Shown in pieces: positions 1 through 64,000 of a DNA stretch of 64,000 bases. The position numbers and the translations under genes are program-made. This stretch comes from Herbinix sp. Lineage in GTDB: Bacteria > Bacillota > Clostridia > Lachnospirales > Lachnospiraceae. The notes under the pieces are model-generated. The model was given only the letters and a program-made list of their open reading frames with translations. It ran no database searches and had not been told where the DNA came from. Each line of letters opens with the position of its first letter. Position 1 is the stretch's first letter. The stretch lies in assembly GCA_029256105.1 (NCBI GenBank), contig JAQSYO010000018.1:23123-87122 (forward strand). The letters run 5' to 3'.

Positions 1-1754
1 ACAGCACTTTCTTCTGAGGATAATAAGTAACCTGTATCTGTATCCTCCGATGATTGCATTAATATTCCACCTTCGCCAGTCACTGGATCACTGATATAAA
101 ATATAATGGAACGACCAAATAATTTAGTAATATATTCATTTGTCAGATTTACGATATTTTCAAGACCTCTGGTGATAAGTAATCGTTTATTTATTTCATA
201 CAGAACTTCAATACGTTGCTCCCTGTCTTGCGAAAATTCAGCCTGTACCTTAATTCTTACTGTCATAGTACTGGTAATCAATGCAGTTAAAAGCATAACA
301 AAAAAGGTAATCGGATAATCACCCTGGAATACATCCAAAGAATAATACGGCTCCATAAAAAAGAAATTATCAATAATAACACATAAAATCGAGGCTATAA
401 TACCATACATATATCCCGTCGTAACTCTTGATATGATCAAAATTGAAAGTATATAAAGCATAATAAAATTCTGATTTCTCATATCAAACTGTGCAAATAA
501 GATTGATATTAATGTAGTTATAACAAGAACACTAATTGTCTTAAATACATCTACCCAAGAGAAATAAAGACTTTGTATATTCGAATTTTTCTTATATTTT
601 TTGAATTTAGTCTTTGAATTACTGTCAGGTATAATATGAATTTCTGTATTATCAAGTAGAGATATCAATCTGTCTTCTAAATCTTCTTCAAATAAACTCT
701 TTATCGTCTTTTTATTTCTACTTTTGCCGATAACAATGTTGGTTATTCCAGAAAGCTTTGCATATTGTGCAACAGTTACTGCAATATCATTTCCGTTCAA
801 GGTTGCAATCTCAGCACCCAATTGTTCTGCCAACTCAACATTTGCCTGAAAACTTTTCTTAAGCTCTTCGGAGAGCATCTCATTCTCACTGTTTTCAACA
901 TATACTACCACCCAGGGTGAATGAAAGGCTTCTGCCATTCTTGCAGTAAAGCGGATACACCTTGCTGATGAGGGCGAACTACTGATACAAACAAGTATTT
1001 TTGTATTTGTTATTCGGTCGGACGGCATACCCTCATTTTGATTATTATGGCTAATCCGATCTGCGGCCTTTCTCATAGCAACTTCTCGAAGTAGGCGTAG
1101 ATTTTCTTTCGTCAGAAAATTCTCAGACTGACTTTCCTTCTCCTCTAAATCCATAATTCCACCTAATTCAAGGCGTCTTAAAAGCTCGTCCGGCTCAATA
1201 TCAATTAATTTCACCTTATCTGCATGATCGAATATATAATCCGGTACCGTTTCCTTTACATATACATGTGTAATTTCTTGAACAATATCATTGAGGCTTT
1301 CAATGTGCTGTACATTCACCGTGGTATATACATCAATTCCTGCATTTAATAGCTCTTCTATATCTTGATATCTTTTTTTATTTCGTACCCCGGGGAGATT
1401 CGAATGTGCTAATTCATCCACCAAAATTAATCTCGGTTTGCGTTCCAGCGCCGCGTCCAAATCAAATTCTTTCAATCGATCGTTCTTATCCGTAATTGCT
1501 TTGCTTGGTAAGGTTGGTAACCCATTTAATAATTTCATTGTCTCATGACTGGTAGTATGTTTAATAGATCCTACGATAACATCCATACCGTTATGAAATT
1601 GCACCTGTGCATCATCTAACATAGCATAGGTTTTACCCACACCGGCAGCATAACCGAAAAATATCTTCAGATGTCCTCTGTGGTTTATTTTATTGTAGTC
1701 AGAATGTTCTGGTAAAGGCTTTACATTCTGTTTTGTTTCCTGCAACTCTTTCAT
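1..1754 (-). CDS. kdpD: Osmosensitive K+ channel sensor histidine kinase KdpD, N-terminal part (runs off the window start)
   Basis: Minus-strand translation read by eye: MKELQETKQNVKPLPEHSDYNKINHRGHLKIFFGYAAGVGKTYAMLDDA...; KdpD Walker-like GYAAGVGKT, LVDELAHSNLPGVRNKKRYQDIEELL, then Usp-like and membrane DUF4118-like segments. Absent from the ORF track because it is open at the edge. An in-frame GTG upstream is possible. Confidence 0.9.
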   Translation of the reverse strand, partial: MKELQETKQNVKPLPEHSDYNKINHRGHLKIFFGYAAGVGKTYAMLDDAQVQFHNGMDVIVGSIKHTTSHETMKLLNGLPTLPSKAITDKNDRLKEFDLDAALERKPRLILVDELAHSNLPGVRNKKRYQDIEELLNAGIDVYTTVNVQHIESLNDIVQEITHVYVKETVPDYIFDHADKVKLIDIEPDELLRRLELGGIMDLEEKESQSENFLTKENLRLLREVAMRKAADRISHNNQNEGMPSDRITNTKILVCISSSPSSARCIRFTARMAEAFHSPWVVVYVENSENEMLSEELKKSFQANVELAEQLGAEIATLNGNDIAVTVAQYAKLSGITNIVIGKSRNKKTIKSLFEEDLEDRLISLLDNTEIHIIPDSNSKTKFKKYKKNSNIQSLYFSWVDVFKTISVLVITTLISILFAQFDMRNQNFIMLYILSILIISRVTTGYMYGIIASILCVIIDNFFFMEPYYSLDVFQGDYPITFFVMLLTALITSTMTVRIKVQAEFSQDREQRIEVLYEINKRLLITRGLENIVNLTNEYITKLFGRSIIFYISDPVTGEGGILMQSSEDTDTGYLLSSEESA

Positions 1755-1843
1755 AACGATTTTATAGGGACTTGATAAGCAAATCCCTTTCACTCCTTTT
1801 TCTAATCAACTATCATATGTAAAATACATATGAATAAATACTC

Positions 1844-2470
1844 TCATGAATTTTTAAGATAATGAACAGCAATCTGTGTTCTATGCTCTAGTCCTGTTTT
1901 TTCTAGAATTGTGCTGATATGGTTACGCACCGTTCCATTCGTTAAAAATAACTTCTCACCTATTTCCTTATTGGATAAGCCCTCGGAGATAAGTTTAACA
2001 ACCTCCAACTCTCTAGGAGATAAAAGCATCTCAAATAAATTATTCCCGGTAGCATTATTAGAAACTCTGCTTCGAATAAATTCCAGAACATCAGCTTGAA
2101 ACACAGTTCCACCGGTATTAATTAAACGGATAGCTGAGAGAATACGTTCTGCAGGACTGTTCTTGAGAATGTAACCGTTCACTCCTGCTTTTAACGCTCG
2201 CAGAATAAGATCCGGTTCATCGAACGTTGTCAACAATAGTGGTAAGGATAACTTTTCCTCCATAATCACCTGTGCGGCCTGAATTCCATCCATAACAGGC
2301 ATGCGTATATCTAACATAACCACATCTGGTTTCAAGCATCTACAAAGCTCCACCGCTTTATTCCCATCGATAGCAGCTCCTAGGAACTCCAAATCCAGCT
2401 GTGTTTCAATTATCATCTTCAAGCCTTCTCGAATGATTGCATCATCATCCGCAATTAGCACTCTTATCAT
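1844..2470 (-). CDS. NarL/FixJ (LuxR-HTH) response regulator
   Basis: MIRVLIADDDAIIREGLKMII...DVVMLDIRMPVMDG...LSPRELEVVKLISEGLSNKEIGEKLFLTNGTVRNHIS. Start at internal ATG 2470 preceded by GGAGG (ORF track start is 2515). Confidence 0.92.
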   Translation of the reverse strand: MIRVLIADDDAIIREGLKMIIETQLDLEFLGAAIDGNKAVELCRCLKPDVVMLDIRMPVMDGIQAAQVIMEEKLSLPLLLTTFDEPDLILRALKAGVNGYILKNSPAERILSAIRLINTGGTVFQADVLEFIRSRVSNNATGNNLFEMLLSPRELEVVKLISEGLSNKEIGEKLFLTNGTVRNHISTILEKTGLEHRTQIAVHYLKNS

Positions 2471-2612
2471 GTTTCCTCCCACCAGTCTTGCGACTTGAAA
2501 CAAATATAATAACATTCTACATCTATATAGTCAAAATTAAAATAGTTTTCGGTTTTATTTATCCAAGATGATTTTATTATAGGTTACTCATCTATACAGG
2601 AAGCTTCTTTTC

Positions 2613-3728
2613 TCAATAAGTGAAAATGTTAGTCACACCAAATCCTTTTTCCCCTTTGTTAAAGAAACAACGCCCCTTCGAATTGATGGTGCGATCTTCG
2701 ATTGCTTCTAAGCCCATTCCTTTTTCAAAGCCTTCCAAAGCAGTTCCGTTATCTTTATATTCTACCTTAATAATCTTCTTAAATATTTCTATCGTTAATG
2801 AAAAATCCGATGCATTTGAATGCTTTAACACATTCGTTAAGCACTCCTTCAAATTATCATGGATACATGCCCATATTTCAAGAGAAATTAAGTCCAAGTC
2901 CCCTGAGGTGTATAATGTAGTCGATTTATTATAGCTTACTTTAAATTCCTCAAGCATAGCGGTAATGTCATTAATCCCAATCCGATACCTCTCTGCTCGT
3001 TCGTCTCGTAATGATGTACGAATTTCATCAACGCCTTCCCGTAAATTTACGATAGCCTTTTGAATGCTGGTTGTTGCTTTCTCTGGATTATCCTTCATAA
3101 TCAACATGGCTGCCTCTAGCATAATGATACTGCCTGAAATTCCATGTCCAACTTGATCATGAATTCTAGCAGCGATACGGGTTCTCTCTTCGACAGAGGC
3201 TGTATACTTTAATGTTTTCATCAGACTTTTTATATCTATAATTTTTTTATTCAGTTCAAGAATCGTTTCCTTTTGTGTTTCATTAATCTCATTATAAGCT
3301 GCAAGTTTTATAAGAATTAATCTGCTGAATAGGATCATGATTATTAATGTAAAAGTAATCACCATCGCATTTATACTGGGAAGAAAGATTAAGATGGACA
3401 TGATAAGTAAAACACAAAGTATATAATAGTACATTCTTGAATCAATTGATATCTCCAATATATGAACTAACAAAAGAACAAATAAAGGGAAAAATGAATC
3501 TATTCCTAATGCAAAACACGCAATTAAGGAAGCAACTAACGTAACTATAATCACTTTTTTATATTTATTTATTCGATTTAATAGTATTTCCAGCAAAAAA
3601 ACGCAAGTAAAGCTAAGTGTCGATATTACCGAAATGGTAATATCGACCTTAGCTGAATTAAACATTGTTATTGATGCTATCACCGCCACTATTTTTGCTA
3701 AAAAATAAAGGAAGGGCTTATCAATCAT
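2613..3728 (-). CDS. NarL-family sensor histidine kinase (HisKA_3 type)
   Basis: Multiple N-terminal TM segments; RIAARIHDQVGHGISGSIIMLEAA H-box; C-terminal ATPase NLKECLTNVLKHSNAS. Start 3728 avoids overlap with the upstream permease. Confidence 0.9.
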   Translation of the reverse strand: MIDKPFLYFLAKIVAVIASITMFNSAKVDITISVISTLSFTCVFLLEILLNRINKYKKVIIVTLVASLIACFALGIDSFFPLFVLLLVHILEISIDSRMYYYILCVLLIMSILIFLPSINAMVITFTLIIMILFSRLILIKLAAYNEINETQKETILELNKKIIDIKSLMKTLKYTASVEERTRIAARIHDQVGHGISGSIIMLEAAMLIMKDNPEKATTSIQKAIVNLREGVDEIRTSLRDERAERYRIGINDITAMLEEFKVSYNKSTTLYTSGDLDLISLEIWACIHDNLKECLTNVLKHSNASDFSLTIEIFKKIIKVEYKDNGTALEGFEKGMGLEAIEDRTINSKGRCFFNKGEKGFGVTNIFTY

Positions 3729-3738
3729 AGGATACCGC

Positions 3739-4884
3739 CTAATTATTCTTATAATTTTGTGAAAATAATACTGCTCCAATAAGTAAAGATAAAACTGTAA
3801 ATAATACGAGTATGATAATATTCGGATATATATTCGCCGTTAAATCTGCTTGCAATCTTCGAAACGCATCCATAAACCAAAACTGAGGCATAACTCTTGC
3901 AAGATTTTGTAACGTCTTTGGTGACATATCCAAGGGAAAATATGCTCCTCCTAAAATGCAGCCTACGGTGGAAAATCCAATAATTATAGAGGTAATGGCA
4001 TTTTTTGATTTTAGTGCCAAAGCTACCGCCAAGGAAAAGCTGACAGTAAATAAAGAGAATAAGCACATAAACAATACTAAAATCCATATTGAAAAACCAA
4101 TCTGTATCTTCATTAGATAGATATACCCACAATATAGACCTATCTGGATAAGACATATGACCATTCCAAAAATACCAGATCCGATAATATATTGAATTGG
4201 TTTAACCGGTGTTGCTTGAACCCTGCTGAACACTCCGGATAAACGATCATCTAATACCATAAAGGATAATAACACACTGATAGAAAATATGAACATCAGA
4301 TAAAATCCAACGGAATTGATAAAACCAGCCTGACCGGTTAAAGCCTTTTTATCTAAGGTTTGCGCTTCCGTTTTTGTAATCTTTATATTTTCATTATTAT
4401 AATCAAATAGAAGTTTGTCAAAGGTATCCTTATTACCGGAAGTACTACTTGCTAGTATATTGATACTGTTTAAATAATTATTGATGTTTACCTGAAGAAA
4501 TGCAGCATTTTCATAATCCTCCAATGAAGTTACGATCAATTCCTTCTTGTTACCGGAGGCGTATTCTTCATAAAAACTCTCTGGTATTTCTATTATAACT
4601 GATATATTCTTTTCAATCAACTCTGTAGCGAGGAAGGCATAGTTATTATTTTCTACTAAAGCATAATCCAGTTGCTCCGTAAGGTATCCCTTAAAATCTT
4701 CTGATAATTTACTCTTGTCATTATCGATTAACCCAATCGATACTTTAGCAACCGACATATCGGCCACCATATCCCCCATGGAATATAGGATTAGGCATAA
4801 CATAGCAGCGCCGATTACGGACAAAACGACTGCAAAAAGATTGCGCTTTATATTTGTCTTTGTAATTAACCATATATTCTTCAT
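3739..4884 (-). CDS. ABC-2 type transporter permease
   Basis: TM + large extracytoplasmic domain + C-terminal ABC2_membrane-like helices; overlaps the upstream permease by ATGA (4881-4884). Confidence 0.85.
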   Translation of the reverse strand: MKNIWLITKTNIKRNLFAVVLSVIGAAMLCLILYSMGDMVADMSVAKVSIGLIDNDKSKLSEDFKGYLTEQLDYALVENNNYAFLATELIEKNISVIIEIPESFYEEYASGNKKELIVTSLEDYENAAFLQVNINNYLNSINILASSTSGNKDTFDKLLFDYNNENIKITKTEAQTLDKKALTGQAGFINSVGFYLMFIFSISVLLSFMVLDDRLSGVFSRVQATPVKPIQYIIGSGIFGMVICLIQIGLYCGYIYLMKIQIGFSIWILVLFMCLFSLFTVSFSLAVALALKSKNAITSIIIGFSTVGCILGGAYFPLDMSPKTLQNLARVMPQFWFMDAFRRLQADLTANIYPNIIILVLFTVLSLLIGAVLFSQNYKNN

Positions 4885-5987
4885 CGTTCTTCCTCCTTTT
4901 TGCTGAATAAAAATGCCCCTAAAGCCAAGGCTACAGCCATTATGAGGAGACAGATCAGGATTACCGTATTCGCTTTACCAAAGCGGTTAAATACAGATAA
5001 ATCGAAGGCTGCCTGCTGTATTTGATAAATTGGCATCAGATTCGTAAGACCTTTGATATTAACTTCCTTTGAATAGGTTCCACCAAAGAACATCATTAAC
5101 CATAAGACCGGCATGATGACTGCCATTGGATTTGCTTTAATCACAATACCGATTGCTGCACCAATGGAAACCATGCAAAGTGTCACAACAAGAAACATAA
5201 AAAACAAATATAAATTAGCTCCTAATGTTGTAGCATAATGTGCTTTAAATACAAATACACTTACTGTCATAATGACCGTTATCTGAAGCGCTACTTGCGG
5301 AACCATCCCAAGTATCTTCTGTAGAAATAAGTAAACGCGGTTCTGAGGAGTTATAATTAACCGATTAATCGTCTTATCTTGACGCTCCCCAACAAAGGCA
5401 CCTGCTCCTACCAATACACTCATAAAACCAATCATCGATACCATAGATACTGCATAATAATCAATCATTGTTCGTTTTACACCCAAATCCTTCTGAACAA
5501 CATATTCCTTTTGTATTGTATTACTATTTACGAAGGTCTCTGGCGATGTCTTCATCACCGTAGTAATCGCTTTATTCGTTTGTACAAAGCTATTCAGTAT
5601 TGCACCGACTGTACGATTTTTTATGTGGTTTGTTCCTTCATACACTTGTATTTCCATTGGATCTCCAGCAAAAACTACAACTGCAGTTATTTCATCTTTC
5701 CCGGCTAAAAGCCTAGCAGTTTTAAGATTCTTCGCTTCCTCAAAGATTAAATTGCTGCCATCCCCAGCTTCTTTCACAAAGCTTTGTATTGCCATCACCT
5801 GATAGGGATTCTCTGTCTCGACCAAGTAGTGTATCTTGATTTCTCCGATCGTTTCTTCTGATTTATCCATGGAAGCAAGTAAATTGCCCAGCAGAAAAAC
5901 CAGTATTACAGGAAACATCATGAAGAAGAATAAATTTGTTTTATCTCTCACAAACTCCTTTGTTTCTTTTATCACTATATTAAACAT
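4881..5987 (-). CDS. ABC-2 type transporter permease
   Basis: MFNIVIKETKEFVRDKTNLFFFMMFPVILVFLLG...; RBS GGAGG upstream. Confidence 0.87.
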   Translation of the reverse strand: MFNIVIKETKEFVRDKTNLFFFMMFPVILVFLLGNLLASMDKSEETIGEIKIHYLVETENPYQVMAIQSFVKEAGDGSNLIFEEAKNLKTARLLAGKDEITAVVVFAGDPMEIQVYEGTNHIKNRTVGAILNSFVQTNKAITTVMKTSPETFVNSNTIQKEYVVQKDLGVKRTMIDYYAVSMVSMIGFMSVLVGAGAFVGERQDKTINRLIITPQNRVYLFLQKILGMVPQVALQITVIMTVSVFVFKAHYATTLGANLYLFFMFLVVTLCMVSIGAAIGIVIKANPMAVIMPVLWLMMFFGGTYSKEVNIKGLTNLMPIYQIQQAAFDLSVFNRFGKANTVILICLLIMAVALALGAFLFSKKEEER

Positions 5988-6169
5988 ATTAGCCCTCCAA
6001 TTGCATGCGAAAGTGCATACATTACACTTCTAAAGATGATGCTACTGAGTAGTATCATAAACAATACCTGAAAGAATTTTAAAATGAAACTCTCAAGTGT
6101 TAAGACGATCTTTTTTAACACTTTTGGATTATCATTTTGAAGTTCTTTCCAAGAATTTTGGCTTTTCAA
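5975..6169 (-). CDS. Putative 64-aa small membrane protein (TTG start) inside the ABC operon
   Basis: Lies in the gap between the ATPase stop (6191) and permease start (5987), overlaps the permease start by 13 nt; hydrophobic segment FQVLFMILLSSIIF. No strong RBS. Confidence 0.3.
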   Translation of the reverse strand: MKSQNSWKELQNDNPKVLKKIVLTLESFILKFFQVLFMILLSSIIFRSVMYALSHAIGGLICLI

Positions 6170-6190
6170 AATTCTTTTTATCTCTTCCCT

Positions 6191-7138
6191 CTATCTTAAT
6201 TCATGTCCCGTCAATGTCAAAAACATCGTATCCAGATTCGGTACTTCAGAATTAATGTTTATAATAGGCAAGCCTAACGTCAAAAATTGTTCAAGAATTT
6301 TGGATATGCTGTTCAATTGGATAGAGATGTCGATACGAATTGTATTATCTTCTGCAGCAACAGCCTTCACATCCGGCATATTCTTCAACTTCTTTTTTAA
6401 ATCCTCTACTTCAAAGGCTATCGGTAACTTTGTCTCAATATAAACGGATTGCACATCCGTGACAAGCGAAACTAATTCTTGTTTTGTTCCACAGGCAATC
6501 ATTTGCCCTTTATCGATGATTGCGATGCGATCGCAAATTTCCTCCACCTCATTCATATAATGAGAGGTATAAATAACAGTTGCCCCACGTTCTCTTAAGA
6601 TGCGAATTGAATTTAATATATGCTCACGAGATTGAGCATCAACCCCTACCGTTGGCTCATCCATTACAATCAGCTTCGGTGCATGTGCAATGCCACAGGC
6701 AATGTTAAGTCTCCGTTTCATTCCACCGGACATCTGCTTTGGTTTCATGGAAGCTCGATCGGCGAGACCAACAAACTCCAATGCTTCCTTCGCTGAATTA
6801 GTTAAATCACTACCCTTTCGTCCATATAAGGAGGCAAAGAATTTCACGTTTTCTAAAGCGGATAAATGGCTATATACTGCGATATCCTGCGGAACCATAC
6901 CGATCAGTTGCTTGATTTTCATCTTATCTTTTCGAATATCCAAACCATTTACATCGATCTCACCCTTATTATAATCAGACAATGTCGTCAACACACTGAG
7001 GGTGGTAGATTTGCCTGCTCCGTTTGGTCCTAATAGACCGAATATTTCACCTGTTTTTACATTAAAGCTCAGATTGTCTACTGCACAAAGCTCCCCATAT
7101 TTTTTGGTAAGATTTTTTATTGTAACAAAATATGACAT
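6191..7138 (-). CDS. ABC transporter ATP-binding protein (ABC-2 exporter type)
   Basis: Walker A GPNGAGKST, signature SGGMKRRLNIACG, Walker B LIVMDEPTVGVD. Confidence 0.95.
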   Translation of the reverse strand: MSYFVTIKNLTKKYGELCAVDNLSFNVKTGEIFGLLGPNGAGKSTTLSVLTTLSDYNKGEIDVNGLDIRKDKMKIKQLIGMVPQDIAVYSHLSALENVKFFASLYGRKGSDLTNSAKEALEFVGLADRASMKPKQMSGGMKRRLNIACGIAHAPKLIVMDEPTVGVDAQSREHILNSIRILRERGATVIYTSHYMNEVEEICDRIAIIDKGQMIACGTKQELVSLVTDVQSVYIETKLPIAFEVEDLKKKLKNMPDVKAVAAEDNTIRIDISIQLNSISKILEQFLTLGLPIININSEVPNLDTMFLTLTGHELR

Positions 7139-7435
7139 GATGTTCCCTCCAATTTCATTAATAATCTACTTTTTTGATTAATTGTTCCTTTGTACTAATC
7201 ATACACGAAGTAGCACATAACAGGAAGTGACGATAGATATAACTAGACTATGACATTTGTCATAAGTTTTTTATGCATTTCATAATAAAATCCGTGTAAA
7301 TCGTAATAACTACCTATGTAAATGTTTTTAATTGAAAAATCCAATGTTTTCATTTATAATGTCTTTAGTTAAAGATTGAAGGAAACGGGAAATGTAACTA
7401 TATAACATTTCCGGATATATTAAGGAGGAAGACCA

Positions 7436-8668
7436 ATGTCTACGAATGTTTATGACATATTACAGGAACGTGGGTTTATCGAGCAGTGCACTCACGAAAC
7501 GGAAGTTCGCGAATTATTAGGAAAGGAATCTGTTACCTTTTATATAGGCTTTGATGCAACCGCTGACAGTTTGACAGCAGGACATTTTCTTACCGTTATG
7601 GCTATGATGCATATGCAAAAAGCCGGACATAAACCAATCGCTCTTCTTGGCGGCGGTACTACCATGATCGGCGATCCAACCGGTAAATCCGATATGCGTA
7701 CGCTTATGACCGTTGAGACAATTCAACATAATGCAGATTGCTTCCTACAACAGCTGTCAAAGTTTATTGATTTTGAAGATAACCATGCAATTATTGCAAA
7801 CAATGCGGACTGGTTATTAGATCTTAATTACGTTGAATTTTTAAGAGAAATCGGAATCCATTTTTCCGTGAATAAAATGCTTACCGCTGATTGCTACAAA
7901 CAACGTATGGAAAAAGGTCTTACCTTCTTCGAATTCAACTACATGTTGATGCAGTCCTATGACTTCTGGAAATTGAATAAATTATATAATTGTACTCTTC
8001 AATTAGGTGGTAACGATCAATGGTCCAATATTCTGGGCGGTGTAGATTTAATCCGACGCAAAGAGCAAAAACCTGCTTTTGGTTTAACCTTTAAACTTCT
8101 CACTACCAGTGAGGGTATTAAGATGGGCAAGACTATGAAAGGTGCGGTATGGTTGGATCCGAACAAGACGACTCCTTACGAGTTCTATCAGTATTGGAGA
8201 AATATTGAAGATGTTAAAGTCGAAGAATGCTTAGGTCTTCTCACCTTCCTTCCGATGGATGAAGTAAGAAGACTTGGTGCTTTAAAGGATGCAGAGATAA
8301 ATTTTGCAAAGGAAGTTCTTGCATTTGAGATTACCAAGATTGTACATGGCGAGGAAGAAGCAACAAAAGCACAGGATGCTGCTAGAGCATTATTTGGCGG
8401 TGGAATGAAATCCGAGGATATTCCGACTACTTTGTATCCTGCAGCTAAATTCGCAGAAGGAATTGATTTAATCACCATGATGTGTGATGCCAAACTTGCT
8501 GTCTCACGCTCCGATGCTAGACGTAATATCCAACAGGGTGGCGTATCTGTAAATGATGTTAAGGTTGAAGATTTTGACCGAGTATTCACTGACAAGGATT
8601 TTGATGCAGAGGGTGCACTATTGATTCGAAAAGGAAAGAAAGGCTTCCATCGGTTTATGGCTGAATAG
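7436..8668 (+). CDS. tyrS: Tyrosyl-tRNA synthetase
   Basis: [52 protein letters not shown] (KMSKS-like), C-terminal S4-like domain; RBS AAGGAGG. Confidence 0.96.
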
Positions 8669-8782
8669 TGTGAAGAAAAAGAGTCTTCACACGGGAAGAA
8701 AAAGAGTCTTCACACGGGAAGAAAAAGAGTCTTCACACGGGAAGAAAAAGAGTCTTCACATGGGAAGAAAAAGCGTCTTCCG
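8669..8782 (+). repeat. Five tandem copies of a 23-bp unit (GAAGAAAAAGAGTCTTCACACGG), each a small hairpin
   Basis: GAAGAAAAAGMGTCTTC begins at 8672, 8695, 8718, 8741 and 8764; arms GAAGA/TCTTC. Confidence 0.97.
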
Positions 8783-8846
8783 GGCTATTGGAGATGCCGC
8801 GTAGCGGCAAGGTCTTAAAAAAATAAGAAGAATGGAGTTGAAGCTT

Positions 8847-9866
8847 ATGCCTTGGTGTCCTAATTGTAAAGCAGAATACCAGAATGGAATTACCGTTTGT
8901 TCTGATTGTAAGATTGAACTTGTTGAGAGTCTTGAGGAAAAGGAGGAGGATTTTGTTGCCTTTTTTCAAGCGGAAGACAAAAAGATTGCAGATAAATTGG
9001 TACGTTATTTTCAGTATTCTGATTTAAAATCCAAACTTGATTTCGATGAAGAAAATGAGATTTACGTGGTATCCATCCCTCCGAAGAAGGAAAAACAGGC
9101 AAAAAAACTTTACCAAGCGTTCTATTTTGTTGAGCGGGATAATTTGAATAATGCAGAGCTTGATCATAGCTCTCCCATTTCTGATAAAGAAAGTCCTGAA
9201 AATGAAAATAGCGAGGATGAAGCAAATTCGACTACCGTGAGAACTGCCGAAGATCATGAATTATCAACAAAAGCATCAGATTTATCAGAGCAACTTGTCG
9301 ATGATGCGTTATACGAGCAGGAAGATGAGAATTCTAAGTCAGAGGCAGACAACGAAGTTGAGGTAACTGACGATGAATTTACCGGTATTGAAGTTCAAGA
9401 AAGTTCCTCCAACTACATTTTTAAAGCGGATCAATACAAGGACCTAGCTGGAACCGTATGGATTTTTCTCTTCTTTGGAGTTGCCGGGATAATCTTTTTA
9501 ATCCTGAATGCGGTTGGTATTCTTTCCTTCTTTAGTGGTTTATTACCTACTACAGTGATGGGTGCAGTATTCTTATTCTTTCTTTACATAGCCGTAAGTA
9601 CGAACCAAAAAGCAAAAAAGGTACAGGCTGAGATTGATGCGGAAAATAAACTTACCGGAGAGATTAACCAATGGCTACAACTTCATGTAACAGAAAGCTT
9701 CTTATCTTCTATTCATAATGATGATATATCGGAGGAATTGAATTATCTTAAAAAGGTCGATACAATGAAAGAGCTGCTGCTAAAAGAGTTTGGTACACAA
9801 AATCTTGCTTATCTTGATCGTTTAATTGAGGAATATTACAGCAATACCTTCGAGAATATGGAGTAA
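8847..9866 (+). CDS. Zinc-ribbon (CPNC...CSDC) protein with DUF2007-like domain, acidic linker and two TM segments; function unknown
   Basis: MPWCPNCKAEYQNGITVCSDCKIELVES...; GGAG RBS before ATG 8847 (ORF track start 8832). Confidence 0.75.
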   Translation: MPWCPNCKAEYQNGITVCSDCKIELVESLEEKEEDFVAFFQAEDKKIADKLVRYFQYSDLKSKLDFDEENEIYVVSIPPKKEKQAKKLYQAFYFVERDNLNNAELDHSSPISDKESPENENSEDEANSTTVRTAEDHELSTKASDLSEQLVDDALYEQEDENSKSEADNEVEVTDDEFTGIEVQESSSNYIFKADQYKDLAGTVWIFLFFGVAGIIFLILNAVGILSFFSGLLPTTVMGAVFLFFLYIAVSTNQKAKKVQAEIDAENKLTGEINQWLQLHVTESFLSSIHNDDISEELNYLKKVDTMKELLLKEFGTQNLAYLDRLIEEYYSNTFENME

Positions 9867-9891
9867 ATAGGTTAATTCCTTTGTAAATATG

Positions 9892-9949
9892 AAAGCTATC
9901 TTAATTTGGAACGTTGATTAACGATCCAATTAAGATAGCTTTATTTTTT
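9892..9949 (+). terminator. Intrinsic terminator
   Basis: AAAGCTATCTTAATT ... AATTAAGATAGCTTT followed by ATTTTTT; between convergent genes. Confidence 0.88.
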
Positions 9950-9966
9950 GCTCTGTTCGATTGAAG

Positions 9967-10437
9967 TTATGATTGATGAGAATCTAATTCCGTTCGATAA
10001 GCATATTTTGAATTGTAAGCCCGCATTGTTCTATTTGCTGATTGTCTAATCTGTAATATTTCACTTTCCGTACATTGAATGATTGGATCAACATTAATTT
10101 CCTCTGGAAATCTAATATCAGCAAGTCTGTCCAGTATGGAGGCTATAATAGTATCGTCAGTTTCAACATTAAGTCGTTCAAGTAGAAAATTGATAAATTC
10201 CGAAATAGGATTACTAATTAATATCTTTCCTATAATATAATAAACAGCGGCTCTTTTTCGATTACTATGAGAATTATTTTCAACAAAGGTTATTAATTGT
10301 GGTAAAAAATCCGAGTTGCTCAAATCAGCTGCTTCACAATATGCTAAGTAACGCACTGACTCCTCTGAAGATAATACATCTTCTTTCCTAGACATTTTTT
10401 CAATTAATTCTTCGAGATATTTGTCCATCCATCTCAC
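9967..10437 (-). CDS. HEAT-repeat-like protein, function unknown
   Basis: Helical repeats RAAVYYIIGKILISNP...IIASILDRLADIRFPEE...IRQSANRTMRAY. Confidence 0.55.
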   Translation of the reverse strand: MRWMDKYLEELIEKMSRKEDVLSSEESVRYLAYCEAADLSNSDFLPQLITFVENNSHSNRKRAAVYYIIGKILISNPISEFINFLLERLNVETDDTIIASILDRLADIRFPEEINVDPIIQCTESEILQIRQSANRTMRAYNSKYAYRTELDSHQS

Positions 10438-10599
10438 CTCATTAAAATCATTGTTAATTTGTTTGTTAAGTATTTTGTTCTATTACATGAGGTTTTATTA
10501 ATAAAGTAAAATAATTTAAGATTAATCGTAGACTCTTACTTTTATATCACAGCGCCTTGTAACAATTTCATTGTCTGTAAATTCATTTTTAGTTAAGCT

Positions 10600-11661
10600 T
10601 TATCTACTATTTCTTATCATTTTCAAACTATTAATGCCAGATGCCATAACAAGCTTTCTCATAAGTGGAAAATACATAAACGGAGACTTTAGCACCTTCA
10701 GGTATAATTTAAGCCTCAAACCTAAGGTTTTTCTTCGATATGCAGTACAAGGATCAGAAACCTTCGCATTAAATATTTCACTCAAATAATAGCCCGAATT
10801 AAATGCACTGCTGATTCCTTCTAAAGAACTGGGACTAATAAATCCCGCAGCTTCACCTATTAAAAAGATATTATTTTTGCCTGTACAAAAATCATTAAGC
10901 TTTGATGGGCGAAGTACGAGGCAACTTTCTGTTCTCTGCGCCTTTCCAAAATTGATACCTAATTTCTCAAGTTGCTTTTTTTGATTATCAAAACGTGTAC
11001 GACATCCTTGTTTTGGATAAGCTCCTCCGAATATAAAATATCCATCCTTTGATATTGTCCACGAATAGCAATCCGTGTTTTCCGAATCAAAGATACATGA
11101 ATAAAACGGATTATGATTCTTTTCAGTAAACCATTGTTGTATTGAAACATAACTTCTAATTTTCTTGTTCGGATACAAATACCTTCGAACAAAAGAATTG
11201 GCACCGTCAGCTCCTACTATATATTTTGCAGATATCGTTTGTTTATTATTTTCATTCAAAAATTCAACATTATAATAATCTTCCTGCTTTTTGATACAAG
11301 TACATGAACAATTATCAAAAACATCAACTTTGTTTGGAATTAATGATTTTAGCCATAGATCAAATTTATGTCTATCAAGATTGATATAATACCGTTGGTA
11401 ATGCCGTGTAACACCGGTATCCAAATCTATCGTTCGAACAGCAAAAATCTGTGGATCGACAAGAACTTCTTTCGGCAATGTAAGACCAAAACGCGAAATC
11501 GATTTTTGCGCATCCATTGCTAATAATCCACCACATGGTTTTCGAAATCCTTTCTCATCAGATCTTTTTTTATCAATAACAGCAACCGAATATTCTTTGT
11601 TTAAAAGACGTGCAAGTGTCGCACCGGCTGGCCCTAACCCTACAATTATAATATCATACAA
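10600..11661 (-). CDS. FAD-dependent oxidoreductase, geranylgeranyl-reductase-like family
   Basis: MYDIIIVGLGPAGATLARLL (GxGxxG), KYIVGADGANSFVRR, NNIFLIGEAAGFISPSSLEGISSAF. Confidence 0.88.
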   Translation of the reverse strand: MYDIIIVGLGPAGATLARLLNKEYSVAVIDKKRSDEKGFRKPCGGLLAMDAQKSISRFGLTLPKEVLVDPQIFAVRTIDLDTGVTRHYQRYYINLDRHKFDLWLKSLIPNKVDVFDNCSCTCIKKQEDYYNVEFLNENNKQTISAKYIVGADGANSFVRRYLYPNKKIRSYVSIQQWFTEKNHNPFYSCIFDSENTDCYSWTISKDGYFIFGGAYPKQGCRTRFDNQKKQLEKLGINFGKAQRTESCLVLRPSKLNDFCTGKNNIFLIGEAAGFISPSSLEGISSAFNSGYYLSEIFNAKVSDPCTAYRRKTLGLRLKLYLKVLKSPFMYFPLMRKLVMASGINSLKMIRNSR

Positions 11662-11801
11662 TTAAAGCACCCCCTATTTCTATTATTTTATACAAGTCAT
11701 TTACCTATGCTTTGTAGGTACATACATATCAAGTGGAACTCGCTTTACTGGTGGAACTAATTACCCTGTTTATTGTAAATATAGCACAGCGCAAATTGAC
11801 T

Positions 11802-11842
11802 GTCAATAATATTTTATCGATTATCAATAAAATATTATTGAC
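11802..11842. repeat. 16-bp perfect inverted repeat with 9-nt loop
   Basis: GTCAATAATATTTTAT-cgattatca-ATAAAATATTATTGAC. Confidence 0.95.
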
Positions 11843-11861
11843 ATTAGATAATTTTCTTGCC

Positions 11862-11955
11862 AATAGCAAAGGTAGCAAAGGTGAAGGTAGCAAAGGATAG
11901 CAATTGAGGATAGCAATTGAGGTAGCAAAGGTAGCAAAGGTAACAAAGGCAACAA
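11862..11955. repeat. Imperfect tandem repeat of GGTAGCAAA-like 9-mers and GGATAGCAATTGA units
   Basis: Direct reading: tagcaaaggtagcaaaggtgaaggtagcaaaggatagcaattgaggatagcaattgaggtagcaaaggtagcaaagg. Confidence 0.9.
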
Positions 11956-11992
11956 CCAACTTAAATCACCATAAAAGTTTTCTTAGCTTCTA

Positions 11993-12026
11993 ATTGTCGA
12001 CTCTTTTATGTTCACGGGTTGACAAT
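11993..12026 (+). promoter_or_regulatory. Putative BirA operator overlapping the birA-bioY promoter
   Basis: ATTGTCGAC-N16-GTTGACAAT (8/9 complementary), matching the bipartite architecture of BirA operators; the right half contains -35 TTGACA (12019-12024) with TATACT at 12041-12046. Confidence 0.75.
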
Positions 12027-12076
12027 CATTTATATTATGATATACTAAATCATCATATATGATAAGGACGAGCCAT

Positions 12077-13060
12077 ATGGAATTAAAACATCAAGTTTTA
12101 AAGATTCTGGAAGAAAACAGAGGTAACACGATAAACGGAGCGAAGCTTGCAAGTGAGCTTTTCGTAACACGTAGCTCTATTTGGAAGGCGATGAAAGCCT
12201 TACAAAAGGATGGATACCGTATAGAAGCTGTAACAAATAAGGGATATTGTCTACTTCAACACAATGATATCGTATCGGTGGAAAGTATTACTCCATTTTT
12301 GAGAGAGGAAGCTGTAAACTTTGTTCTTGATGTTCGGCAAAGTGTAACCTCGACGAACACTATAGCAAAGGAATTGGCTGCTCAAGGAGCCAAAGAAGGT
12401 ACCGTAATAATTGCAAGGGAACAGACGGAAGGTCGCGGTCGTATGGGACGTTCCTTTTATTCTCCAAATTCCTCTGGGATTTATTTTACGATTATCCTTA
12501 GACCAACGCTTAATTTGGAAGATTCCCTCTTAATCACTACAGCTACTGCGGTTGCAGTTTCTCGTGCTATAGAAGCAGTAGCTAAAGTAAATGCAGTAAT
12601 AAAGTGGGTGAATGACATCTTTGTAGCCGGAAAGAAGGTCTGTGGAATATTGACCGAAGCTTCATTAAACTTTGAAAATGGTAGGTTAGAATATGCAGTT
12701 GTTGGTATCGGAATAAATATAGAAACCAAAGATTTTCCTGATAATATTCAGCAGATAGCAGGTTCCTTATTCTCCGATAAACCGAGTGACACACCTATAA
12801 CTTCAATGTTGGTAGCTGAAATACTTAATAACATATCCAGCTGTATGAATTCTCTAACCGATAAAAAATATTTAGAGGATTACCGTAAGCGTTCCTTTCT
12901 AATTGGAAAAGAAATTCTTGTATTAAAAGGTAGCATATCGAGATCTGCTAGAGCGATTGATATCGATGAAAAAGCAAGGTTAGTCGTGGAATATGAAGAT
13001 AAATCCACGGAAGCACTTGTTTCTGGGGAAGTGAGTATTCGACCTATTAATAAAAGCTAA
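12077..13060 (+). CDS. birA: Bifunctional biotin-[acetyl-CoA-carboxylase] ligase / biotin operon repressor
   Basis: N-terminal HTH (GAKLASELFVTRSSIWKAMKALQKDGY), GRGRMGRSFYSP catalytic loop, KWVNDIFVAGKKVCGIL. Start at ATG 12077 with AAGGA. Confidence 0.95.
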   Translation: MELKHQVLKILEENRGNTINGAKLASELFVTRSSIWKAMKALQKDGYRIEAVTNKGYCLLQHNDIVSVESITPFLREEAVNFVLDVRQSVTSTNTIAKELAAQGAKEGTVIIAREQTEGRGRMGRSFYSPNSSGIYFTIILRPTLNLEDSLLITTATAVAVSRAIEAVAKVNAVIKWVNDIFVAGKKVCGILTEASLNFENGRLEYAVVGIGINIETKDFPDNIQQIAGSLFSDKPSDTPITSMLVAEILNNISSCMNSLTDKKYLEDYRKRSFLIGKEILVLKGSISRSARAIDIDEKARLVVEYEDKSTEALVSGEVSIRPINKS

Positions 13061-13120
13061 GTCAAAAATGAAAGATTATATAAATCAAAACAATCCAACA
13101 TCTTACGAAAGGAATGTACT

Positions 13121-13768
13121 TTGTTGACAAACTTGATATTCGATATTCCAAATATCAATTTTATCTTAACACCGGTACAATATAAAAAAATGAATAATTC
13201 GAATTTAACAAAAGTAACCTTTAAAACTCAAAAAATAAGCACCAAGGATCTAGTAATGACCGCAATGTTTACTGCAGTTATCTGCGTTATGGCTCAAATT
13301 TCGATACCGACACAACCAATACCTTTTACTTTATCTCTGTTTGCTATATTTTTAACAGGTGCTCTTCTATCTCCACGCTATGCTTTCCTGTCCGTATTAG
13401 TATATCTGTTATTGGGAGCATTCGGACTTCCCGTTTTTGCTGGCTTTAAAGGTGGTCCGGACAGATTAGTCGGAATGACTGGCGGTTATCTTATGTCTTA
13501 TCCTCTTATGGCACTCATTATTGCCTTATGTTATAGGTACATAAAAAAATATAAAGTTTTAGCTTTATCCATCGGTATGATTGTATCCTTATTTCTCTGC
13601 TATTTATTAGGAACCCTATGGTTTATGAATGTGTCAGGTAATAACTTATATACCTCTCTTACTTTATGCGTATTTCCATATGTATTATTTGATATAATGA
13701 AAATTGTACTGGCTATTTCCATTAGTATGGTTATTAGAAAAACAGCGCTGAAGAGTTATAGGATATAA
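13121..13768 (+). CDS. bioY: Biotin transporter S component BioY (TTG start)
   Basis: MTAMFTAVICVMAQISIPTQPIPFTLSLFAIFLTGALLSPRYAFLSVLVYLLLGAFGLPVFAGFKGG...GMTGGYLMSYP is typical BioY; AAAGGA upstream of TTG 13121. Confidence 0.92.
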   Translation: MLTNLIFDIPNINFILTPVQYKKMNNSNLTKVTFKTQKISTKDLVMTAMFTAVICVMAQISIPTQPIPFTLSLFAIFLTGALLSPRYAFLSVLVYLLLGAFGLPVFAGFKGGPDRLVGMTGGYLMSYPLMALIIALCYRYIKKYKVLALSIGMIVSLFLCYLLGTLWFMNVSGNNLYTSLTLCVFPYVLFDIMKIVLAISISMVIRKTALKSYRI

Positions 13769-13851
13769 ATCATAAGTCAATCTGTATTCGCTACTCTTGT
13801 TGGTACAAACAGATTATATAATGAAATTCATAATAGAATATAGAATTATAA

Positions 13852-13890
13852 ATGAGGGGCAGAAAAATCTGCCCCTCATTCTATATCTTA
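13852..13890 (+). terminator. Intrinsic terminator after bioY
   Basis: ATGAGGGGCAGA-AAAA-TCTGCCCCTCAT, between convergent genes. Confidence 0.85.
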
Positions 13891-13911
13891 CTATACTTTT
13901 GTTAATTTCTA

Positions 13912-16900
13912 CTACATCGGAGCAAATAATTCCTCCAACTCCTCCTTGGACAAAGTATTAATAAATACTTCTTTGGAACTGATAATAGAATCGGATAGTT
14001 CTTTCTTCTTTCTCTGTAGCTTGAAGATCTTCTCTTCAATCGTTCCCTTCGTAATCAGTTTCATAACATGTACCTTATTCTGTTGGCCAATACGATAAGC
14101 ACGATCGGTTGCTTGGTCTTCCACTGCTGGGTTCCACCAGGGATCATAATGAATTACAGTGTCTGCACCTGTAAGATTTAATCCAGTACCTCCCGCTTTT
14201 AAGGAGATCAAGAATACCTTTCCTTCCCCTGCATTAAAGCGTTTTACATAATCATTTCGATCATGTGTCGGTGTAGAGCCTTCAAGATAAAAATAGGGAA
14301 TGTCCAAATCCTTTAATTCATTCTCAATGATTCGTAACATTGAGGTGAATTGAGAAAATACCAAGATGCGATGATCATTGGCAATCGCTTCCGGGATAAT
14401 CTCCATTAAAAGCTCTAATTTACCACTACCACCCTGATAATTATCAATAAAAGTGGAAGGATGACAGCAGATCTGGCGAAGTCTCGTAAGCGCTGCCAAA
14501 ATCTTAATTCTGTTCTTCTCAACACCACTTTCTTCAATATCAGAATGTAACTCACTACGAATATTCTCTAGATAAGACAGATAAACTAGCTTCTGTCCCT
14601 CCGATAATTCGGTCAACATCTTCGTCTCATATTTATCAGGCAATTCGGTTAATACATCCTTTTTCATACGTCGCAAAATAAAAGGTGTAATATGTTGGTG
14701 AAGATCACTTAAAGCCTCCGTGTCTTCCTTTAATATCGGCTTTTCATATAGCTCCACGAATCGAGTATGGCTGTTCAGGTATTCTGGCATAATAAAATCA
14801 AAGATAGACCATAGTTCGGACAAACTATTCTCAATCGGTGTTCCGGTAAGGGCAAAGCGGTGATTCGCACGAAGCCTTTTTACTGATTTTGCATTCAGAG
14901 AGGAGTCATTTTTGATAAACTGCGCCTCATCGATAAAAACAGTATGAAAATCGATTTTCTCATAGCTTGTGATGTCTCTTCGGATAAGTGGATATGAAGT
15001 AATTAAAACATCATAATCTAAATATTTCTCGATGGATTCCTGCCGTTCTGGAGGTGTCCCAGTTATAACTAATGCTTTTAAATGCGGAGCAAAGTTCTCT
15101 ATTTCATCCTGCCAATTATATATCAAAGAGGTAGGACACACAATTAAATGATGTACTCGCTTTTCTTTATTTATCTCCGATGCGATATAGACGATGGACT
15201 GAAGTGTCTTACCAAGACCCATATCATCTGCCAATATGCCACCCAATTCATTCGCTGCTAAGGTTCTTAACCATTTATAACCAGTAAACTGATATGGCCG
15301 TAAGTCTGCAAGTATTCCCTCCGGTAAGGTATACTCCGTCTGCGCAGGATTAAGGATTTTCTCGGTTAATGCCAAAAAGTCCCTATCCCGTTCAAATTCA
15401 AATTCTTTCTCTGAAAAAGCCTTATCCAGATAGACAGCATGTTGTTTCTCCAGTAAAAGTGCTTCCTCCTTTAAATTCTTATCACTGACATTCAAGGAAT
15501 TTAAGATATGGGATACTTCACTAATCGTCTTATCTTCAAGATTAATAAAGCTTCCGTTTTTCAGTCGGTAATATTTCTTTTTAATTTGGTAGGAATGTAA
15601 TAAGTCCTTTAATTCCTCCTTGGGAACCTCGTCAAAGGCAAGATCCAGTTCTAGCATATTAAATTCTGAATTCATGCGGACTCCAGCTTTAAAACTTCCA
15701 GGAGCACGAATTCCCAGGCGACGGAAATCCTCGGAATAGAAAAGTGATGCTTTCTCTTCTAATTCCATTACCCTACCGGATAAGAATTCATATATTTTTT
15801 CTTCGTCTTTCAGTAAATAAAAGTTCTTATAAGGAACGAAACCCTGCTTTAGGAGCTCAGATATAATGGAATCCTCTTTTTCTCTTTGACGAACAATGAT
15901 ATAGGAACCTGCCGCTGCATTTCCAAAGGAATTGAATTCATATTCTCCATACTTATATTTTAACTCTGCTTTAATTCCGGTCTTATATTTATCAAAATAA
16001 AGCTTAGCTTCCATGTCACAGGTAATATATCTGCTTTTCAGTTCTTCCGGTACGTCCAGAACCATAGTCTCACTGATGCGTGGTAATACATGCTCTAAAA
16101 AGCTTGTCTTACTTTCACCACGAAAAACGAGGGGTTCCTTATCCTTCCCAAGACTATTATAAAAAGGCTTAAAATTACGTATAAACTTTTTATCCGGAAG
16201 ATATATTGCACCGTCAAAATAAAGAAGCTCTCCGGTTTCTGTAATCGGAAGTACTGCTTCCTTCCCTTGATAATCCACAGTAACAGAATCTTCATCCAGT
16301 GTAAGTTGATAAGATATTTTCGGATTTCCCCTTATAAATTCCACATCAGTATAAACCTTTCCATATAATTCCAAGGTTATCGTATTTTCCTTTATAATAT
16401 CTAGCAATTTAATCAGCATATTCTTCGTAATAAACATCTGTGCCTTCGAAAATATCTTCGAAAAATGGGTGCTGTCAATAACCTCCTGGATTTCATATAC
16501 TTCAAGTAAATAATCTAGAATATCCAGAGAAATTGCATCGAATGTACTCTCACCATGAACAAATTTAAATTCTTTTCCTATGGCAAAGCTCTCATGATGA
16601 TAGATATCGGATAAAAATTTCTTAATAGTTTGAATTTTATATTTACGGCTACTACCACCACGCAAGGAAGCCATGGCTCTTCCGTTTTCACCTTTTAATA
16701 TAGATGGAATGCTTACGATTACTTCTAACCCAAAGGTTTCACCAACCAGTACGGAATCCTCCTGTGATACAAAGTAATCAAGTAATTGCATTACCTTACG
16801 CTCCTCAGGGTTCTTCGATTCCGTAAGTAAGGCACGCTCCTGATATTTAAGTACAAATAATAAAGCAGCGACCACATGCTTGCAGGCGCCTTGATCCTTT

Positions 16901-17124
16901 AGTCTAGATGGACAATTACAACTATAATCAAAGGAGCCGTCCTCCTGCTCATCCACAGTCACAGAATAATTATAATTACCTTTTACCACCAAACGATATT
17001 GTTTGTTTGAATTTGAATATGTTGCATTTGAGATGCGATTATCTTTATAGTATTGTAAACCCCTAGCATATATAGTATCATTTGATGCTAAGTTTCGTAT
17101 TCCTGTACGCGAAATCTGTATCAT
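13912..17124 (-). CDS. SNF2-family DEAD/DEAH helicase with N-terminal SWIM zinc finger
   Basis: CNCPSRLKDQGACKHVVAALLFVLKY (SWIM); GGILADDMGLGKTLQSIVYIAS; FIDEAQFIKN; LTGTPIENSLSELWSIFDFI; LISLKAGGTGLNLTGADTVIHYDPWWNPAVEDQATDRAYRIGQ. Confidence 0.96.
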   Translation of the reverse strand: MIQISRTGIRNLASNDTIYARGLQYYKDNRISNATYSNSNKQYRLVVKGNYNYSVTVDEQEDGSFDYSCNCPSRLKDQGACKHVVAALLFVLKYQERALLTESKNPEERKVMQLLDYFVSQEDSVLVGETFGLEVIVSIPSILKGENGRAMASLRGGSSRKYKIQTIKKFLSDIYHHESFAIGKEFKFVHGESTFDAISLDILDYLLEVYEIQEVIDSTHFSKIFSKAQMFITKNMLIKLLDIIKENTITLELYGKVYTDVEFIRGNPKISYQLTLDEDSVTVDYQGKEAVLPITETGELLYFDGAIYLPDKKFIRNFKPFYNSLGKDKEPLVFRGESKTSFLEHVLPRISETMVLDVPEELKSRYITCDMEAKLYFDKYKTGIKAELKYKYGEYEFNSFGNAAAGSYIIVRQREKEDSIISELLKQGFVPYKNFYLLKDEEKIYEFLSGRVMELEEKASLFYSEDFRRLGIRAPGSFKAGVRMNSEFNMLELDLAFDEVPKEELKDLLHSYQIKKKYYRLKNGSFINLEDKTISEVSHILNSLNVSDKNLKEEALLLEKQHAVYLDKAFSEKEFEFERDRDFLALTEKILNPAQTEYTLPEGILADLRPYQFTGYKWLRTLAANELGGILADDMGLGKTLQSIVYIASEINKEKRVHHLIVCPTSLIYNWQDEIENFAPHLKALVITGTPPERQESIEKYLDYDVLITSYPLIRRDITSYEKIDFHTVFIDEAQFIKNDSSLNAKSVKRLRANHRFALTGTPIENSLSELWSIFDFIMPEYLNSHTRFVELYEKPILKEDTEALSDLHQHITPFILRRMKKDVLTELPDKYETKMLTELSEGQKLVYLSYLENIRSELHSDIEESGVEKNRIKILAALTRLRQICCHPSTFIDNYQGGSGKLELLMEIIPEAIANDHRILVFSQFTSMLRIIENELKDLDIPYFYLEGSTPTHDRNDYVKRFNAGEGKVFLISLKAGGTGLNLTGADTVIHYDPWWNPAVEDQATDRAYRIGQQNKVHVMKLITKGTIEEKIFKLQRKKKELSDSIISSKEVFINTLSKEELEELFAPM

Positions 17125-17243
17125 ATACGCACACCTTTCCTAAATTGTATCTTACTATTATAACACAATTTAAAGGAAAAGTGTAAATCATTTTGATGAA
17201 ATTTAATTCAAGGGGAAATTAATCTATCAAATATGTAAAATAC

Positions 17244-17287
17244 AAAAAAGAGAGCATCTCTACCGTCTAAGCAGATACTCTCTTTTT
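17244..17287. terminator. Hairpin with A/T tracts, terminator-like
   Basis: AAAAAGAGAG...CTCTCTTTTT. Confidence 0.5.
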
Positions 17288-17360
17288 ATATTAAATTATT
17301 CATCATATTTTGGTACATGCCATCCCATCTTCAGAATATGCTTTGAAATGTATCGCAAAG

Positions 17361-17520
17361 CGTTTGGTGATCAGTACCAACCTTTCTAATAAATTGTTTG
17401 AGGTATAACATAAAGTTTCTGGTGGTTTGTACCGTCCTTTCTTTAATATTTTGCTTTGGGTAAATCGCTTATGTGTTTGGCGGTCTGTACCTTCCTTTCG
17501 CAATATTTTTTGTAACTATC
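17361..17520. repeat. Three degenerate ~57-bp repeats
   Basis: GTTTGGTGATCAGTACCAACCTTTC..., GTTTCTGGTGGTTTGTACCGTCCTTTC..., GTGTTTGGCGGTCTGTACCTTCCTTTC...; a possible fourth, more diverged copy near 17307. Confidence 0.75.
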
Positions 17521-17669
17521 TATAGTAATCCTTCGTGAAACTGAAGGAAATTACTTTTAAATTCACTATAAACCAACTTATATTTTTTCTTTTCCTTTCC
17601 ATATTTTTATTATAACTAATCTCTTCTTACTTCTCATAGGGCTTACACTTTTCATGATTTTTATCTTTA

Positions 17670-18550
17670 CAATTAATAGGACACATTCCTTACAATTAAT
17701 CATTATCTTTAAGAGTTTCATCTTATCTATTCATTGGACTCATTCCTTATAATTAATCATTATCTTTAAGAATTTCATCTTATCTATTCATTGGACTCAT
17801 TCCTTATAATTTTATTTTAACCATACTTTTTCTTCTTCTTTTCGATTGAACTTATTACTAATAATCATATTTTATCTTTATGAATTTCATCATGCTAAGT
17901 CATTGGACTCATTCCTTTAATCATTATTTTTTTAGGAAATTCATTTTATTAATTCATTGGACCCATTCCTTATATTAGCTTTATATCTCTAAGAAGCACT
18001 CTTTACAAAAATTATATATCTTTAAGAATTTCAGCTTACTAATTCATTGGACTCATTCCTTATAATTATTTTTCTTTAAGAAATTCATTTTACTATTTCA
18101 TTGGACTCATTCCTTCTAATTAACTTTCTTTAAGAAATTTATTTTACTAATTCATTGGACTCATTCCTTATAGTAGGATTAAATATCTACGAATTGCTTT
18201 TTTTATAAGTATTATTTTACTCTAAGAATTTCAGCTTACTATTTCATTGGAATCAATTTTTAATTATTTTATTCTTCAATAAATTCATCTACCTATTCAT
18301 TGGACTCATTCCTTATAATAATTTTAATTCACTAAGAATTGCTTTTTCTAAGTATTATTTACTTTATGAATTTTAGCTTACTATTTCATAATCTTTTTTT
18401 AAGTATTTCATTTTTATGAAATTCATTTTACCTATTCATTGGACTCATTCCTTTAAGTACTTTTCTTAAGAATTTTATATCATTTTTCTTTGGAATTTTT
18501 ACTTTTGAGTATTTCATTTTACCTTTTCATTGGACTCAATCCTTTCAGTA
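17670..18550. repeat. Degenerate array of a 20-nt core TTCATTGGACTCATTCCTTA in ~54/57- and ~90-nt units
   Basis: Near-identical cores at 17730, 17787, 17900, 17953, 18043, 18097, 18151, 18296, 18435, 18526; degenerate cores near 17677, 17841, 18243, 18383. Inter-core segments also share TTTAAGAATTTCAT/GCTTACTA. Confidence 0.95.
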
Positions 18551-18847
18551 GATTAGCTATTCAGCTTGATTTGTTTTTTATTGTTTGTTATGAGTTAATA
18601 TTACACCACAATATATATCTTGTCAATACAATTATCTGTTAATTTTAAATTATTTTTATAATTGTTGTTATACGCTGTAATTATCTGTCATTTCGGTTAA
18701 CTATTAATTGAAATGTATTATATTGGAAGCCAAATCATCCAATTTCAAGTTATTTTCAAAAAGAAAATTACTAATTGAAATTTGCAAAGATTTATATTAC
18801 AATGTTTAGTTAGGAAATGAAAACAATAACAACATATGGAGGTGTCT

Positions 18848-19762
18848 ATGAAACATATTATCAGTCCAACTGACCTTTCTGTTTCTGAGCTAAGCGAGCT
18901 TCTTGATTTATCCGAAGAGATAATACTAAACCCAAAGAAATTCGCCGATGTGTGCCGGGGTAAGAAGCTGGCCACTCTATTCTATGAACCGAGTACACGA
19001 ACCCGACTAAGTTTTGAGGCTGCAATGCTTAATCTTGGTGGCAACATCTTAGGATTCTCATCTGCTGATTCTAGTTCAGCAGCCAAAGGTGAAAGCGTTG
19101 CCGATACAATTCGAGTTATTTCCTCTTATGCTGATATTTGTGCTATACGTCATCCCAAAGAAGGCGCCCCCTACGTTGCTTCTACCTATTCTACTATTCC
19201 AGTTATCAATGCCGGAGACGGCGGTCATAATCATCCCACACAAACCTTCACTGATTTATTAACAATTAAAAATCTCAAAGGACGATTAAATAATTTAACC
19301 GTTGGCTTTTGTGGTGACCTAAAATTCGGCCGTACGGTACACTCCTTAATTAATGCATTAGCAAGATATGAAAACATTAATCTAGTATTAATTTCACCGG
19401 AAGAGCTACGAGTACCTGCCTACATCCGTGAAGAAGTACTCAAGACAAACAATATTCCTTATACGGAAGTTCGAGATCTTGAGGCAGCAATGCCGAGTCT
19501 TGACATACTTTATATGACAAGAGTACAAAAGGAACGTTTCTTCAATGAAGAAGATTATATCCGTTTAAAAGACATATATATCCTTGATGATAAGAAAATG
19601 ACCTTTGCCAAGAAGGACATGCTAGTACTCCATCCCCTACCAAGAGTAAATGAAATTGCAACCGAGGTTGACGATGATCCACGTGCAGTATACTTTAAGC
19701 AGGCGGAGTTTGGCGTATACGTAAGAATGGCTCTGATTATGAAATTATTGGAGGTGCTATAA
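18848..19762 (+). CDS. pyrB: Aspartate carbamoyltransferase catalytic subunit
   Basis: [55 protein letters not shown]. Start ATG 18848 after GGAGGT. Confidence 0.97.
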
Positions 19763-20190
19763 TGTTAAATATCGGTGTATTAAATCAAGGAATCGTAATT
19801 GATCATATTAAAGCTGGCGGTGCAATGAAGATTTACTCCTATCTTAACCTTGAAAACTTGGATTGTTCTGTCGCTATTATCAAAAATGCAAAAAGTAGTA
19901 AGATGGGTAAGAAGGATATTATTAAGATTGAGGGAACTCTTGAGAATCTGGATTTGGATATTCTAGGTGCATTGGATCACCAAATCACGATTGATGTTAT
20001 TGAAAATGGTATTATAATCGAAAAGAAAAATCCAAAGTTACCGGAACGCGTTAATAATGTATTAAAATGTAAAAACCCAAGGTGCATCACCTCAGTAGAA
20101 CCTGGTATAAATCATACCTTTAAGCTGACAGATCGTGCAAATGGAGTTTATCGCTGCTGTTATTGTGAGCAGGCGTTTGATAGGCGATAA
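19762..20190 (+). CDS. pyrI: Aspartate carbamoyltransferase regulatory subunit
   Basis: GIVIDHIKAGGAMKIYSYL; zinc ligands CKNPRC...CCYC; start overlaps pyrB stop (TAATG). Confidence 0.95.
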   Translation: MLNIGVLNQGIVIDHIKAGGAMKIYSYLNLENLDCSVAIIKNAKSSKMGKKDIIKIEGTLENLDLDILGALDHQITIDVIENGIIIEKKNPKLPERVNNVLKCKNPRCITSVEPGINHTFKLTDRANGVYRCCYCEQAFDRR

Positions 20191-20204
20191 TTCTTAGGCT
20201 GTGT

Positions 20205-20381
20205 ACAAAGGAAGAGACCAGGCTCGTTTGGATATGTTTTTCCGTACCAATACAGCCGGACGTAATCGTTCGTTTCAGGTTTGACATGTAAAGCGTATGT
20301 CAACTTGATTTGGACAATTGCGTCCGGCTGTAAAGGTAAAGGAAATACATTTATCCATATGAGCCCGGTCTCTTCCTTTGT
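20205..20381. other. Long imperfect hairpin element, copy 1 (conserved-apex family)
   Basis: Outer arms ACAAAGGAAGAGACC/GGTCTCTTCCTTTGT; inner CAGCCGGACG/CGTCCGGCTG; apex GTTCGTTTCAGGTTTGACATGTAAAGCGTATGTCAACTTGATTTGGACAATT. Between pyrI and sod (convergent). Confidence 0.9.
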
Positions 20382-20405
20382 GATATAGATATAAGCGTTA
20401 GCTCA

Positions 20406-20987
20406 TTAATAGTTTACTCTACCGCCGATTACGGTCCAATTAATGTTTTTCATGAAATTGGTGATGTAGGCGGCTTTATTATCGGCGTATTGGAGGAAGT
20501 AAGCATGTTCATACATGTCTAGAACTAGGATAGGGGCAGAATAAGCGATATTACCTAAGTCGTGTGCATCAAGACTGATGTTACGTAATCTGTCGCTTCT
20601 TTGATCATAGCAAAGAACCGCCCAACCCCTGCTGGCTTTTGCTGTAGCAACAAAATCATCTTGCCACTTCTGGAAACTACCGAAGTCATCTGACAACATA
20701 TCGCTTGTTGTTTGGTCCGGCTCCATCGTATCGCCACCGATGTTTTCAAAATACAGTTCATGTAATATAACTCCGTCCAGTGCAAAGGTTTCTCCACGTT
20801 TTAATTCTCTGTAAAAGCTGAAAGTGGTATTGGATTGATCTCTTTGTGCATCGCCTTCTTCAAGAATTGCATCTATCTTGTTAATGTTAGTTACATAACC
20901 TTCGTATAATCTCATATGAGCATCAAATTGTGCCTGGTTTATTACGGTAATATCGTTAGTATAAGTAAATTGCACCTTTTCTATCAT
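20406..20987 (-). CDS. Fe/Mn-family superoxide dismutase
   Basis: GVILHELYFENIGG, ASRGWAVLCYDQRSDRLRN, VLDMYEHAYFLQYADNKAAYITNFMKNINW. Confidence 0.88.
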   Translation of the reverse strand: MIEKVQFTYTNDITVINQAQFDAHMRLYEGYVTNINKIDAILEEGDAQRDQSNTTFSFYRELKRGETFALDGVILHELYFENIGGDTMEPDQTTSDMLSDDFGSFQKWQDDFVATAKASRGWAVLCYDQRSDRLRNISLDAHDLGNIAYSAPILVLDMYEHAYFLQYADNKAAYITNFMKNINWTVIGGRVNY

Positions 20988-21006
20988 AATTAACCTCCTT
21001 TTTTCT

Positions 21007-21080
21007 GGAGGCAGTGGCCTCCCTTTTTTAGAGACATTGACTCTCTTGTTTTTAGAGCCTTCGCCTCCCTATTATAATTC
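21007..21080 (-). repeat. Three ~25-nt tandem units in the SOD 5' region, two of them clear hairpins
   Basis: Plus strand: ...CTGGAGGCAGTGGCCTCCC / TTTTTTAGAGACATTGACTCTCTTG / TTTTTAGAGCCTTCGCCTCCC; arms GGAGGC/GCCTCC and AGAGA/TCTCT. Confidence 0.7.
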
Positions 21081-21464
21081 AGTTTGATAAGTTATTAATT
21101 TGAACTACTTGTACTTTTCCTCTATATCATACGAAGGGTCATCTAATTTTATGCTGATTGAATTAAAATAAAATGCGTAAATAAAATGTTATCAATTGAT
21201 AATTTACATTGTCTTTTATTTTTTCTCGGAGTATTCCTGTCTATACATTTTAATATAAACTCTAGCTAATATTAAATCTATATGAATTTTAATATTGATC
21301 GTGTTATAATCATATATAAAAGCATATTATAGATTATTTTATATTTGAGGAATTAATAAAGGAATTCCAATAATCCTAAAGTCATACGAGCACTTGTGCC
21401 AGGTTCTTTTAGGGAAGTAGCTAATATAGTTTATTAAATCTGAATTATCTAGAGAAAGGTACAT

Positions 21465-21842
21465 ATGAAAAGTAGAGAGAAAAAAATACAGAATTATTTT
21501 AATATGTGGCTAACAAAAAGCACTACGGGAATTGATGCAATATTTGATGATAACATTATCTACAGCGAATGCTACGGTCCTGAATATAATGGAATCGAAC
21601 AAGTAAAGAGATGGTTTTCAGATTGGTGCAGCCATGGTACTGTATTAGAATGGCATATAAAACAATTTATTAATCAAGATAAAAAAACAGTTGTAGAATG
21701 GTATTTTAAATGTAATTATGATGGTGTGATTAATGGATTCGATGGCGTTTCGCTAATTGAATTTAATAATAACGAAAAAATTTATAGTATAAGAGAATTT
21801 CAATCAAAAGCAGAACACTATTTTCCTTATAGTACTATGTGA
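21465..21842 (+). CDS. SnoaL/NTF2-like domain protein
   Basis: IQNYFNMWLTKSTTGIDAIFDDNIIYSECYGPEYNGIEQVKRWFSDW...; AGAAAGG upstream. Confidence 0.75.
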   Translation: MKSREKKIQNYFNMWLTKSTTGIDAIFDDNIIYSECYGPEYNGIEQVKRWFSDWCSHGTVLEWHIKQFINQDKKTVVEWYFKCNYDGVINGFDGVSLIEFNNNEKIYSIREFQSKAEHYFPYSTM

Positions 21843-21885
21843 ATATATTATTCCTTAGTTTTAGAGCATTTGGATTAAAGTGTTT

Positions 21886-21989
21886 GTATTAAGGTTTTGT
21901 ATTAAGGTTTTGTATTAAGGCTTTTGTATTAAGGCTTTTGTATTAAGGCTTTTGTATTAAGGCTTTTGTATTAAGGCTTTTGTATTAAA
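21886..21989. repeat. 13/14-bp tandem repeat (GTATTAAGGCTTTT)
   Basis: Two 13-mer GTATTAAGGTTTT copies followed by five to six 14-mer GTATTAAGGCTTTT copies. Confidence 0.97.
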
Positions 21990-22010
21990 TACAAACTATC
22001 TGTAAAAAAA

Positions 22011-22050
22011 TAAGCAGAGCATATCACATTGATTGATATGTTCTGCTTAA
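22011..22050. terminator. Terminator hairpin
   Basis: AAGCAGAgCATATCA...TGATATGtTCTGCTT. Confidence 0.7.
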
Positions 22051-22096
22051 AAAGTACCAAAATTTCATACATTTTTTTGATAGCGTTTAATTATAA

Positions 22097-23812
22097 TCAA
22101 GCCACACAGAAATTATAGAAACCACTTTTCGCCGAAAACAGCTCCTTATAATTACCCCGTTCTACGATACGTCCTTTTTCCATATAAATAATCTGATCAT
22201 AGGCTTCCAGTAATTCTTCATTCAACTTATGCGTAATTGTTATTAAGGTTAACTCTTCCTTATTCAGTAAATTCTGTTCAATATCATTCGAGGTCTGTAA
22301 ATCAATAGCCGATGTGCCTTCGTCTAGAATTAACAATGGGGTTCCTTTCACCAATGCTCTAGCGATAGCAATTCTTTGACGCTGACCTCCCGATAAATTT
22401 GATCCATTCTCTCCCACCATTGTTTCCATTTGTTCCTGCATAACCGAAAGAAATTTATCTACTCCGCTTGAGTTTACCGCATTCGATATAGCCTCTGATG
22501 AATAATCATGAAACAGACAGATATTTTCTCTTATCGTTCGATCAAACATATATACATTTTGATGAATTATTGAGGCTAGTTCACTTATTTTCGCTAATTC
22601 ACAATCCATCAAATTCGTTTGATCATAGGAAATCTTGCCAGTGTAATTGGAGTAATAGCCCATTAATAGCTTTGCCAAGGTTGACTTTCCACAACCGCTT
22701 TCTCCGATAATTGCATATTTTTTCCCTTTTTCAATTTCAAGTGTAATATTTTCTAATACGGATTGCTCCTCATGATACGAGAAGGAAAGATTCGATATTT
22801 TTATACTCACTTCAAATTTTGGTTCCTGTTTCCCTACAAAGGAAGCATCCTTATATTCGTCAAACTGCTCCATACGTTTTATGATTGGGGCAACGCTTTG
22901 TATCTTAGGCATATTATTCATAATGTACATCAGTGGTACGACAAAGTTGCCGGATAATTGAATAATGGCAATCAAGGTTCCCATCGTTATTTGCCCCTGA
23001 ATCACAAGATATGCAGCAGTAAACATAGTAAATACTTGTGAGAACAATGCCAGCATTTGCGAGGCGGTTTCATTTAATACAAAGAGTTTATCGGCTTTAT
23101 ATTTTTTAACTGCCATAACATCATTTTCATTATCAAAATGCTCTTTCATTCTTCCAAACAAATGAAAGGATTTTATTACTTCAAAACCAGAAAATAAATC
23201 TTTTATTTTTCCTGTAAAAATAGAATTCTGATTGGATACCTCCTCCTGTTTCCCTTGAAGCATTTTACCGATCGCACCCGGAATAAGTAGCATCAGGACC
23301 ATTCCAACAAATAAAATCAAAGTAATCATTGGGCTAATAATCAATAAGTAAACTAAGGTATAGATGAAGGACATCATATGCTGTATGATATCCAATAAAG
23401 GATGAAGATAATTATCCTCCACCATCTTAATATCATTCGTAAGTGCTGATATATAATCTGCTGTGTTTACCTCATAAAAATCTTGATAATTGCGCCGAAA
23501 TATTCCGGTAAAGACAGACTTACGCATGTTCCTTATCACATTCTTCAAAAGCTTTTTACTTAATAAAGAATAGGTATAATAAAACAATCCAAATATACTC
23601 ATAAATACTATGTTGTATATCAATGTAATTTTAAATTTATCAATATCCCCTTCCACGGTAACATCAATAATTTTCTTCAGTAAATATGCAATCGTAACTC
23701 CAGTACCTGATGCAATGATACTAAATAACATAGTAAAAAATAAAAGTAATTTATTCTTATGAAATATTCTTAAATAGTAACTTGCTTTTTTCTTTGAAGC
23801 ATTTTTTTCCAA
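22097..23812 (-). CDS. ABC transporter, fused permease/ATPase (exporter)
   Basis: IGESGCGKSTLAKLLMGYY, NLSGGQRQRIAIARALVKGTPLLILDEGTSAID; start probably TTG 23812 after AAAGGAGGT (ORF track start 23833 lies within the RBS). Confidence 0.92.
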   Translation of the reverse strand: MEKNASKKKASYYLRIFHKNKLLLFFTMLFSIIASGTGVTIAYLLKKIIDVTVEGDIDKFKITLIYNIVFMSIFGLFYYTYSLLSKKLLKNVIRNMRKSVFTGIFRRNYQDFYEVNTADYISALTNDIKMVEDNYLHPLLDIIQHMMSFIYTLVYLLIISPMITLILFVGMVLMLLIPGAIGKMLQGKQEEVSNQNSIFTGKIKDLFSGFEVIKSFHLFGRMKEHFDNENDVMAVKKYKADKLFVLNETASQMLALFSQVFTMFTAAYLVIQGQITMGTLIAIIQLSGNFVVPLMYIMNNMPKIQSVAPIIKRMEQFDEYKDASFVGKQEPKFEVSIKISNLSFSYHEEQSVLENITLEIEKGKKYAIIGESGCGKSTLAKLLMGYYSNYTGKISYDQTNLMDCELAKISELASIIHQNVYMFDRTIRENICLFHDYSSEAISNAVNSSGVDKFLSVMQEQMETMVGENGSNLSGGQRQRIAIARALVKGTPLLILDEGTSAIDLQTSNDIEQNLLNKEELTLITITHKLNEELLEAYDQIIYMEKGRIVERGNYKELFSAKSGFYNFCVA

Positions 23813-24148
23813 ATGAAGTTGACCTCCTTTCAACGAATAACTTAGTTAATTTTTACCTCTTATGAATTCATATTTAATATATACCACATTATTAGATACG
23901 TGTCAACTGTTTTAGATGTTCATCTAATTTTATACAATACATAATATCTCGTCTTAAAAATATTCATAGTTCTTTATATCAACCCTCAGCAACATTAGAA
24001 TCTATGGAGGTTTTATGTAAATAGTAGAACTTTCAAATAGATTACTGTTCAAACAACAATCAAAATATTTTGTAATTTCCTATATTTTTCTTATAGAATA
24101 TACAGACAAATTATCACCCCAGGTTAGCGGTACCTAGGTACACAAATT

Positions 24149-24209
24149 AATAATAGCCAATCAACGGATTATATTAGATTGAATTCGTTGGTTGGCTATT
24201 ATTTTATAA
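24149..24209. terminator. Terminator-like hairpin
   Basis: AATAATAGCCAATCAACG...CGTTGGTTGGCTATTATTTTA. Confidence 0.7.
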
Positions 24210-24323
24210 CTGATTATTGTTTTAAAATCAAAAACTACTGTTTAAAAATTAATTGTTGCTTTTCTTAGGCAAGTGTTACTTTTTCCTATCAATTCGTTTA
24301 TTCCGATCACTTTATATCATATT

Positions 24324-25382
24324 CTACAGCAAAGTTTTTCGAAGTAACTGTATTACCTCCTTCAAGGTAGCTTCATCCACATGATAATAATACTTCCCAT
24401 TCTCTTTTTCAACATATACCAAGTGAGCTGCAAGTAAGGTGCTCATATGATGGGAAACTGTTGCTGGGGTTAAGTTTACTTGAGCTGCTAATTCCGTCGC
24501 ATACTTAGGGCTCTCTTTTAAGGAAGTTAAAATTTCAAATTTACTATGATCACTCAGAGCTTTCAAACAAGTCATAAGGAATTCTGTAGTTTTATTACTC
24601 TTTAAACCAAACACAGTCAATACTTTATCAAACAGCAATCCATAATAACAAGTTTGTAAAGTTAATACGACACCGGCTGCCGATGCCATAGTAGGTATAA
24701 TCTCATTGACATCGCAATTAATCATATTATTTTCATTCAGGAATTTAATTGTCTTTTCTTCATCAGAAAAAGCAGTAATATAATGCTCCATCTGCTTTTC
24801 CAAAGATGGTTTGATAGCCTCAATAGACTTCTCGAATACAGGAATGTTATCCTTAATCAATTGTGCAAAATAGCTATAGTAATCCAGTGGATTTTGCATA
24901 ATCATAAACATCTTCCACTTTTCCTTCTCATTCAAATCAAAGCGATTAACAAAGGCAATCATATTCTCTGCCTTCTTGAATTCTTCAAAGGCTTCGCTTG
25001 AATATTCGGGAAGTTCCTGATCAAACATCTCATTGCCATATTGGAAGATCAACTCCAAAACCTGATTATTATCCATCTGTTGGACGGAATATACTAAGGA
25101 TTTATCAATTAAGTATAAGGAAATAAAGTAATTGTAATAATCAACTGAGGTATAATTAAAATAAAATTCATCCCTATCGCTCGAAATCCTATTTTTATGA
25201 AACGTTCGTATATATTTATCAAAAACCTTTAGATGTTTTTGGTAAAGCTCTTCTCCATTGCCTCCCACTTCACTAAACTGGGAAACAACCATTACTTTGA
25301 ACTTTTCCACATCATATCCCTGATATAGGAGCATCATCGTTTCATATAAAGGATCAAAATCTTGTTTTATAACAAATGACAT
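24324..25382 (-). CDS. Transcriptional regulator with C-terminal ArsR-type HTH
   Basis: CLKALSDHSKFEILTSLKESPKYATELAAQVNLTPATVSHHMSTLLAAHLVYVEKENGKYYYHVDE. Confidence 0.85.
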   Translation of the reverse strand: MSFVIKQDFDPLYETMMLLYQGYDVEKFKVMVVSQFSEVGGNGEELYQKHLKVFDKYIRTFHKNRISSDRDEFYFNYTSVDYYNYFISLYLIDKSLVYSVQQMDNNQVLELIFQYGNEMFDQELPEYSSEAFEEFKKAENMIAFVNRFDLNEKEKWKMFMIMQNPLDYYSYFAQLIKDNIPVFEKSIEAIKPSLEKQMEHYITAFSDEEKTIKFLNENNMINCDVNEIIPTMASAAGVVLTLQTCYYGLLFDKVLTVFGLKSNKTTEFLMTCLKALSDHSKFEILTSLKESPKYATELAAQVNLTPATVSHHMSTLLAAHLVYVEKENGKYYYHVDEATLKEVIQLLRKTLL

Positions 25383-25474
25383 AATACACCTCCCTACAGT
25401 AAGGATTCATAGCAGCAACTACCATACACTTTAATTTGATTCTATTCTATATATCGACTCATTAAATCATCCGA

Positions 25475-27145
25475 TTAGAATAAACCTGTTATCCTACCAT
25501 CCTCATCCACATCAATACCCTCCGCAGCAGGTACTTTGGGAAGACCCGGCATAGTCATAACCGATCCCGTAATCGCAACTACGAAACCTGCACCTGCTGA
25601 TACATAAACTTCTCTGATATTAATCGTAAATCCAGTCGGTCTACCAAGTTTAGTTGCATCATCCGATAAGGAATATTGGTTCTTTGCCATACAAATCGGA
25701 AGCTCCTTGTAACCAAGAGCTTCTATTGTTTTGATCGCGCTTTCTGCCATAGAATCGTAAGTAACTCCATCTGCTCCATAGATTTCTTTGGCGATGGTTT
25801 CAATCTTGTCTTTAATTGACAAGTTAAGCTCATATAATGGTTTATAATGACTTTCTTTTGTTTCCATCGTAACAAGGACCTTCTTCGCCAAATCAATTCC
25901 GCCCTGTCCACCTTTTTCCCATACCTCACAGAGGGAAAATTCACAATTACGACTTTCACAAAATTCCTTTACATAGGAAAGCTCTGCATCCGTATCTGTT
26001 ATAAAACGATTTAGGCTGACTACAATCGGAACACCAAATTTCTGAAGGTTTTCGATGTGCTTTTCCAGATTAACAATACCATTTTTCAAAGCCTCCAGAT
26101 TTTCCTTAGATAGCTCCGTTTTGATTACTCCACCATTATATTTTAAAGCTCTAACCGTTGCTACAAGAACAATTGCATTCGGCTTTAAATCTGCCATTCT
26201 ACATTTGATATCAAGGAATTTCTCGGCACCAAGATCTGCACCAAAGCCTGCCTCAGTAACTACTACGTCAGCTAATTTTAATGCTGTTTTCGTAGCTCGG
26301 ACACTATTGCAGCCATGAGCAATATTGGCAAAAGGTCCTCCATGAATAATTGCAGGTGTATTCTCCAACGTCTGAATTAGGTTAGGTTTTAACGCATCCT
26401 TTAACAACGCTGCCATCGCACCTACTGCATTAATTTGCTTTGCCGTCACGGGTTGTCCCTCATAGGTGTAAGCAACCACAATACGGCCAAGTCTCTCCTT
26501 CAGATCCTTCCTATCCTCTGCAAGACATAGCACTGCCATAATCTCAGAAGCAACCGTAATGATAAAATGATCTTCTCTTACAACTCCATCCGCCTTACGT
26601 CCCAGGCCAACGATGATATTGCGAAGAACTCTATCATTCATATCAACACAACGTTTCCATACGATTTGCTTCGCATCAATATTTAACGTATTTCCCTGTT
26701 GAATATGATTATCTAGCATAGCAGCCAGTAAATTGTTGGCAGAAGTAATCGCGTGGAAATCTCCGGTAAAATGTAAATTCAAATCCTCCATAGGCACAAC
26801 CTGTGCATTACCACCACCGGCAGCTCCACCTTTAATTCCAAAACAAGGTCCAAGGGATGGCTCACGAAGCGCAATTACGGATTTTACGTTCATTTTCCCA
26901 AAGGCTTGTCCAAGTCCAACCGTTGTTGTAGTCTTACCCTCACCAGCTGGGGTAGGGTTAATTGCTGTTACCAGTACCAACTTGCCGTCAGGGTTATCCT
27001 TTACCTTTTCCCATAACTCATCGGAAAGCTTCGCTTTATATTTTCCGTAATACTCCAAGTCATCCTCTGAAATATTCAGTTGCTCTGCTACCTTTTTAAT
27101 ATGGTCTAGCTTTGCGTCCTGTGCAATTTGAATGTCTGATTTCAT
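25475..27145 (-). CDS. fhs: Formate-tetrahydrofolate ligase
   Basis: [23 protein letters not shown]...[23 protein letters not shown]...[40 protein letters not shown]. Confidence 0.98.
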
Positions 27146-27564
27146 TCATGTACCCTGCCTTTCCTATTTTACAATATTGTTTATAAGACTTTCTTATATG
27201 ATTGTAACATTTATGCTTTATTTATCAAGATAATTGTACCATTTTACTTATTAAATATGGTAATCAAAGAATAAAAGTTTTTTAATAATTTAAATAATAT
27301 AAGTAATATTATACATATAATAAAAAAATCACTTGCGTTCTGAAAACAGTTAAGTATATACTATCTATTATAATTCTACAAAATACTATCGATTGTTACG
27401 AAATAACCCTTTAAAACACTTATTATAATGAAATAAAAACCGATTAAATTCTGATAAAAGGCGATGCTTTTTCGCCGTACATCTTGATTATAAGAACATG
27501 ATTTTGTTCCTATTATTTATAAATAATCAAACCAACTTGATATGAATGAGAAAGGATGTTCCTA

Positions 27565-28209
27565 ATGAAATATAATACCGTAATTTTTGATTTGGACGGA
27601 ACTTTATTAAATACACTTGACGATCTACGTGATAGTCTGAATGAAATATTAGTGCAGAAAGGTTATGTGCCTAAAACTCTTGAGGATGTGAGGCGTTTCG
27701 TTGGTAATGGGGTAAGAAATCTGGTTCGTTTGTCCGTTCCCGAGAATTGCAGCGAAGATGAAGTTACGTTAATTATGGAAGAATTCAAGGAGCATTACAA
27801 TAACAATATGCAAAATAAAACTAGACCTTACAATGGTATTATGGAGCTACTATTAGACTTGCATCGTTATAATTATAAAATTGCCATCGTATCCAATAAA
27901 TTCGATACTGCTGTAAAGACCCTTTCCAGAACTTATTTTGGTAATCTGATTCCGGTAGCAATTGGTGAAACCCTTGAAATCAAAAGAAAACCTGCTCCTG
28001 ACAGCATCTTTACTGCAATCAAGGAGCTTGGTTCTGACCTTAATAATACGGTCCTTGTCGGAGATTCCGAAACCGATGTTCAAACTGCTAAGAATGCCGG
28101 TATTCCATGTATTGGTGTCACTTGGGGCTTCCGTAACCGTGAGGTTTTAAGATCTGCAGGTGCTGATTATTTAATTGATACACCTAAGGAATTGTTGACT
28201 TTAATATAA
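27565..28209 (+). CDS. HAD-family hydrolase, phosphoglycolate phosphatase-like
   Basis: NTVIFDLDGTLLNTLDDLRDSLN...AIVSNKFD...VLVGDSETDVQTAKNAG; start ATG 27565 after GAAAGGA. Confidence 0.9.
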   Translation: MKYNTVIFDLDGTLLNTLDDLRDSLNEILVQKGYVPKTLEDVRRFVGNGVRNLVRLSVPENCSEDEVTLIMEEFKEHYNNNMQNKTRPYNGIMELLLDLHRYNYKIAIVSNKFDTAVKTLSRTYFGNLIPVAIGETLEIKRKPAPDSIFTAIKELGSDLNNTVLVGDSETDVQTAKNAGIPCIGVTWGFRNREVLRSAGADYLIDTPKELLTLI

Positions 28210-28246
28210 TCTTAAACATTACTTTATATTAATATAGTAATAATCC

Positions 28247-29203
28247 CTAAAATTCCTGCTTCAAACTTCTTAAAAATAGTCTTTCAAGAACTTCACTTGC
28301 ATTTTTATTATTATATAATACATCATAAACAGCATTACAGATAGGAAGATCAACCTTATAGTTATTTCCTATTTCAATTAATGCTTTTACCGTATAATAT
28401 CCTTCCGCCAAATCAGCATATTCTCTTCCTTGAACAAATAGCTCACCAAATTTTCTATTATGACTAAATTCCGAAAATACAGTCGCCTCATAATCTCCCA
28501 AATGGCATAGTCCATATGCAGATAATTCATTACCACCCATGGCATCGATTAATCTTGCTACCTCTCGCGTTCCTCTTGACATCAAAGCACCTTTTAAGGA
28601 TGTTAAATGCAAACCATCTAGCATACCTGCTGCAATTCCTATTACGTTCTTTGCAGCTCCACCAATTTCATTGCCAAGCAAATCATTTCCATAATAAAAT
28701 CTAATTAAATCACTACTAAACTCTTTTACCAGCAATTCTTTCGTTGTATCGTCCAAACTATCAATAACCATACAATTAGGAACTCCTTTATAAAATTCTT
28801 GAACATGTCCGGGTCCTAGCCATACTGCAATTGAGTTGGTGTGATTAACATACTCAAATACAATTTCAGAAAGCCTTTTCCCTGTCGATATTTCGATCCC
28901 TTTCATACACAAAACAAAATATTTGTGTTCTATTTCATTCTGAATAATTTCCTGCATGAGTTCTCTGAGCCCTTGCGAGTTTACAGATATTACAATAACC
29001 TCTGAATTAATTGCACTTTTCAAATCAGTAATCAAGGATATCCTCTCAGGTAAAACCACCAACCCATTTGTTCGTGTTTCAATAAACTGCTGCATGTGTT
29101 TTGAATTCTCTCTCCCATACAGTAGTACCTCATGGCCAACTTTATTTAAATACCAAGCAATAAATGAACCCCATCTACCGCAACCAATTACCGTAATTTT
29201 CAT
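28247..29203 (-). CDS. NAD(P)-dependent glycerol-3-phosphate dehydrogenase-like protein
   Basis: MKITVIGCGRWGSFIAWYLNKVGHEVLLYGR...GGAAKNVIGIAAGMLDGL. Start 29203. Confidence 0.85.
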   Translation of the reverse strand: MKITVIGCGRWGSFIAWYLNKVGHEVLLYGRENSKHMQQFIETRTNGLVVLPERISLITDLKSAINSEVIVISVNSQGLRELMQEIIQNEIEHKYFVLCMKGIEISTGKRLSEIVFEYVNHTNSIAVWLGPGHVQEFYKGVPNCMVIDSLDDTTKELLVKEFSSDLIRFYYGNDLLGNEIGGAAKNVIGIAAGMLDGLHLTSLKGALMSRGTREVARLIDAMGGNELSAYGLCHLGDYEATVFSEFSHNRKFGELFVQGREYADLAEGYYTVKALIEIGNNYKVDLPICNAVYDVLYNNKNASEVLERLFLRSLKQEF

Positions 29204-29228
29204 TATCTCTTCCTTTCTGACTATATAA

Positions 29229-30269
29229 TTAATCACTTACACCGGATTCTAAAATCGAGAAGGTTATATTATCACAATTTATTTCAGCAAGCGCTCCATA
29301 GGGTAGACAGAATTTCGGTTCTGTATGTCCGAAGCTCATATTATACAAAACCGGCATATCATCTCTTCCGAACTCAGCTAATACCTTCATAATAGTCTCT
29401 TTGTACTCCTCATATAACGCTTCATCCTGCGGTTTTCCAATAATCATACCCTTAAGTATATTAAGGATACCGTTAATCCCATACGTCCGTAATGCTACCT
29501 CTAAATACCATGCCGGCGGCTTATCTTCCGATGTTTCTAAGAATAATATCGCCTCCTCAAAACAGTCCATACTTGGGAATAACTCTGTTCCTCTTAAGAT
29601 GTCAAATACCTCGAAGCATCCGCCAATTAACCTACCTTGAACGGTATTACTACCTTGTAGTAACTCATAACTATTATTTATCATTCTCTTTCTGGCAGTA
29701 TCTTTATTCTTAATCTCCCATCTCAGGTGTTCACTAGTCCATTCCTTCGCAGGAGGGATTATTCCGATTGGTTCACTGCTAAATAATGTTTTCTTCAAAT
29801 ATTCAACCGTATAATCATCCATATTTAAATTTTCTGCAAAATCCACTAAAATTGTTGGTCCATAAAAGCTTGAAATACCCGCTTTATAACACATAAGGTG
29901 AGTTGTAGTACTATCCGAATATCCTATAAATATCTTCGGGTTTTTATGTATTACATCAAAATTAATAAAGGGAAGCATGCGAATACTTTCGATGCCACCA
30001 ATGCACGCTATAATACCCTTAATTGATGGGTCAGCAAATGCCAACATCAGATCTTCTGCACGTTTTTCCGGATGTTGATAGATATATTCTGAACCCCTTA
30101 ACGTATGTGGCATTTCAACTACTTCCAACCCGAATATAGATTGTAGTCGTTCCTTTCCCTGTTGATAACGCCATAATAACTGATCATCACCAGCTCCACC
30201 CCAGGACAAACTAACTGTAGCAACCTTATCACCGATATTTAATTTTTGAGGCTTTATTAATTCTTTCAT
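29229..30269 (-). CDS. S66-family LD-carboxypeptidase / MccF-like peptidase
   Basis: IGDKVATVSLSWGGAG...IKGIIACIGGIESIRMLPFINFDVI...FIGYSDSTTTHLMCYKAG...GRLIGGCFEVFDILRGTE. Confidence 0.88.
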   Translation of the reverse strand: MKELIKPQKLNIGDKVATVSLSWGGAGDDQLLWRYQQGKERLQSIFGLEVVEMPHTLRGSEYIYQHPEKRAEDLMLAFADPSIKGIIACIGGIESIRMLPFINFDVIHKNPKIFIGYSDSTTTHLMCYKAGISSFYGPTILVDFAENLNMDDYTVEYLKKTLFSSEPIGIIPPAKEWTSEHLRWEIKNKDTARKRMINNSYELLQGSNTVQGRLIGGCFEVFDILRGTELFPSMDCFEEAILFLETSEDKPPAWYLEVALRTYGINGILNILKGMIIGKPQDEALYEEYKETIMKVLAEFGRDDMPVLYNMSFGHTEPKFCLPYGALAEINCDNITFSILESGVSD

Positions 30270-30326
30270 TTGTTACTCTCCATTTAAATTTTAGTCTATT
30301 TTATATGTTCCACTTTTGCAGACCAG

Positions 30327-31256
30327 TTACTTAATTGCTTTTATTGACTGAATTATATACTTTAAATACATCTCAACAATATTGATATCGGAGCATTGAT
30401 ATAGCATCCTAGATCCGACAACATCTTCAATTTCATTAAAAATTAATTCACCCTCATCTCCAATGATAAAATCAATTCCTACGAAATCAAACTCAAATTG
30501 ATCAATAATTAGCTTCACAATATTAATTTCTATCTTCGAAAGCTGATATAAACAGACCTCTCCTCCTAAAGAAAAATTTGATTTAAAACTTCCTTTCGCT
30601 GTTCGAAGTACTGCAGCAATGATATCTTTCCCAATTACGTAAACCCTCAAATCTTGATGTCTACTTCCAGTTAAAGGCTGTATGACAACATTAGAACTAC
30701 CAAGACCTTTCATTATTGTATTTGTAGATTCGTTTTTCTTGACATTTTCAAATTCATCAAATTTCTTGTCTATTTTCGGACCTAAGATAGTATTATCCGC
30801 CGCTTCAATTAAAAACACCTGGCTGCCACCATGCCCATCAACTGCTTTTACCACAGTAGAATGTTCCACCTTTGAGATAATCTCACTCACCTGTGCATTT
30901 CTATAAAAGCTTGAATCAATCATCTTTATGCCTGTTTTAGCTAAATATTGATAAGTTCTGGCTTTATCATTACAGGTTTCAGACACAAAGGAATTATTAA
31001 ATACTCTGATAGCCAGGTACTCAAGTTGTCTACTTAATAAAGGATATATTGCACGAACGATAGCAAAATCAGGTTTTGCTATCTCCTTCCCCTGATATGT
31101 AATAAACCATTGATTCTTCTGTACTCCAAACTCCAATTCTTCAACCAGAATAAGCTTGACATCAATGCCAAGCTTTAATCCCTCTTCGATATGTAATTGA
31201 ATATAATGATTATTGTATACGGCACCATCCCGAAAATAAATGATCCACGCTACCAT
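30327..31256 (-). CDS. ATP-grasp family protein (RimK-like)
   Basis: TVVKAVDGHGGSQVFLIEA...QDLRVYVIGKDIIAAVLRTAKGSFKSNFSLGG...FVGIDFIIGDEGELIFNEIEDVVGSRML. Confidence 0.87.
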   Translation of the reverse strand: MVAWIIYFRDGAVYNNHYIQLHIEEGLKLGIDVKLILVEELEFGVQKNQWFITYQGKEIAKPDFAIVRAIYPLLSRQLEYLAIRVFNNSFVSETCNDKARTYQYLAKTGIKMIDSSFYRNAQVSEIISKVEHSTVVKAVDGHGGSQVFLIEAADNTILGPKIDKKFDEFENVKKNESTNTIMKGLGSSNVVIQPLTGSRHQDLRVYVIGKDIIAAVLRTAKGSFKSNFSLGGEVCLYQLSKIEINIVKLIIDQFEFDFVGIDFIIGDEGELIFNEIEDVVGSRMLYQCSDINIVEMYLKYIIQSIKAIK

Positions 31257-31345
31257 GCGAACACCACTTTCAAGTTTTTATTGTGTATCAAATCTTAAGT
31301 ATACACAGGAAATTATATAAACCTTCTCCTGAGATAAACCTAATC

Positions 31346-32212
31346 TTATAGCTTACTTTTAATATGTGCAATGATAGCATCTGCAGCATTTACCCCAGTA
31401 CAATCATAGATATTTTTAAAATGTGCATTTGAATTCACTTCGCATACGATAGGTTCATCCTTTTTACCAAATAACATATCTACCCCTGCAAAATCTAGAC
31501 CAATTACCTGACAACAACGTAGAGCCAGCTCTCTTTGCTCCTTTGTAGGTTGAAAAGGAAGCATCTTACCTCCAATGGTTAAATTTGCACGAAAATCACC
31601 ATTATCTGAATAACGATACATACTTGCAATCACTTGGTTTCCTACTACCTGGAGACGAATATCCTTGCCAAAGCTTGATTTAACGAATTCTTGAAATAAT
31701 ACCGGTTTTGTACCAATCTGTTTTACTTGATTTTGTAATTCTTCTATATTCTTCACAAGATAGACCTGTTGTCCAAAGGAACCAAAGCTTTCCTTAACAA
31801 TCATAGGAAACTCAATTCGGTTCGCCACTTCCTCAAGAAATGTAAGGTTTGTATATCCGATATTATCGAAGGTCATTGGAGCGATTATCGTTCTAGGCAT
31901 AGGAATTCCAGCCTTCATCAAGGTTAGATGTGTCATAGCTTTATCATCACATATACCAATTGCCTTAGAAGAATTAAAAACCGAATAACCTAATTGCTCC
32001 AAATAATATGCCAAACGAATATCCTTGTCCCAGAATAGAATAAAATCAGCAAGCCGTTCCGAATTAATATCACATATATCGATCAAAAGTTCCGCATTGG
32101 TTTTTAGTAGCATATTAATGCCTTGTTTCTTCGCAGCTTCTAAAAGCCAGGTATGAATTTCATTAAATTTCTTTGAATGCAAGAACTCATTTACTACTAA
32201 TATGCCAGTCAT
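31346..32212 (-). CDS. RimK-family ATP-grasp ligase
   Basis: FPMIVKESFGSFGQQVYLV...KDIRLQVVGNQVIASMYRYSDNGDFRANLTIGG...GLDFAGVDMLFGKKDEPIVCEVNSNAHFKNI. Confidence 0.9.
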   Translation of the reverse strand: MTGILVVNEFLHSKKFNEIHTWLLEAAKKQGINMLLKTNAELLIDICDINSERLADFILFWDKDIRLAYYLEQLGYSVFNSSKAIGICDDKAMTHLTLMKAGIPMPRTIIAPMTFDNIGYTNLTFLEEVANRIEFPMIVKESFGSFGQQVYLVKNIEELQNQVKQIGTKPVLFQEFVKSSFGKDIRLQVVGNQVIASMYRYSDNGDFRANLTIGGKMLPFQPTKEQRELALRCCQVIGLDFAGVDMLFGKKDEPIVCEVNSNAHFKNIYDCTGVNAADAIIAHIKSKL

Positions 32213-32220
32213 ATTTTTAT

Positions 32221-32347
32221 ACCTTTTCTTTTATATCTTTTCTTTTAATCTCTTCTTTTAATCTCTTCTTTTATCTCTTCTTTTAATCTCTTCTTTTATT
32301 CTCTTCTTTTAATCTTTTCTTTTAATCTTTTCTAATCTTTTCTTTTA
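32221..32347. repeat. ~13-bp tandem repeat (AATCTCTTCTTTT), immediately 5' of the ATP-grasp gene
   Basis: About eight imperfect copies; purine-rich on the transcribed-product strand. Confidence 0.95.
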
Positions 32348-32419
32348 TACTTACTTTATGTTATCAAATTTAGGATCAATGAAAATTTTATTCCATTTGC
32401 GTGTTCATAGTAATCCATT

Positions 32420-35029
32420 CTAATACTCATCCAAATATTCGTCGAACTGCTCCGGTGACATAAGAACTTTTCTAGGTTTGGTTCCTTCCTCCGGTCCTAC
32501 TACTCCAGCATCAGACAATTGATCCATTATCCTTGCAGCGCGGTTAAAGCCAATCTTATAAACTCGCTGCAGCATTCCGATCGAAGCTTTATCCTTCTCA
32601 ATAATAAATTTACCTGCTTCCATAAAGTATTCATCCCGATCATCTCCAGTTCCAGCAATTGCACCGTCTCCAGCTTTTGCATTATTAATTCGATCATGAA
32701 TATCATCACTATATTTTGCTTCCGAGTTATTCTTCTTTAAGAATTCAACGACAGAACTTACCTCTTTATCTGAGATGAAGGCTCCCTGTACACGGACCGG
32801 CTTGGGATAACCGGACGGGAAGAATAACATATCTCCCTTACCAAGTAGCTTTTCAGCTCCGGAACCATCAATTATAGTTCTGGAATCTATTGCAGAAGAT
32901 ACGGAGAATGCAATTCTCGAAGGTACATTTGCTTTTATTAAACCAGTAATAACATTAACCGATGGTCTTTGCGTAGCAATAATCAAATGCAATCCAGCTG
33001 CTCTTGCCATCTGAGCCAGACGGCAGATTGCATCTTCTACTTCGCCTGGTGCGACCATCATAAGGTCTGCTAATTCATCGATTATGATAACGATTTGTGG
33101 TAACTTCTGATAATTTTCGTCATTTAAGTATGCTACCTCAGAAATCTTATCATTATATCCTTTTAAATCTCGAACTCCGACATCCGCGAATTTCTTATAA
33201 CGCTCGGTCATCTCCATAACTGCCCAATTAAGGGCTGCGGAAGCTTTCTTCGGGTCAGTTACAACCGGAATCAACAGATGTGGAATGCCATTATAGACAT
33301 TTAATTCTACCACTTTAGGATCTACCATGATTAAACGTACATCCGAGGGTTTCGATTTATATAAGATACTCATGATTAGCGTATTAATACATACCGACTT
33401 ACCCGAGCCAGTTGCACCTGCAATCAGTAGATGGGGCATCTTTGCTATATCCGTAATAACAACCTGTCCACCAATATCCTTACCAACTGCAAAAGCAATG
33501 TCGGAGGGATGTTCTATAAATTCTTTACTTTCCAGCATTTCACGGAAAGCCACCATGGAGTTTTCTTTATTTGGTACTTCAATACCAACTGCTGCTTTGC
33601 CTGGAATTGGTGCTTCAATTCTGATATCTGCCGCTGCCAGATTAAGCTTAATATCATCTGCAAGAGCAGTAATTCTACTTACCTTTACCCCTTGTTCTGG
33701 CTGAAGTTCATAACGCGTTACAGCAGGTCCACAGCTGACATTGGTGATTGTTACATGAACGCCGAAGCTTTCTAAGGTGCTTTGAAGCTTCATCGCAGTT
33801 TCTTTTAGATTACGATCCGCTGCTCCTCCTTTATTCACCTTGGGCTTAGGTGCCATCAGCAAGTTAAGTGGCGGGAAAATATACTCCTTTTGCTGCGGTA
33901 CCTGCTTAATATCAAGTTCTTCTACGTCTGTAGTATCAATTTTCTGTGCTGGCTTTTTTTCATCAATCCGCGGCTCATGTTGTTCTACTCCTGTAGTGAT
34001 ATCGTTTTTTACCACTTCCATTGTTACATCATCTTCTTCTAAATCTGAATTACCAAATTTTCTACGAAGCTCCTCTTCATAAGGTGGTATGTCAGCTTGT
34101 CCCATATTGAAAGATTGATCATTATCCGAATGATCAATACTTTCCGCTTCGTCTTCAAATAGATTATGAAAATTCAAAAGCGGCAGTTCTTTTTCTTCCA
34201 TCGTTTTTTCTTTTTTCGATTTGCGATCCTTTAGATTAATAACAGAATCTTTCTCGCCTGCTTTTTCTTTAAGCATGTTCTGTATACTTTGTTTGTTTTG
34301 AGTTCCATTGGCAGTTACATCGGAGGGATCAAGGACGAAGGTCTTAGGCGGTCTTCTGCTTTGATCAGCTCCTTTCGTAATAGTTGCCAACTCCTCTTGT
34401 TGTTCTTTTCTTAGCTTCTGATATTCTTTTCTTTCCTCTAAAGAATTTTTACTCTGATTCGCTAGATAGGTAAAGATGGCTTTCCCGGTAATAACAATTA
34501 CTGCAATTGCCATCGTTGCAATCAAGATGATATAGGTTGCTACGGTATCAAATAACCCACAGAGTATCATTACTAAAATACCCCCAATAATACCTCCACC
34601 CGTTCTCCCAGAAGAGGATAACGTATAGTAACTATAAATCGGTGTCTCTCCATCAAATGGAGTGGATATTAATTGTATTAGTGCAGCCATTGCCACAAAG
34701 AATACAAAGGAACTCAGTATTTTCCTACCGGCTCTGCGATTCCCTAGATTTGATAGATGAAAAGCAGTTAGAAAAAAGATGATAAAGGGCAAAATAAATG
34801 CCTCTACACCAATCATTCCAAAGATAAAGCTGCTGACCCATTTACCAACCGTACCGCTTAAATCAAAATTACTTAAAAACAATAAAACAGAGACAACCAA
34901 TGCAATCACAAGAATAATTTCATCTTGCATTGCACCGCTTTCCTTCATGCTTATTTGTTTTTCTGCACTATATTTTTTCTTATGTGTATTTGATGTTTTT
35001 TTCGTTTTCGTTTTTTGTTTGGTAGCCAT
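32420..35029 (-). CDS. DNA translocase FtsK/SpoIIIE
   Basis: Four N-terminal TM segments; [80 protein letters not shown]-terminal gamma domain [34 protein letters not shown]. Confidence 0.97.
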
Positions 35030-35046
35030 TGACTTACATTTCCTCC

Positions 35047-35922
35047 TTATATTACAAAATGGCCGATTACAGCAATTATACCAATAGCGAAACAGTAATA
35101 AGCAAAATACTTGAACTTCTTCCCTCTGACAATTACAAGCATCGTCTTAATGCTGATATATCCCACTACTGCTGCAACAATCGTTCCTACCAAATAATTA
35201 AATATGTCCGATTGACTTACCATATCCATGGAGAAATCTTTTACCTCTAATATTACTGCACCCAGAACTGCAGGAATTGACATGATAAAGGAATATTTCA
35301 CCGCAAAGCTACGATCAAAACCAGCAAGTAAACAAGCGGTGATTGTGGTTCCTGACCTGGATAAACCTGGAAGTGTTGCGATACCTTGAGCCACACCGAT
35401 TAATCCTGCTTCCTTGTAACCGGCATTCACTTCTGTCTTCGTCCCAGTCTTAACGCGGTCCGCAATCGTAAGAAGAATACCTGTTAAAATAAGGCACAAA
35501 CCAGGTACTAAGAGTGTTGTACTCACAATTTCAATTGCATCAGCAAATATTACTCCGATGATTCCAGTGGGTATCGTAGAAACAATAATTAACATAACAA
35601 ATCGACGGTATGGGGTTGAAATAATTTTTCTGTAAGCTACTTTTTTCTTAGATTGAAGGTTTATAATCACAGTACTTAAATTAATAAAGCAGTCCCCGAT
35701 AATCTTAAAGCCTTCGATAATTAATTCTTGAATATCCTTCCAGAATGCAATAAATATAGCTATTAAAGTACCTAAGTGTAGCAAAACATCAAAGAGTAAA
35801 CCGGTATCTGTTTCCATATGTAAAACATGTTTCATAATCGCCAAATGTCCCGAGCTACTGACTGGTAGAAACTCTGCTACTCCTTGAACTATTCCCATGA
35901 TAATTGATTTTATGAGATCCAT
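35047..35922 (-). CDS. uppP: Undecaprenyl-diphosphatase
   Basis: [48 protein letters not shown]. Start 35922 after GGGAGGC. Confidence 0.95.
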
Positions 35923-36148
35923 TGCTGCCTCCCGAAGTTCGTTTTCTAGCAATCTTACTAATTTTAGCAAAATTGTTCCCAGAATTTATTATACCTTTTA
36001 TAAAAATGATATGCAAGATAAACTTCTCTTACGACAAAGTCTGTAACAATCGTATTTTAGGCAGTTTAAAGCATAAAGATGGCCTTCTTTTCATATAAAA
36101 ATAAGTCCATTACGGCATAAATTTTATGCTATAATGAACCCATTTTAC

Positions 36149-36388
36149 TCAATTTTTTATATTCTTTCCAGGAACGTAATCGTCCTTTAAATAATCAGTC
36201 ATATCGGTTGAGTTTACCCTTTCTATAACATAATTCTCCCCATCTCTTCGTGTTACGATTCTTCCGTGGGGAAGAGTAACTTCTCGGTATTCCGCCTCTG
36301 CTTCTTCCTTCTGTTTATCCTTATTTTCTTTTTGATTATTATTTGGAGTTGCATATATTCGTTCTAAAGGAATCACGGTATATAGCAT
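36149..36388 (-). CDS. YlzJ-like protein
   Basis: MLYTVIPLERIYA...YREVTLPHGRIVTRRDGENYVIERVNSTDMTDYL; position between the TepA gene and the FtsK/SpoIIIE gene as in Bacillus. Confidence 0.8.
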   Translation of the reverse strand: MLYTVIPLERIYATPNNNQKENKDKQKEEAEAEYREVTLPHGRIVTRRDGENYVIERVNSTDMTDYLKDDYVPGKNIKN

Positions 36389-36509
36389 GCTTCATCACTC
36401 TCCTCACTTATTTCAAACAAATAATTATTAATTATATGTTTGCATTTTATTAAAATCATTTACATCGATTTAGCAACATTTATATAAGTTATTATATTGA
36501 TAAATTTAT

Positions 36510-36670
36510 GAAGTACTATTTTTTTGAAGTACTATTTTTTTGAAGTACAATTTTTTTAAAGTACTATTTTAGAAATTTATTATTGAAATACTATTTTAGG
36601 AAGTACTATATTATGAACTTTATTAATGAATCATTGTTTGTAAGCTATTTTTTTATGATATTTTTTTATT
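36510..36670. repeat. Degenerate ~15-17-bp repeats (TTTTGAAGTACTATTTT)
   Basis: GAAGTACTATTTTTTT x3-4 then diverged copies. Confidence 0.85.
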
Positions 36671-36673
36671 TTT

Positions 36674-37609
36674 TTATGAATTATTTTTTAGTGATTTACT
36701 TTTTTGTGATTTATCACTTTGTGTGTTATTATCTTGTGTATTATTAACTTGTGTGTTATCAACTTTTGTGTTATCAATTTGTGCGTTATTAACTTGTAGG
36801 TTATTTATTTGTGTGTTATTTTTTTCTTCACTACTATCAATCATTTCGTTAATCTTAGCGAGTGCTTCTTTAATACCGCCCACTTCATTAATGATGCCTT
36901 TTTTGACGGTCTCTTCACCAACTAAGATGGATCCAACATCTTTTGCTAATTGATTCGTATCAAGCATCAGGTTTTTAAAACTTGCATAATCAATGTTGGA
37001 ATGCGTAACAACAAAATTAATAATCCGATCTTGTATTTTTTCAAAATACTCAAAGGTCTGCGTTACTCCAATTACGGTACCATTCATACGAACCGGATGG
37101 ATAATCATCGTAGCCGTCGGAACAATATAGCTATAATTTGCCGAGACAGCTAAAGGGACACCAATTGAATGCGATCCTCCAAGAACTAGGGAAACCGTAG
37201 GTTTACTTAAGGAGGCTATCATCTCTGCTATTGCAAGACCTGCCTCTACATCTCCACCAACAGTGTTAATTAAAATTAACAAACCATCAATATCGCTACT
37301 ATCCTCAATTGCTGCCAATTGTGGTAATACATGTTCGTATTTTGTGGTTTTATTATGTTGTGGAAGGCACTCATGCCCTTCAATTTCACCGATGATTGAT
37401 AGCAGATGTATTTTATGCTCTTTTTTTCCGTTTTCTAATAAGGTCTGGCCATACTCACTAATTTTTTGATCCTTAAGATCCTCATTTTCCTTAATTACCT
37501 TTTCATTTTCCTGACCTTCCTGTGTTTTTTTGATCTTATCCCCCCGACGGTTATCATCCATCTGATTATTCGACTGTAAATCATCTTCTAACAGTATATC
37601 CTTTTGCAT
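36674..37609 (-). CDS. tepA: ClpP-like serine protease, TepA family, with pentapeptide-repeat C-terminal tail
   Basis: DGLLILINTVGGDVEAGLAIAEMIASL, GGSHSIGVPLAVSANYSY; C-terminus NNTQI-NNLQV-NNAQI-DNTKV-DNTQV-NNTQD-NNTQS. Confidence 0.88.
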   Translation of the reverse strand: MQKDILLEDDLQSNNQMDDNRRGDKIKKTQEGQENEKVIKENEDLKDQKISEYGQTLLENGKKEHKIHLLSIIGEIEGHECLPQHNKTTKYEHVLPQLAAIEDSSDIDGLLILINTVGGDVEAGLAIAEMIASLSKPTVSLVLGGSHSIGVPLAVSANYSYIVPTATMIIHPVRMNGTVIGVTQTFEYFEKIQDRIINFVVTHSNIDYASFKNLMLDTNQLAKDVGSILVGEETVKKGIINEVGGIKEALAKINEMIDSSEEKNNTQINNLQVNNAQIDNTKVDNTQVNNTQDNNTQSDKSQKSKSLKNNS

Positions 37610-37718
37610 GAATTGTTCCTCTTTTCTATAATTTAACTATGTTCTTGCCATTAATGCTTAATGAATACTATATATTTCGTATAACAAAAAAGAATAACCT
37701 GCTTTATATGCCATTAAA

Positions 37719-37750
37719 AAAGAAGAATTACTTTTATAATTCTTCTTTAA
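37719..37750 (-). terminator. Hairpin downstream of the FUSC-like gene
   Basis: AAAGAAGAATTA-CTTTTA-TAATTCTTCTTT. Confidence 0.5.
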
Positions 37751-37805
37751 TATTATGTGATAAAGTTGATTTTTTATTCTTCAACTATAACTTATCCTGA
37801 TCTTA

Positions 37806-38966
37806 TCACAACCAATAAGATTTCATGTTCTTCGTTTCCAATTCCTTTATAAAATTTCGTTTTAATACAAGAAAATATTCCAATTCTTTTAATATTTGAA
37901 AAAGAGTTGCTCGGTATTCAAACTCTTCTCTGGTTGCCGGAAGTGTTTCTTTCCGAAAATACTCCTGTAATTCTTCGAGTTCCAGCAAAAGTCCTTTTGC
38001 ATTATTAAGTTCATGAAAAGATGCTGCAATGTTATCCATGAAATCAGCGATCGGAAAGGTCTGTCGTAATAATACAGGAATATGTTCAATGTTCTCCTTA
38101 ATATTTTTTAATACTCCTATCTGTAGCTTTCGCATCTCCAAATAGGACACAAGATATTTGGTGTCGCTAAGCAAAGTATTACCTGCATCCTCATAAGCTT
38201 TTTGTAGAAGCCCATCTAGGAGTTCATCAAGTCGGGCAAATGCAACATCATCAGATATATGGGGTATTAATTCATAACGTTCTGTTATTTTATTTCCTTT
38301 TAATGTTTTACTACCCTCTGATATTTTACTTCCATTCAGCTCTATATCTCCTTCTGATATTATACTTTCCTCAGATGTTTTATTTTTATTTAATTCTATA
38401 TTTCCTTGAAGCATACAGGAATCCTTTTCCCTAAGCATATTTCCCATACCTCTTAGTGTTTTCTTAATGACTTCTTCCAAGCTGATTTGCTCTCTTCGGA
38501 TTCTCTCTCTGTATCTAGGCATAATCAGGTTTAGCAGAATACCAATTCCCATTCCGATGAACAATAGTGCTATTTCATTCATTATAAGTGGTAAATCCAT
38601 CCTCTTTTCAATAAGAAAATGAGTCATTAACACTGCATTCATAGATATGCCATCCTTAAGTCCTAATAATAGACAAAGTGCAACAAACAAAAACACAAAT
38701 ACACCAAAGGCAATTGCAGTATACCCTAAGCTAAAAAAGACAATATAAGAGATAAGAACAGCAAGTATAAATGCCTCTATCCTTCTGAGTGCGATTGATA
38801 TCGTCTCTTTTTTTGTATTCTGTATGGTGAGCAAAGTAATAATTCCTGCTGAGGGACTATATGCAAATCCTAGGCTTTCTGCCAAAATAATTGAAACTGC
38901 TGACCCAATACCGGTCTTTAGAAGGAAAAATATATTTACTTTTTTAATTTTATTCATTACATTCAA
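37806..38966 (-). CDS. Aromatic acid exporter/FUSC-family membrane protein with internal low-complexity insert
   Basis: LLKTGIGSAVSIILAESLGFAYSPSAGIITLLTIQNTKKETISIALRRIEAFILA...; insert IELNKNKTSEESIISEGDIELNGSKISEGSKTLKGNK. Confidence 0.85.
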   Translation of the reverse strand: MNVMNKIKKVNIFFLLKTGIGSAVSIILAESLGFAYSPSAGIITLLTIQNTKKETISIALRRIEAFILAVLISYIVFFSLGYTAIAFGVFVFLFVALCLLLGLKDGISMNAVLMTHFLIEKRMDLPLIMNEIALLFIGMGIGILLNLIMPRYRERIRREQISLEEVIKKTLRGMGNMLREKDSCMLQGNIELNKNKTSEESIISEGDIELNGSKISEGSKTLKGNKITERYELIPHISDDVAFARLDELLDGLLQKAYEDAGNTLLSDTKYLVSYLEMRKLQIGVLKNIKENIEHIPVLLRQTFPIADFMDNIAASFHELNNAKGLLLELEELQEYFRKETLPATREEFEYRATLFQILKELEYFLVLKRNFIKELETKNMKSYWL

Positions 38967-38980
38967 TGTTCTTCCTCCTT

Positions 38981-39117
38981 TATTTATCTTATTTATCTTA
39001 TTTATCTTATTTATCTTGTTTATCTTCTTTAACCCATTTAACCCATTTATCCCATTTATGCTACTTATGCTATTTAACCTATTTAACCTATTTAACCTAT
39101 TTATCTTATTTATTCAT
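38981..39117. repeat. 9-bp tandem repeat (TTTATCTTA and variants), ~15 copies
   Basis: tttatctta x4, then variants tttatcttg, tttaaccca, tttatccca, tttatgcta, tttaaccta. Confidence 0.97.
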
Positions 39118-39403
39118 TTTTTATTTATGTAAGCATTCTTACTTAGCTATAGTATGCCAAATCATTCTACTCTTTTCAATTAATATTTTCACAATCAAGT
39201 AACAATTCATAGTAATAACCTTTCATCAATTTAATTATTTTATATATGACGTTGTATTGTCATATTATATTTGATAAAATTATTCAAATAGATTTATACA
39301 AGTACAAACTTGTATTACAGAAGTTCTTCAAATATTAAAAGCAATAAAGCATATTACAATATTCCGTCGTTAGTCGTACCTATTAATTTTAATGGAGGTT
39401 AGC

Positions 39404-40315
39404 ATGCAGATTAGTCGGTTATTTGAAATTGTATACATTCTTATGAATAAGAAAAGCACCACCGCAAGAGAGCTCTCAGAGCATTTTGAAGTGTCACAGC
39501 GAACGATTTACCGAGATATTGATACCCTGTGCCAAGCAGGAATACCCATCTATACAAACAAAGGAAAAGGTGGCGGAATAGCGCTAATGGAGAATTTTAT
39601 TTTAAATAAGTCCGTCCTATCTGAACAGGAACAAAATGATATTCTTTCCGCGCTCCAAGGTTTTAAGGCTACCAGTTATTCCGATACAAATCAAGTGCTT
39701 TCAAAGCTCAATTCCTTATTTGGTAATAAAAATACGGATTGGATTGAGGTTGATTTTTCATTCTGGAATAGTATGGAAGAAGACAAAATTAAATTCAATC
39801 TTTTGAAAGAGTCTATCCTAAATCGAAACGTAATCCAATTTGATTATTATAACTCCTATGGACAGGAAGCTCACCGCGTTACTGAGCCACGAAAGCTAAT
39901 ATTTAAAGGACAATCGTGGTATCTACTCGCTTATTGTAGGGATAAGAAAGATTTTCGCTATTTTAAAATCACTCGGCTTAAAGAGCTACAAGTAGAGTCG
40001 GAAATCTTTAGCGATACTCCTCTCCCAGCTGCCAAAAAGGACAAATCCGCATCTGGTGTTACACAACCTATGGTTGATGTTAAATTAAAAGTTGATGCTG
40101 ATATGGCTTATCGGATTTATGATGAATTCCCTATGGAGGCGATAGTCAAAAATGAAGACGGTAGCTTTCTTATTCATGCAAAGCTACAAACAGGGGGATG
40201 GTTATATGGGTATCTGATGTCCTTCGAGGACCATGTAGAAATACTAAAACCTAGTACCCTGAGAGATGAAATAATTAATAAATATAAAAGTGCATTGAAA
40301 ATATATGAAATATGA
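39404..40315 (+). CDS. HTH + WYL-domain transcriptional regulator (YafY type)
   Basis: MQISRLFEIVYILMNKKSTTARELSEHFEVSQRTIYRDIDTLCQAGIPIYTNKGKGGGI; WYL region QSWYLLAYCRDKKDFRYFKITRL. Confidence 0.93.
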   Translation: MQISRLFEIVYILMNKKSTTARELSEHFEVSQRTIYRDIDTLCQAGIPIYTNKGKGGGIALMENFILNKSVLSEQEQNDILSALQGFKATSYSDTNQVLSKLNSLFGNKNTDWIEVDFSFWNSMEEDKIKFNLLKESILNRNVIQFDYYNSYGQEAHRVTEPRKLIFKGQSWYLLAYCRDKKDFRYFKITRLKELQVESEIFSDTPLPAAKKDKSASGVTQPMVDVKLKVDADMAYRIYDEFPMEAIVKNEDGSFLIHAKLQTGGWLYGYLMSFEDHVEILKPSTLRDEIINKYKSALKIYEI

Positions 40316-40494
40316 CACTCAGTAGTCATATTAAGCATGTTACCCTATTACTATCCTAATTGATATAAAGATGATTATTATGTAAATCACTGTAAGAGAT
40401 TATGAATTTTTTTATAACTACTATCAAAAAAGAGACAAATAACAGATAACATGATTTTTCTATGCAATATAAAAAAGAAGAAAGGAATGACAAA

Positions 40495-41145
40495 ATGATT
40501 AAAATTGATTTTAAAAAGCAAAATAAAGATCTCTATGCACCAAAAATTGAACCTTCCATTATTCAAGTCCCAACCATGAATTTTATTATGGTAGATGGTT
40601 ATGGCAATCCAAATGATACGGAAGGAGAATATCACAAGGCCATTGAGCTACTTTATGCGCTCTCCTATACAATTAAAATGGCTAATAAGAACAATTCCGA
40701 TGAGGATAATTATGATTATGTAGTTGCTCCATTAGAAGGTTTATGGTGGCTAGCAGATGAGACAGATAGGAACTTTACTCAGAAGGATAAATTCTGTTGG
40801 ACCTCAATGATACGTCAACCTGAATTTGTGACTGAAGAAATCTTTGCTCTGGCAAAGGCTACAGTGAAGAAGAAAAAACCTACTATGGAAGTTACAAAGG
40901 CTAGACTTAGATATTTTACAGAAGGTTTATGCGTACAAGCCATGCATATTGGACCGTTTGACGAAGAGCCAGCAACCATAGCTAAAATTGATAGCTATAT
41001 TACAGAAAATAATATGATATATGATATCGGAACGTTATTACCGGATGGAAATATCCGAAAGCACCATGAGATTTATCTATCCGATCCAAGAAAAGCAAAC
41101 CCATTAAAGATGCAGACAATATTACGACACCCTGTTAAACATTAA
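40495..41145 (+). CDS. GyrI-like small-molecule-binding domain protein
   Basis: MIKIDFKKQNKDLYAPKIEPSIIQVPTMNFIMVDGYGNPN...YDYVVAPLEGLWW...CVQAMHIGPFDEEPATIAKIDSYI. Confidence 0.87.
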   Translation: MIKIDFKKQNKDLYAPKIEPSIIQVPTMNFIMVDGYGNPNDTEGEYHKAIELLYALSYTIKMANKNNSDEDNYDYVVAPLEGLWWLADETDRNFTQKDKFCWTSMIRQPEFVTEEIFALAKATVKKKKPTMEVTKARLRYFTEGLCVQAMHIGPFDEEPATIAKIDSYITENNMIYDIGTLLPDGNIRKHHEIYLSDPRKANPLKMQTILRHPVKH

Positions 41146-41172
41146 TTTTTTATCCGATTGGAGGTGTATCCG

Positions 41173-41913
41173 ATGGACATTATTACCGTTAATCCATCAA
41201 ATATAGATAATGAACATGTTTGTTGCGCCACAAGTGATAAGAAGGGTGATAACGGCCTAACACGCCGGAAAGCTTGGATGAAGAGTCAATTTTCGGATGG
41301 CTTGATCTTTAAAAAATTAAATGTTAATGGTAAGGTATTCATCGAATACCTGCCTGCTGAAAATGCTTGGTCACCAATTGAAGCTCCCGGATATTTATTT
41401 ATCAAATGTTTCTGGGTATCAGGACAATTTAAAGGGAAGGGCTATGCGAATGCTTTATTATCAGAATGTATAGATGATGCCATTTCTCAGGGGAAGCTTG
41501 GATTAGTAATTCTCTCCTCCCCTAAGAAAATGCCCTTTCTATCAGATCCAAAATATTTAAAACACAAAGGATTTACGGTCTGCGATACCGCTTTGCCTCA
41601 TTTTGAATTATTATATTTACCTCTTGTAGATAATGCACCAAAGCCCATATTTAAGTCCTGCTGTAAACAAGGTAACATAAATGAAGATGGCTTCGTGCTA
41701 TACTACTCAGATCAATGTCCCTATGCTGAAAAGTATTCTTCCTTGATTTCAGATGCTGCTAGGGACAAAGGAAAAATGATTAAGTTAATTAAATACCAAT
41801 CAAAGGAACATGCTCAATCCGCACCTACTCCTTTTACTATTTACAGCTTGTTTCACAATGGCAAATTTATTACAAATGAAATTCTATCGGTAGCAAAATT
41901 CCTAAAACTCTAG
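41173..41913 (+). CDS. YoaP-domain GNAT-like N-acetyltransferase
   Basis: GYLFIKCFWVSGQFKGKGYANALLSECIDDA; C-terminal thioredoxin-like YYSDQCPYAEKY. Start 41173 after GGAGGTG. Confidence 0.85.
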   Translation: MDIITVNPSNIDNEHVCCATSDKKGDNGLTRRKAWMKSQFSDGLIFKKLNVNGKVFIEYLPAENAWSPIEAPGYLFIKCFWVSGQFKGKGYANALLSECIDDAISQGKLGLVILSSPKKMPFLSDPKYLKHKGFTVCDTALPHFELLYLPLVDNAPKPIFKSCCKQGNINEDGFVLYYSDQCPYAEKYSSLISDAARDKGKMIKLIKYQSKEHAQSAPTPFTIYSLFHNGKFITNEILSVAKFLKL

Positions 41914-41932
41914 AAAGGACATCCAAACCCTT

Positions 41933-42820
41933 ATGAATACAATACCCGCAAAAACAATAATCGCTAGGAAGCAAGATACCTCCTGGTTTGGTAGTGAATA
42001 TAATATGAATATTTATAAGGGCTGTAATCATGGTTGTATTTATTGCGACAGTCGTAGTGACTGTTATCAAATAACTGATTTTGATACCGTTCGCGCGAAG
42101 GAAAATGCCTTGCGTATTATCAATGATGAGTTAAGGAAAAAAGTGAAAACCGGTGTGATTGCAACAGGAGCCATGAGTGATCCATATAATTCATTTGAGG
42201 GAAGATATCAGCTAACCAGACAAGCTTTAGAATTAGTGGATACCTATCATTTTGGCATAGCGATTGCTACAAAGAGTGATTTGATTTCAAGAGATATTGA
42301 TATTTTAAGTAAGATAAAGGTGCATTCCCCTGTTATCTGCAAGATAACCGTAACGACTATAGATGATGCTCTCAGTCGCAAAATCGAACCTCATGCATGC
42401 GTATCCTCCAAGCGATTAGACGCCCTACGAAAACTATCCGAAGCTGGTATTTTCACTGGTATCCTCATGATGCCTTTTCTTCCCTACCTTTCAGATTCAG
42501 AAGAAAATGTACTAGGGATTCTACATGAGGCGCATCAAAACGGAGCAAAATTCGTATTCCCCTTATTTGGTTTAACCCTTCGCAATGGCCAGCGGGAATA
42601 CTTCTATCAGAAGCTAGAAGAACTATTCCCCGGTCAGGGATTGAAACAAACTTATATTAAATTATATGGTCCCTCCTACGAATGCCATAGTCCAAAGGCA
42701 AAGGAACTTAATCAAATATTCACCGATGAATGCAAACGTCTTGGCATACTCTATAAGATGAAGGATATCATCCACGCCTATAAAAGTGTGTATGATTATC
42801 AGCAATATTCACTTTTTTAA
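41933..42820 (+). CDS. Radical SAM protein (SplB-like)
   Basis: NIYKGCNHGCIYCDSRSDCYQ (CxxxCxxC); GAMSDPYNSFE; ILMMPFLPYLSD. Confidence 0.92.
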   Translation: MNTIPAKTIIARKQDTSWFGSEYNMNIYKGCNHGCIYCDSRSDCYQITDFDTVRAKENALRIINDELRKKVKTGVIATGAMSDPYNSFEGRYQLTRQALELVDTYHFGIAIATKSDLISRDIDILSKIKVHSPVICKITVTTIDDALSRKIEPHACVSSKRLDALRKLSEAGIFTGILMMPFLPYLSDSEENVLGILHEAHQNGAKFVFPLFGLTLRNGQREYFYQKLEELFPGQGLKQTYIKLYGPSYECHSPKAKELNQIFTDECKRLGILYKMKDIIHAYKSVYDYQQYSLF

Positions 42821-42821
42821 A

Positions 42822-42895
42822 AAACAAGGAAATCTATATTGAAGTACTTTCAAGTTTAGTAAGTGAATGTACCTTAATATTAGGTTTCCTTGTTT
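42822..42895. terminator. Long imperfect hairpin between convergent genes
   Basis: AAACAAGGAAA...GTACTTTCA...TGAATGTAC...TTTCCTTGTTT. Confidence 0.7.
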
Positions 42896-43033
42896 CAATC
42901 TTATTTCTAACTTGTTACTTATTCATGATTCCATTTAATGAATAAAAAACGATTCAATAAAAGTAATTTATAAATCTAAAACGAAAATCTAACTTCCAGT
43001 TTACCCAATTTACTATTTCATTTAACGAGTAAT

Positions 43034-45361
43034 TTATAAGTCTTTAAGATGGTTTTTCTCAATCTCACTGATGTGGACTGGCTTTGAGAAATAATAACCT
43101 TGACCAATATTACATTGATTATGTTTTAGATAATCGAGTTCCACTTTACTTTCAATACCTTCTGCAATAACATTTAATTTTAGAGTTTTACATAAGTTAA
43201 TGATGGTTGCCACAATTGCCTTTGCTTCTTTGCTTGTAGTTATATTTTGTACAAACGATTTATCAATCTTAATGCTGTCAATTGGTAGTCGAACAATATA
43301 ACTTAAGGAGGAATATCCGATACCAAAATCATCGATTGCAACGTGAATTCCCATCGCTCTAAGTTCCTCTAATTTCTGAATACTTTCCTCAACATTTTTA
43401 ATAACCATTCTCTCCGTAATCTCTAATTGCAATAAAGATGGAGCTATGTCATATCGATGCATTAAATCTACTAAATCAGGTATGAATCTTTTCATCTCAA
43501 ATGATTTTGACGAAATATTTACAGCGATAATTATGGGCTTTTTATTGTTATCTATCCAACTTCTTAGCTGTTTACAAGCGGTTTCCACAACCCAATAATC
43601 AATATTGAGGATTGTTCCGGCCTGTTCTGCTAATTCGATAAATTGATCTGGATATAGAAGTCCTTTTTCGGGATGTTTCCAACGTATTAAGGCTTCAACT
43701 TCTGCTAACTTTTCGTTCCCCAAATAAAATAATGGTTGATATACTAAGAAAAATTGATTTTCTCTAATTCCATTGATAATATCTGCCTGAAGTTCGTTCA
43801 TTATTAATAGTTTATGATAGATTTGTTGATCAAATTTTTGCATTTGATTACTACCAAGATATTTTGCATAATTTTTCGCATGTGTTACTGCCTTTAACGG
43901 CTGTTCTGAGCTTGTTTCCTCTCCCCAATGAAATATACCTATATTGATATTGATATAAATTGTTTTACCATCAACTTGATAACTATCCTTTAGCGAAGAT
44001 AATGTGTTTTGTGCTTTTATCTCAACTTCAAGATCAGAAATATTATTATTGCATAGAACAACAAATTCGTCACCTTTGTAGCGGTATACCTGATAATTAT
44101 CAATAACACAGTAAACAATTCGTTTTGCTACTTCACATAGAATAGCGTCACCCGTGTTATATCCATAGGTTTCATTAATAAAACTGAATTCATCAATCGC
44201 AATCATAATCAAGGAGAATTCATGTACCGTTTCACTCTGTACCAGCACTTCAACATCCTTTTCGAGCACATATTGATTTAGTAATGAAGTTAAAGGATCG
44301 TATTGGGTTAAAGATTTTATTTTATCCATCATACGATTAAAACTCTGACCTACTCTACCGATTTCATCTTTTGAATTTGGAGTAAACCGTATGGTAAGAT
44401 CACCGCGAGCTCCTTTAGAAAACAAACGATCTAATTCAACGATAGGCTTTGAGAATCTGTCCACAAAAAACCACGCTGCAATCGAGCTAATGATAAGCGT
44501 AGTTATCATGATAAAGATAATCATTCTACTTAATCCGTTAAGGCCTTCCAGCGCATCCTCTTCATTCGTACCAATGTAGATTTTCCAGTTGGTTTCAGCA
44601 ACGGAAGCATAGCCCATAAGAATATTTTTATCTTCAAAAACATATCGTCCATATCCAGATTGTTGTGTTTGGCTGGATTTAACAAAGTTTGAGAAGGAAT
44701 CATATCCTGAGTCCGTCGAGGCAATATCGTATAGATTAAAATTTTGGGAGTATCTGTCCTGATGAGGTCTTGAGATAAAGGAACCTTCTTCGCTAATGAT
44801 ATAAGCCCTGCCGTTCTTACCATAACCGCGGGTCAAAGCATAATCCGATAAGAAATCAACGTCTAGCCGAGCAATTAAAGCGCCTTTTATCTGCCCCTCA
44901 TTATAAATTGGTACTCCAACCATAATCACATTTTCGTTCGTTTTACGACTAATTAGAACTTCTGAAAATGATATTTTACCCGAAAAAGTTTCTTGTATAT
45001 ATTCTCTATCTTGTAAATTAAGGATTGATTCATCAACATAGTGAGCAATTCCGTCTAAATCTACAACAGCGATATTAAGATAATAGGGATTTATTTGAGC
45101 AGATATCACCTCTTTTTGCATTAACCAATCCATTGAAATGATTCGTTCATCCTCTGAAATACTAATCAGCGGAGATATAAATTGATTAATATAATTATTT
45201 AGGTGATCAGCAGATTCGTTGGCAATCCGTACAACAGCCTTATTAACTTCTGAGTCAAGTATGTATTTAAAACGATAATATGTACTTATACCTAATGAAG
45301 CGATTGCAATTAGTATTAAACTTAATGAAAATATCATCGCTTTTGTTTTTATACTTCTCAT
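43034..45361 (-). CDS. Membrane sensor with CACHE-like, HAMP, GGDEF (KGDEF) and EAL domains
   Basis: HAMP FVDRFSKPIVELDRLFSKGARGDLTIRF; YRYKGDEFVVLC; EVEALIRWKHPEKGLLYPDQFI; AIDDFGIGYSSLSYI. Start 45361 after GGAGAG. Confidence 0.93.
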   Translation of the reverse strand: MRSIKTKAMIFSLSLILIAIASLGISTYYRFKYILDSEVNKAVVRIANESADHLNNYINQFISPLISISEDERIISMDWLMQKEVISAQINPYYLNIAVVDLDGIAHYVDESILNLQDREYIQETFSGKISFSEVLISRKTNENVIMVGVPIYNEGQIKGALIARLDVDFLSDYALTRGYGKNGRAYIISEEGSFISRPHQDRYSQNFNLYDIASTDSGYDSFSNFVKSSQTQQSGYGRYVFEDKNILMGYASVAETNWKIYIGTNEEDALEGLNGLSRMIIFIMITTLIISSIAAWFFVDRFSKPIVELDRLFSKGARGDLTIRFTPNSKDEIGRVGQSFNRMMDKIKSLTQYDPLTSLLNQYVLEKDVEVLVQSETVHEFSLIMIAIDEFSFINETYGYNTGDAILCEVAKRIVYCVIDNYQVYRYKGDEFVVLCNNNISDLEVEIKAQNTLSSLKDSYQVDGKTIYININIGIFHWGEETSSEQPLKAVTHAKNYAKYLGSNQMQKFDQQIYHKLLIMNELQADIINGIRENQFFLVYQPLFYLGNEKLAEVEALIRWKHPEKGLLYPDQFIELAEQAGTILNIDYWVVETACKQLRSWIDNNKKPIIIAVNISSKSFEMKRFIPDLVDLMHRYDIAPSLLQLEITERMVIKNVEESIQKLEELRAMGIHVAIDDFGIGYSSLSYIVRLPIDSIKIDKSFVQNITTSKEAKAIVATIINLCKTLKLNVIAEGIESKVELDYLKHNQCNIGQGYYFSKPVHISEIEKNHLKDL

Positions 45362-45550
45362 TCGCTCTCCTTTTACATCATAATTTTTTATAATTCGACA
45401 TTTTATATTATTATAATTCATCTTACCAAATGTGTCCATACCAAAACAAGTGAATATTACCAATTGCCTAAGGTCTATTTAAAAGAAAAACCAGAAGGAT
45501 AATCTATTCAGATAACCTTCCGGCGGTTCCTATCAATAACTATATTATTC

Positions 45551-46825
45551 TTATAACTTATTGAGAGACTGTTCAATATCAGCAATAATATCATCAATAT
45601 TCTCGATGCCAATAGACATACGGATAAGATCGGGTGTAATTCCTCCATCAATTAATTGTTGGTCCGTTAGCTGACGATGTGTCGTACTTGCTGGATGCAA
45701 AACGCTAGTCCTAGCATCTGCCACATGAACAACAATAGCAGCTAACTTTAAGTTATCCATGAATTTTATAGCAGCTTCTCTTCCACCCTTAACACCATAG
45801 GAAATAACCCCGCAGGAACCGTTCGGAAGATATTTTTGAGCTAGTTCATAATACTTATTACTCTTTAATCCCGGAAAATTAACCCAGGCAATTTTATCAT
45901 TCTTTTCGAGATATTCCGCCACTGCAAGTGCATTACTACAATGTCGTTCCATTCTTAAATGAAGAGTTTCAAGCCCTAAATTTAATAAAAAGGCATTATT
46001 GGGAGCTGGTGCAGAGCCAAGATCACGCATTAGCTGTACTCTCGCCTTAGTGATATATGCTGCTTTCCCACAATCTCTAGCATAAATCATCCCATGATAA
46101 GAAGCATCCGGTGTTGACAATCCAGGGAATTTTCCATTATCCCAATTAAAATTACCACTATCTACAATAACACCACCCAGGGCTACTGCATGACCGTCCA
46201 TATATTTCGAGGTAGAATGAACAACGATGTCAGCACCAAACTCAAACGGTCTGCAATTAATCGGAGTAGCGAAGGTATTATCCATAAATAATGGAATATT
46301 ATTGTTATGTGCCAGCGCAGCAAACTTCTCTATATCAGTTACAATCAATGCCGGATTTGCAATAGTTTCTGCAAATACTAGCTTTGTATTTTCCCTAACT
46401 GCTTTTTGCAACTCTTCAAGGGATGCATTTGGGTCAACAAAGGTAACTTCAATTCCAAGTCTTTTTAAGGTAACTGCAAAAAGGTTTGTTGTTCCTCCAT
46501 AAATTGAGCTAGAGGATATCATATGATCTCCGGAACTACAGATATTAAGTACCGCAATCAGGCTCGCAGCCTGTCCTGAGGAAGTACACATTGCACCTAC
46601 TCCGCCTTCTAAGGACGTTATTTTTCGTTCGACACAATCCACCGTCGGATTTGCGAGTCTGGTATAAAAGAAACCTTCCTCTGTAAGATCAAAAAGCTTA
46701 CCTACGTGTTCGCTGGAATCATATTTAAAGGTAGTACTTTGATAAATCGGTAAAACTCTGGACTCCCCATTCTTTGGCTCATAGCCATCTTGAATACATT
46801 TTGTTTCGATATGATAATTGCTCAT
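45551..46825 (-). CDS. O-acetylhomoserine sulfhydrylase-like (Cys/Met metabolism PLP enzyme)
   Basis: YHIETKCIQDGYEPKNGESRVLPIYQSTTFKYDS; GVGAMCTSSGQAA; PLP lysine VVHSTSKYMDGH. Start 46825 after GGAGG. Confidence 0.92.
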   Translation of the reverse strand: MSNYHIETKCIQDGYEPKNGESRVLPIYQSTTFKYDSSEHVGKLFDLTEEGFFYTRLANPTVDCVERKITSLEGGVGAMCTSSGQAASLIAVLNICSSGDHMISSSSIYGGTTNLFAVTLKRLGIEVTFVDPNASLEELQKAVRENTKLVFAETIANPALIVTDIEKFAALAHNNNIPLFMDNTFATPINCRPFEFGADIVVHSTSKYMDGHAVALGGVIVDSGNFNWDNGKFPGLSTPDASYHGMIYARDCGKAAYITKARVQLMRDLGSAPAPNNAFLLNLGLETLHLRMERHCSNALAVAEYLEKNDKIAWVNFPGLKSNKYYELAQKYLPNGSCGVISYGVKGGREAAIKFMDNLKLAAIVVHVADARTSVLHPASTTHRQLTDQQLIDGGITPDLIRMSIGIENIDDIIADIEQSLNKL

Positions 46826-46939
46826 AATATCCACCCCTCCAAGAATTTAAATGTATTTTTATTCATATTTATGTAATCATATCGCTTTAGAAAGTATTTT
46901 GTCAAGTTTTTCTAATGAAACAGCAAATTAATAGAATCT

Positions 46940-47005
46940 AAGCTCATAGATAGCTTTAAAAAGAATCGTTATAATAACGCTTTCTTATAAAATATCTATG
47001 AGCTT
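46940..47005 (-). terminator. Long hairpin downstream of thrS
   Basis: AAGCTCATAGATA...CGTTATAATAACG...TATCTATGAGCTT. Confidence 0.7.
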
Positions 47006-47062
47006 ATTGTCTTTTATTACATTGCTGATTATTTGTTTGTTATTATACTATCGCGTAATAAT

Positions 47063-49024
47063 TTATTTCTCATTCTCAACAACTTCTATCTTACGGATTT
47101 CTCTACTTCTGATTTCTTTACAAATATCATTCGTAAATACATCAAGTGCCTTCTGACCTTCATCACCAAGGAAACGGCTTCTTACCGATACAACGCCTTC
47201 TTCCTCTTCCTTCTGTCCAACTACTAACATATAAGGAACACGATCAAGTCTTGCTTCTCGGATCTTGTAACCAATCTTTTCTGCTCTCTCATCTACAGTA
47301 ACAAGAACATTATTCCTCTGAAGTTCTTCTTTTACTTTGTTTGCATAATCGTGGTATTTCTCAGAGATAGGAAGTATTCGAACCTGCTCCGGACATAACC
47401 AAGTCGGGAATAAGCCTGCATATTTTTCAATCAACCAAGCAAGTGTTCTCTCATAGCAGCCCATACTAGTTCTGTGTATAATATAAGGACGAACTTTATC
47501 ACCGTTTTGATCGACATAGTACATATCAAATTGTTCTGCTATCATAGCATCCCATTGAATGGTAATCATTGTATCTTCTTTACCATATACATTCTTCGCC
47601 TGGATATCCACCTTCGGTCCGTAGAACGCAGCTTCACCGTCTGCTTCTGTAAATGGTATTCCAAGTTCCGTAAGTACATTACGAATTCTACCTTGGGTTT
47701 CATTCCATACTTCTTCTGTGCCGATATACTTTGCTTTATTGTTCGGGTCCCATTTGGACAAACGATAGGTTACATCATCCTCAACTCCTAAGGTCTTTAA
47801 ACAATATCTTGCCAGATCCAAACAGCCTTTAAACTCCGCATCCATCTGATCTGGTCTTACGATTAAATGACCCTCGGAGATAGTAAACTGACGAACACGA
47901 GTTAAACCATGCATTTCACCGGATTCTTCATTTCTAAATAAGGTTGACGTCTCACCATAACGTATCGGTAAATCACGATAGGATTTTTGGCTTGCTTTAT
48001 ATACGTAATATTGGAAGGGACAAGTCATTGGACGAAGTGCAAATACTTCCTTATCTACCTTCTCATCACCGAGGACAAACATACCCTCTTTATAATGATC
48101 CCAGTGACCGGAAATTTTGTACAAATCACTCTTTGCCATTAACGGCGTCTTTGTTCTAACATAACCACGACGTTCTTCCTCATCCTCAATCCATCTTTGA
48201 AGGGTCTGAATAATTTTTGTTCCCTTTGGCATAAGAAGTGGAAGTCCCTGACCGATTACATCAACCGTTGTGAATAACTCCATCTCACGGCCTAATTTAT
48301 TATGGTCGCGCTTCTTGATATCCTCAAGATGAACAAGATACTCCTCCAGTTCTGCATTCTTTGTATAAGCAGTACCATATACTCTGGTTAGCATCTTATT
48401 CTTTTCAGATCCTCTCCAATAAGCACCGGAGGAGGAAATCAGTTTAAAGGCTTTAATGTTTTTCGTACTCATCAAATGAGGGCCTGCACATAGATCAACA
48501 AAATCACCTTGTTGATAGAAGGAAAGTTCAGCATCTTCCGGAAGGTCTTCGATTAACTCTACCTTATAAGGTTCACCCTTTTCCTGCATTAAAGCAATTG
48601 CTTCCGTACGAGGTAAGGTAAAACGAGATAATTCTGCTCCTTCTTTAATGATTTTTTTCATCTCTTTCTCTAATTCATCAAGCGCAGCGCGGTCAAATGG
48701 TGCGATATCAAAATCATAGTAGAAGCCTGTATCAATTGAAGGACCAATTGCTAACTTGGCATTCGGATATAATCTCTTTACTGCTTGTGCAAGTACATGA
48801 GAAGTAGTGTGGCGGTATGCAGCCCTACCCGCTTCATCATTAAAGGTTACTATATTTAAGTCACTATCCATGTCCACCACAGTTCGAAGATCCACCACCT
48901 TGCCGTTTAATTCACCGGCACAGGCCATTCTTGCTAAGCCTTCGCTGATATCACTTGCAATGTCATACACAGTCATTGACTTGTCGTACTCTTTCATAGA
49001 GCCGTCTTTTAAAGTAATTTTCAT
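47063..49024 (-). CDS. thrS: Threonyl-tRNA synthetase
   Basis: MKITLKDGSMKEYDKSMTVYDIASDI...; RPMTCPFQYYVYKASQKSYRDLPIRYGE; start 49024 after GGAGG. The ORF-track N-terminal extension to 49159 is translated T-box leader. Confidence 0.97.
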   Translation of the reverse strand: MKITLKDGSMKEYDKSMTVYDIASDISEGLARMACAGELNGKVVDLRTVVDMDSDLNIVTFNDEAGRAAYRHTTSHVLAQAVKRLYPNAKLAIGPSIDTGFYYDFDIAPFDRAALDELEKEMKKIIKEGAELSRFTLPRTEAIALMQEKGEPYKVELIEDLPEDAELSFYQQGDFVDLCAGPHLMSTKNIKAFKLISSSGAYWRGSEKNKMLTRVYGTAYTKNAELEEYLVHLEDIKKRDHNKLGREMELFTTVDVIGQGLPLLMPKGTKIIQTLQRWIEDEEERRGYVRTKTPLMAKSDLYKISGHWDHYKEGMFVLGDEKVDKEVFALRPMTCPFQYYVYKASQKSYRDLPIRYGETSTLFRNEESGEMHGLTRVRQFTISEGHLIVRPDQMDAEFKGCLDLARYCLKTLGVEDDVTYRLSKWDPNNKAKYIGTEEVWNETQGRIRNVLTELGIPFTEADGEAAFYGPKVDIQAKNVYGKEDTMITIQWDAMIAEQFDMYYVDQNGDKVRPYIIHRTSMGCYERTLAWLIEKYAGLFPTWLCPEQVRILPISEKYHDYANKVKEELQRNNVLVTVDERAEKIGYKIREARLDRVPYMLVVGQKEEEEGVVSVRSRFLGDEGQKALDVFTNDICKEIRSREIRKIEVVENEK

Positions 49025-49081
49025 ATATTCCTCCATTCCGCCGCCATAGGCGACATAAATATGATTGATTTTCTTTGCAAA

Positions 49082-49231
49082 ATAAAAGCTCCTCGCTTTC
49101 GACTTTGCTTCATCTACAAATCGAAAGGGACGAGCGTATCGTATACGTCGCGGTTCCACCCTTATTGGTGTGTTGCACCCACTTAATTATGATTGATAAC
49201 GGAATCACCGAAATTATATTGCGTAATACTA
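49082..49231 (-). promoter_or_regulatory. T-box riboswitch leader of thrS
   Basis: AGGGTGGAACCGCG T-box motif (49149-49162), preceded by GGTGCAACACACC hairpin, followed by GCTCGTCCCTTTCGA...TCGAAAGCGAGGAGC-TTTTATTTT terminator; promoter TTGACA (49260-49265)-N16-TATAAT (49238-49243). Confidence 0.88.
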
Positions 49232-49399
49232 AAGTTAATTATATCATGCCTATTTCGATTGTCAAGTCGTTATTCTTATAATAAATAAATGTCAATTTAT
49301 TTGGTATTACTTCGCAAATAACACAAATATTTATAGTAAATGCAAGATTCTTATGATAAAATGAATTCCATTGAAATTAAAATGTTTTCGGAGGTAATT

Positions 49400-50290
49400 A
49401 TGACAACTCATATATTAAAAAATGACACATTAATGATTGAATTAAAGGAACAAGGCGCTGAACTCACATCCATACTTGATCACCGTACAAATACGCAATA
49501 CTTGTGGAAAGCAGATCCTACTTATTGGAGGCGCCACTCACCTATCCTTTTCCCTATTGTCGGAAGCTTAAAGAATAAATCCTATTCTTATCAAGGGCAA
49601 GCTTATTCTTTACCACAGCATGGCTTTGCCAGAGATATGATGTTTACTTTAATAAATCAAACTGAAAATGAAATATGGTTTTCTCTTGATGCAACTGAGG
49701 ATACGCGAAAAGTCTACCCCTTTAATTTTACCTTAGAGTTAGGATATCGTCTTGAAGGAAGAACAATCACAGCCTTCTGGAGGGTAATCAATAAAGATCA
49801 ATCCATAATGTACTTCTCCATTGGTGGACATCCGGCGTTTAATTGTCCTCTTAAGCAAGGAGAGGAACAAAGTGATTATTATATATCCTTTGATACAGAG
49901 CAACCTATTCATTATCTTCATGTCGATGAAACTGGGTTTGTTAACAAAAAACCTTTTGAACAGCAAAATGTACTAACTACCGATCACGGAGTAATTCCCA
50001 TTGACCCTCATATGTTTGATTATGATGCTCTGATCATCGAAAATAATCAATGTCACCAGGTATCCTTTTTGGATGCAGCGAAGAAGCCTTATTTATCTGT
50101 ATCCTTTGATGCCCCACTCTTTGGAATATGGTCACCACCAAAGAAAAATGCACCCTTTATTTGTGTTGAACCTTGGTATGGGCTTTGTGATGCCAATGAT
50201 TTTGAAGGAACTTTAGAAGAGAAAGAATGGATTAATTTGCTGGAAGCGGGTAAAACGTTCGAAGCTTCCTATCGAATTGATATCGTATAA
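49400..50290 (+). CDS. Aldose 1-epimerase family protein
   Basis: LKEQGAELTSILDHRTNTQYLWKADPTYWRRHSPILFPIVGSLKNKSYSY...LPQHGFARDM...FSIGGHPAFNCPL. Start 49400 after GGAGG. Confidence 0.9.
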   Translation: MTTHILKNDTLMIELKEQGAELTSILDHRTNTQYLWKADPTYWRRHSPILFPIVGSLKNKSYSYQGQAYSLPQHGFARDMMFTLINQTENEIWFSLDATEDTRKVYPFNFTLELGYRLEGRTITAFWRVINKDQSIMYFSIGGHPAFNCPLKQGEEQSDYYISFDTEQPIHYLHVDETGFVNKKPFEQQNVLTTDHGVIPIDPHMFDYDALIIENNQCHQVSFLDAAKKPYLSVSFDAPLFGIWSPPKKNAPFICVEPWYGLCDANDFEGTLEEKEWINLLEAGKTFEASYRIDIV

Positions 50291-50409
50291 AGTCCAATAA
50301 GATAGCAACTGCTCTCTATTGCTAACGTTTCGACAATCGAAACAGTTAATTAAGATTATAACTTCGTTATCTTTGACTATAATTTTATTAATTCAGACTG
50401 TAACTTATT

Positions 50410-50457
50410 AAAAATGGTACCGCTTATGTTATATACATAAGTGATACCATTTTTTAT
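50410..50457. terminator. Bidirectional terminator
   Basis: AAAAATGGTA-cc-gCTTATG...CATAAGtga-TACCATTTTTT between convergent genes. Confidence 0.85.
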
Positions 50458-50461
50458 TTGT

Positions 50462-51142
50462 TTATTTTGCGGTAGGTATAAACGGCCTGATGGTTGCTGC
50501 TACATTACTAACGGGCATGGTCTGCAAGATTATCTTTCCTGGACCGGTAACTACGGTATTAAAGATGCCTTCTCCACCGAACAGCATATTCTTTACGCCG
50601 GGTACGGTGTGGATTTCCATGGAACAGCTTTCTGACATCGCTGCAAGGTACCCTGTGTCAAGAACCATCTGTTGACCTGGCTGTAGAATGTATTCCACTG
50701 CATATCCATCAATTTCAATAAATGCGATACCATGACCAGATAATTTCTGCATAATGAAACCTTCTCCACCAAACAAGCCAGCTCCAAGCTTCTTTTGAAA
50801 ATGAAGCGATAACTCTACTCCCGCTTCCGAAGCAAGAAAAGCAGATTTTTGAACTATCATGTTATTGCCAGGACCTATTTCCATCGGTCTGATGGAACCC
50901 GGAAAGCTGGATGCAAAGGCAATCAGGCCTTCTCCACCCGTTGCTGTATATCTGTTTTGGAATATCGAATCTCCGGAAAACATTCTTCCCAGAGCCTTAC
51001 CAATTCCTCCATTGGTCGTAGTTTCCATCTTCATGTTCGGACTCATCCAACTCATGGAGCCTCTTTCTGTAATTAATGTCTCACCCGGGTTAACATGGCA
51101 TGTAACGACGGGTAGCGGTTCTCCAACAATTTCATACCTCAT
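50462..51142 (-). CDS. AIM24/TIGR00266-family protein
   Basis: MRYEIVGEPLPVVTCHVNPGETLITERGSMSWMSPNMKMETTTNGGIGKALGRMFSGDSIFQNRYTA. Start 51142 after GGGAGG. Confidence 0.92.
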   Translation of the reverse strand: MRYEIVGEPLPVVTCHVNPGETLITERGSMSWMSPNMKMETTTNGGIGKALGRMFSGDSIFQNRYTATGGEGLIAFASSFPGSIRPMEIGPGNNMIVQKSAFLASEAGVELSLHFQKKLGAGLFGGEGFIMQKLSGHGIAFIEIDGYAVEYILQPGQQMVLDTGYLAAMSESCSMEIHTVPGVKNMLFGGEGIFNTVVTGPGKIILQTMPVSNVAATIRPFIPTAK

Positions 51143-51163
51143 CTTTCTACCTCCCATTTTATT

Positions 51164-52426
51164 TTATAAAGTGAACTCTAATGCTTTCATATCAATTTCC
51201 TTCAGATTTCCTACCAAAGATATCGAAGCAGTATGAAGGTCCAAATACTGGTTAGCGAAGTCAACAATTTTACTCAGACTAACTTTTTCAATTCCAGAGA
51301 TCAATTCATCGATTGTTACTATTCGGCCCCTGTTAAGCATCGCTTTCCCATTGGAATTCATTCTACTTCTAGCACTTTCATTTCCTAGAATCAGTTCTGT
51401 TTTAATCTGTTCCTTTGTCATAGAAAGTTCTTCCGCTGTGACTCCCTTTTTCTTAATATCATTTATAATTTGATAAATCTTCTTTACTACTGTTGTAGTC
51501 TGTGTAGGATTCATAGCCGCATATATCTGGAACAAACCAGTTTCTCGATAAGAGCTGCCATAAGAATAGATGGAATAAGTTAAACCACTATTTTCCCTGA
51601 TTTTTTGAAATAACCTGGAATTGATGCTTCCACCTAAAATGGAATTAAGCACGGATAAGATATAGCGCTCTTCTGACATATAAGAGATACAGTCAAAAGC
51701 AATATTACAATGCAACTGCTCAATATCCTTGCCCCTTTTGCATACAACACGATTGTATTCCGGTTTTCCTGCTAACGATCCAACCTTAGAACAGTTTGCT
51801 TTAATAACACCAAATTTTTCTTCGAGAAGCGTTAGGATATCCTGCTCATTAAAATGTCCCGCCACCGATATAATTATATTTTCGCCCACATAATACGTAT
51901 CCATGAAATCCATGATTTGTTCTCTGGTTACCCTGCGGACAATCTTCTTCGTACCTGAAATCATATAACCAAGTGGATGATCCTTCCATACTCTTTGTTG
52001 AAGCATCTCATGTACGAGATCCTCTGGTGAGTCATCATACATGTCTATTTCTTCAAGGATGACACCCTTTTCTTTCTTTAATGCTTTTTCATCGATTAAA
52101 GAGTTATTTAACATATCAGAAATAATATCAATTGCAATTGGCAGATGCTCGCTTAAGGTTGTAGCATAATAGGAGGTACACTCCTTGCTCGTAAATGCAT
52201 TCATATTTCCACCGATTTTCGCCATCTCATCAGCAATTTGCTTTGCATTACGATTTTTTGTACCTTTAAATAGCATATGTTCAATGATATGAGCAATACC
52301 ATTGTTATTATCATCTTCATTTGCTGAGCCTGCCCTGACCCAAATACCAAAGGATGCACTTTGTAAATATGGTAATACTTCCGTTATTACGGTTATTTTG
52401 TTGGATAGCTGATTAATTTCTGTCAT
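51164..52426 (-). CDS. M16-family zinc peptidase (processing protease-like)
   Basis: GIWVRAGSANEDDNNNGIAHIIEHMLFKGTKNRNA (HxxEH). Start 52426 after AAAGGA. Confidence 0.94.
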   Translation of the reverse strand: MTEINQLSNKITVITEVLPYLQSASFGIWVRAGSANEDDNNNGIAHIIEHMLFKGTKNRNAKQIADEMAKIGGNMNAFTSKECTSYYATTLSEHLPIAIDIISDMLNNSLIDEKALKKEKGVILEEIDMYDDSPEDLVHEMLQQRVWKDHPLGYMISGTKKIVRRVTREQIMDFMDTYYVGENIIISVAGHFNEQDILTLLEEKFGVIKANCSKVGSLAGKPEYNRVVCKRGKDIEQLHCNIAFDCISYMSEERYILSVLNSILGGSINSRLFQKIRENSGLTYSIYSYGSSYRETGLFQIYAAMNPTQTTTVVKKIYQIINDIKKKGVTAEELSMTKEQIKTELILGNESARSRMNSNGKAMLNRGRIVTIDELISGIEKVSLSKIVDFANQYLDLHTASISLVGNLKEIDMKALEFTL

Positions 52427-52626
52427 ATAGGTCATTCCTTTCCTACTCATAATGTAATTTGTCCATACAGCTAACACCATATTCAAATTTATTCCAAAAA
52501 CCTGTAACACAGACTTTAAAATAATATTGGATCGTCAAACTCGCATTTCAAAATAACATATCGTGTTTCTTGATTCTACCATAATTAAGCAAAGTTATCA
52601 ACAAACAAGATGAATTGGCTGTTTAT

Positions 52627-52654
52627 CGTAACAAATATTAGGAAATTTGTTACG
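52627..52654. promoter_or_regulatory. 10-bp perfect inverted repeat upstream of the M16 gene
   Basis: CGTAACAAAT-attaggaa-ATTTGTTACG. Confidence 0.5.
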
Positions 52655-52688
52655 AATCGACATAACCACCTCGCTTGCCATGATTAAA

Positions 52689-52776
52689 AAGACTGCCGGT
52701 AGGTTAACCGTAACCAGGTGTTCGTAACGATATATGAATATCGAGGCTTGGATACAGCTGCTTTACTGGCAGTCTT
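52689..52776 (-). terminator. Hairpin downstream of the TraB/GumN-like gene
   Basis: AAGACTGCCGGTA...TACTGGCAGTCTT with nested CGATAT-ATGA-ATATCG. Confidence 0.6.
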
Positions 52777-52878
52777 CATTATATTTAATTGATTCACTTA
52801 TAAAATCCACTTCAAGATGTAGTCTATTCAAGAGTAATATAATACATAAATATTCTGCAAAAATATGTTTCAGAATAA

Positions 52879-54345
52879 CTATTTAATTTGATTTATCTCA
52901 TATCCTTTTTCCTTCAAACGATCAAGGACACTATAATCACTGATGTAATGACCACTTCCCACGATTATAAAGTAAGTCTTACTGCCTTCTGCCTTTAAAA
53001 GACCATCAATGTAATCAGCCATTCCTTTATCTCTTTGTTTGAGCAATTTATCCATGAATTCTTCAATCAATTTCTTTTCAACATCAGTAGTATCTTGCAC
53101 ATAAAGTTCCGGATACTCATACTCCAGAGAAGTGTATTTTTTAAATGCATCTGCATCACCTGTACGCCATAGTTCCAGAATTTCATCAAGATCTTCTGAT
53201 CCCTTATCGACAGTACCTGCAATTACATCATTCACTTCATCAATTGTGCTGTTTAACAAATATTCTTCCAGCTCATCCGAGAAACTGTCTAATACTTTAC
53301 CTTGATATTCATAACCTTCTATTTCTAATACAGGTTTTCCATAAATCAATGCATTCGTTGTAAAGTTATAGTCAATACCAAGAGCTGCAGCCTGTGCTGC
53401 TTCAGCTGCATCACCAGAAGTAGTACTTGCCAGTGCGGCAAAGGACGTATATAGGTACCAAGGTTTAAACATATTTAATTGTTGTTCCGGAACACCCATC
53501 TTTGCACCTAATTCAACCATTTTCTTATAGGTCTCCTCAGACACATGATCCTTAAATGTAGTCCCATCCGTATACATTCCAAGCTCTGCAACCTTCATAG
53601 CACCAGCCTGATCGAATAAATTAAGTTCAACTGCCAATGCATCCGCACTTTTGTATGCATTTAGCATCTCTTCACTGAAAGGATAGATATCATTGGAAGC
53701 CATATGAACCGAACCTAACATATAAACTGTATTTTCACCCGATTTAGCAACCCAGAAGAAGCCTTTACTAGCAGCATCCAATTTATCATATACGCAGGTT
53801 ACAATTCTGGCTGCAAATACACATGCCTGTTCAATTGTACATTTATCATTTAAGCCTAATTCGCCATTCTTTCCGGTGAATATTCCATTATCCTTCATAA
53901 AATCAAGCGCACTGGTTTTCTTCAATCCAAGGTCTGTCGTGTATTCATAAGCTGATAATAGTTTATAGTAAGTATTTAATACCTCTTTAACCGTTAAATT
54001 TTTTGTAAATTTATAGTAAATATCCTTACTATCTTTGATACAGTTCGTATTTAACATCTTGAAACGTAAACCAACCATTATTATTTTTAACTGGCGTTGG
54101 GTAATCGGTACCTTCATATCCTTGTAATACCAATCCATCGGATATATTCCATAAGTATCACCAATAACCAGATCATTGAATGCCCACTCACTATAGTTTT
54201 GTATAGTTGTTGTCTCAATTTGCACATCTGCTGTTACTTTTTCAGCATATACAGTGGTTTGTGCAGCTGCTGATACGTTTATTGACGGAACCAGGGTGAA
54301 ACACATAATAAGTGCTAATAATAGTGCTAAAATTCGCTTTTTCAT
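52879..54345 (-). CDS. Secreted TraB/GumN family protein
   Basis: Signal peptide MKKRILALLLALIMCFTLVPSINVSAAAQ; FWVAKSGENTVYMLGSVHMASNDIYPFSEEMLNAYKSADALAVELNLFD; C-terminal KTYFIIVGSGHYISDYSVLDRLKEKGYEI. Confidence 0.9.
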   Translation of the reverse strand: MKKRILALLLALIMCFTLVPSINVSAAAQTTVYAEKVTADVQIETTTIQNYSEWAFNDLVIGDTYGIYPMDWYYKDMKVPITQRQLKIIMVGLRFKMLNTNCIKDSKDIYYKFTKNLTVKEVLNTYYKLLSAYEYTTDLGLKKTSALDFMKDNGIFTGKNGELGLNDKCTIEQACVFAARIVTCVYDKLDAASKGFFWVAKSGENTVYMLGSVHMASNDIYPFSEEMLNAYKSADALAVELNLFDQAGAMKVAELGMYTDGTTFKDHVSEETYKKMVELGAKMGVPEQQLNMFKPWYLYTSFAALASTTSGDAAEAAQAAALGIDYNFTTNALIYGKPVLEIEGYEYQGKVLDSFSDELEEYLLNSTIDEVNDVIAGTVDKGSEDLDEILELWRTGDADAFKKYTSLEYEYPELYVQDTTDVEKKLIEEFMDKLLKQRDKGMADYIDGLLKAEGSKTYFIIVGSGHYISDYSVLDRLKEKGYEINQIK

Positions 54346-54682
54346 ACCTAAATACCTTCCCTTCCTATTCATACCTAGTTGTCAGATCACATACTTTTTC
54401 AATATTTTAAAAGTAAATTACCTTACATATTCTCCTGATTATATCAGGTTTCCTCTTTTGTCATTTTCTTCACAATAAACATAATATCCCATATATAAAT
54501 ATATGTCAAGTTAAGGAAAGATTAGAAAAGTTTGCACCTAACTAAATACAAACACCGATTATATCAAAAAGGAGTTGGTGTATTCCGAAACCTTCCTACT
54601 ATTTTTCTGCGCTATACCACGCAAATAGAGTGCTTTAAAGCAGTGTGCTTCGAGTTTTACAGCAACTCCCGGTTAAATGAGG

Positions 54683-56986
54683 TTATTCACTTCTTAATGC
54701 TTCCACTGCATCTTTATTTGCAGCAATTCTTGCAGGAATATGACCGCCTAGCATCGTAAGAATGGTACTAATTGCAACAAGAATAATTGCATGGGATATT
54801 TGGAGTTGTGCTACATTTTCCAGCTCCGTCACTCTGTAAATTACAGAATTGATGGGGAACGTTAGTAACCATGCAATCAACACCCCTAAGGTTCCTGAAA
54901 ATACACCAAGAATAAATGTCTCCGCATCAAACACACGGGAAATATCCTTCTTCCTTGCTCCAAGTGCCTTGAGAATACCGATTTCCTTGGTTCGTTCCAG
55001 TACTGAAGTATAGGTAATGATGCTGATCATAATTAAGCTTACGATTAGAGATGTTGATGAAAAAGCAACTAAAACCATCGTAATTCCTTCCATAATACCA
55101 CTCGTCATTCCGGTAATCGTCGCTGCCAAATCATTATAGACAATAATATCATCATCGTCGCTTACTTTCGCATTGTAATCATCCAAATACGATAAAATAT
55201 CCTCCTTTGTATCAAAATTAATCGGGTATATGGTGATCATATAAGGAATTGCATTTCCACCGAAATAGCTTAGTAACTGTTCTTTTCCGTCATCATCAAC
55301 CTCTACCATCGTAAGAACATTAAAATCCGACTTCGACTGGGTTTTCACGATATCTGATTTCTTGGAGATTTTTATAATTCGCTGGGCAAGTAGATCATTG
55401 TAGGCAACGCCTTCTGAAACGACGGGAAACTTCACATTTTCTTTTGCCCGTAATACACCTACTATTTTTAAGGTGATATTATTTTTTGCTTTCGATAAAT
55501 CTTTATAATCCTGATTCAGTGTATAACCACCATATTCATTGGTAGTATAATAATCATTGTTCATCACTGCTTTTACCTTAATGCCGATAAAATCAATAAA
55601 TTTAATCGTATTCCGTTTATCAATATCAAAGCCAAGCTCAGCTGCTATCTTATCCTCCATCCCATTCTTATTATCGACTATAAGTACGAGTTCTGTCTCA
55701 TCCTGTGGGTATTCTCCTGCCAACACGTCATAATTATTTTCCAGATAACTTACACCGGATAAAGTTGTTGGATAAGAGGAAAAATTAATGTTCCCGGTAT
55801 TCACCGGTGAAGCCTCCCCTTTCTTTTCCTTTAATAGATTAAACTGTATCGTTCTAGTAAAACCGATGCTTTTGCAGATAGTAGGATCTATAGCCCTCAA
55901 ATAGGCCATATAATCTTCTGTTATTTTATTGGTATGCATTGCTCTTCGTTCTTCATTATTATAAAGGGAAACCTCATCTGTATCTGCATACTCCACATTT
56001 CCAGTTAGTTGATCCATGATTTCACCTCGACGTTCTTTGTACGCATCCGTGTCAATCTCTTCCGTCTGTTTGGATATCATAATCGGAAATTCCGTCATCG
56101 CTTCCGCTTGAAAATCGTCAATCTGGAACTGAAAACCAACGGATAAGCTTAAAATTAGCGCAATTCCAATGATACCGATGCTTGAGGCAAATGCCGTTAA
56201 AAAAGTTCTTCCAAGCTTCGTTCGGATATTATTAAAGGATAGACGCAGTGCTGTAAGAAAGCTCATACTAGTTTTCTTTAAATGGAAGTTACTATCAGCC
56301 ATTTCCCCAGAATATGAATTGGAATCCGCAACAACCTTACCATCTTTAAATTCAACAATACGATCCGCGTATTGGTGTGCGATTTCAGCGTTGTGGGTTA
56401 CCATGATAACAAGCTTGTCCGAAGCAACTTCTTTAATCAAATCCATGATTTGAACACTCGTTTTGGTATCCAATGCTCCCGTTGGTTCATCACAAAGTAA
56501 AATATCTGGATTATTTGCCAACGCACGGGCAATCGCAACCCTTTGCATCTGTCCACCGGATAACTGCCCTGGTTTCTTATGAATATGCTCCGTCAATCCA
56601 ACTTTATCCAGGACTTCAATAGCCTTACGATGTTTTTCATTTCTGGAAACACCGCTAAGGGTCATACCCATTTCAACATTTGCAACGATACTTAAATGGG
56701 ATATTAGATTATAGCTTTGAAATACAAACCCAATTGTATTATTACGATAAGCATCCCAGTCTTTATCTTTAAAATTCTTCGTTGACTTACCATTAATTAT
56801 TAAATCCCCAGAATCATATCGATCCAACCCACCGATTACATTCAAACAAGTAGTTTTACCCGAACCACTCACACCAAGAATTGCCACAAATTCATGCTTA
56901 CGAAATGAAACCGAAATTTCATCTAAAGCTTCCGTCGTAAAATCCCCTACCGTATAAGATTTCTTAATTCTTTTTAACTCCAACAT
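54683..56986 (-). CDS. ABC transporter, fused N-terminal ATPase and FtsX/MacB-like permease
   Basis: ILGVSGSGKTTCLNVIGGLDRYDSGDL; LSGGQMQRVAIARALANNPDILLCDEPTGALD; C-terminal FtsX TM set. Start 56986. Confidence 0.94.
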   Translation of the reverse strand: MLELKRIKKSYTVGDFTTEALDEISVSFRKHEFVAILGVSGSGKTTCLNVIGGLDRYDSGDLIINGKSTKNFKDKDWDAYRNNTIGFVFQSYNLISHLSIVANVEMGMTLSGVSRNEKHRKAIEVLDKVGLTEHIHKKPGQLSGGQMQRVAIARALANNPDILLCDEPTGALDTKTSVQIMDLIKEVASDKLVIMVTHNAEIAHQYADRIVEFKDGKVVADSNSYSGEMADSNFHLKKTSMSFLTALRLSFNNIRTKLGRTFLTAFASSIGIIGIALILSLSVGFQFQIDDFQAEAMTEFPIMISKQTEEIDTDAYKERRGEIMDQLTGNVEYADTDEVSLYNNEERRAMHTNKITEDYMAYLRAIDPTICKSIGFTRTIQFNLLKEKKGEASPVNTGNINFSSYPTTLSGVSYLENNYDVLAGEYPQDETELVLIVDNKNGMEDKIAAELGFDIDKRNTIKFIDFIGIKVKAVMNNDYYTTNEYGGYTLNQDYKDLSKAKNNITLKIVGVLRAKENVKFPVVSEGVAYNDLLAQRIIKISKKSDIVKTQSKSDFNVLTMVEVDDDGKEQLLSYFGGNAIPYMITIYPINFDTKEDILSYLDDYNAKVSDDDDIIVYNDLAATITGMTSGIMEGITMVLVAFSSTSLIVSLIMISIITYTSVLERTKEIGILKALGARKKDISRVFDAETFILGVFSGTLGVLIAWLLTFPINSVIYRVTELENVAQLQISHAIILVAISTILTMLGGHIPARIAANKDAVEALRSE

Positions 56987-57300
56987 ACCCTCATCTCCTC
57001 TATTCCCATATAAATATTTCCAAATACTGTTTACAAATACACTCATATATAATTCAAACAATGCAGAAAATTGTTGATATTAACCTATATAATCAATATT
57101 ATCCAAAACGAACATGGTTTAAACTTGTAAACAGTTGAGAAATCAATTAAACAATAAATACTTCACCTAAATAATAGAATTAAAATAAATTCTTGCATAA
57201 ATTCTTGCTCATTAAATATTCATTTTTACTTGTACACACCAACGAAAAATGTGAGAATATAAATTATATATGCCATCCTTTACCATTAAAAGCAATATAC

Positions 57301-57525
57301 CAGCTCCAATGCCTTGGCATGGACAAATAACACCCTTGTGTTACAGCTCCAATGCCTTTGCATGAACAGAATAAGACCCTTGTGCTCTTACTCCAATACC
57401 TTGGTAGGAACAAAATAAGACGCCCTTGTGTTCTGCTCCAATGTCTTGGTAGGAACAGAATAATGCGCCTTTGTGTTCCTGCTCTAATTCCTTGGTAGGA
57501 GCAGATTTAGACCCTTGCATTTTAA
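57301..57525. repeat. Five imperfect ~44-bp tandem repeats
   Basis: GCTCCAATGCCTTGGTAGGAACAGAATAAGACCCTTGTGTT-like units at 57303, 57346, 57390, 57435, 57481. Confidence 0.95.
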
Positions 57526-57722
57526 GTACTGAACTGATATAGTTTATGTATTAAAATGGAAGGATGTGGTCAGTATGTTTATAAAGTTTAGCATTGTTGT
57601 TGAGGTGGCATTAGGATAAACCCGAGGGCATCTTAACATGTTTACAACCGCCTTCGGTCGTTATTCTTTTGTTATCTCAAATCATGAGGACTAAATAATA
57701 ACAACAATAGGAGGTTCTGCAA

Positions 57723-58442
57723 TTGCGGAAATTTATATTAAAAGAAAAGTATGATTCACTAATTCAAGGGTTGATCGACGATTACAACAAAACCCACAAC
57801 CATAACTACATTATGGGACCGAATGCCTTATGCCTTATCGAAATATTATGTGAAAAGATGGACTTAAAACCGGGAATGCGTGTTTTGGACATGGGTTGTG
57901 GAGCAGGCTTCACTTCTATCATTTTGGCCAAAGAGTTTGGTGTAACTGTATTCGCAAATGATTTATGGTTTGCCGCAACCGAAAACTATGAACGATTTGT
58001 AAAAGCAGGTGTAGATAACCTTGTCTTCCCCTTCAAAGCAGAAGCACATAATCTACCTTACGCATACAATTTCTTTGATGCAGCAATCAGTATTGATGCT
58101 TACCATTACTTTGGAACAGACGAATGCTATTTATGCGATTATTATGCCGGGTTAGTAAAACAAGGTGGGCAGTTTGGTATTGTCAGTCCCGGACTTTCAA
58201 GGGAATTTACAGATGAGCTACCTATCAAAATGAAGCCATTCTGGGAGCCAAACATGTATGCTTGGCACTCCGCCAAATGGTGGCAAAACCTATGGCAAAA
58301 ATCCGGTCTAGTAGAGGTCACCTGCGCCGAAGAAATTCCAGATGGCAAATCCATCTGGCAAATGACCGCCGATTTCGACCTTCACGCTGCCGACACCGAA
58401 AACTACCTCACACTAATACTCATGACAGCAACTAAAAAATGA
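57723..58442 (+). CDS. SAM-dependent class I methyltransferase (TTG start)
   Basis: GMRVLDMGCGAGFTSIILAKEFGVTVFANDLW; AGGAGG 5' of TTG. Confidence 0.92.
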   Translation: MRKFILKEKYDSLIQGLIDDYNKTHNHNYIMGPNALCLIEILCEKMDLKPGMRVLDMGCGAGFTSIILAKEFGVTVFANDLWFAATENYERFVKAGVDNLVFPFKAEAHNLPYAYNFFDAAISIDAYHYFGTDECYLCDYYAGLVKQGGQFGIVSPGLSREFTDELPIKMKPFWEPNMYAWHSAKWWQNLWQKSGLVEVTCAEEIPDGKSIWQMTADFDLHAADTENYLTLILMTATKK

Positions 58443-58457
58443 TATAAAGATATAAAT

Positions 58458-58487
58458 AAGAGGAAGGCCTAGGCCTTCCTCTTTGAT
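58458..58487. terminator. Perfect 26-bp palindrome, terminator-like
   Basis: AAGAGGAAGGCCTAGGCCTTCCTCTT followed by T. Confidence 0.75.
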
Positions 58488-58648
58488 TGCGTAAATGTCT
58501 CACTAGACATTCTATTAAATTTTTCATATATCATAAAGAGATTTACGAACTATGCAATACTTAACATTTTGGATTTAAAGAAATAAAATATATGAAATAC
58601 ACGAAATCCTCTTTGAAAGTCTTTATTTTTCATTATCTCTTTCCTTCA

Positions 58649-58735
58649 TCTCTTGCCTTTTTCTCTTGCCTTTTTCTCTTGCCTTTATCTCTTGCCTTTT
58701 TCTCTTGCCTTTTTCTCTTGCCTTTATCTTTCCCT
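58649..58735. repeat. 13-bp tandem repeat (TCTCTTGCCTTTT), ~6 copies
   Basis: tctcttgcctttt x2, tctcttgccttta, tctcttgcctttt x2, tctcttgccttta, tctttccctta. Confidence 0.97.
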
Positions 58736-58837
58736 TACCACAAGAATCAAGCAAAGCATCTTATTTTTAAGTTGAACTATGTAATCAATCAATGTTTCAA
58801 AATAATTAACATAAAGAATATTCATAAAACGTAGAGA

Positions 58838-59031
58838 GGGCTGTAGCACGCCCTGCGCGCACCAGCACCGGAAAATGTATTTCGTTTGCCGTTACTTCCG
58901 ACCAAAAAAATTGTCCGAGTCAGGAGGACATAACGCTTTATCATGTCATCCTGAAACGAACAATTTGGTCGGATGTAGAGGCAACCGAAATTACATTCCG
59001 GCGCTGGTATGCACAGGGCGTGCTACAGCCC
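58838..59031. other. Long imperfect hairpin element, copy 2 (conserved-apex family; reverse orientation to copy 1)
   Basis: Outer arms GGGCTGTAGCACGCCCTG/CAGGGCGTGCTACAGCCC; reverse-complement apex GTTCGTTTCAGGATGACATGATAAAGCGTTATGTCCTCCTGACTCGGACAATT. Confidence 0.92.
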
Positions 59032-59060
59032 ATCACAACCTACATCTTAGTCATTTATAT

Positions 59061-61148
59061 TTACTCAACATCTTTAATGCTGAAGCTAATTCTACCCATT
59101 TTGTCCTGTCCCATACAAACAACAGTAACAACATCACCTAAGGATAAAACATCTTCCACATGCTCTACTCTATGCTTTGCAATCTTGGAGATATGAACCA
59201 TACCTTCTTTACCAGGTGCGAATTCAATAAATGCTCCAAAATCCTTAATGCTAATTACCTTACCAACATACTTCTTACCTTCTTCAAACTCGGTAACAAT
59301 CATGCGAATAATTCCTAATGCTTTCTCAATGCTAACTTTGTCAACACCGCAAACGGAAACAGCACCGTCATCTGTAATGTCAATCTTAACACCAGTCTGG
59401 TCGATAATAGCATTAATGGTCTTTCCTCTTTGACCAACAACTTCACCGATCTTAGTAGGATCAATCTTAATCTGAACGATCTTAGGTGAATAAGGTCCAA
59501 CTTCTGATCTAGGTTCAGAAATAACAGGAGCCATAATATCATCTAAGATATAGGTTCTTGCTTCTTTCGTTCTGTAGATTGCTTTCTCGATGATTTCTCT
59601 GGTTAGACCATGGATTTTAATATCCATCTGGATTGCTGTGATACCCTTATGAGTACCTGCAACCTTAAAGTCCATATCGCCGAAGAAATCTTCAAGACCT
59701 TGAATATCAGTTAAGATGATGTAATCATCATCGCTTTCTCCTGTTACTAAACCTACAGAAATTCCTGCCACCATAGCTTTAATCGGAACACCAGCAGCCA
59801 TCAAGGATAAAGTGGAGGCACAGATACTTCCCTGAGAAGTGGAACCGTTAGATTCTAATACTTCCGATACGGTACGGATTGCATAAGGGAACTCTTCTTC
59901 GGTAGGAAGTACCGGAACAAGTGCTTTTTCAGCTAATGCACCATGACCAATTTCACGTCTACCCGGTCCTCTGGAAGGTTTTGTCTCACCTACGGAATAC
60001 GAAGGGAAATTATAATGATGCATATATCTCTTACCAGTCTCATTTTCATCAATACCATCTAATCTCTGTGTCTCAGCTAATGCGCCTAAGGTGGTAATAG
60101 TAAGAACCTGAGTTTGACCACGGGTGAACATACCAGAACCATGAGTTCTTGGTAATATATCAACTTCTGCTGTCAATTTTCTGATTTGAGTAACATCTCT
60201 TCCGTCAGGACGTTTCTTATCCTTTAATATCATCTTACGAACAGTCTTTTTCTGGAATTTATAAATTGCTTCACCAAGTAAAGGTAACCATTCCGGATGA
60301 GACTCTTCATAACGAGCAACTAATTTGTCCGTAATCTCTCTGATATTTGCTTCTCTAACTTGCTTCTCATCAGTAAATACTGCAACTTCCATTGCTTCCG
60401 GAGTAATGAAGCTAACCATATCTTCATATAAATCAAGTGGTGTATCGCATTTGATATAATCATGCTTCGGCTTACCGCATTCTGCAACGATAGTATCAAT
60501 AAATTCAATTACCTTCTTGTTTAAATCATGTGCGGCAAAGATTGCTTCAATCATTTTATCCTCAGGAAGCTCATTTGCTCCTGCTTCAATCATGATTACC
60601 TTATCTCTGGTAGATGCTACCGTAAGTGTTAAGGTTGATTTTTCTCTTTGTGATGAAGTAGGGTTAAATACTAATTCGCCATCTACCATACCTACCATAG
60701 TGGATGCAGTTGGGCCATCAAATGGGATATCTGATATTGCTGTAGCAATTGCAGAACCAAGGATAGCTGTGATTTCAGGAGAACAATCCTGATCTACACA
60801 TAGTACTAAATTATTTAAGGTTACATCATTTCTGTAATCCTTAGGAAATAACGGTCTCATTGGACGATCAATAACTCTGGAAGTAAGAACTGAATTTTCG
60901 GAAGCCTTACCCTCTCTTTTGATAAATCCTCCAGGGATTTTACCTACTGCATATAATTTTTCCTCATACTCAACACTTAAGGGGAAGAAATCGATTCCCT
61001 CTCTCGGTTTATTAGAAGCTGTTGCAGTTGATAATACTACTGTATCACCATAATGCATGAAAGCAGCGCCATTTGCTTGTGCAGCTACTCTTCCGATATC
61101 AACGGTAAGCTTTCTACCGGCTAGTTCCATTGAAAAACTTTTGAACAT
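59061..61148 (-). CDS. pnp: Polyribonucleotide nucleotidyltransferase
   Basis: MFKSFSMELAGRKLTVDIGRVAAQANGAAFMHYGDTVVLSTATAS...; KH and S1 domains at the C-terminus. Confidence 0.98.
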   Translation of the reverse strand: MFKSFSMELAGRKLTVDIGRVAAQANGAAFMHYGDTVVLSTATASNKPREGIDFFPLSVEYEEKLYAVGKIPGGFIKREGKASENSVLTSRVIDRPMRPLFPKDYRNDVTLNNLVLCVDQDCSPEITAILGSAIATAISDIPFDGPTASTMVGMVDGELVFNPTSSQREKSTLTLTVASTRDKVIMIEAGANELPEDKMIEAIFAAHDLNKKVIEFIDTIVAECGKPKHDYIKCDTPLDLYEDMVSFITPEAMEVAVFTDEKQVREANIREITDKLVARYEESHPEWLPLLGEAIYKFQKKTVRKMILKDKKRPDGRDVTQIRKLTAEVDILPRTHGSGMFTRGQTQVLTITTLGALAETQRLDGIDENETGKRYMHHYNFPSYSVGETKPSRGPGRREIGHGALAEKALVPVLPTEEEFPYAIRTVSEVLESNGSTSQGSICASTLSLMAAGVPIKAMVAGISVGLVTGESDDDYIILTDIQGLEDFFGDMDFKVAGTHKGITAIQMDIKIHGLTREIIEKAIYRTKEARTYILDDIMAPVISEPRSEVGPYSPKIVQIKIDPTKIGEVVGQRGKTINAIIDQTGVKIDITDDGAVSVCGVDKVSIEKALGIIRMIVTEFEEGKKYVGKVISIKDFGAFIEFAPGKEGMVHISKIAKHRVEHVEDVLSLGDVVTVVCMGQDKMGRISFSIKDVE

Positions 61149-61240
61149 ACTTTGTTCTCCTTTACTATTTCATGTTAATTGAATCAGCTTACAATTGAAT
61201 TAAAATTTTATTCAATTGTTATGAATTCAATATTATTAAT

Positions 61241-61334
61241 AGAGTCGGAGGCACCGAAACAACTGAAAAATCTACCGAATGTCGGATTGTTCGATAACCT
61301 TTTCAGAAGTCTCGGGTTGTCCTCCCGCCACTCT
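61241..61334 (-). promoter_or_regulatory. 5'-terminal stem-loop of the pnp leader
   Basis: GAGTGGCGGGAGG...CTGAAAA...TTTTCAG...CCTCCGACTC, starting just after a TATAAT (61344-61349). Confidence 0.7.
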
Positions 61335-61721
61335 AACTATAATATTATACCATTATTATTACCAATATGCTACAGTTTTTTTCATATAACAATGTTCCAT
61401 ACTATAAAAAGTACCACTAATACCATATTCTACCTAAATTAACCTATATATAGTTAATATTAACTTATAACAAAAAATAACGAAACAAAATCAGTTCAAA
61501 ATAATTACCTCTTAGAAATGCATTTTCTATTTATACAGTATCCGCTTTTGTACAATTTTTTAGTCATACTATACCATATATCACAAAACAAAATAAAAGT
61601 AACTGACTTAAAATAACTCCTAAAAATATATCATAGGTCTGTCATTTTTAACAATCAGTTACTCTTATTAACTATATTATATTAAAACAAAATGATATTT
61701 TTCACCTGTAATATTACAATA

Positions 61722-62132
61722 TTAACGGTGATGTTCCTCTTTTCTGCAATTATCCCCAATCGGATCATTTATTAAGGTAGCTGCCTCAAAATTGTGTCTG
61801 TGACCATCATTTACAGTCGTTACCGACTCTATAAAATGGACATGCCTATCACCTACTGGGATAGCACAACCAGTTTTTCCTCTGAATTCATGGAAATGAT
61901 CTTCAAAGAAATCCGTACGAAATACTACTTCATGAACATGATCATGATCTCCGTAAGGAATTGCCTCACCTGTCACCGTAGCAAAACGATGATTATGTGG
62001 GTCATCTTCTTCCTCTGCGATTTTAACACTTCCTACTAATTCATGGACATGTCTTTGTTCCTCCGGACATGGTGTTGATTCAAAACTTGGTCTATATCCT
62101 GTTTCTGGATAATTATTTCTTCTATTCCCCAT
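61722..62132 (-). CDS. YmaF-like histidine-rich protein
   Basis: EEQRHVHELVGSVKIAEEEDDPHNHRFATVTGEAIPYGDHDHVHEVVFRTDFFEDHFHEFRGKTGCAIPVGDRHVHFIES. Confidence 0.82.
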   Translation of the reverse strand: MGNRRNNYPETGYRPSFESTPCPEEQRHVHELVGSVKIAEEEDDPHNHRFATVTGEAIPYGDHDHVHEVVFRTDFFEDHFHEFRGKTGCAIPVGDRHVHFIESVTTVNDGHRHNFEAATLINDPIGDNCRKEEHHR

Positions 62133-62285
62133 ATTATTCACTCCTTATTTTAATATTAGGATGCAATCAACAAATATAGCTCTTATAAAAGAGTCCTCAA
62201 GCATTCCTATATATTTTATGTTGAAGGATGAATAATTGTGTCAAATCAGACATTTATTAGTTTAATTTAAAGATTTGAATGGATA

Positions 62286-63686
62286 TTATTCCGCAACTAT
62301 ATTTTTCAACCATTTTTTCTGGCGATACCTTATATACCCTAAGATTACTTTATAGATCTCTTCAATCATAATCATCGCATATACAATATAAACGGGGAAA
62401 TGAAATACAAGTCCACCAAGTACAGCCATCGGAATTCCAATTAGCCATACACCGCTGACATCTAGGAATAATGCTGCTTTTGTGTCTCCACCACTTCTTA
62501 AAATCGCTACGATAAATAACGTGTTGAGCAAACGAATCGGCATATAAAGTGCAAAGACTGTGATACATAAACGAATATAATTAGCTACTACATCCGAGAC
62601 CACAAATATTGAGATAACCCATTCTTTCACAAGTAAGGTTATTATTGCACCAAATAAAGTGAGGATAATTTGCATAACAATATAATTCTTGGCATATCGT
62701 TCTGCTCTCTCTAAGTGATCTGCACCTAGCTCATTTCCCAGTACAACTGCGGCTGCATTACAAATTCCAAAGAAAAATACCAGTGCAACTTGCTCCACCG
62801 TACCGGTTATGGTGATTGCGGCTGTTGCTGCATCACCCATTCTACCATAGACTAAAGAATACATCGTTACACCTAGTCCCCACATAAACTCATTTGCAAT
62901 AACTGGAGCTGCTGTATAATAATATTTACTTGCAAAAGTGCGGTTAATAAAAGCTCTTCCATTTTCCTTCACTTTATCATATTTATTATGAATAAAGTCT
63001 CCGATCCCATTGTCACCAGCTTTATGCATACGTACGGCAAGCTGTAGTGTACCAAACTCTACAACTCTGGCAATAACAGTTGCTAACGCAGCACCAGCGA
63101 CTCCCATCTCTGGAAAACCAAATTTACCAAAGATTAGCAAATAGTTTAAGCAGACATTTACGCAAATCGCTAGCATTGTAATCATTACCGGAAGTTTTAC
63201 ATAATTCATACTACGTAGAATCGCAACATAGGAATTGGTAACCGCGGTAAGAGGATAGCTAATTGCAATAACCGCCAGATAAGATGCCCCAATCGCAATG
63301 GTTCCTTCTTGTGGTGTAAATATACTCATTACAAGCTTAGGAAAAAAGATACCCGGAATTAAAAATAAGAACGAACCTCCAACACCGATGAGAAGCGACA
63401 TACGGAGAACTCTTTGGATATTAAAAATCTCTCTTTTTCCATAATATTGCGACGCCAAGATACCAGAGCCACTGCAGATACCAAACATTAATAAGGAAAA
63501 TACAAAAAATACTTTATTCGCCAAGCCAACCGCTGCGACCGAGGACTCACCTAGCTGACCAATCATGAGGGTATCCACCAGATTAAGCAAACTGTTAAGT
63601 AAATTTTGCAGCGCAATGGGAACCGTAATTGCAAAAGTCTTTTTTAAAAAGCTTTTATCTTGTAACATAATTTTTAATTGATTCAT
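62286..63686 (-). CDS. MATE-family efflux transporter
   Basis: TVPIALQNLLNSLLNLVDTLMIGQLGESSVAAVGLANKVFFV...; 12-TM pattern. Start 63686. Confidence 0.94.
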   Translation of the reverse strand: MNQLKIMLQDKSFLKKTFAITVPIALQNLLNSLLNLVDTLMIGQLGESSVAAVGLANKVFFVFSLLMFGICSGSGILASQYYGKREIFNIQRVLRMSLLIGVGGSFLFLIPGIFFPKLVMSIFTPQEGTIAIGASYLAVIAISYPLTAVTNSYVAILRSMNYVKLPVMITMLAICVNVCLNYLLIFGKFGFPEMGVAGAALATVIARVVEFGTLQLAVRMHKAGDNGIGDFIHNKYDKVKENGRAFINRTFASKYYYTAAPVIANEFMWGLGVTMYSLVYGRMGDAATAAITITGTVEQVALVFFFGICNAAAVVLGNELGADHLERAERYAKNYIVMQIILTLFGAIITLLVKEWVISIFVVSDVVANYIRLCITVFALYMPIRLLNTLFIVAILRSGGDTKAALFLDVSGVWLIGIPMAVLGGLVFHFPVYIVYAMIMIEEIYKVILGYIRYRQKKWLKNIVAE

Positions 63687-63757
63687 TACTTCACCTGTGT
63701 CAACCCTCACCCAAAGTTACAAATTGACCCTTTATTTTCTATTGAACTGTATAAAAA

Positions 63758-63800
63758 AGCTGCCCCACGATCAGCACTAATGGCTAAATGGGACAGCTTA
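63758..63800 (-). terminator. Hairpin downstream of rpsO
   Basis: AAGCTGCCCCA...TGGGACAGCTT, T-tract on the minus strand. Confidence 0.7.
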
Positions 63801-63876
63801 AAACAAGATGAATTGATTACCTATTCCTAACGAATAGGTATTGTACTTTCACTTGTCATGTTTAAAATAGAAATTA

Positions 63877-64000
63877 CTATTTTCTTAAGCCTAAACGTTC
63901 GATTAAGCTACGATATCCTTCGATATTCGTCTTCTTTAAGTATTCTAGTAAACCTCTTCTTTGTCCAACCATCTTAAGAAGGCCTCTTCTGGAGTGGTGA
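63877..64000 (-). CDS. rpsO: 30S ribosomal protein S15, C-terminal part (runs off the window end)
   Basis: Minus-strand translation [40 protein letters not shown]. Confidence 0.95.

Follow-up and report, generated by a model that had tools for sequence, protein, structure and literature searches.

Tandem Shine–Dalgarno-like modules in a probable new RNA gene family of Lachnospiraceae

The 1.7-kb gap between the divergent genes for an SNF2-family helicase (minus strand) and pyrB (plus strand), at positions 17125–18835 of the window (the whole 64,000-nucleotide stretch of Herbinix sp. DNA analyzed here), contains an array of short repeats that, judging by its sequence layout, makes up the 5′ portion and the middle of a free-standing minus-strand RNA gene. 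Comparative evidence supports it well as an RNA gene, and it very probably represents a new family of RNAs made of tandem Shine–Dalgarno (SD) modules. This family is apparently undescribed and was previously uncatalogued in Lachnospiraceae: no account of such RNAs was found in the literature searched, and none of the Rfam 15 covariance models matches the RNA gene at gathering score, the flanks giving only tRNA and unrelated T-box hits. That the gene is a row of SD decoys and minigenes titrating ribosomes or an SD-binding factor is a plausible reading, which we place slightly below an even chance.

The original prediction described a degenerate array of a 20-nt core in this gap. The array is real, as pattern scans of the whole genome and of the locus returned ten near-identical cores at 17730–18545. 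These ten copies, each with up to 2 mismatches, and the decayed ones lie within 17673–18545, and the core is absent from the rest of the 4.8-Mb genome. Likewise, TTCATTGGACTCATTCCTTA with up to 3 mismatches occurs 11 times in the genome (five matches with 0 mismatches, three with 1, two with 2, and one with 3), always on one strand and always in the SNF2–pyrB gap, while the reversed pattern gives 0 matches. The core-to-core spacings, decayed copies included, are 57, 57, 112, 54, 90, 54, 54, 92, 53, 139, and 91 nt; apart from the decayed copies, those predicted agree with the recomputed core starts to within 1 nt. The location between the SNF2 helicase gene and pyrB was also correct, and CRISPR was rightly set aside, since comparison of the array sequence shows the spacers to be related and AT-rich.

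The strand, by contrast, had been misread. The core as read on that strand's opposite, the minus strand, is (A)AAGGAAUGAGUCCAAUGAA, in which an SD-like stretch, a spacer, an AUG, and a stop 1–2 codons later can be recognized, and all ten good cores read as start-stop minigenes (MN*, MK*, MT*, MNR*, or MKR*); the claim that the region has no ORF thus holds for ordinary ORFs only. A second, related repeat had been missed: the unit AAAGGAAGGTACRGACCACCA, also written AAAGGNNGGTACNNNYCRCCA, is found in three copies at 17365–17498, downstream of the array. We refer to this unit as class 1 and to the array cores as class 2. The third class-1 copy opens a genus-specific 3′ domain, GGTAC..GCTTTG..CAAAGC..GTACC, with putative helices recognized by eye. 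Although the array does lie at 17670–18550 as predicted, the feature is larger, with a promoter at 18626 at one end and a terminator at 17244 at the other (Table 1). Promoter-like sites are no more numerous in the region than expected from shuffles, and the weight of the 18626–18598 promoter therefore comes from comparison: together with the first core, it is the best-conserved part of the intergenic region in congeners. The terminator (17285–17244) is also found in congeners, and terminal ORFs were noted by eye at the matching place (MRWHVP.., MNWLVPK*, and MRCQVPQ*). The promoter-like site of the SNF2 gene is kept even in congeners without the array, and the first 60 nt of the gap are 83–92% identical in most congeners.

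Table 1. Features of the putative RNA gene and its surroundings in the window
Feature	Position	Strand	Basis
Promoter of the RNA gene, TTGACA-N17-TAATAT	18598–18626	−	Consensus; comparison with other loci
Inferred transcription start site of the RNA gene	near 18590	−	
Class-2 array, ~12 units, (A)AAGGAAUGAGUCC-AUG-AAN-(NGN)-UAR	17673–18545	−	Cores of the original prediction; ten good copies
Core starts	17673 (3 mismatches), 17730, 17787, 17899, 17953, 18043, 18097, 18151, 18243 (4 mismatches), 18296, 18435, 18526		
Weaker core traces	near 17842 and 18486		
Class-1 unit, copy 1, AAAGGAAGGTACAGACCGCCA	17478–17498	−	Model R1, E = 4.9e-8
Class-1 unit, copy 2, AAAGGACGGTACAAACCACCA	17420–17440	−	Model R1, E = 3.1e-8
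Class-1 unit, copy 3, degenerate, AAAGGTTGGTACTGATCACCA	17365–17385	−	Sequence comparison
Terminal small ORF MGWHVPKYDE*, 10 codons, after SD-like CTGAAG	17296–17328	−	By eye
Intrinsic terminator of the RNA gene, AAAGAGAGTATCT..AGATGCTCTCTTTTTT	17244–17285	−	−21.4 kcal/mol, z = −5.7
Separate SNF2 promoter-like site past the terminator, TTTACA..TATAAT	17157–17187	−	Congener conservation

Far from being absent in syntenic relatives, the core is present at the same place in congeners, as a single element in the SNF2–pyrB gap of G006, G012, G020, G023, G010, G024, and others, and as two in G004. The congener element starts with UUG or AUG and is followed by one to a few class-1 units and then the terminator. 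Several congeners lack the RNA gene, and three congener loci examined in full (L018, L019, and L022) have a short gap only. These layouts indicate that in the Herbinix sp. of the window the class-2 module, single in congeners, has multiplied to about twelve copies. Selection or recent homogenisation had been proposed for the high identity of the cores; it is partly due to an older element, present once in most congeners, having been amplified recently. At another locus in G002 (L016, contig C71, 1330–1760), the RNA gene contains 6–7 copies of the class-1 unit with 58-nt spacing, an independent amplification of the other module class. In the SNF2–pyrB gap of G047 (L031, 1–800), a different degenerate tandem array of ~36 nt, AAGTAAGTAATTCTAAGAAAAGTAATAGGTTTC, lies directly upstream of the class-1 units. 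The gap is also an insertion site in congeners: in G017 (L020, 130–700) a superoxide-dismutase-like gene is inserted, and in G010 (L017, 200–1150) the gap holds an ORF resembling a retropepsin-like protease, both as judged by eye.

The RNA gene extends well beyond the genus. The class-1 pattern GAAAGGNAGGTAYNNNCCNCCA matched 14 of 34 congeners with essentially no background and 24 of 299 Lachnospiraceae genomes, at one place each and with controls near zero; across 85,462 species, with one genome per species, it found more than 119 stretches, nearly all in Lachnospiraceae. R1, a sequence-only model of the class-1 unit, detected it in 126 of the 299 sampled genomes at E ≤ 0.01 and in about 90 at E ≤ 1e-4; positive genomes mostly had a single locus, occasionally two, whereas nothing scored below 4e-4 in about 190 genomes from outside the family. 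At least one third of the sampled Lachnospiraceae genera have the RNA gene, with 1 to 12 modules per RNA, a range that, by analogy, suggests a titrating RNA. The layout of units, promoter, and terminator is kept across more than 80 loci at unrelated positions, and of 81 loci, 60 have a consensus promoter ahead of the first unit on the same strand, compared to 2 with one on the opposite strand. While this anatomy is constant, the neighboring genes vary by genus and are sometimes convergent (from translations inspected by eye, a polysaccharide deacetylase in Blautia, a GH3-like membrane protein in one clade, and others elsewhere); the RNA gene is therefore not a leader tied to a single gene. It is likewise unlikely to be a decoy or to regulate the flanking genes, as originally considered, because unrelated genes adjoin the same unit in other genera. 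Of the three options initially put forward, a repetitive non-coding RNA fits best.

Several clades show variations on this layout. In Blautia and relatives (L105, L118, L091, L095, L106, and L132), 6–10 modules lie upstream of a polysaccharide-deacetylase-like gene, often with eno divergent on the opposite side. One clade (L079, L088, L092, L107, L108, L111, L123, L126, L134, L153, and L155) has a longer RNA, in which an additional conserved stretch, AAGTACAAAAGA..AAGTACTAAAGAAAGCGAATTTCAAATTCGTA, separates the first unit from the terminal ORF. L055, L057, L058, and L059 share a conserved 5′ stretch, TAAGACARACGCGAGYTGTAAA, shortly past the promoter, which has no Rfam match. Matches in other taxa (L117, L136, L144, and L152) lack surrounding conserved sequence and were set aside as chance, and the single viral match (L195), which lies inside a coding ORF and is probably also due to chance, gives no reason to assume carriage by phages.

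Modules are linear and about 34 nt long, with conserved positions that reach well past the SD and mostly allow A/G or C/T alternatives. The two classes share a common register and differ at the start-codon position, where class 1 has CCA or CCG and class 2 has AUG or UUG. On the sense strand, the triplets at this position are CCA (119), ATG (45), TTG (33), and CCG (17), with all others at 3 or fewer, and the antisense strand gives almost nothing. GTG never occurs here and UUG does so very often, so the triplet may have a reader other than the initiator tRNA. In 118 of 174 class-1 units an in-frame stop follows at a distance of exactly two codons; of 125 class-2 units, 48 have it at two codons and 43 at 4–5 codons, and the stop peak at these positions is confined to the in-frame register, with none in the other frames. 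Class-2 modules thus fit the layout of a start-stop minigene (SD, start codon, 1–3 codons, stop), and their stops at two in-frame lengths argue for real reading, whereas class 1 has no start codon and its stop position may be only a fixed spacing. A coding repeat, KGRYxPPxT*, was considered for class 1 and rejected: the register and stop are kept, but most units have no in-frame start, and its presence is not maintained across a clade. Of the 32 loci in which a terminator was detected, 19 also gave a terminal ORF, usually with its stop 0–2 nt from the terminator stem; examples from other genera are MDNVIQ*, LDSIV*, MIEESV*, and MHKEEQ*. A hairpin between the SD and the downstream UACC or UCUC looks convincing by eye in some Blautia-type units, but the observed duplex energies of class-1 units equal those of permuted sequences (−4.03 versus −4.02), and the modules are no more exposed in the predicted fold than the rest of the RNA.

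The 3′ tail of 16S rRNA is GGCUGGAUCACCUCCUUUCU in five Lachnospiraceae genomes (the 16S gene of the window genome was not found in its draft assembly). Mean pairing with the tail amounts to −18.9 kcal/mol for class 1 and −14.7 kcal/mol for class 2, compared to −11.3 kcal/mol for the ATG starts of long ORFs at these loci and about −9.4 kcal/mol for shuffles, and the conserved GAAAGG extends the pairing nearly to the end of the tail. The window cores are no stronger than ordinary start sites in this respect: against the 20-nt tail they reach −12.1 versus −11.3 for gene starts, and against the 12-nt anti-SD they are weaker, at −6.35 versus −8.7. Many class-1 units have a bulged extra base in the SD (GAAAGG-N-AGGU), which would be odd if strong pairing were the sole aim. 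Pairing of CCACC with GGCUGG of 16S rRNA was no better than that of scrambles of the stretch.

We propose that an RNA is transcribed from the strong promoter at 18626–18598 on the minus strand, and that each module would present an SD complementary to the 16S tail, a spacer ending in CC, a CCA/CCG or AUG/UUG triplet, and an in-frame stop a few codons later, with a last ORF of 5–10 codons adjoining or lying near the terminator. Each module would capture an initiating 30S subunit or a ribosome without making protein, and the RNA would be a sponge that titrates ribosomes or an SD-binding factor at many sites, its capacity being set by the number of modules. The ribosome is the putative partner that needs the fewest assumptions.

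Contact with the ribosome could instead be incidental, if the RNA served to soak up an RNA-binding protein or C/U-rich small RNAs whose normal action is to block the SD. Its modules would then imitate the start sites of targets and titrate the repressor, as CsrB and RsmZ titrate CsrA. This explanation, which deserves consideration but strikes us as rather improbable, would account for a linear, weakly structured motif conserved well beyond the SD with mostly A/G or C/T alternatives, for the variable copy number, and for a promoter and terminator of its own. CsrB/CsrC and RsmY/RsmZ are also free-standing RNAs with their own promoter and terminator (features recognized here from sequence) and many short, SD-like, GGA-containing motifs in variable number. 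However, in CsrB and RsmZ the motifs sit in hairpin loops, whereas the modules here are linear, longer, without supported hairpin or special exposure, and equipped with start-codon and stop positions; the Rfam search found no match, and GGA is not invariant, being present in most modules but missing from those of L016, which read AAAGGCAGG (many others read AGAGAGGT or AGCGAGGT). The window genome has csrA, but 12 of the 23 array-bearing genera outside the genus do not, 11 of these 12 being at least 93% complete, and CsrA is encoded by 17 of 20 congeners in which no array was detected. A CsrA sponge is thus not supported as the general role, and no other candidate partner emerged. Alternatively, translation itself could be the function, with the RNA serving as a polycistronic messenger for tiny peptides or start-stop minigenes that act through slow termination, through drop-off of peptidyl-tRNA, or through a ribosome that sits at the last stop codon and occludes the terminator. 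The two in-frame stop lengths after AUG/UUG, the terminal ORF stops adjoining the terminator stem, and the minigene layout of every good core in the window point in this direction, but we regard it as distinctly unlikely: the best-conserved modules, those of class 1, lack a start codon, an in-frame ATG immediately before them is seen in a minority only and is variably present within one clade, and no peptide is constant. The gene downstream is unconserved and sometimes convergent, and therefore attenuation of the following gene cannot be general.

Known translated elements offer partial parallels. Phage lambda bar is an example of a start-stop minigene and likewise has an SD followed by AUG, one or two codons, and a stop, but here such units are in tandem within one RNA, mixed with non-start modules, and conserved across a bacterial family. 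Leader-peptide attenuators share the short ORF with a stop abutting an intrinsic terminator; they have one leader, however, rather than many SD modules, and the RNA gene has no constant downstream gene on the same strand, the next gene being sometimes convergent. At the DNA level, the regular spacing of about 54–57 and 90 nt and the divergent intergenic location would suit an iteron-like protein-binding array, as originally suggested, with a role in regulating the flanking genes. This we find hardly credible, given the fixed orientation to promoter and terminator across many loci in other genera, the conserved register of SD, spacer, start codon, and stop, and the unrelated neighbors. CRISPR arrays, iterons, and REP-type repeats are similarly short, tandem, and intergenic with AT-rich spacers, but here the spacers are related and the repeats have a translation-start grammar inside a predicted transcript. 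A decaying, functionless repeat, still visible through recent tandem duplication, is highly improbable, even though array size varies greatly among congeners and some have a short gap only: the conserved layout across the Lachnospiraceae loci contradicts it for the family, while the extra copies in the window species could fit.

An RNA family made of apparent ribosome-binding sites, most of them followed by no gene or merely by reading frames of 1–10 codons, occurs in a dominant gut family and is absent from Rfam. We tentatively suggest a Lachnospiraceae-wide class of RNAs that control translation capacity, in which rows of extended SD sites, part of them lacking a start codon and part forming start-stop minigenes, would sequester 30S subunits or ribosomes. 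Ribosome capture, if true, would be a novel means of setting translation capacity; if a protein or a small RNA is captured instead, the family would point to an unknown global regulator in Blautia, Dorea, and Roseburia, which are major gut commensals.
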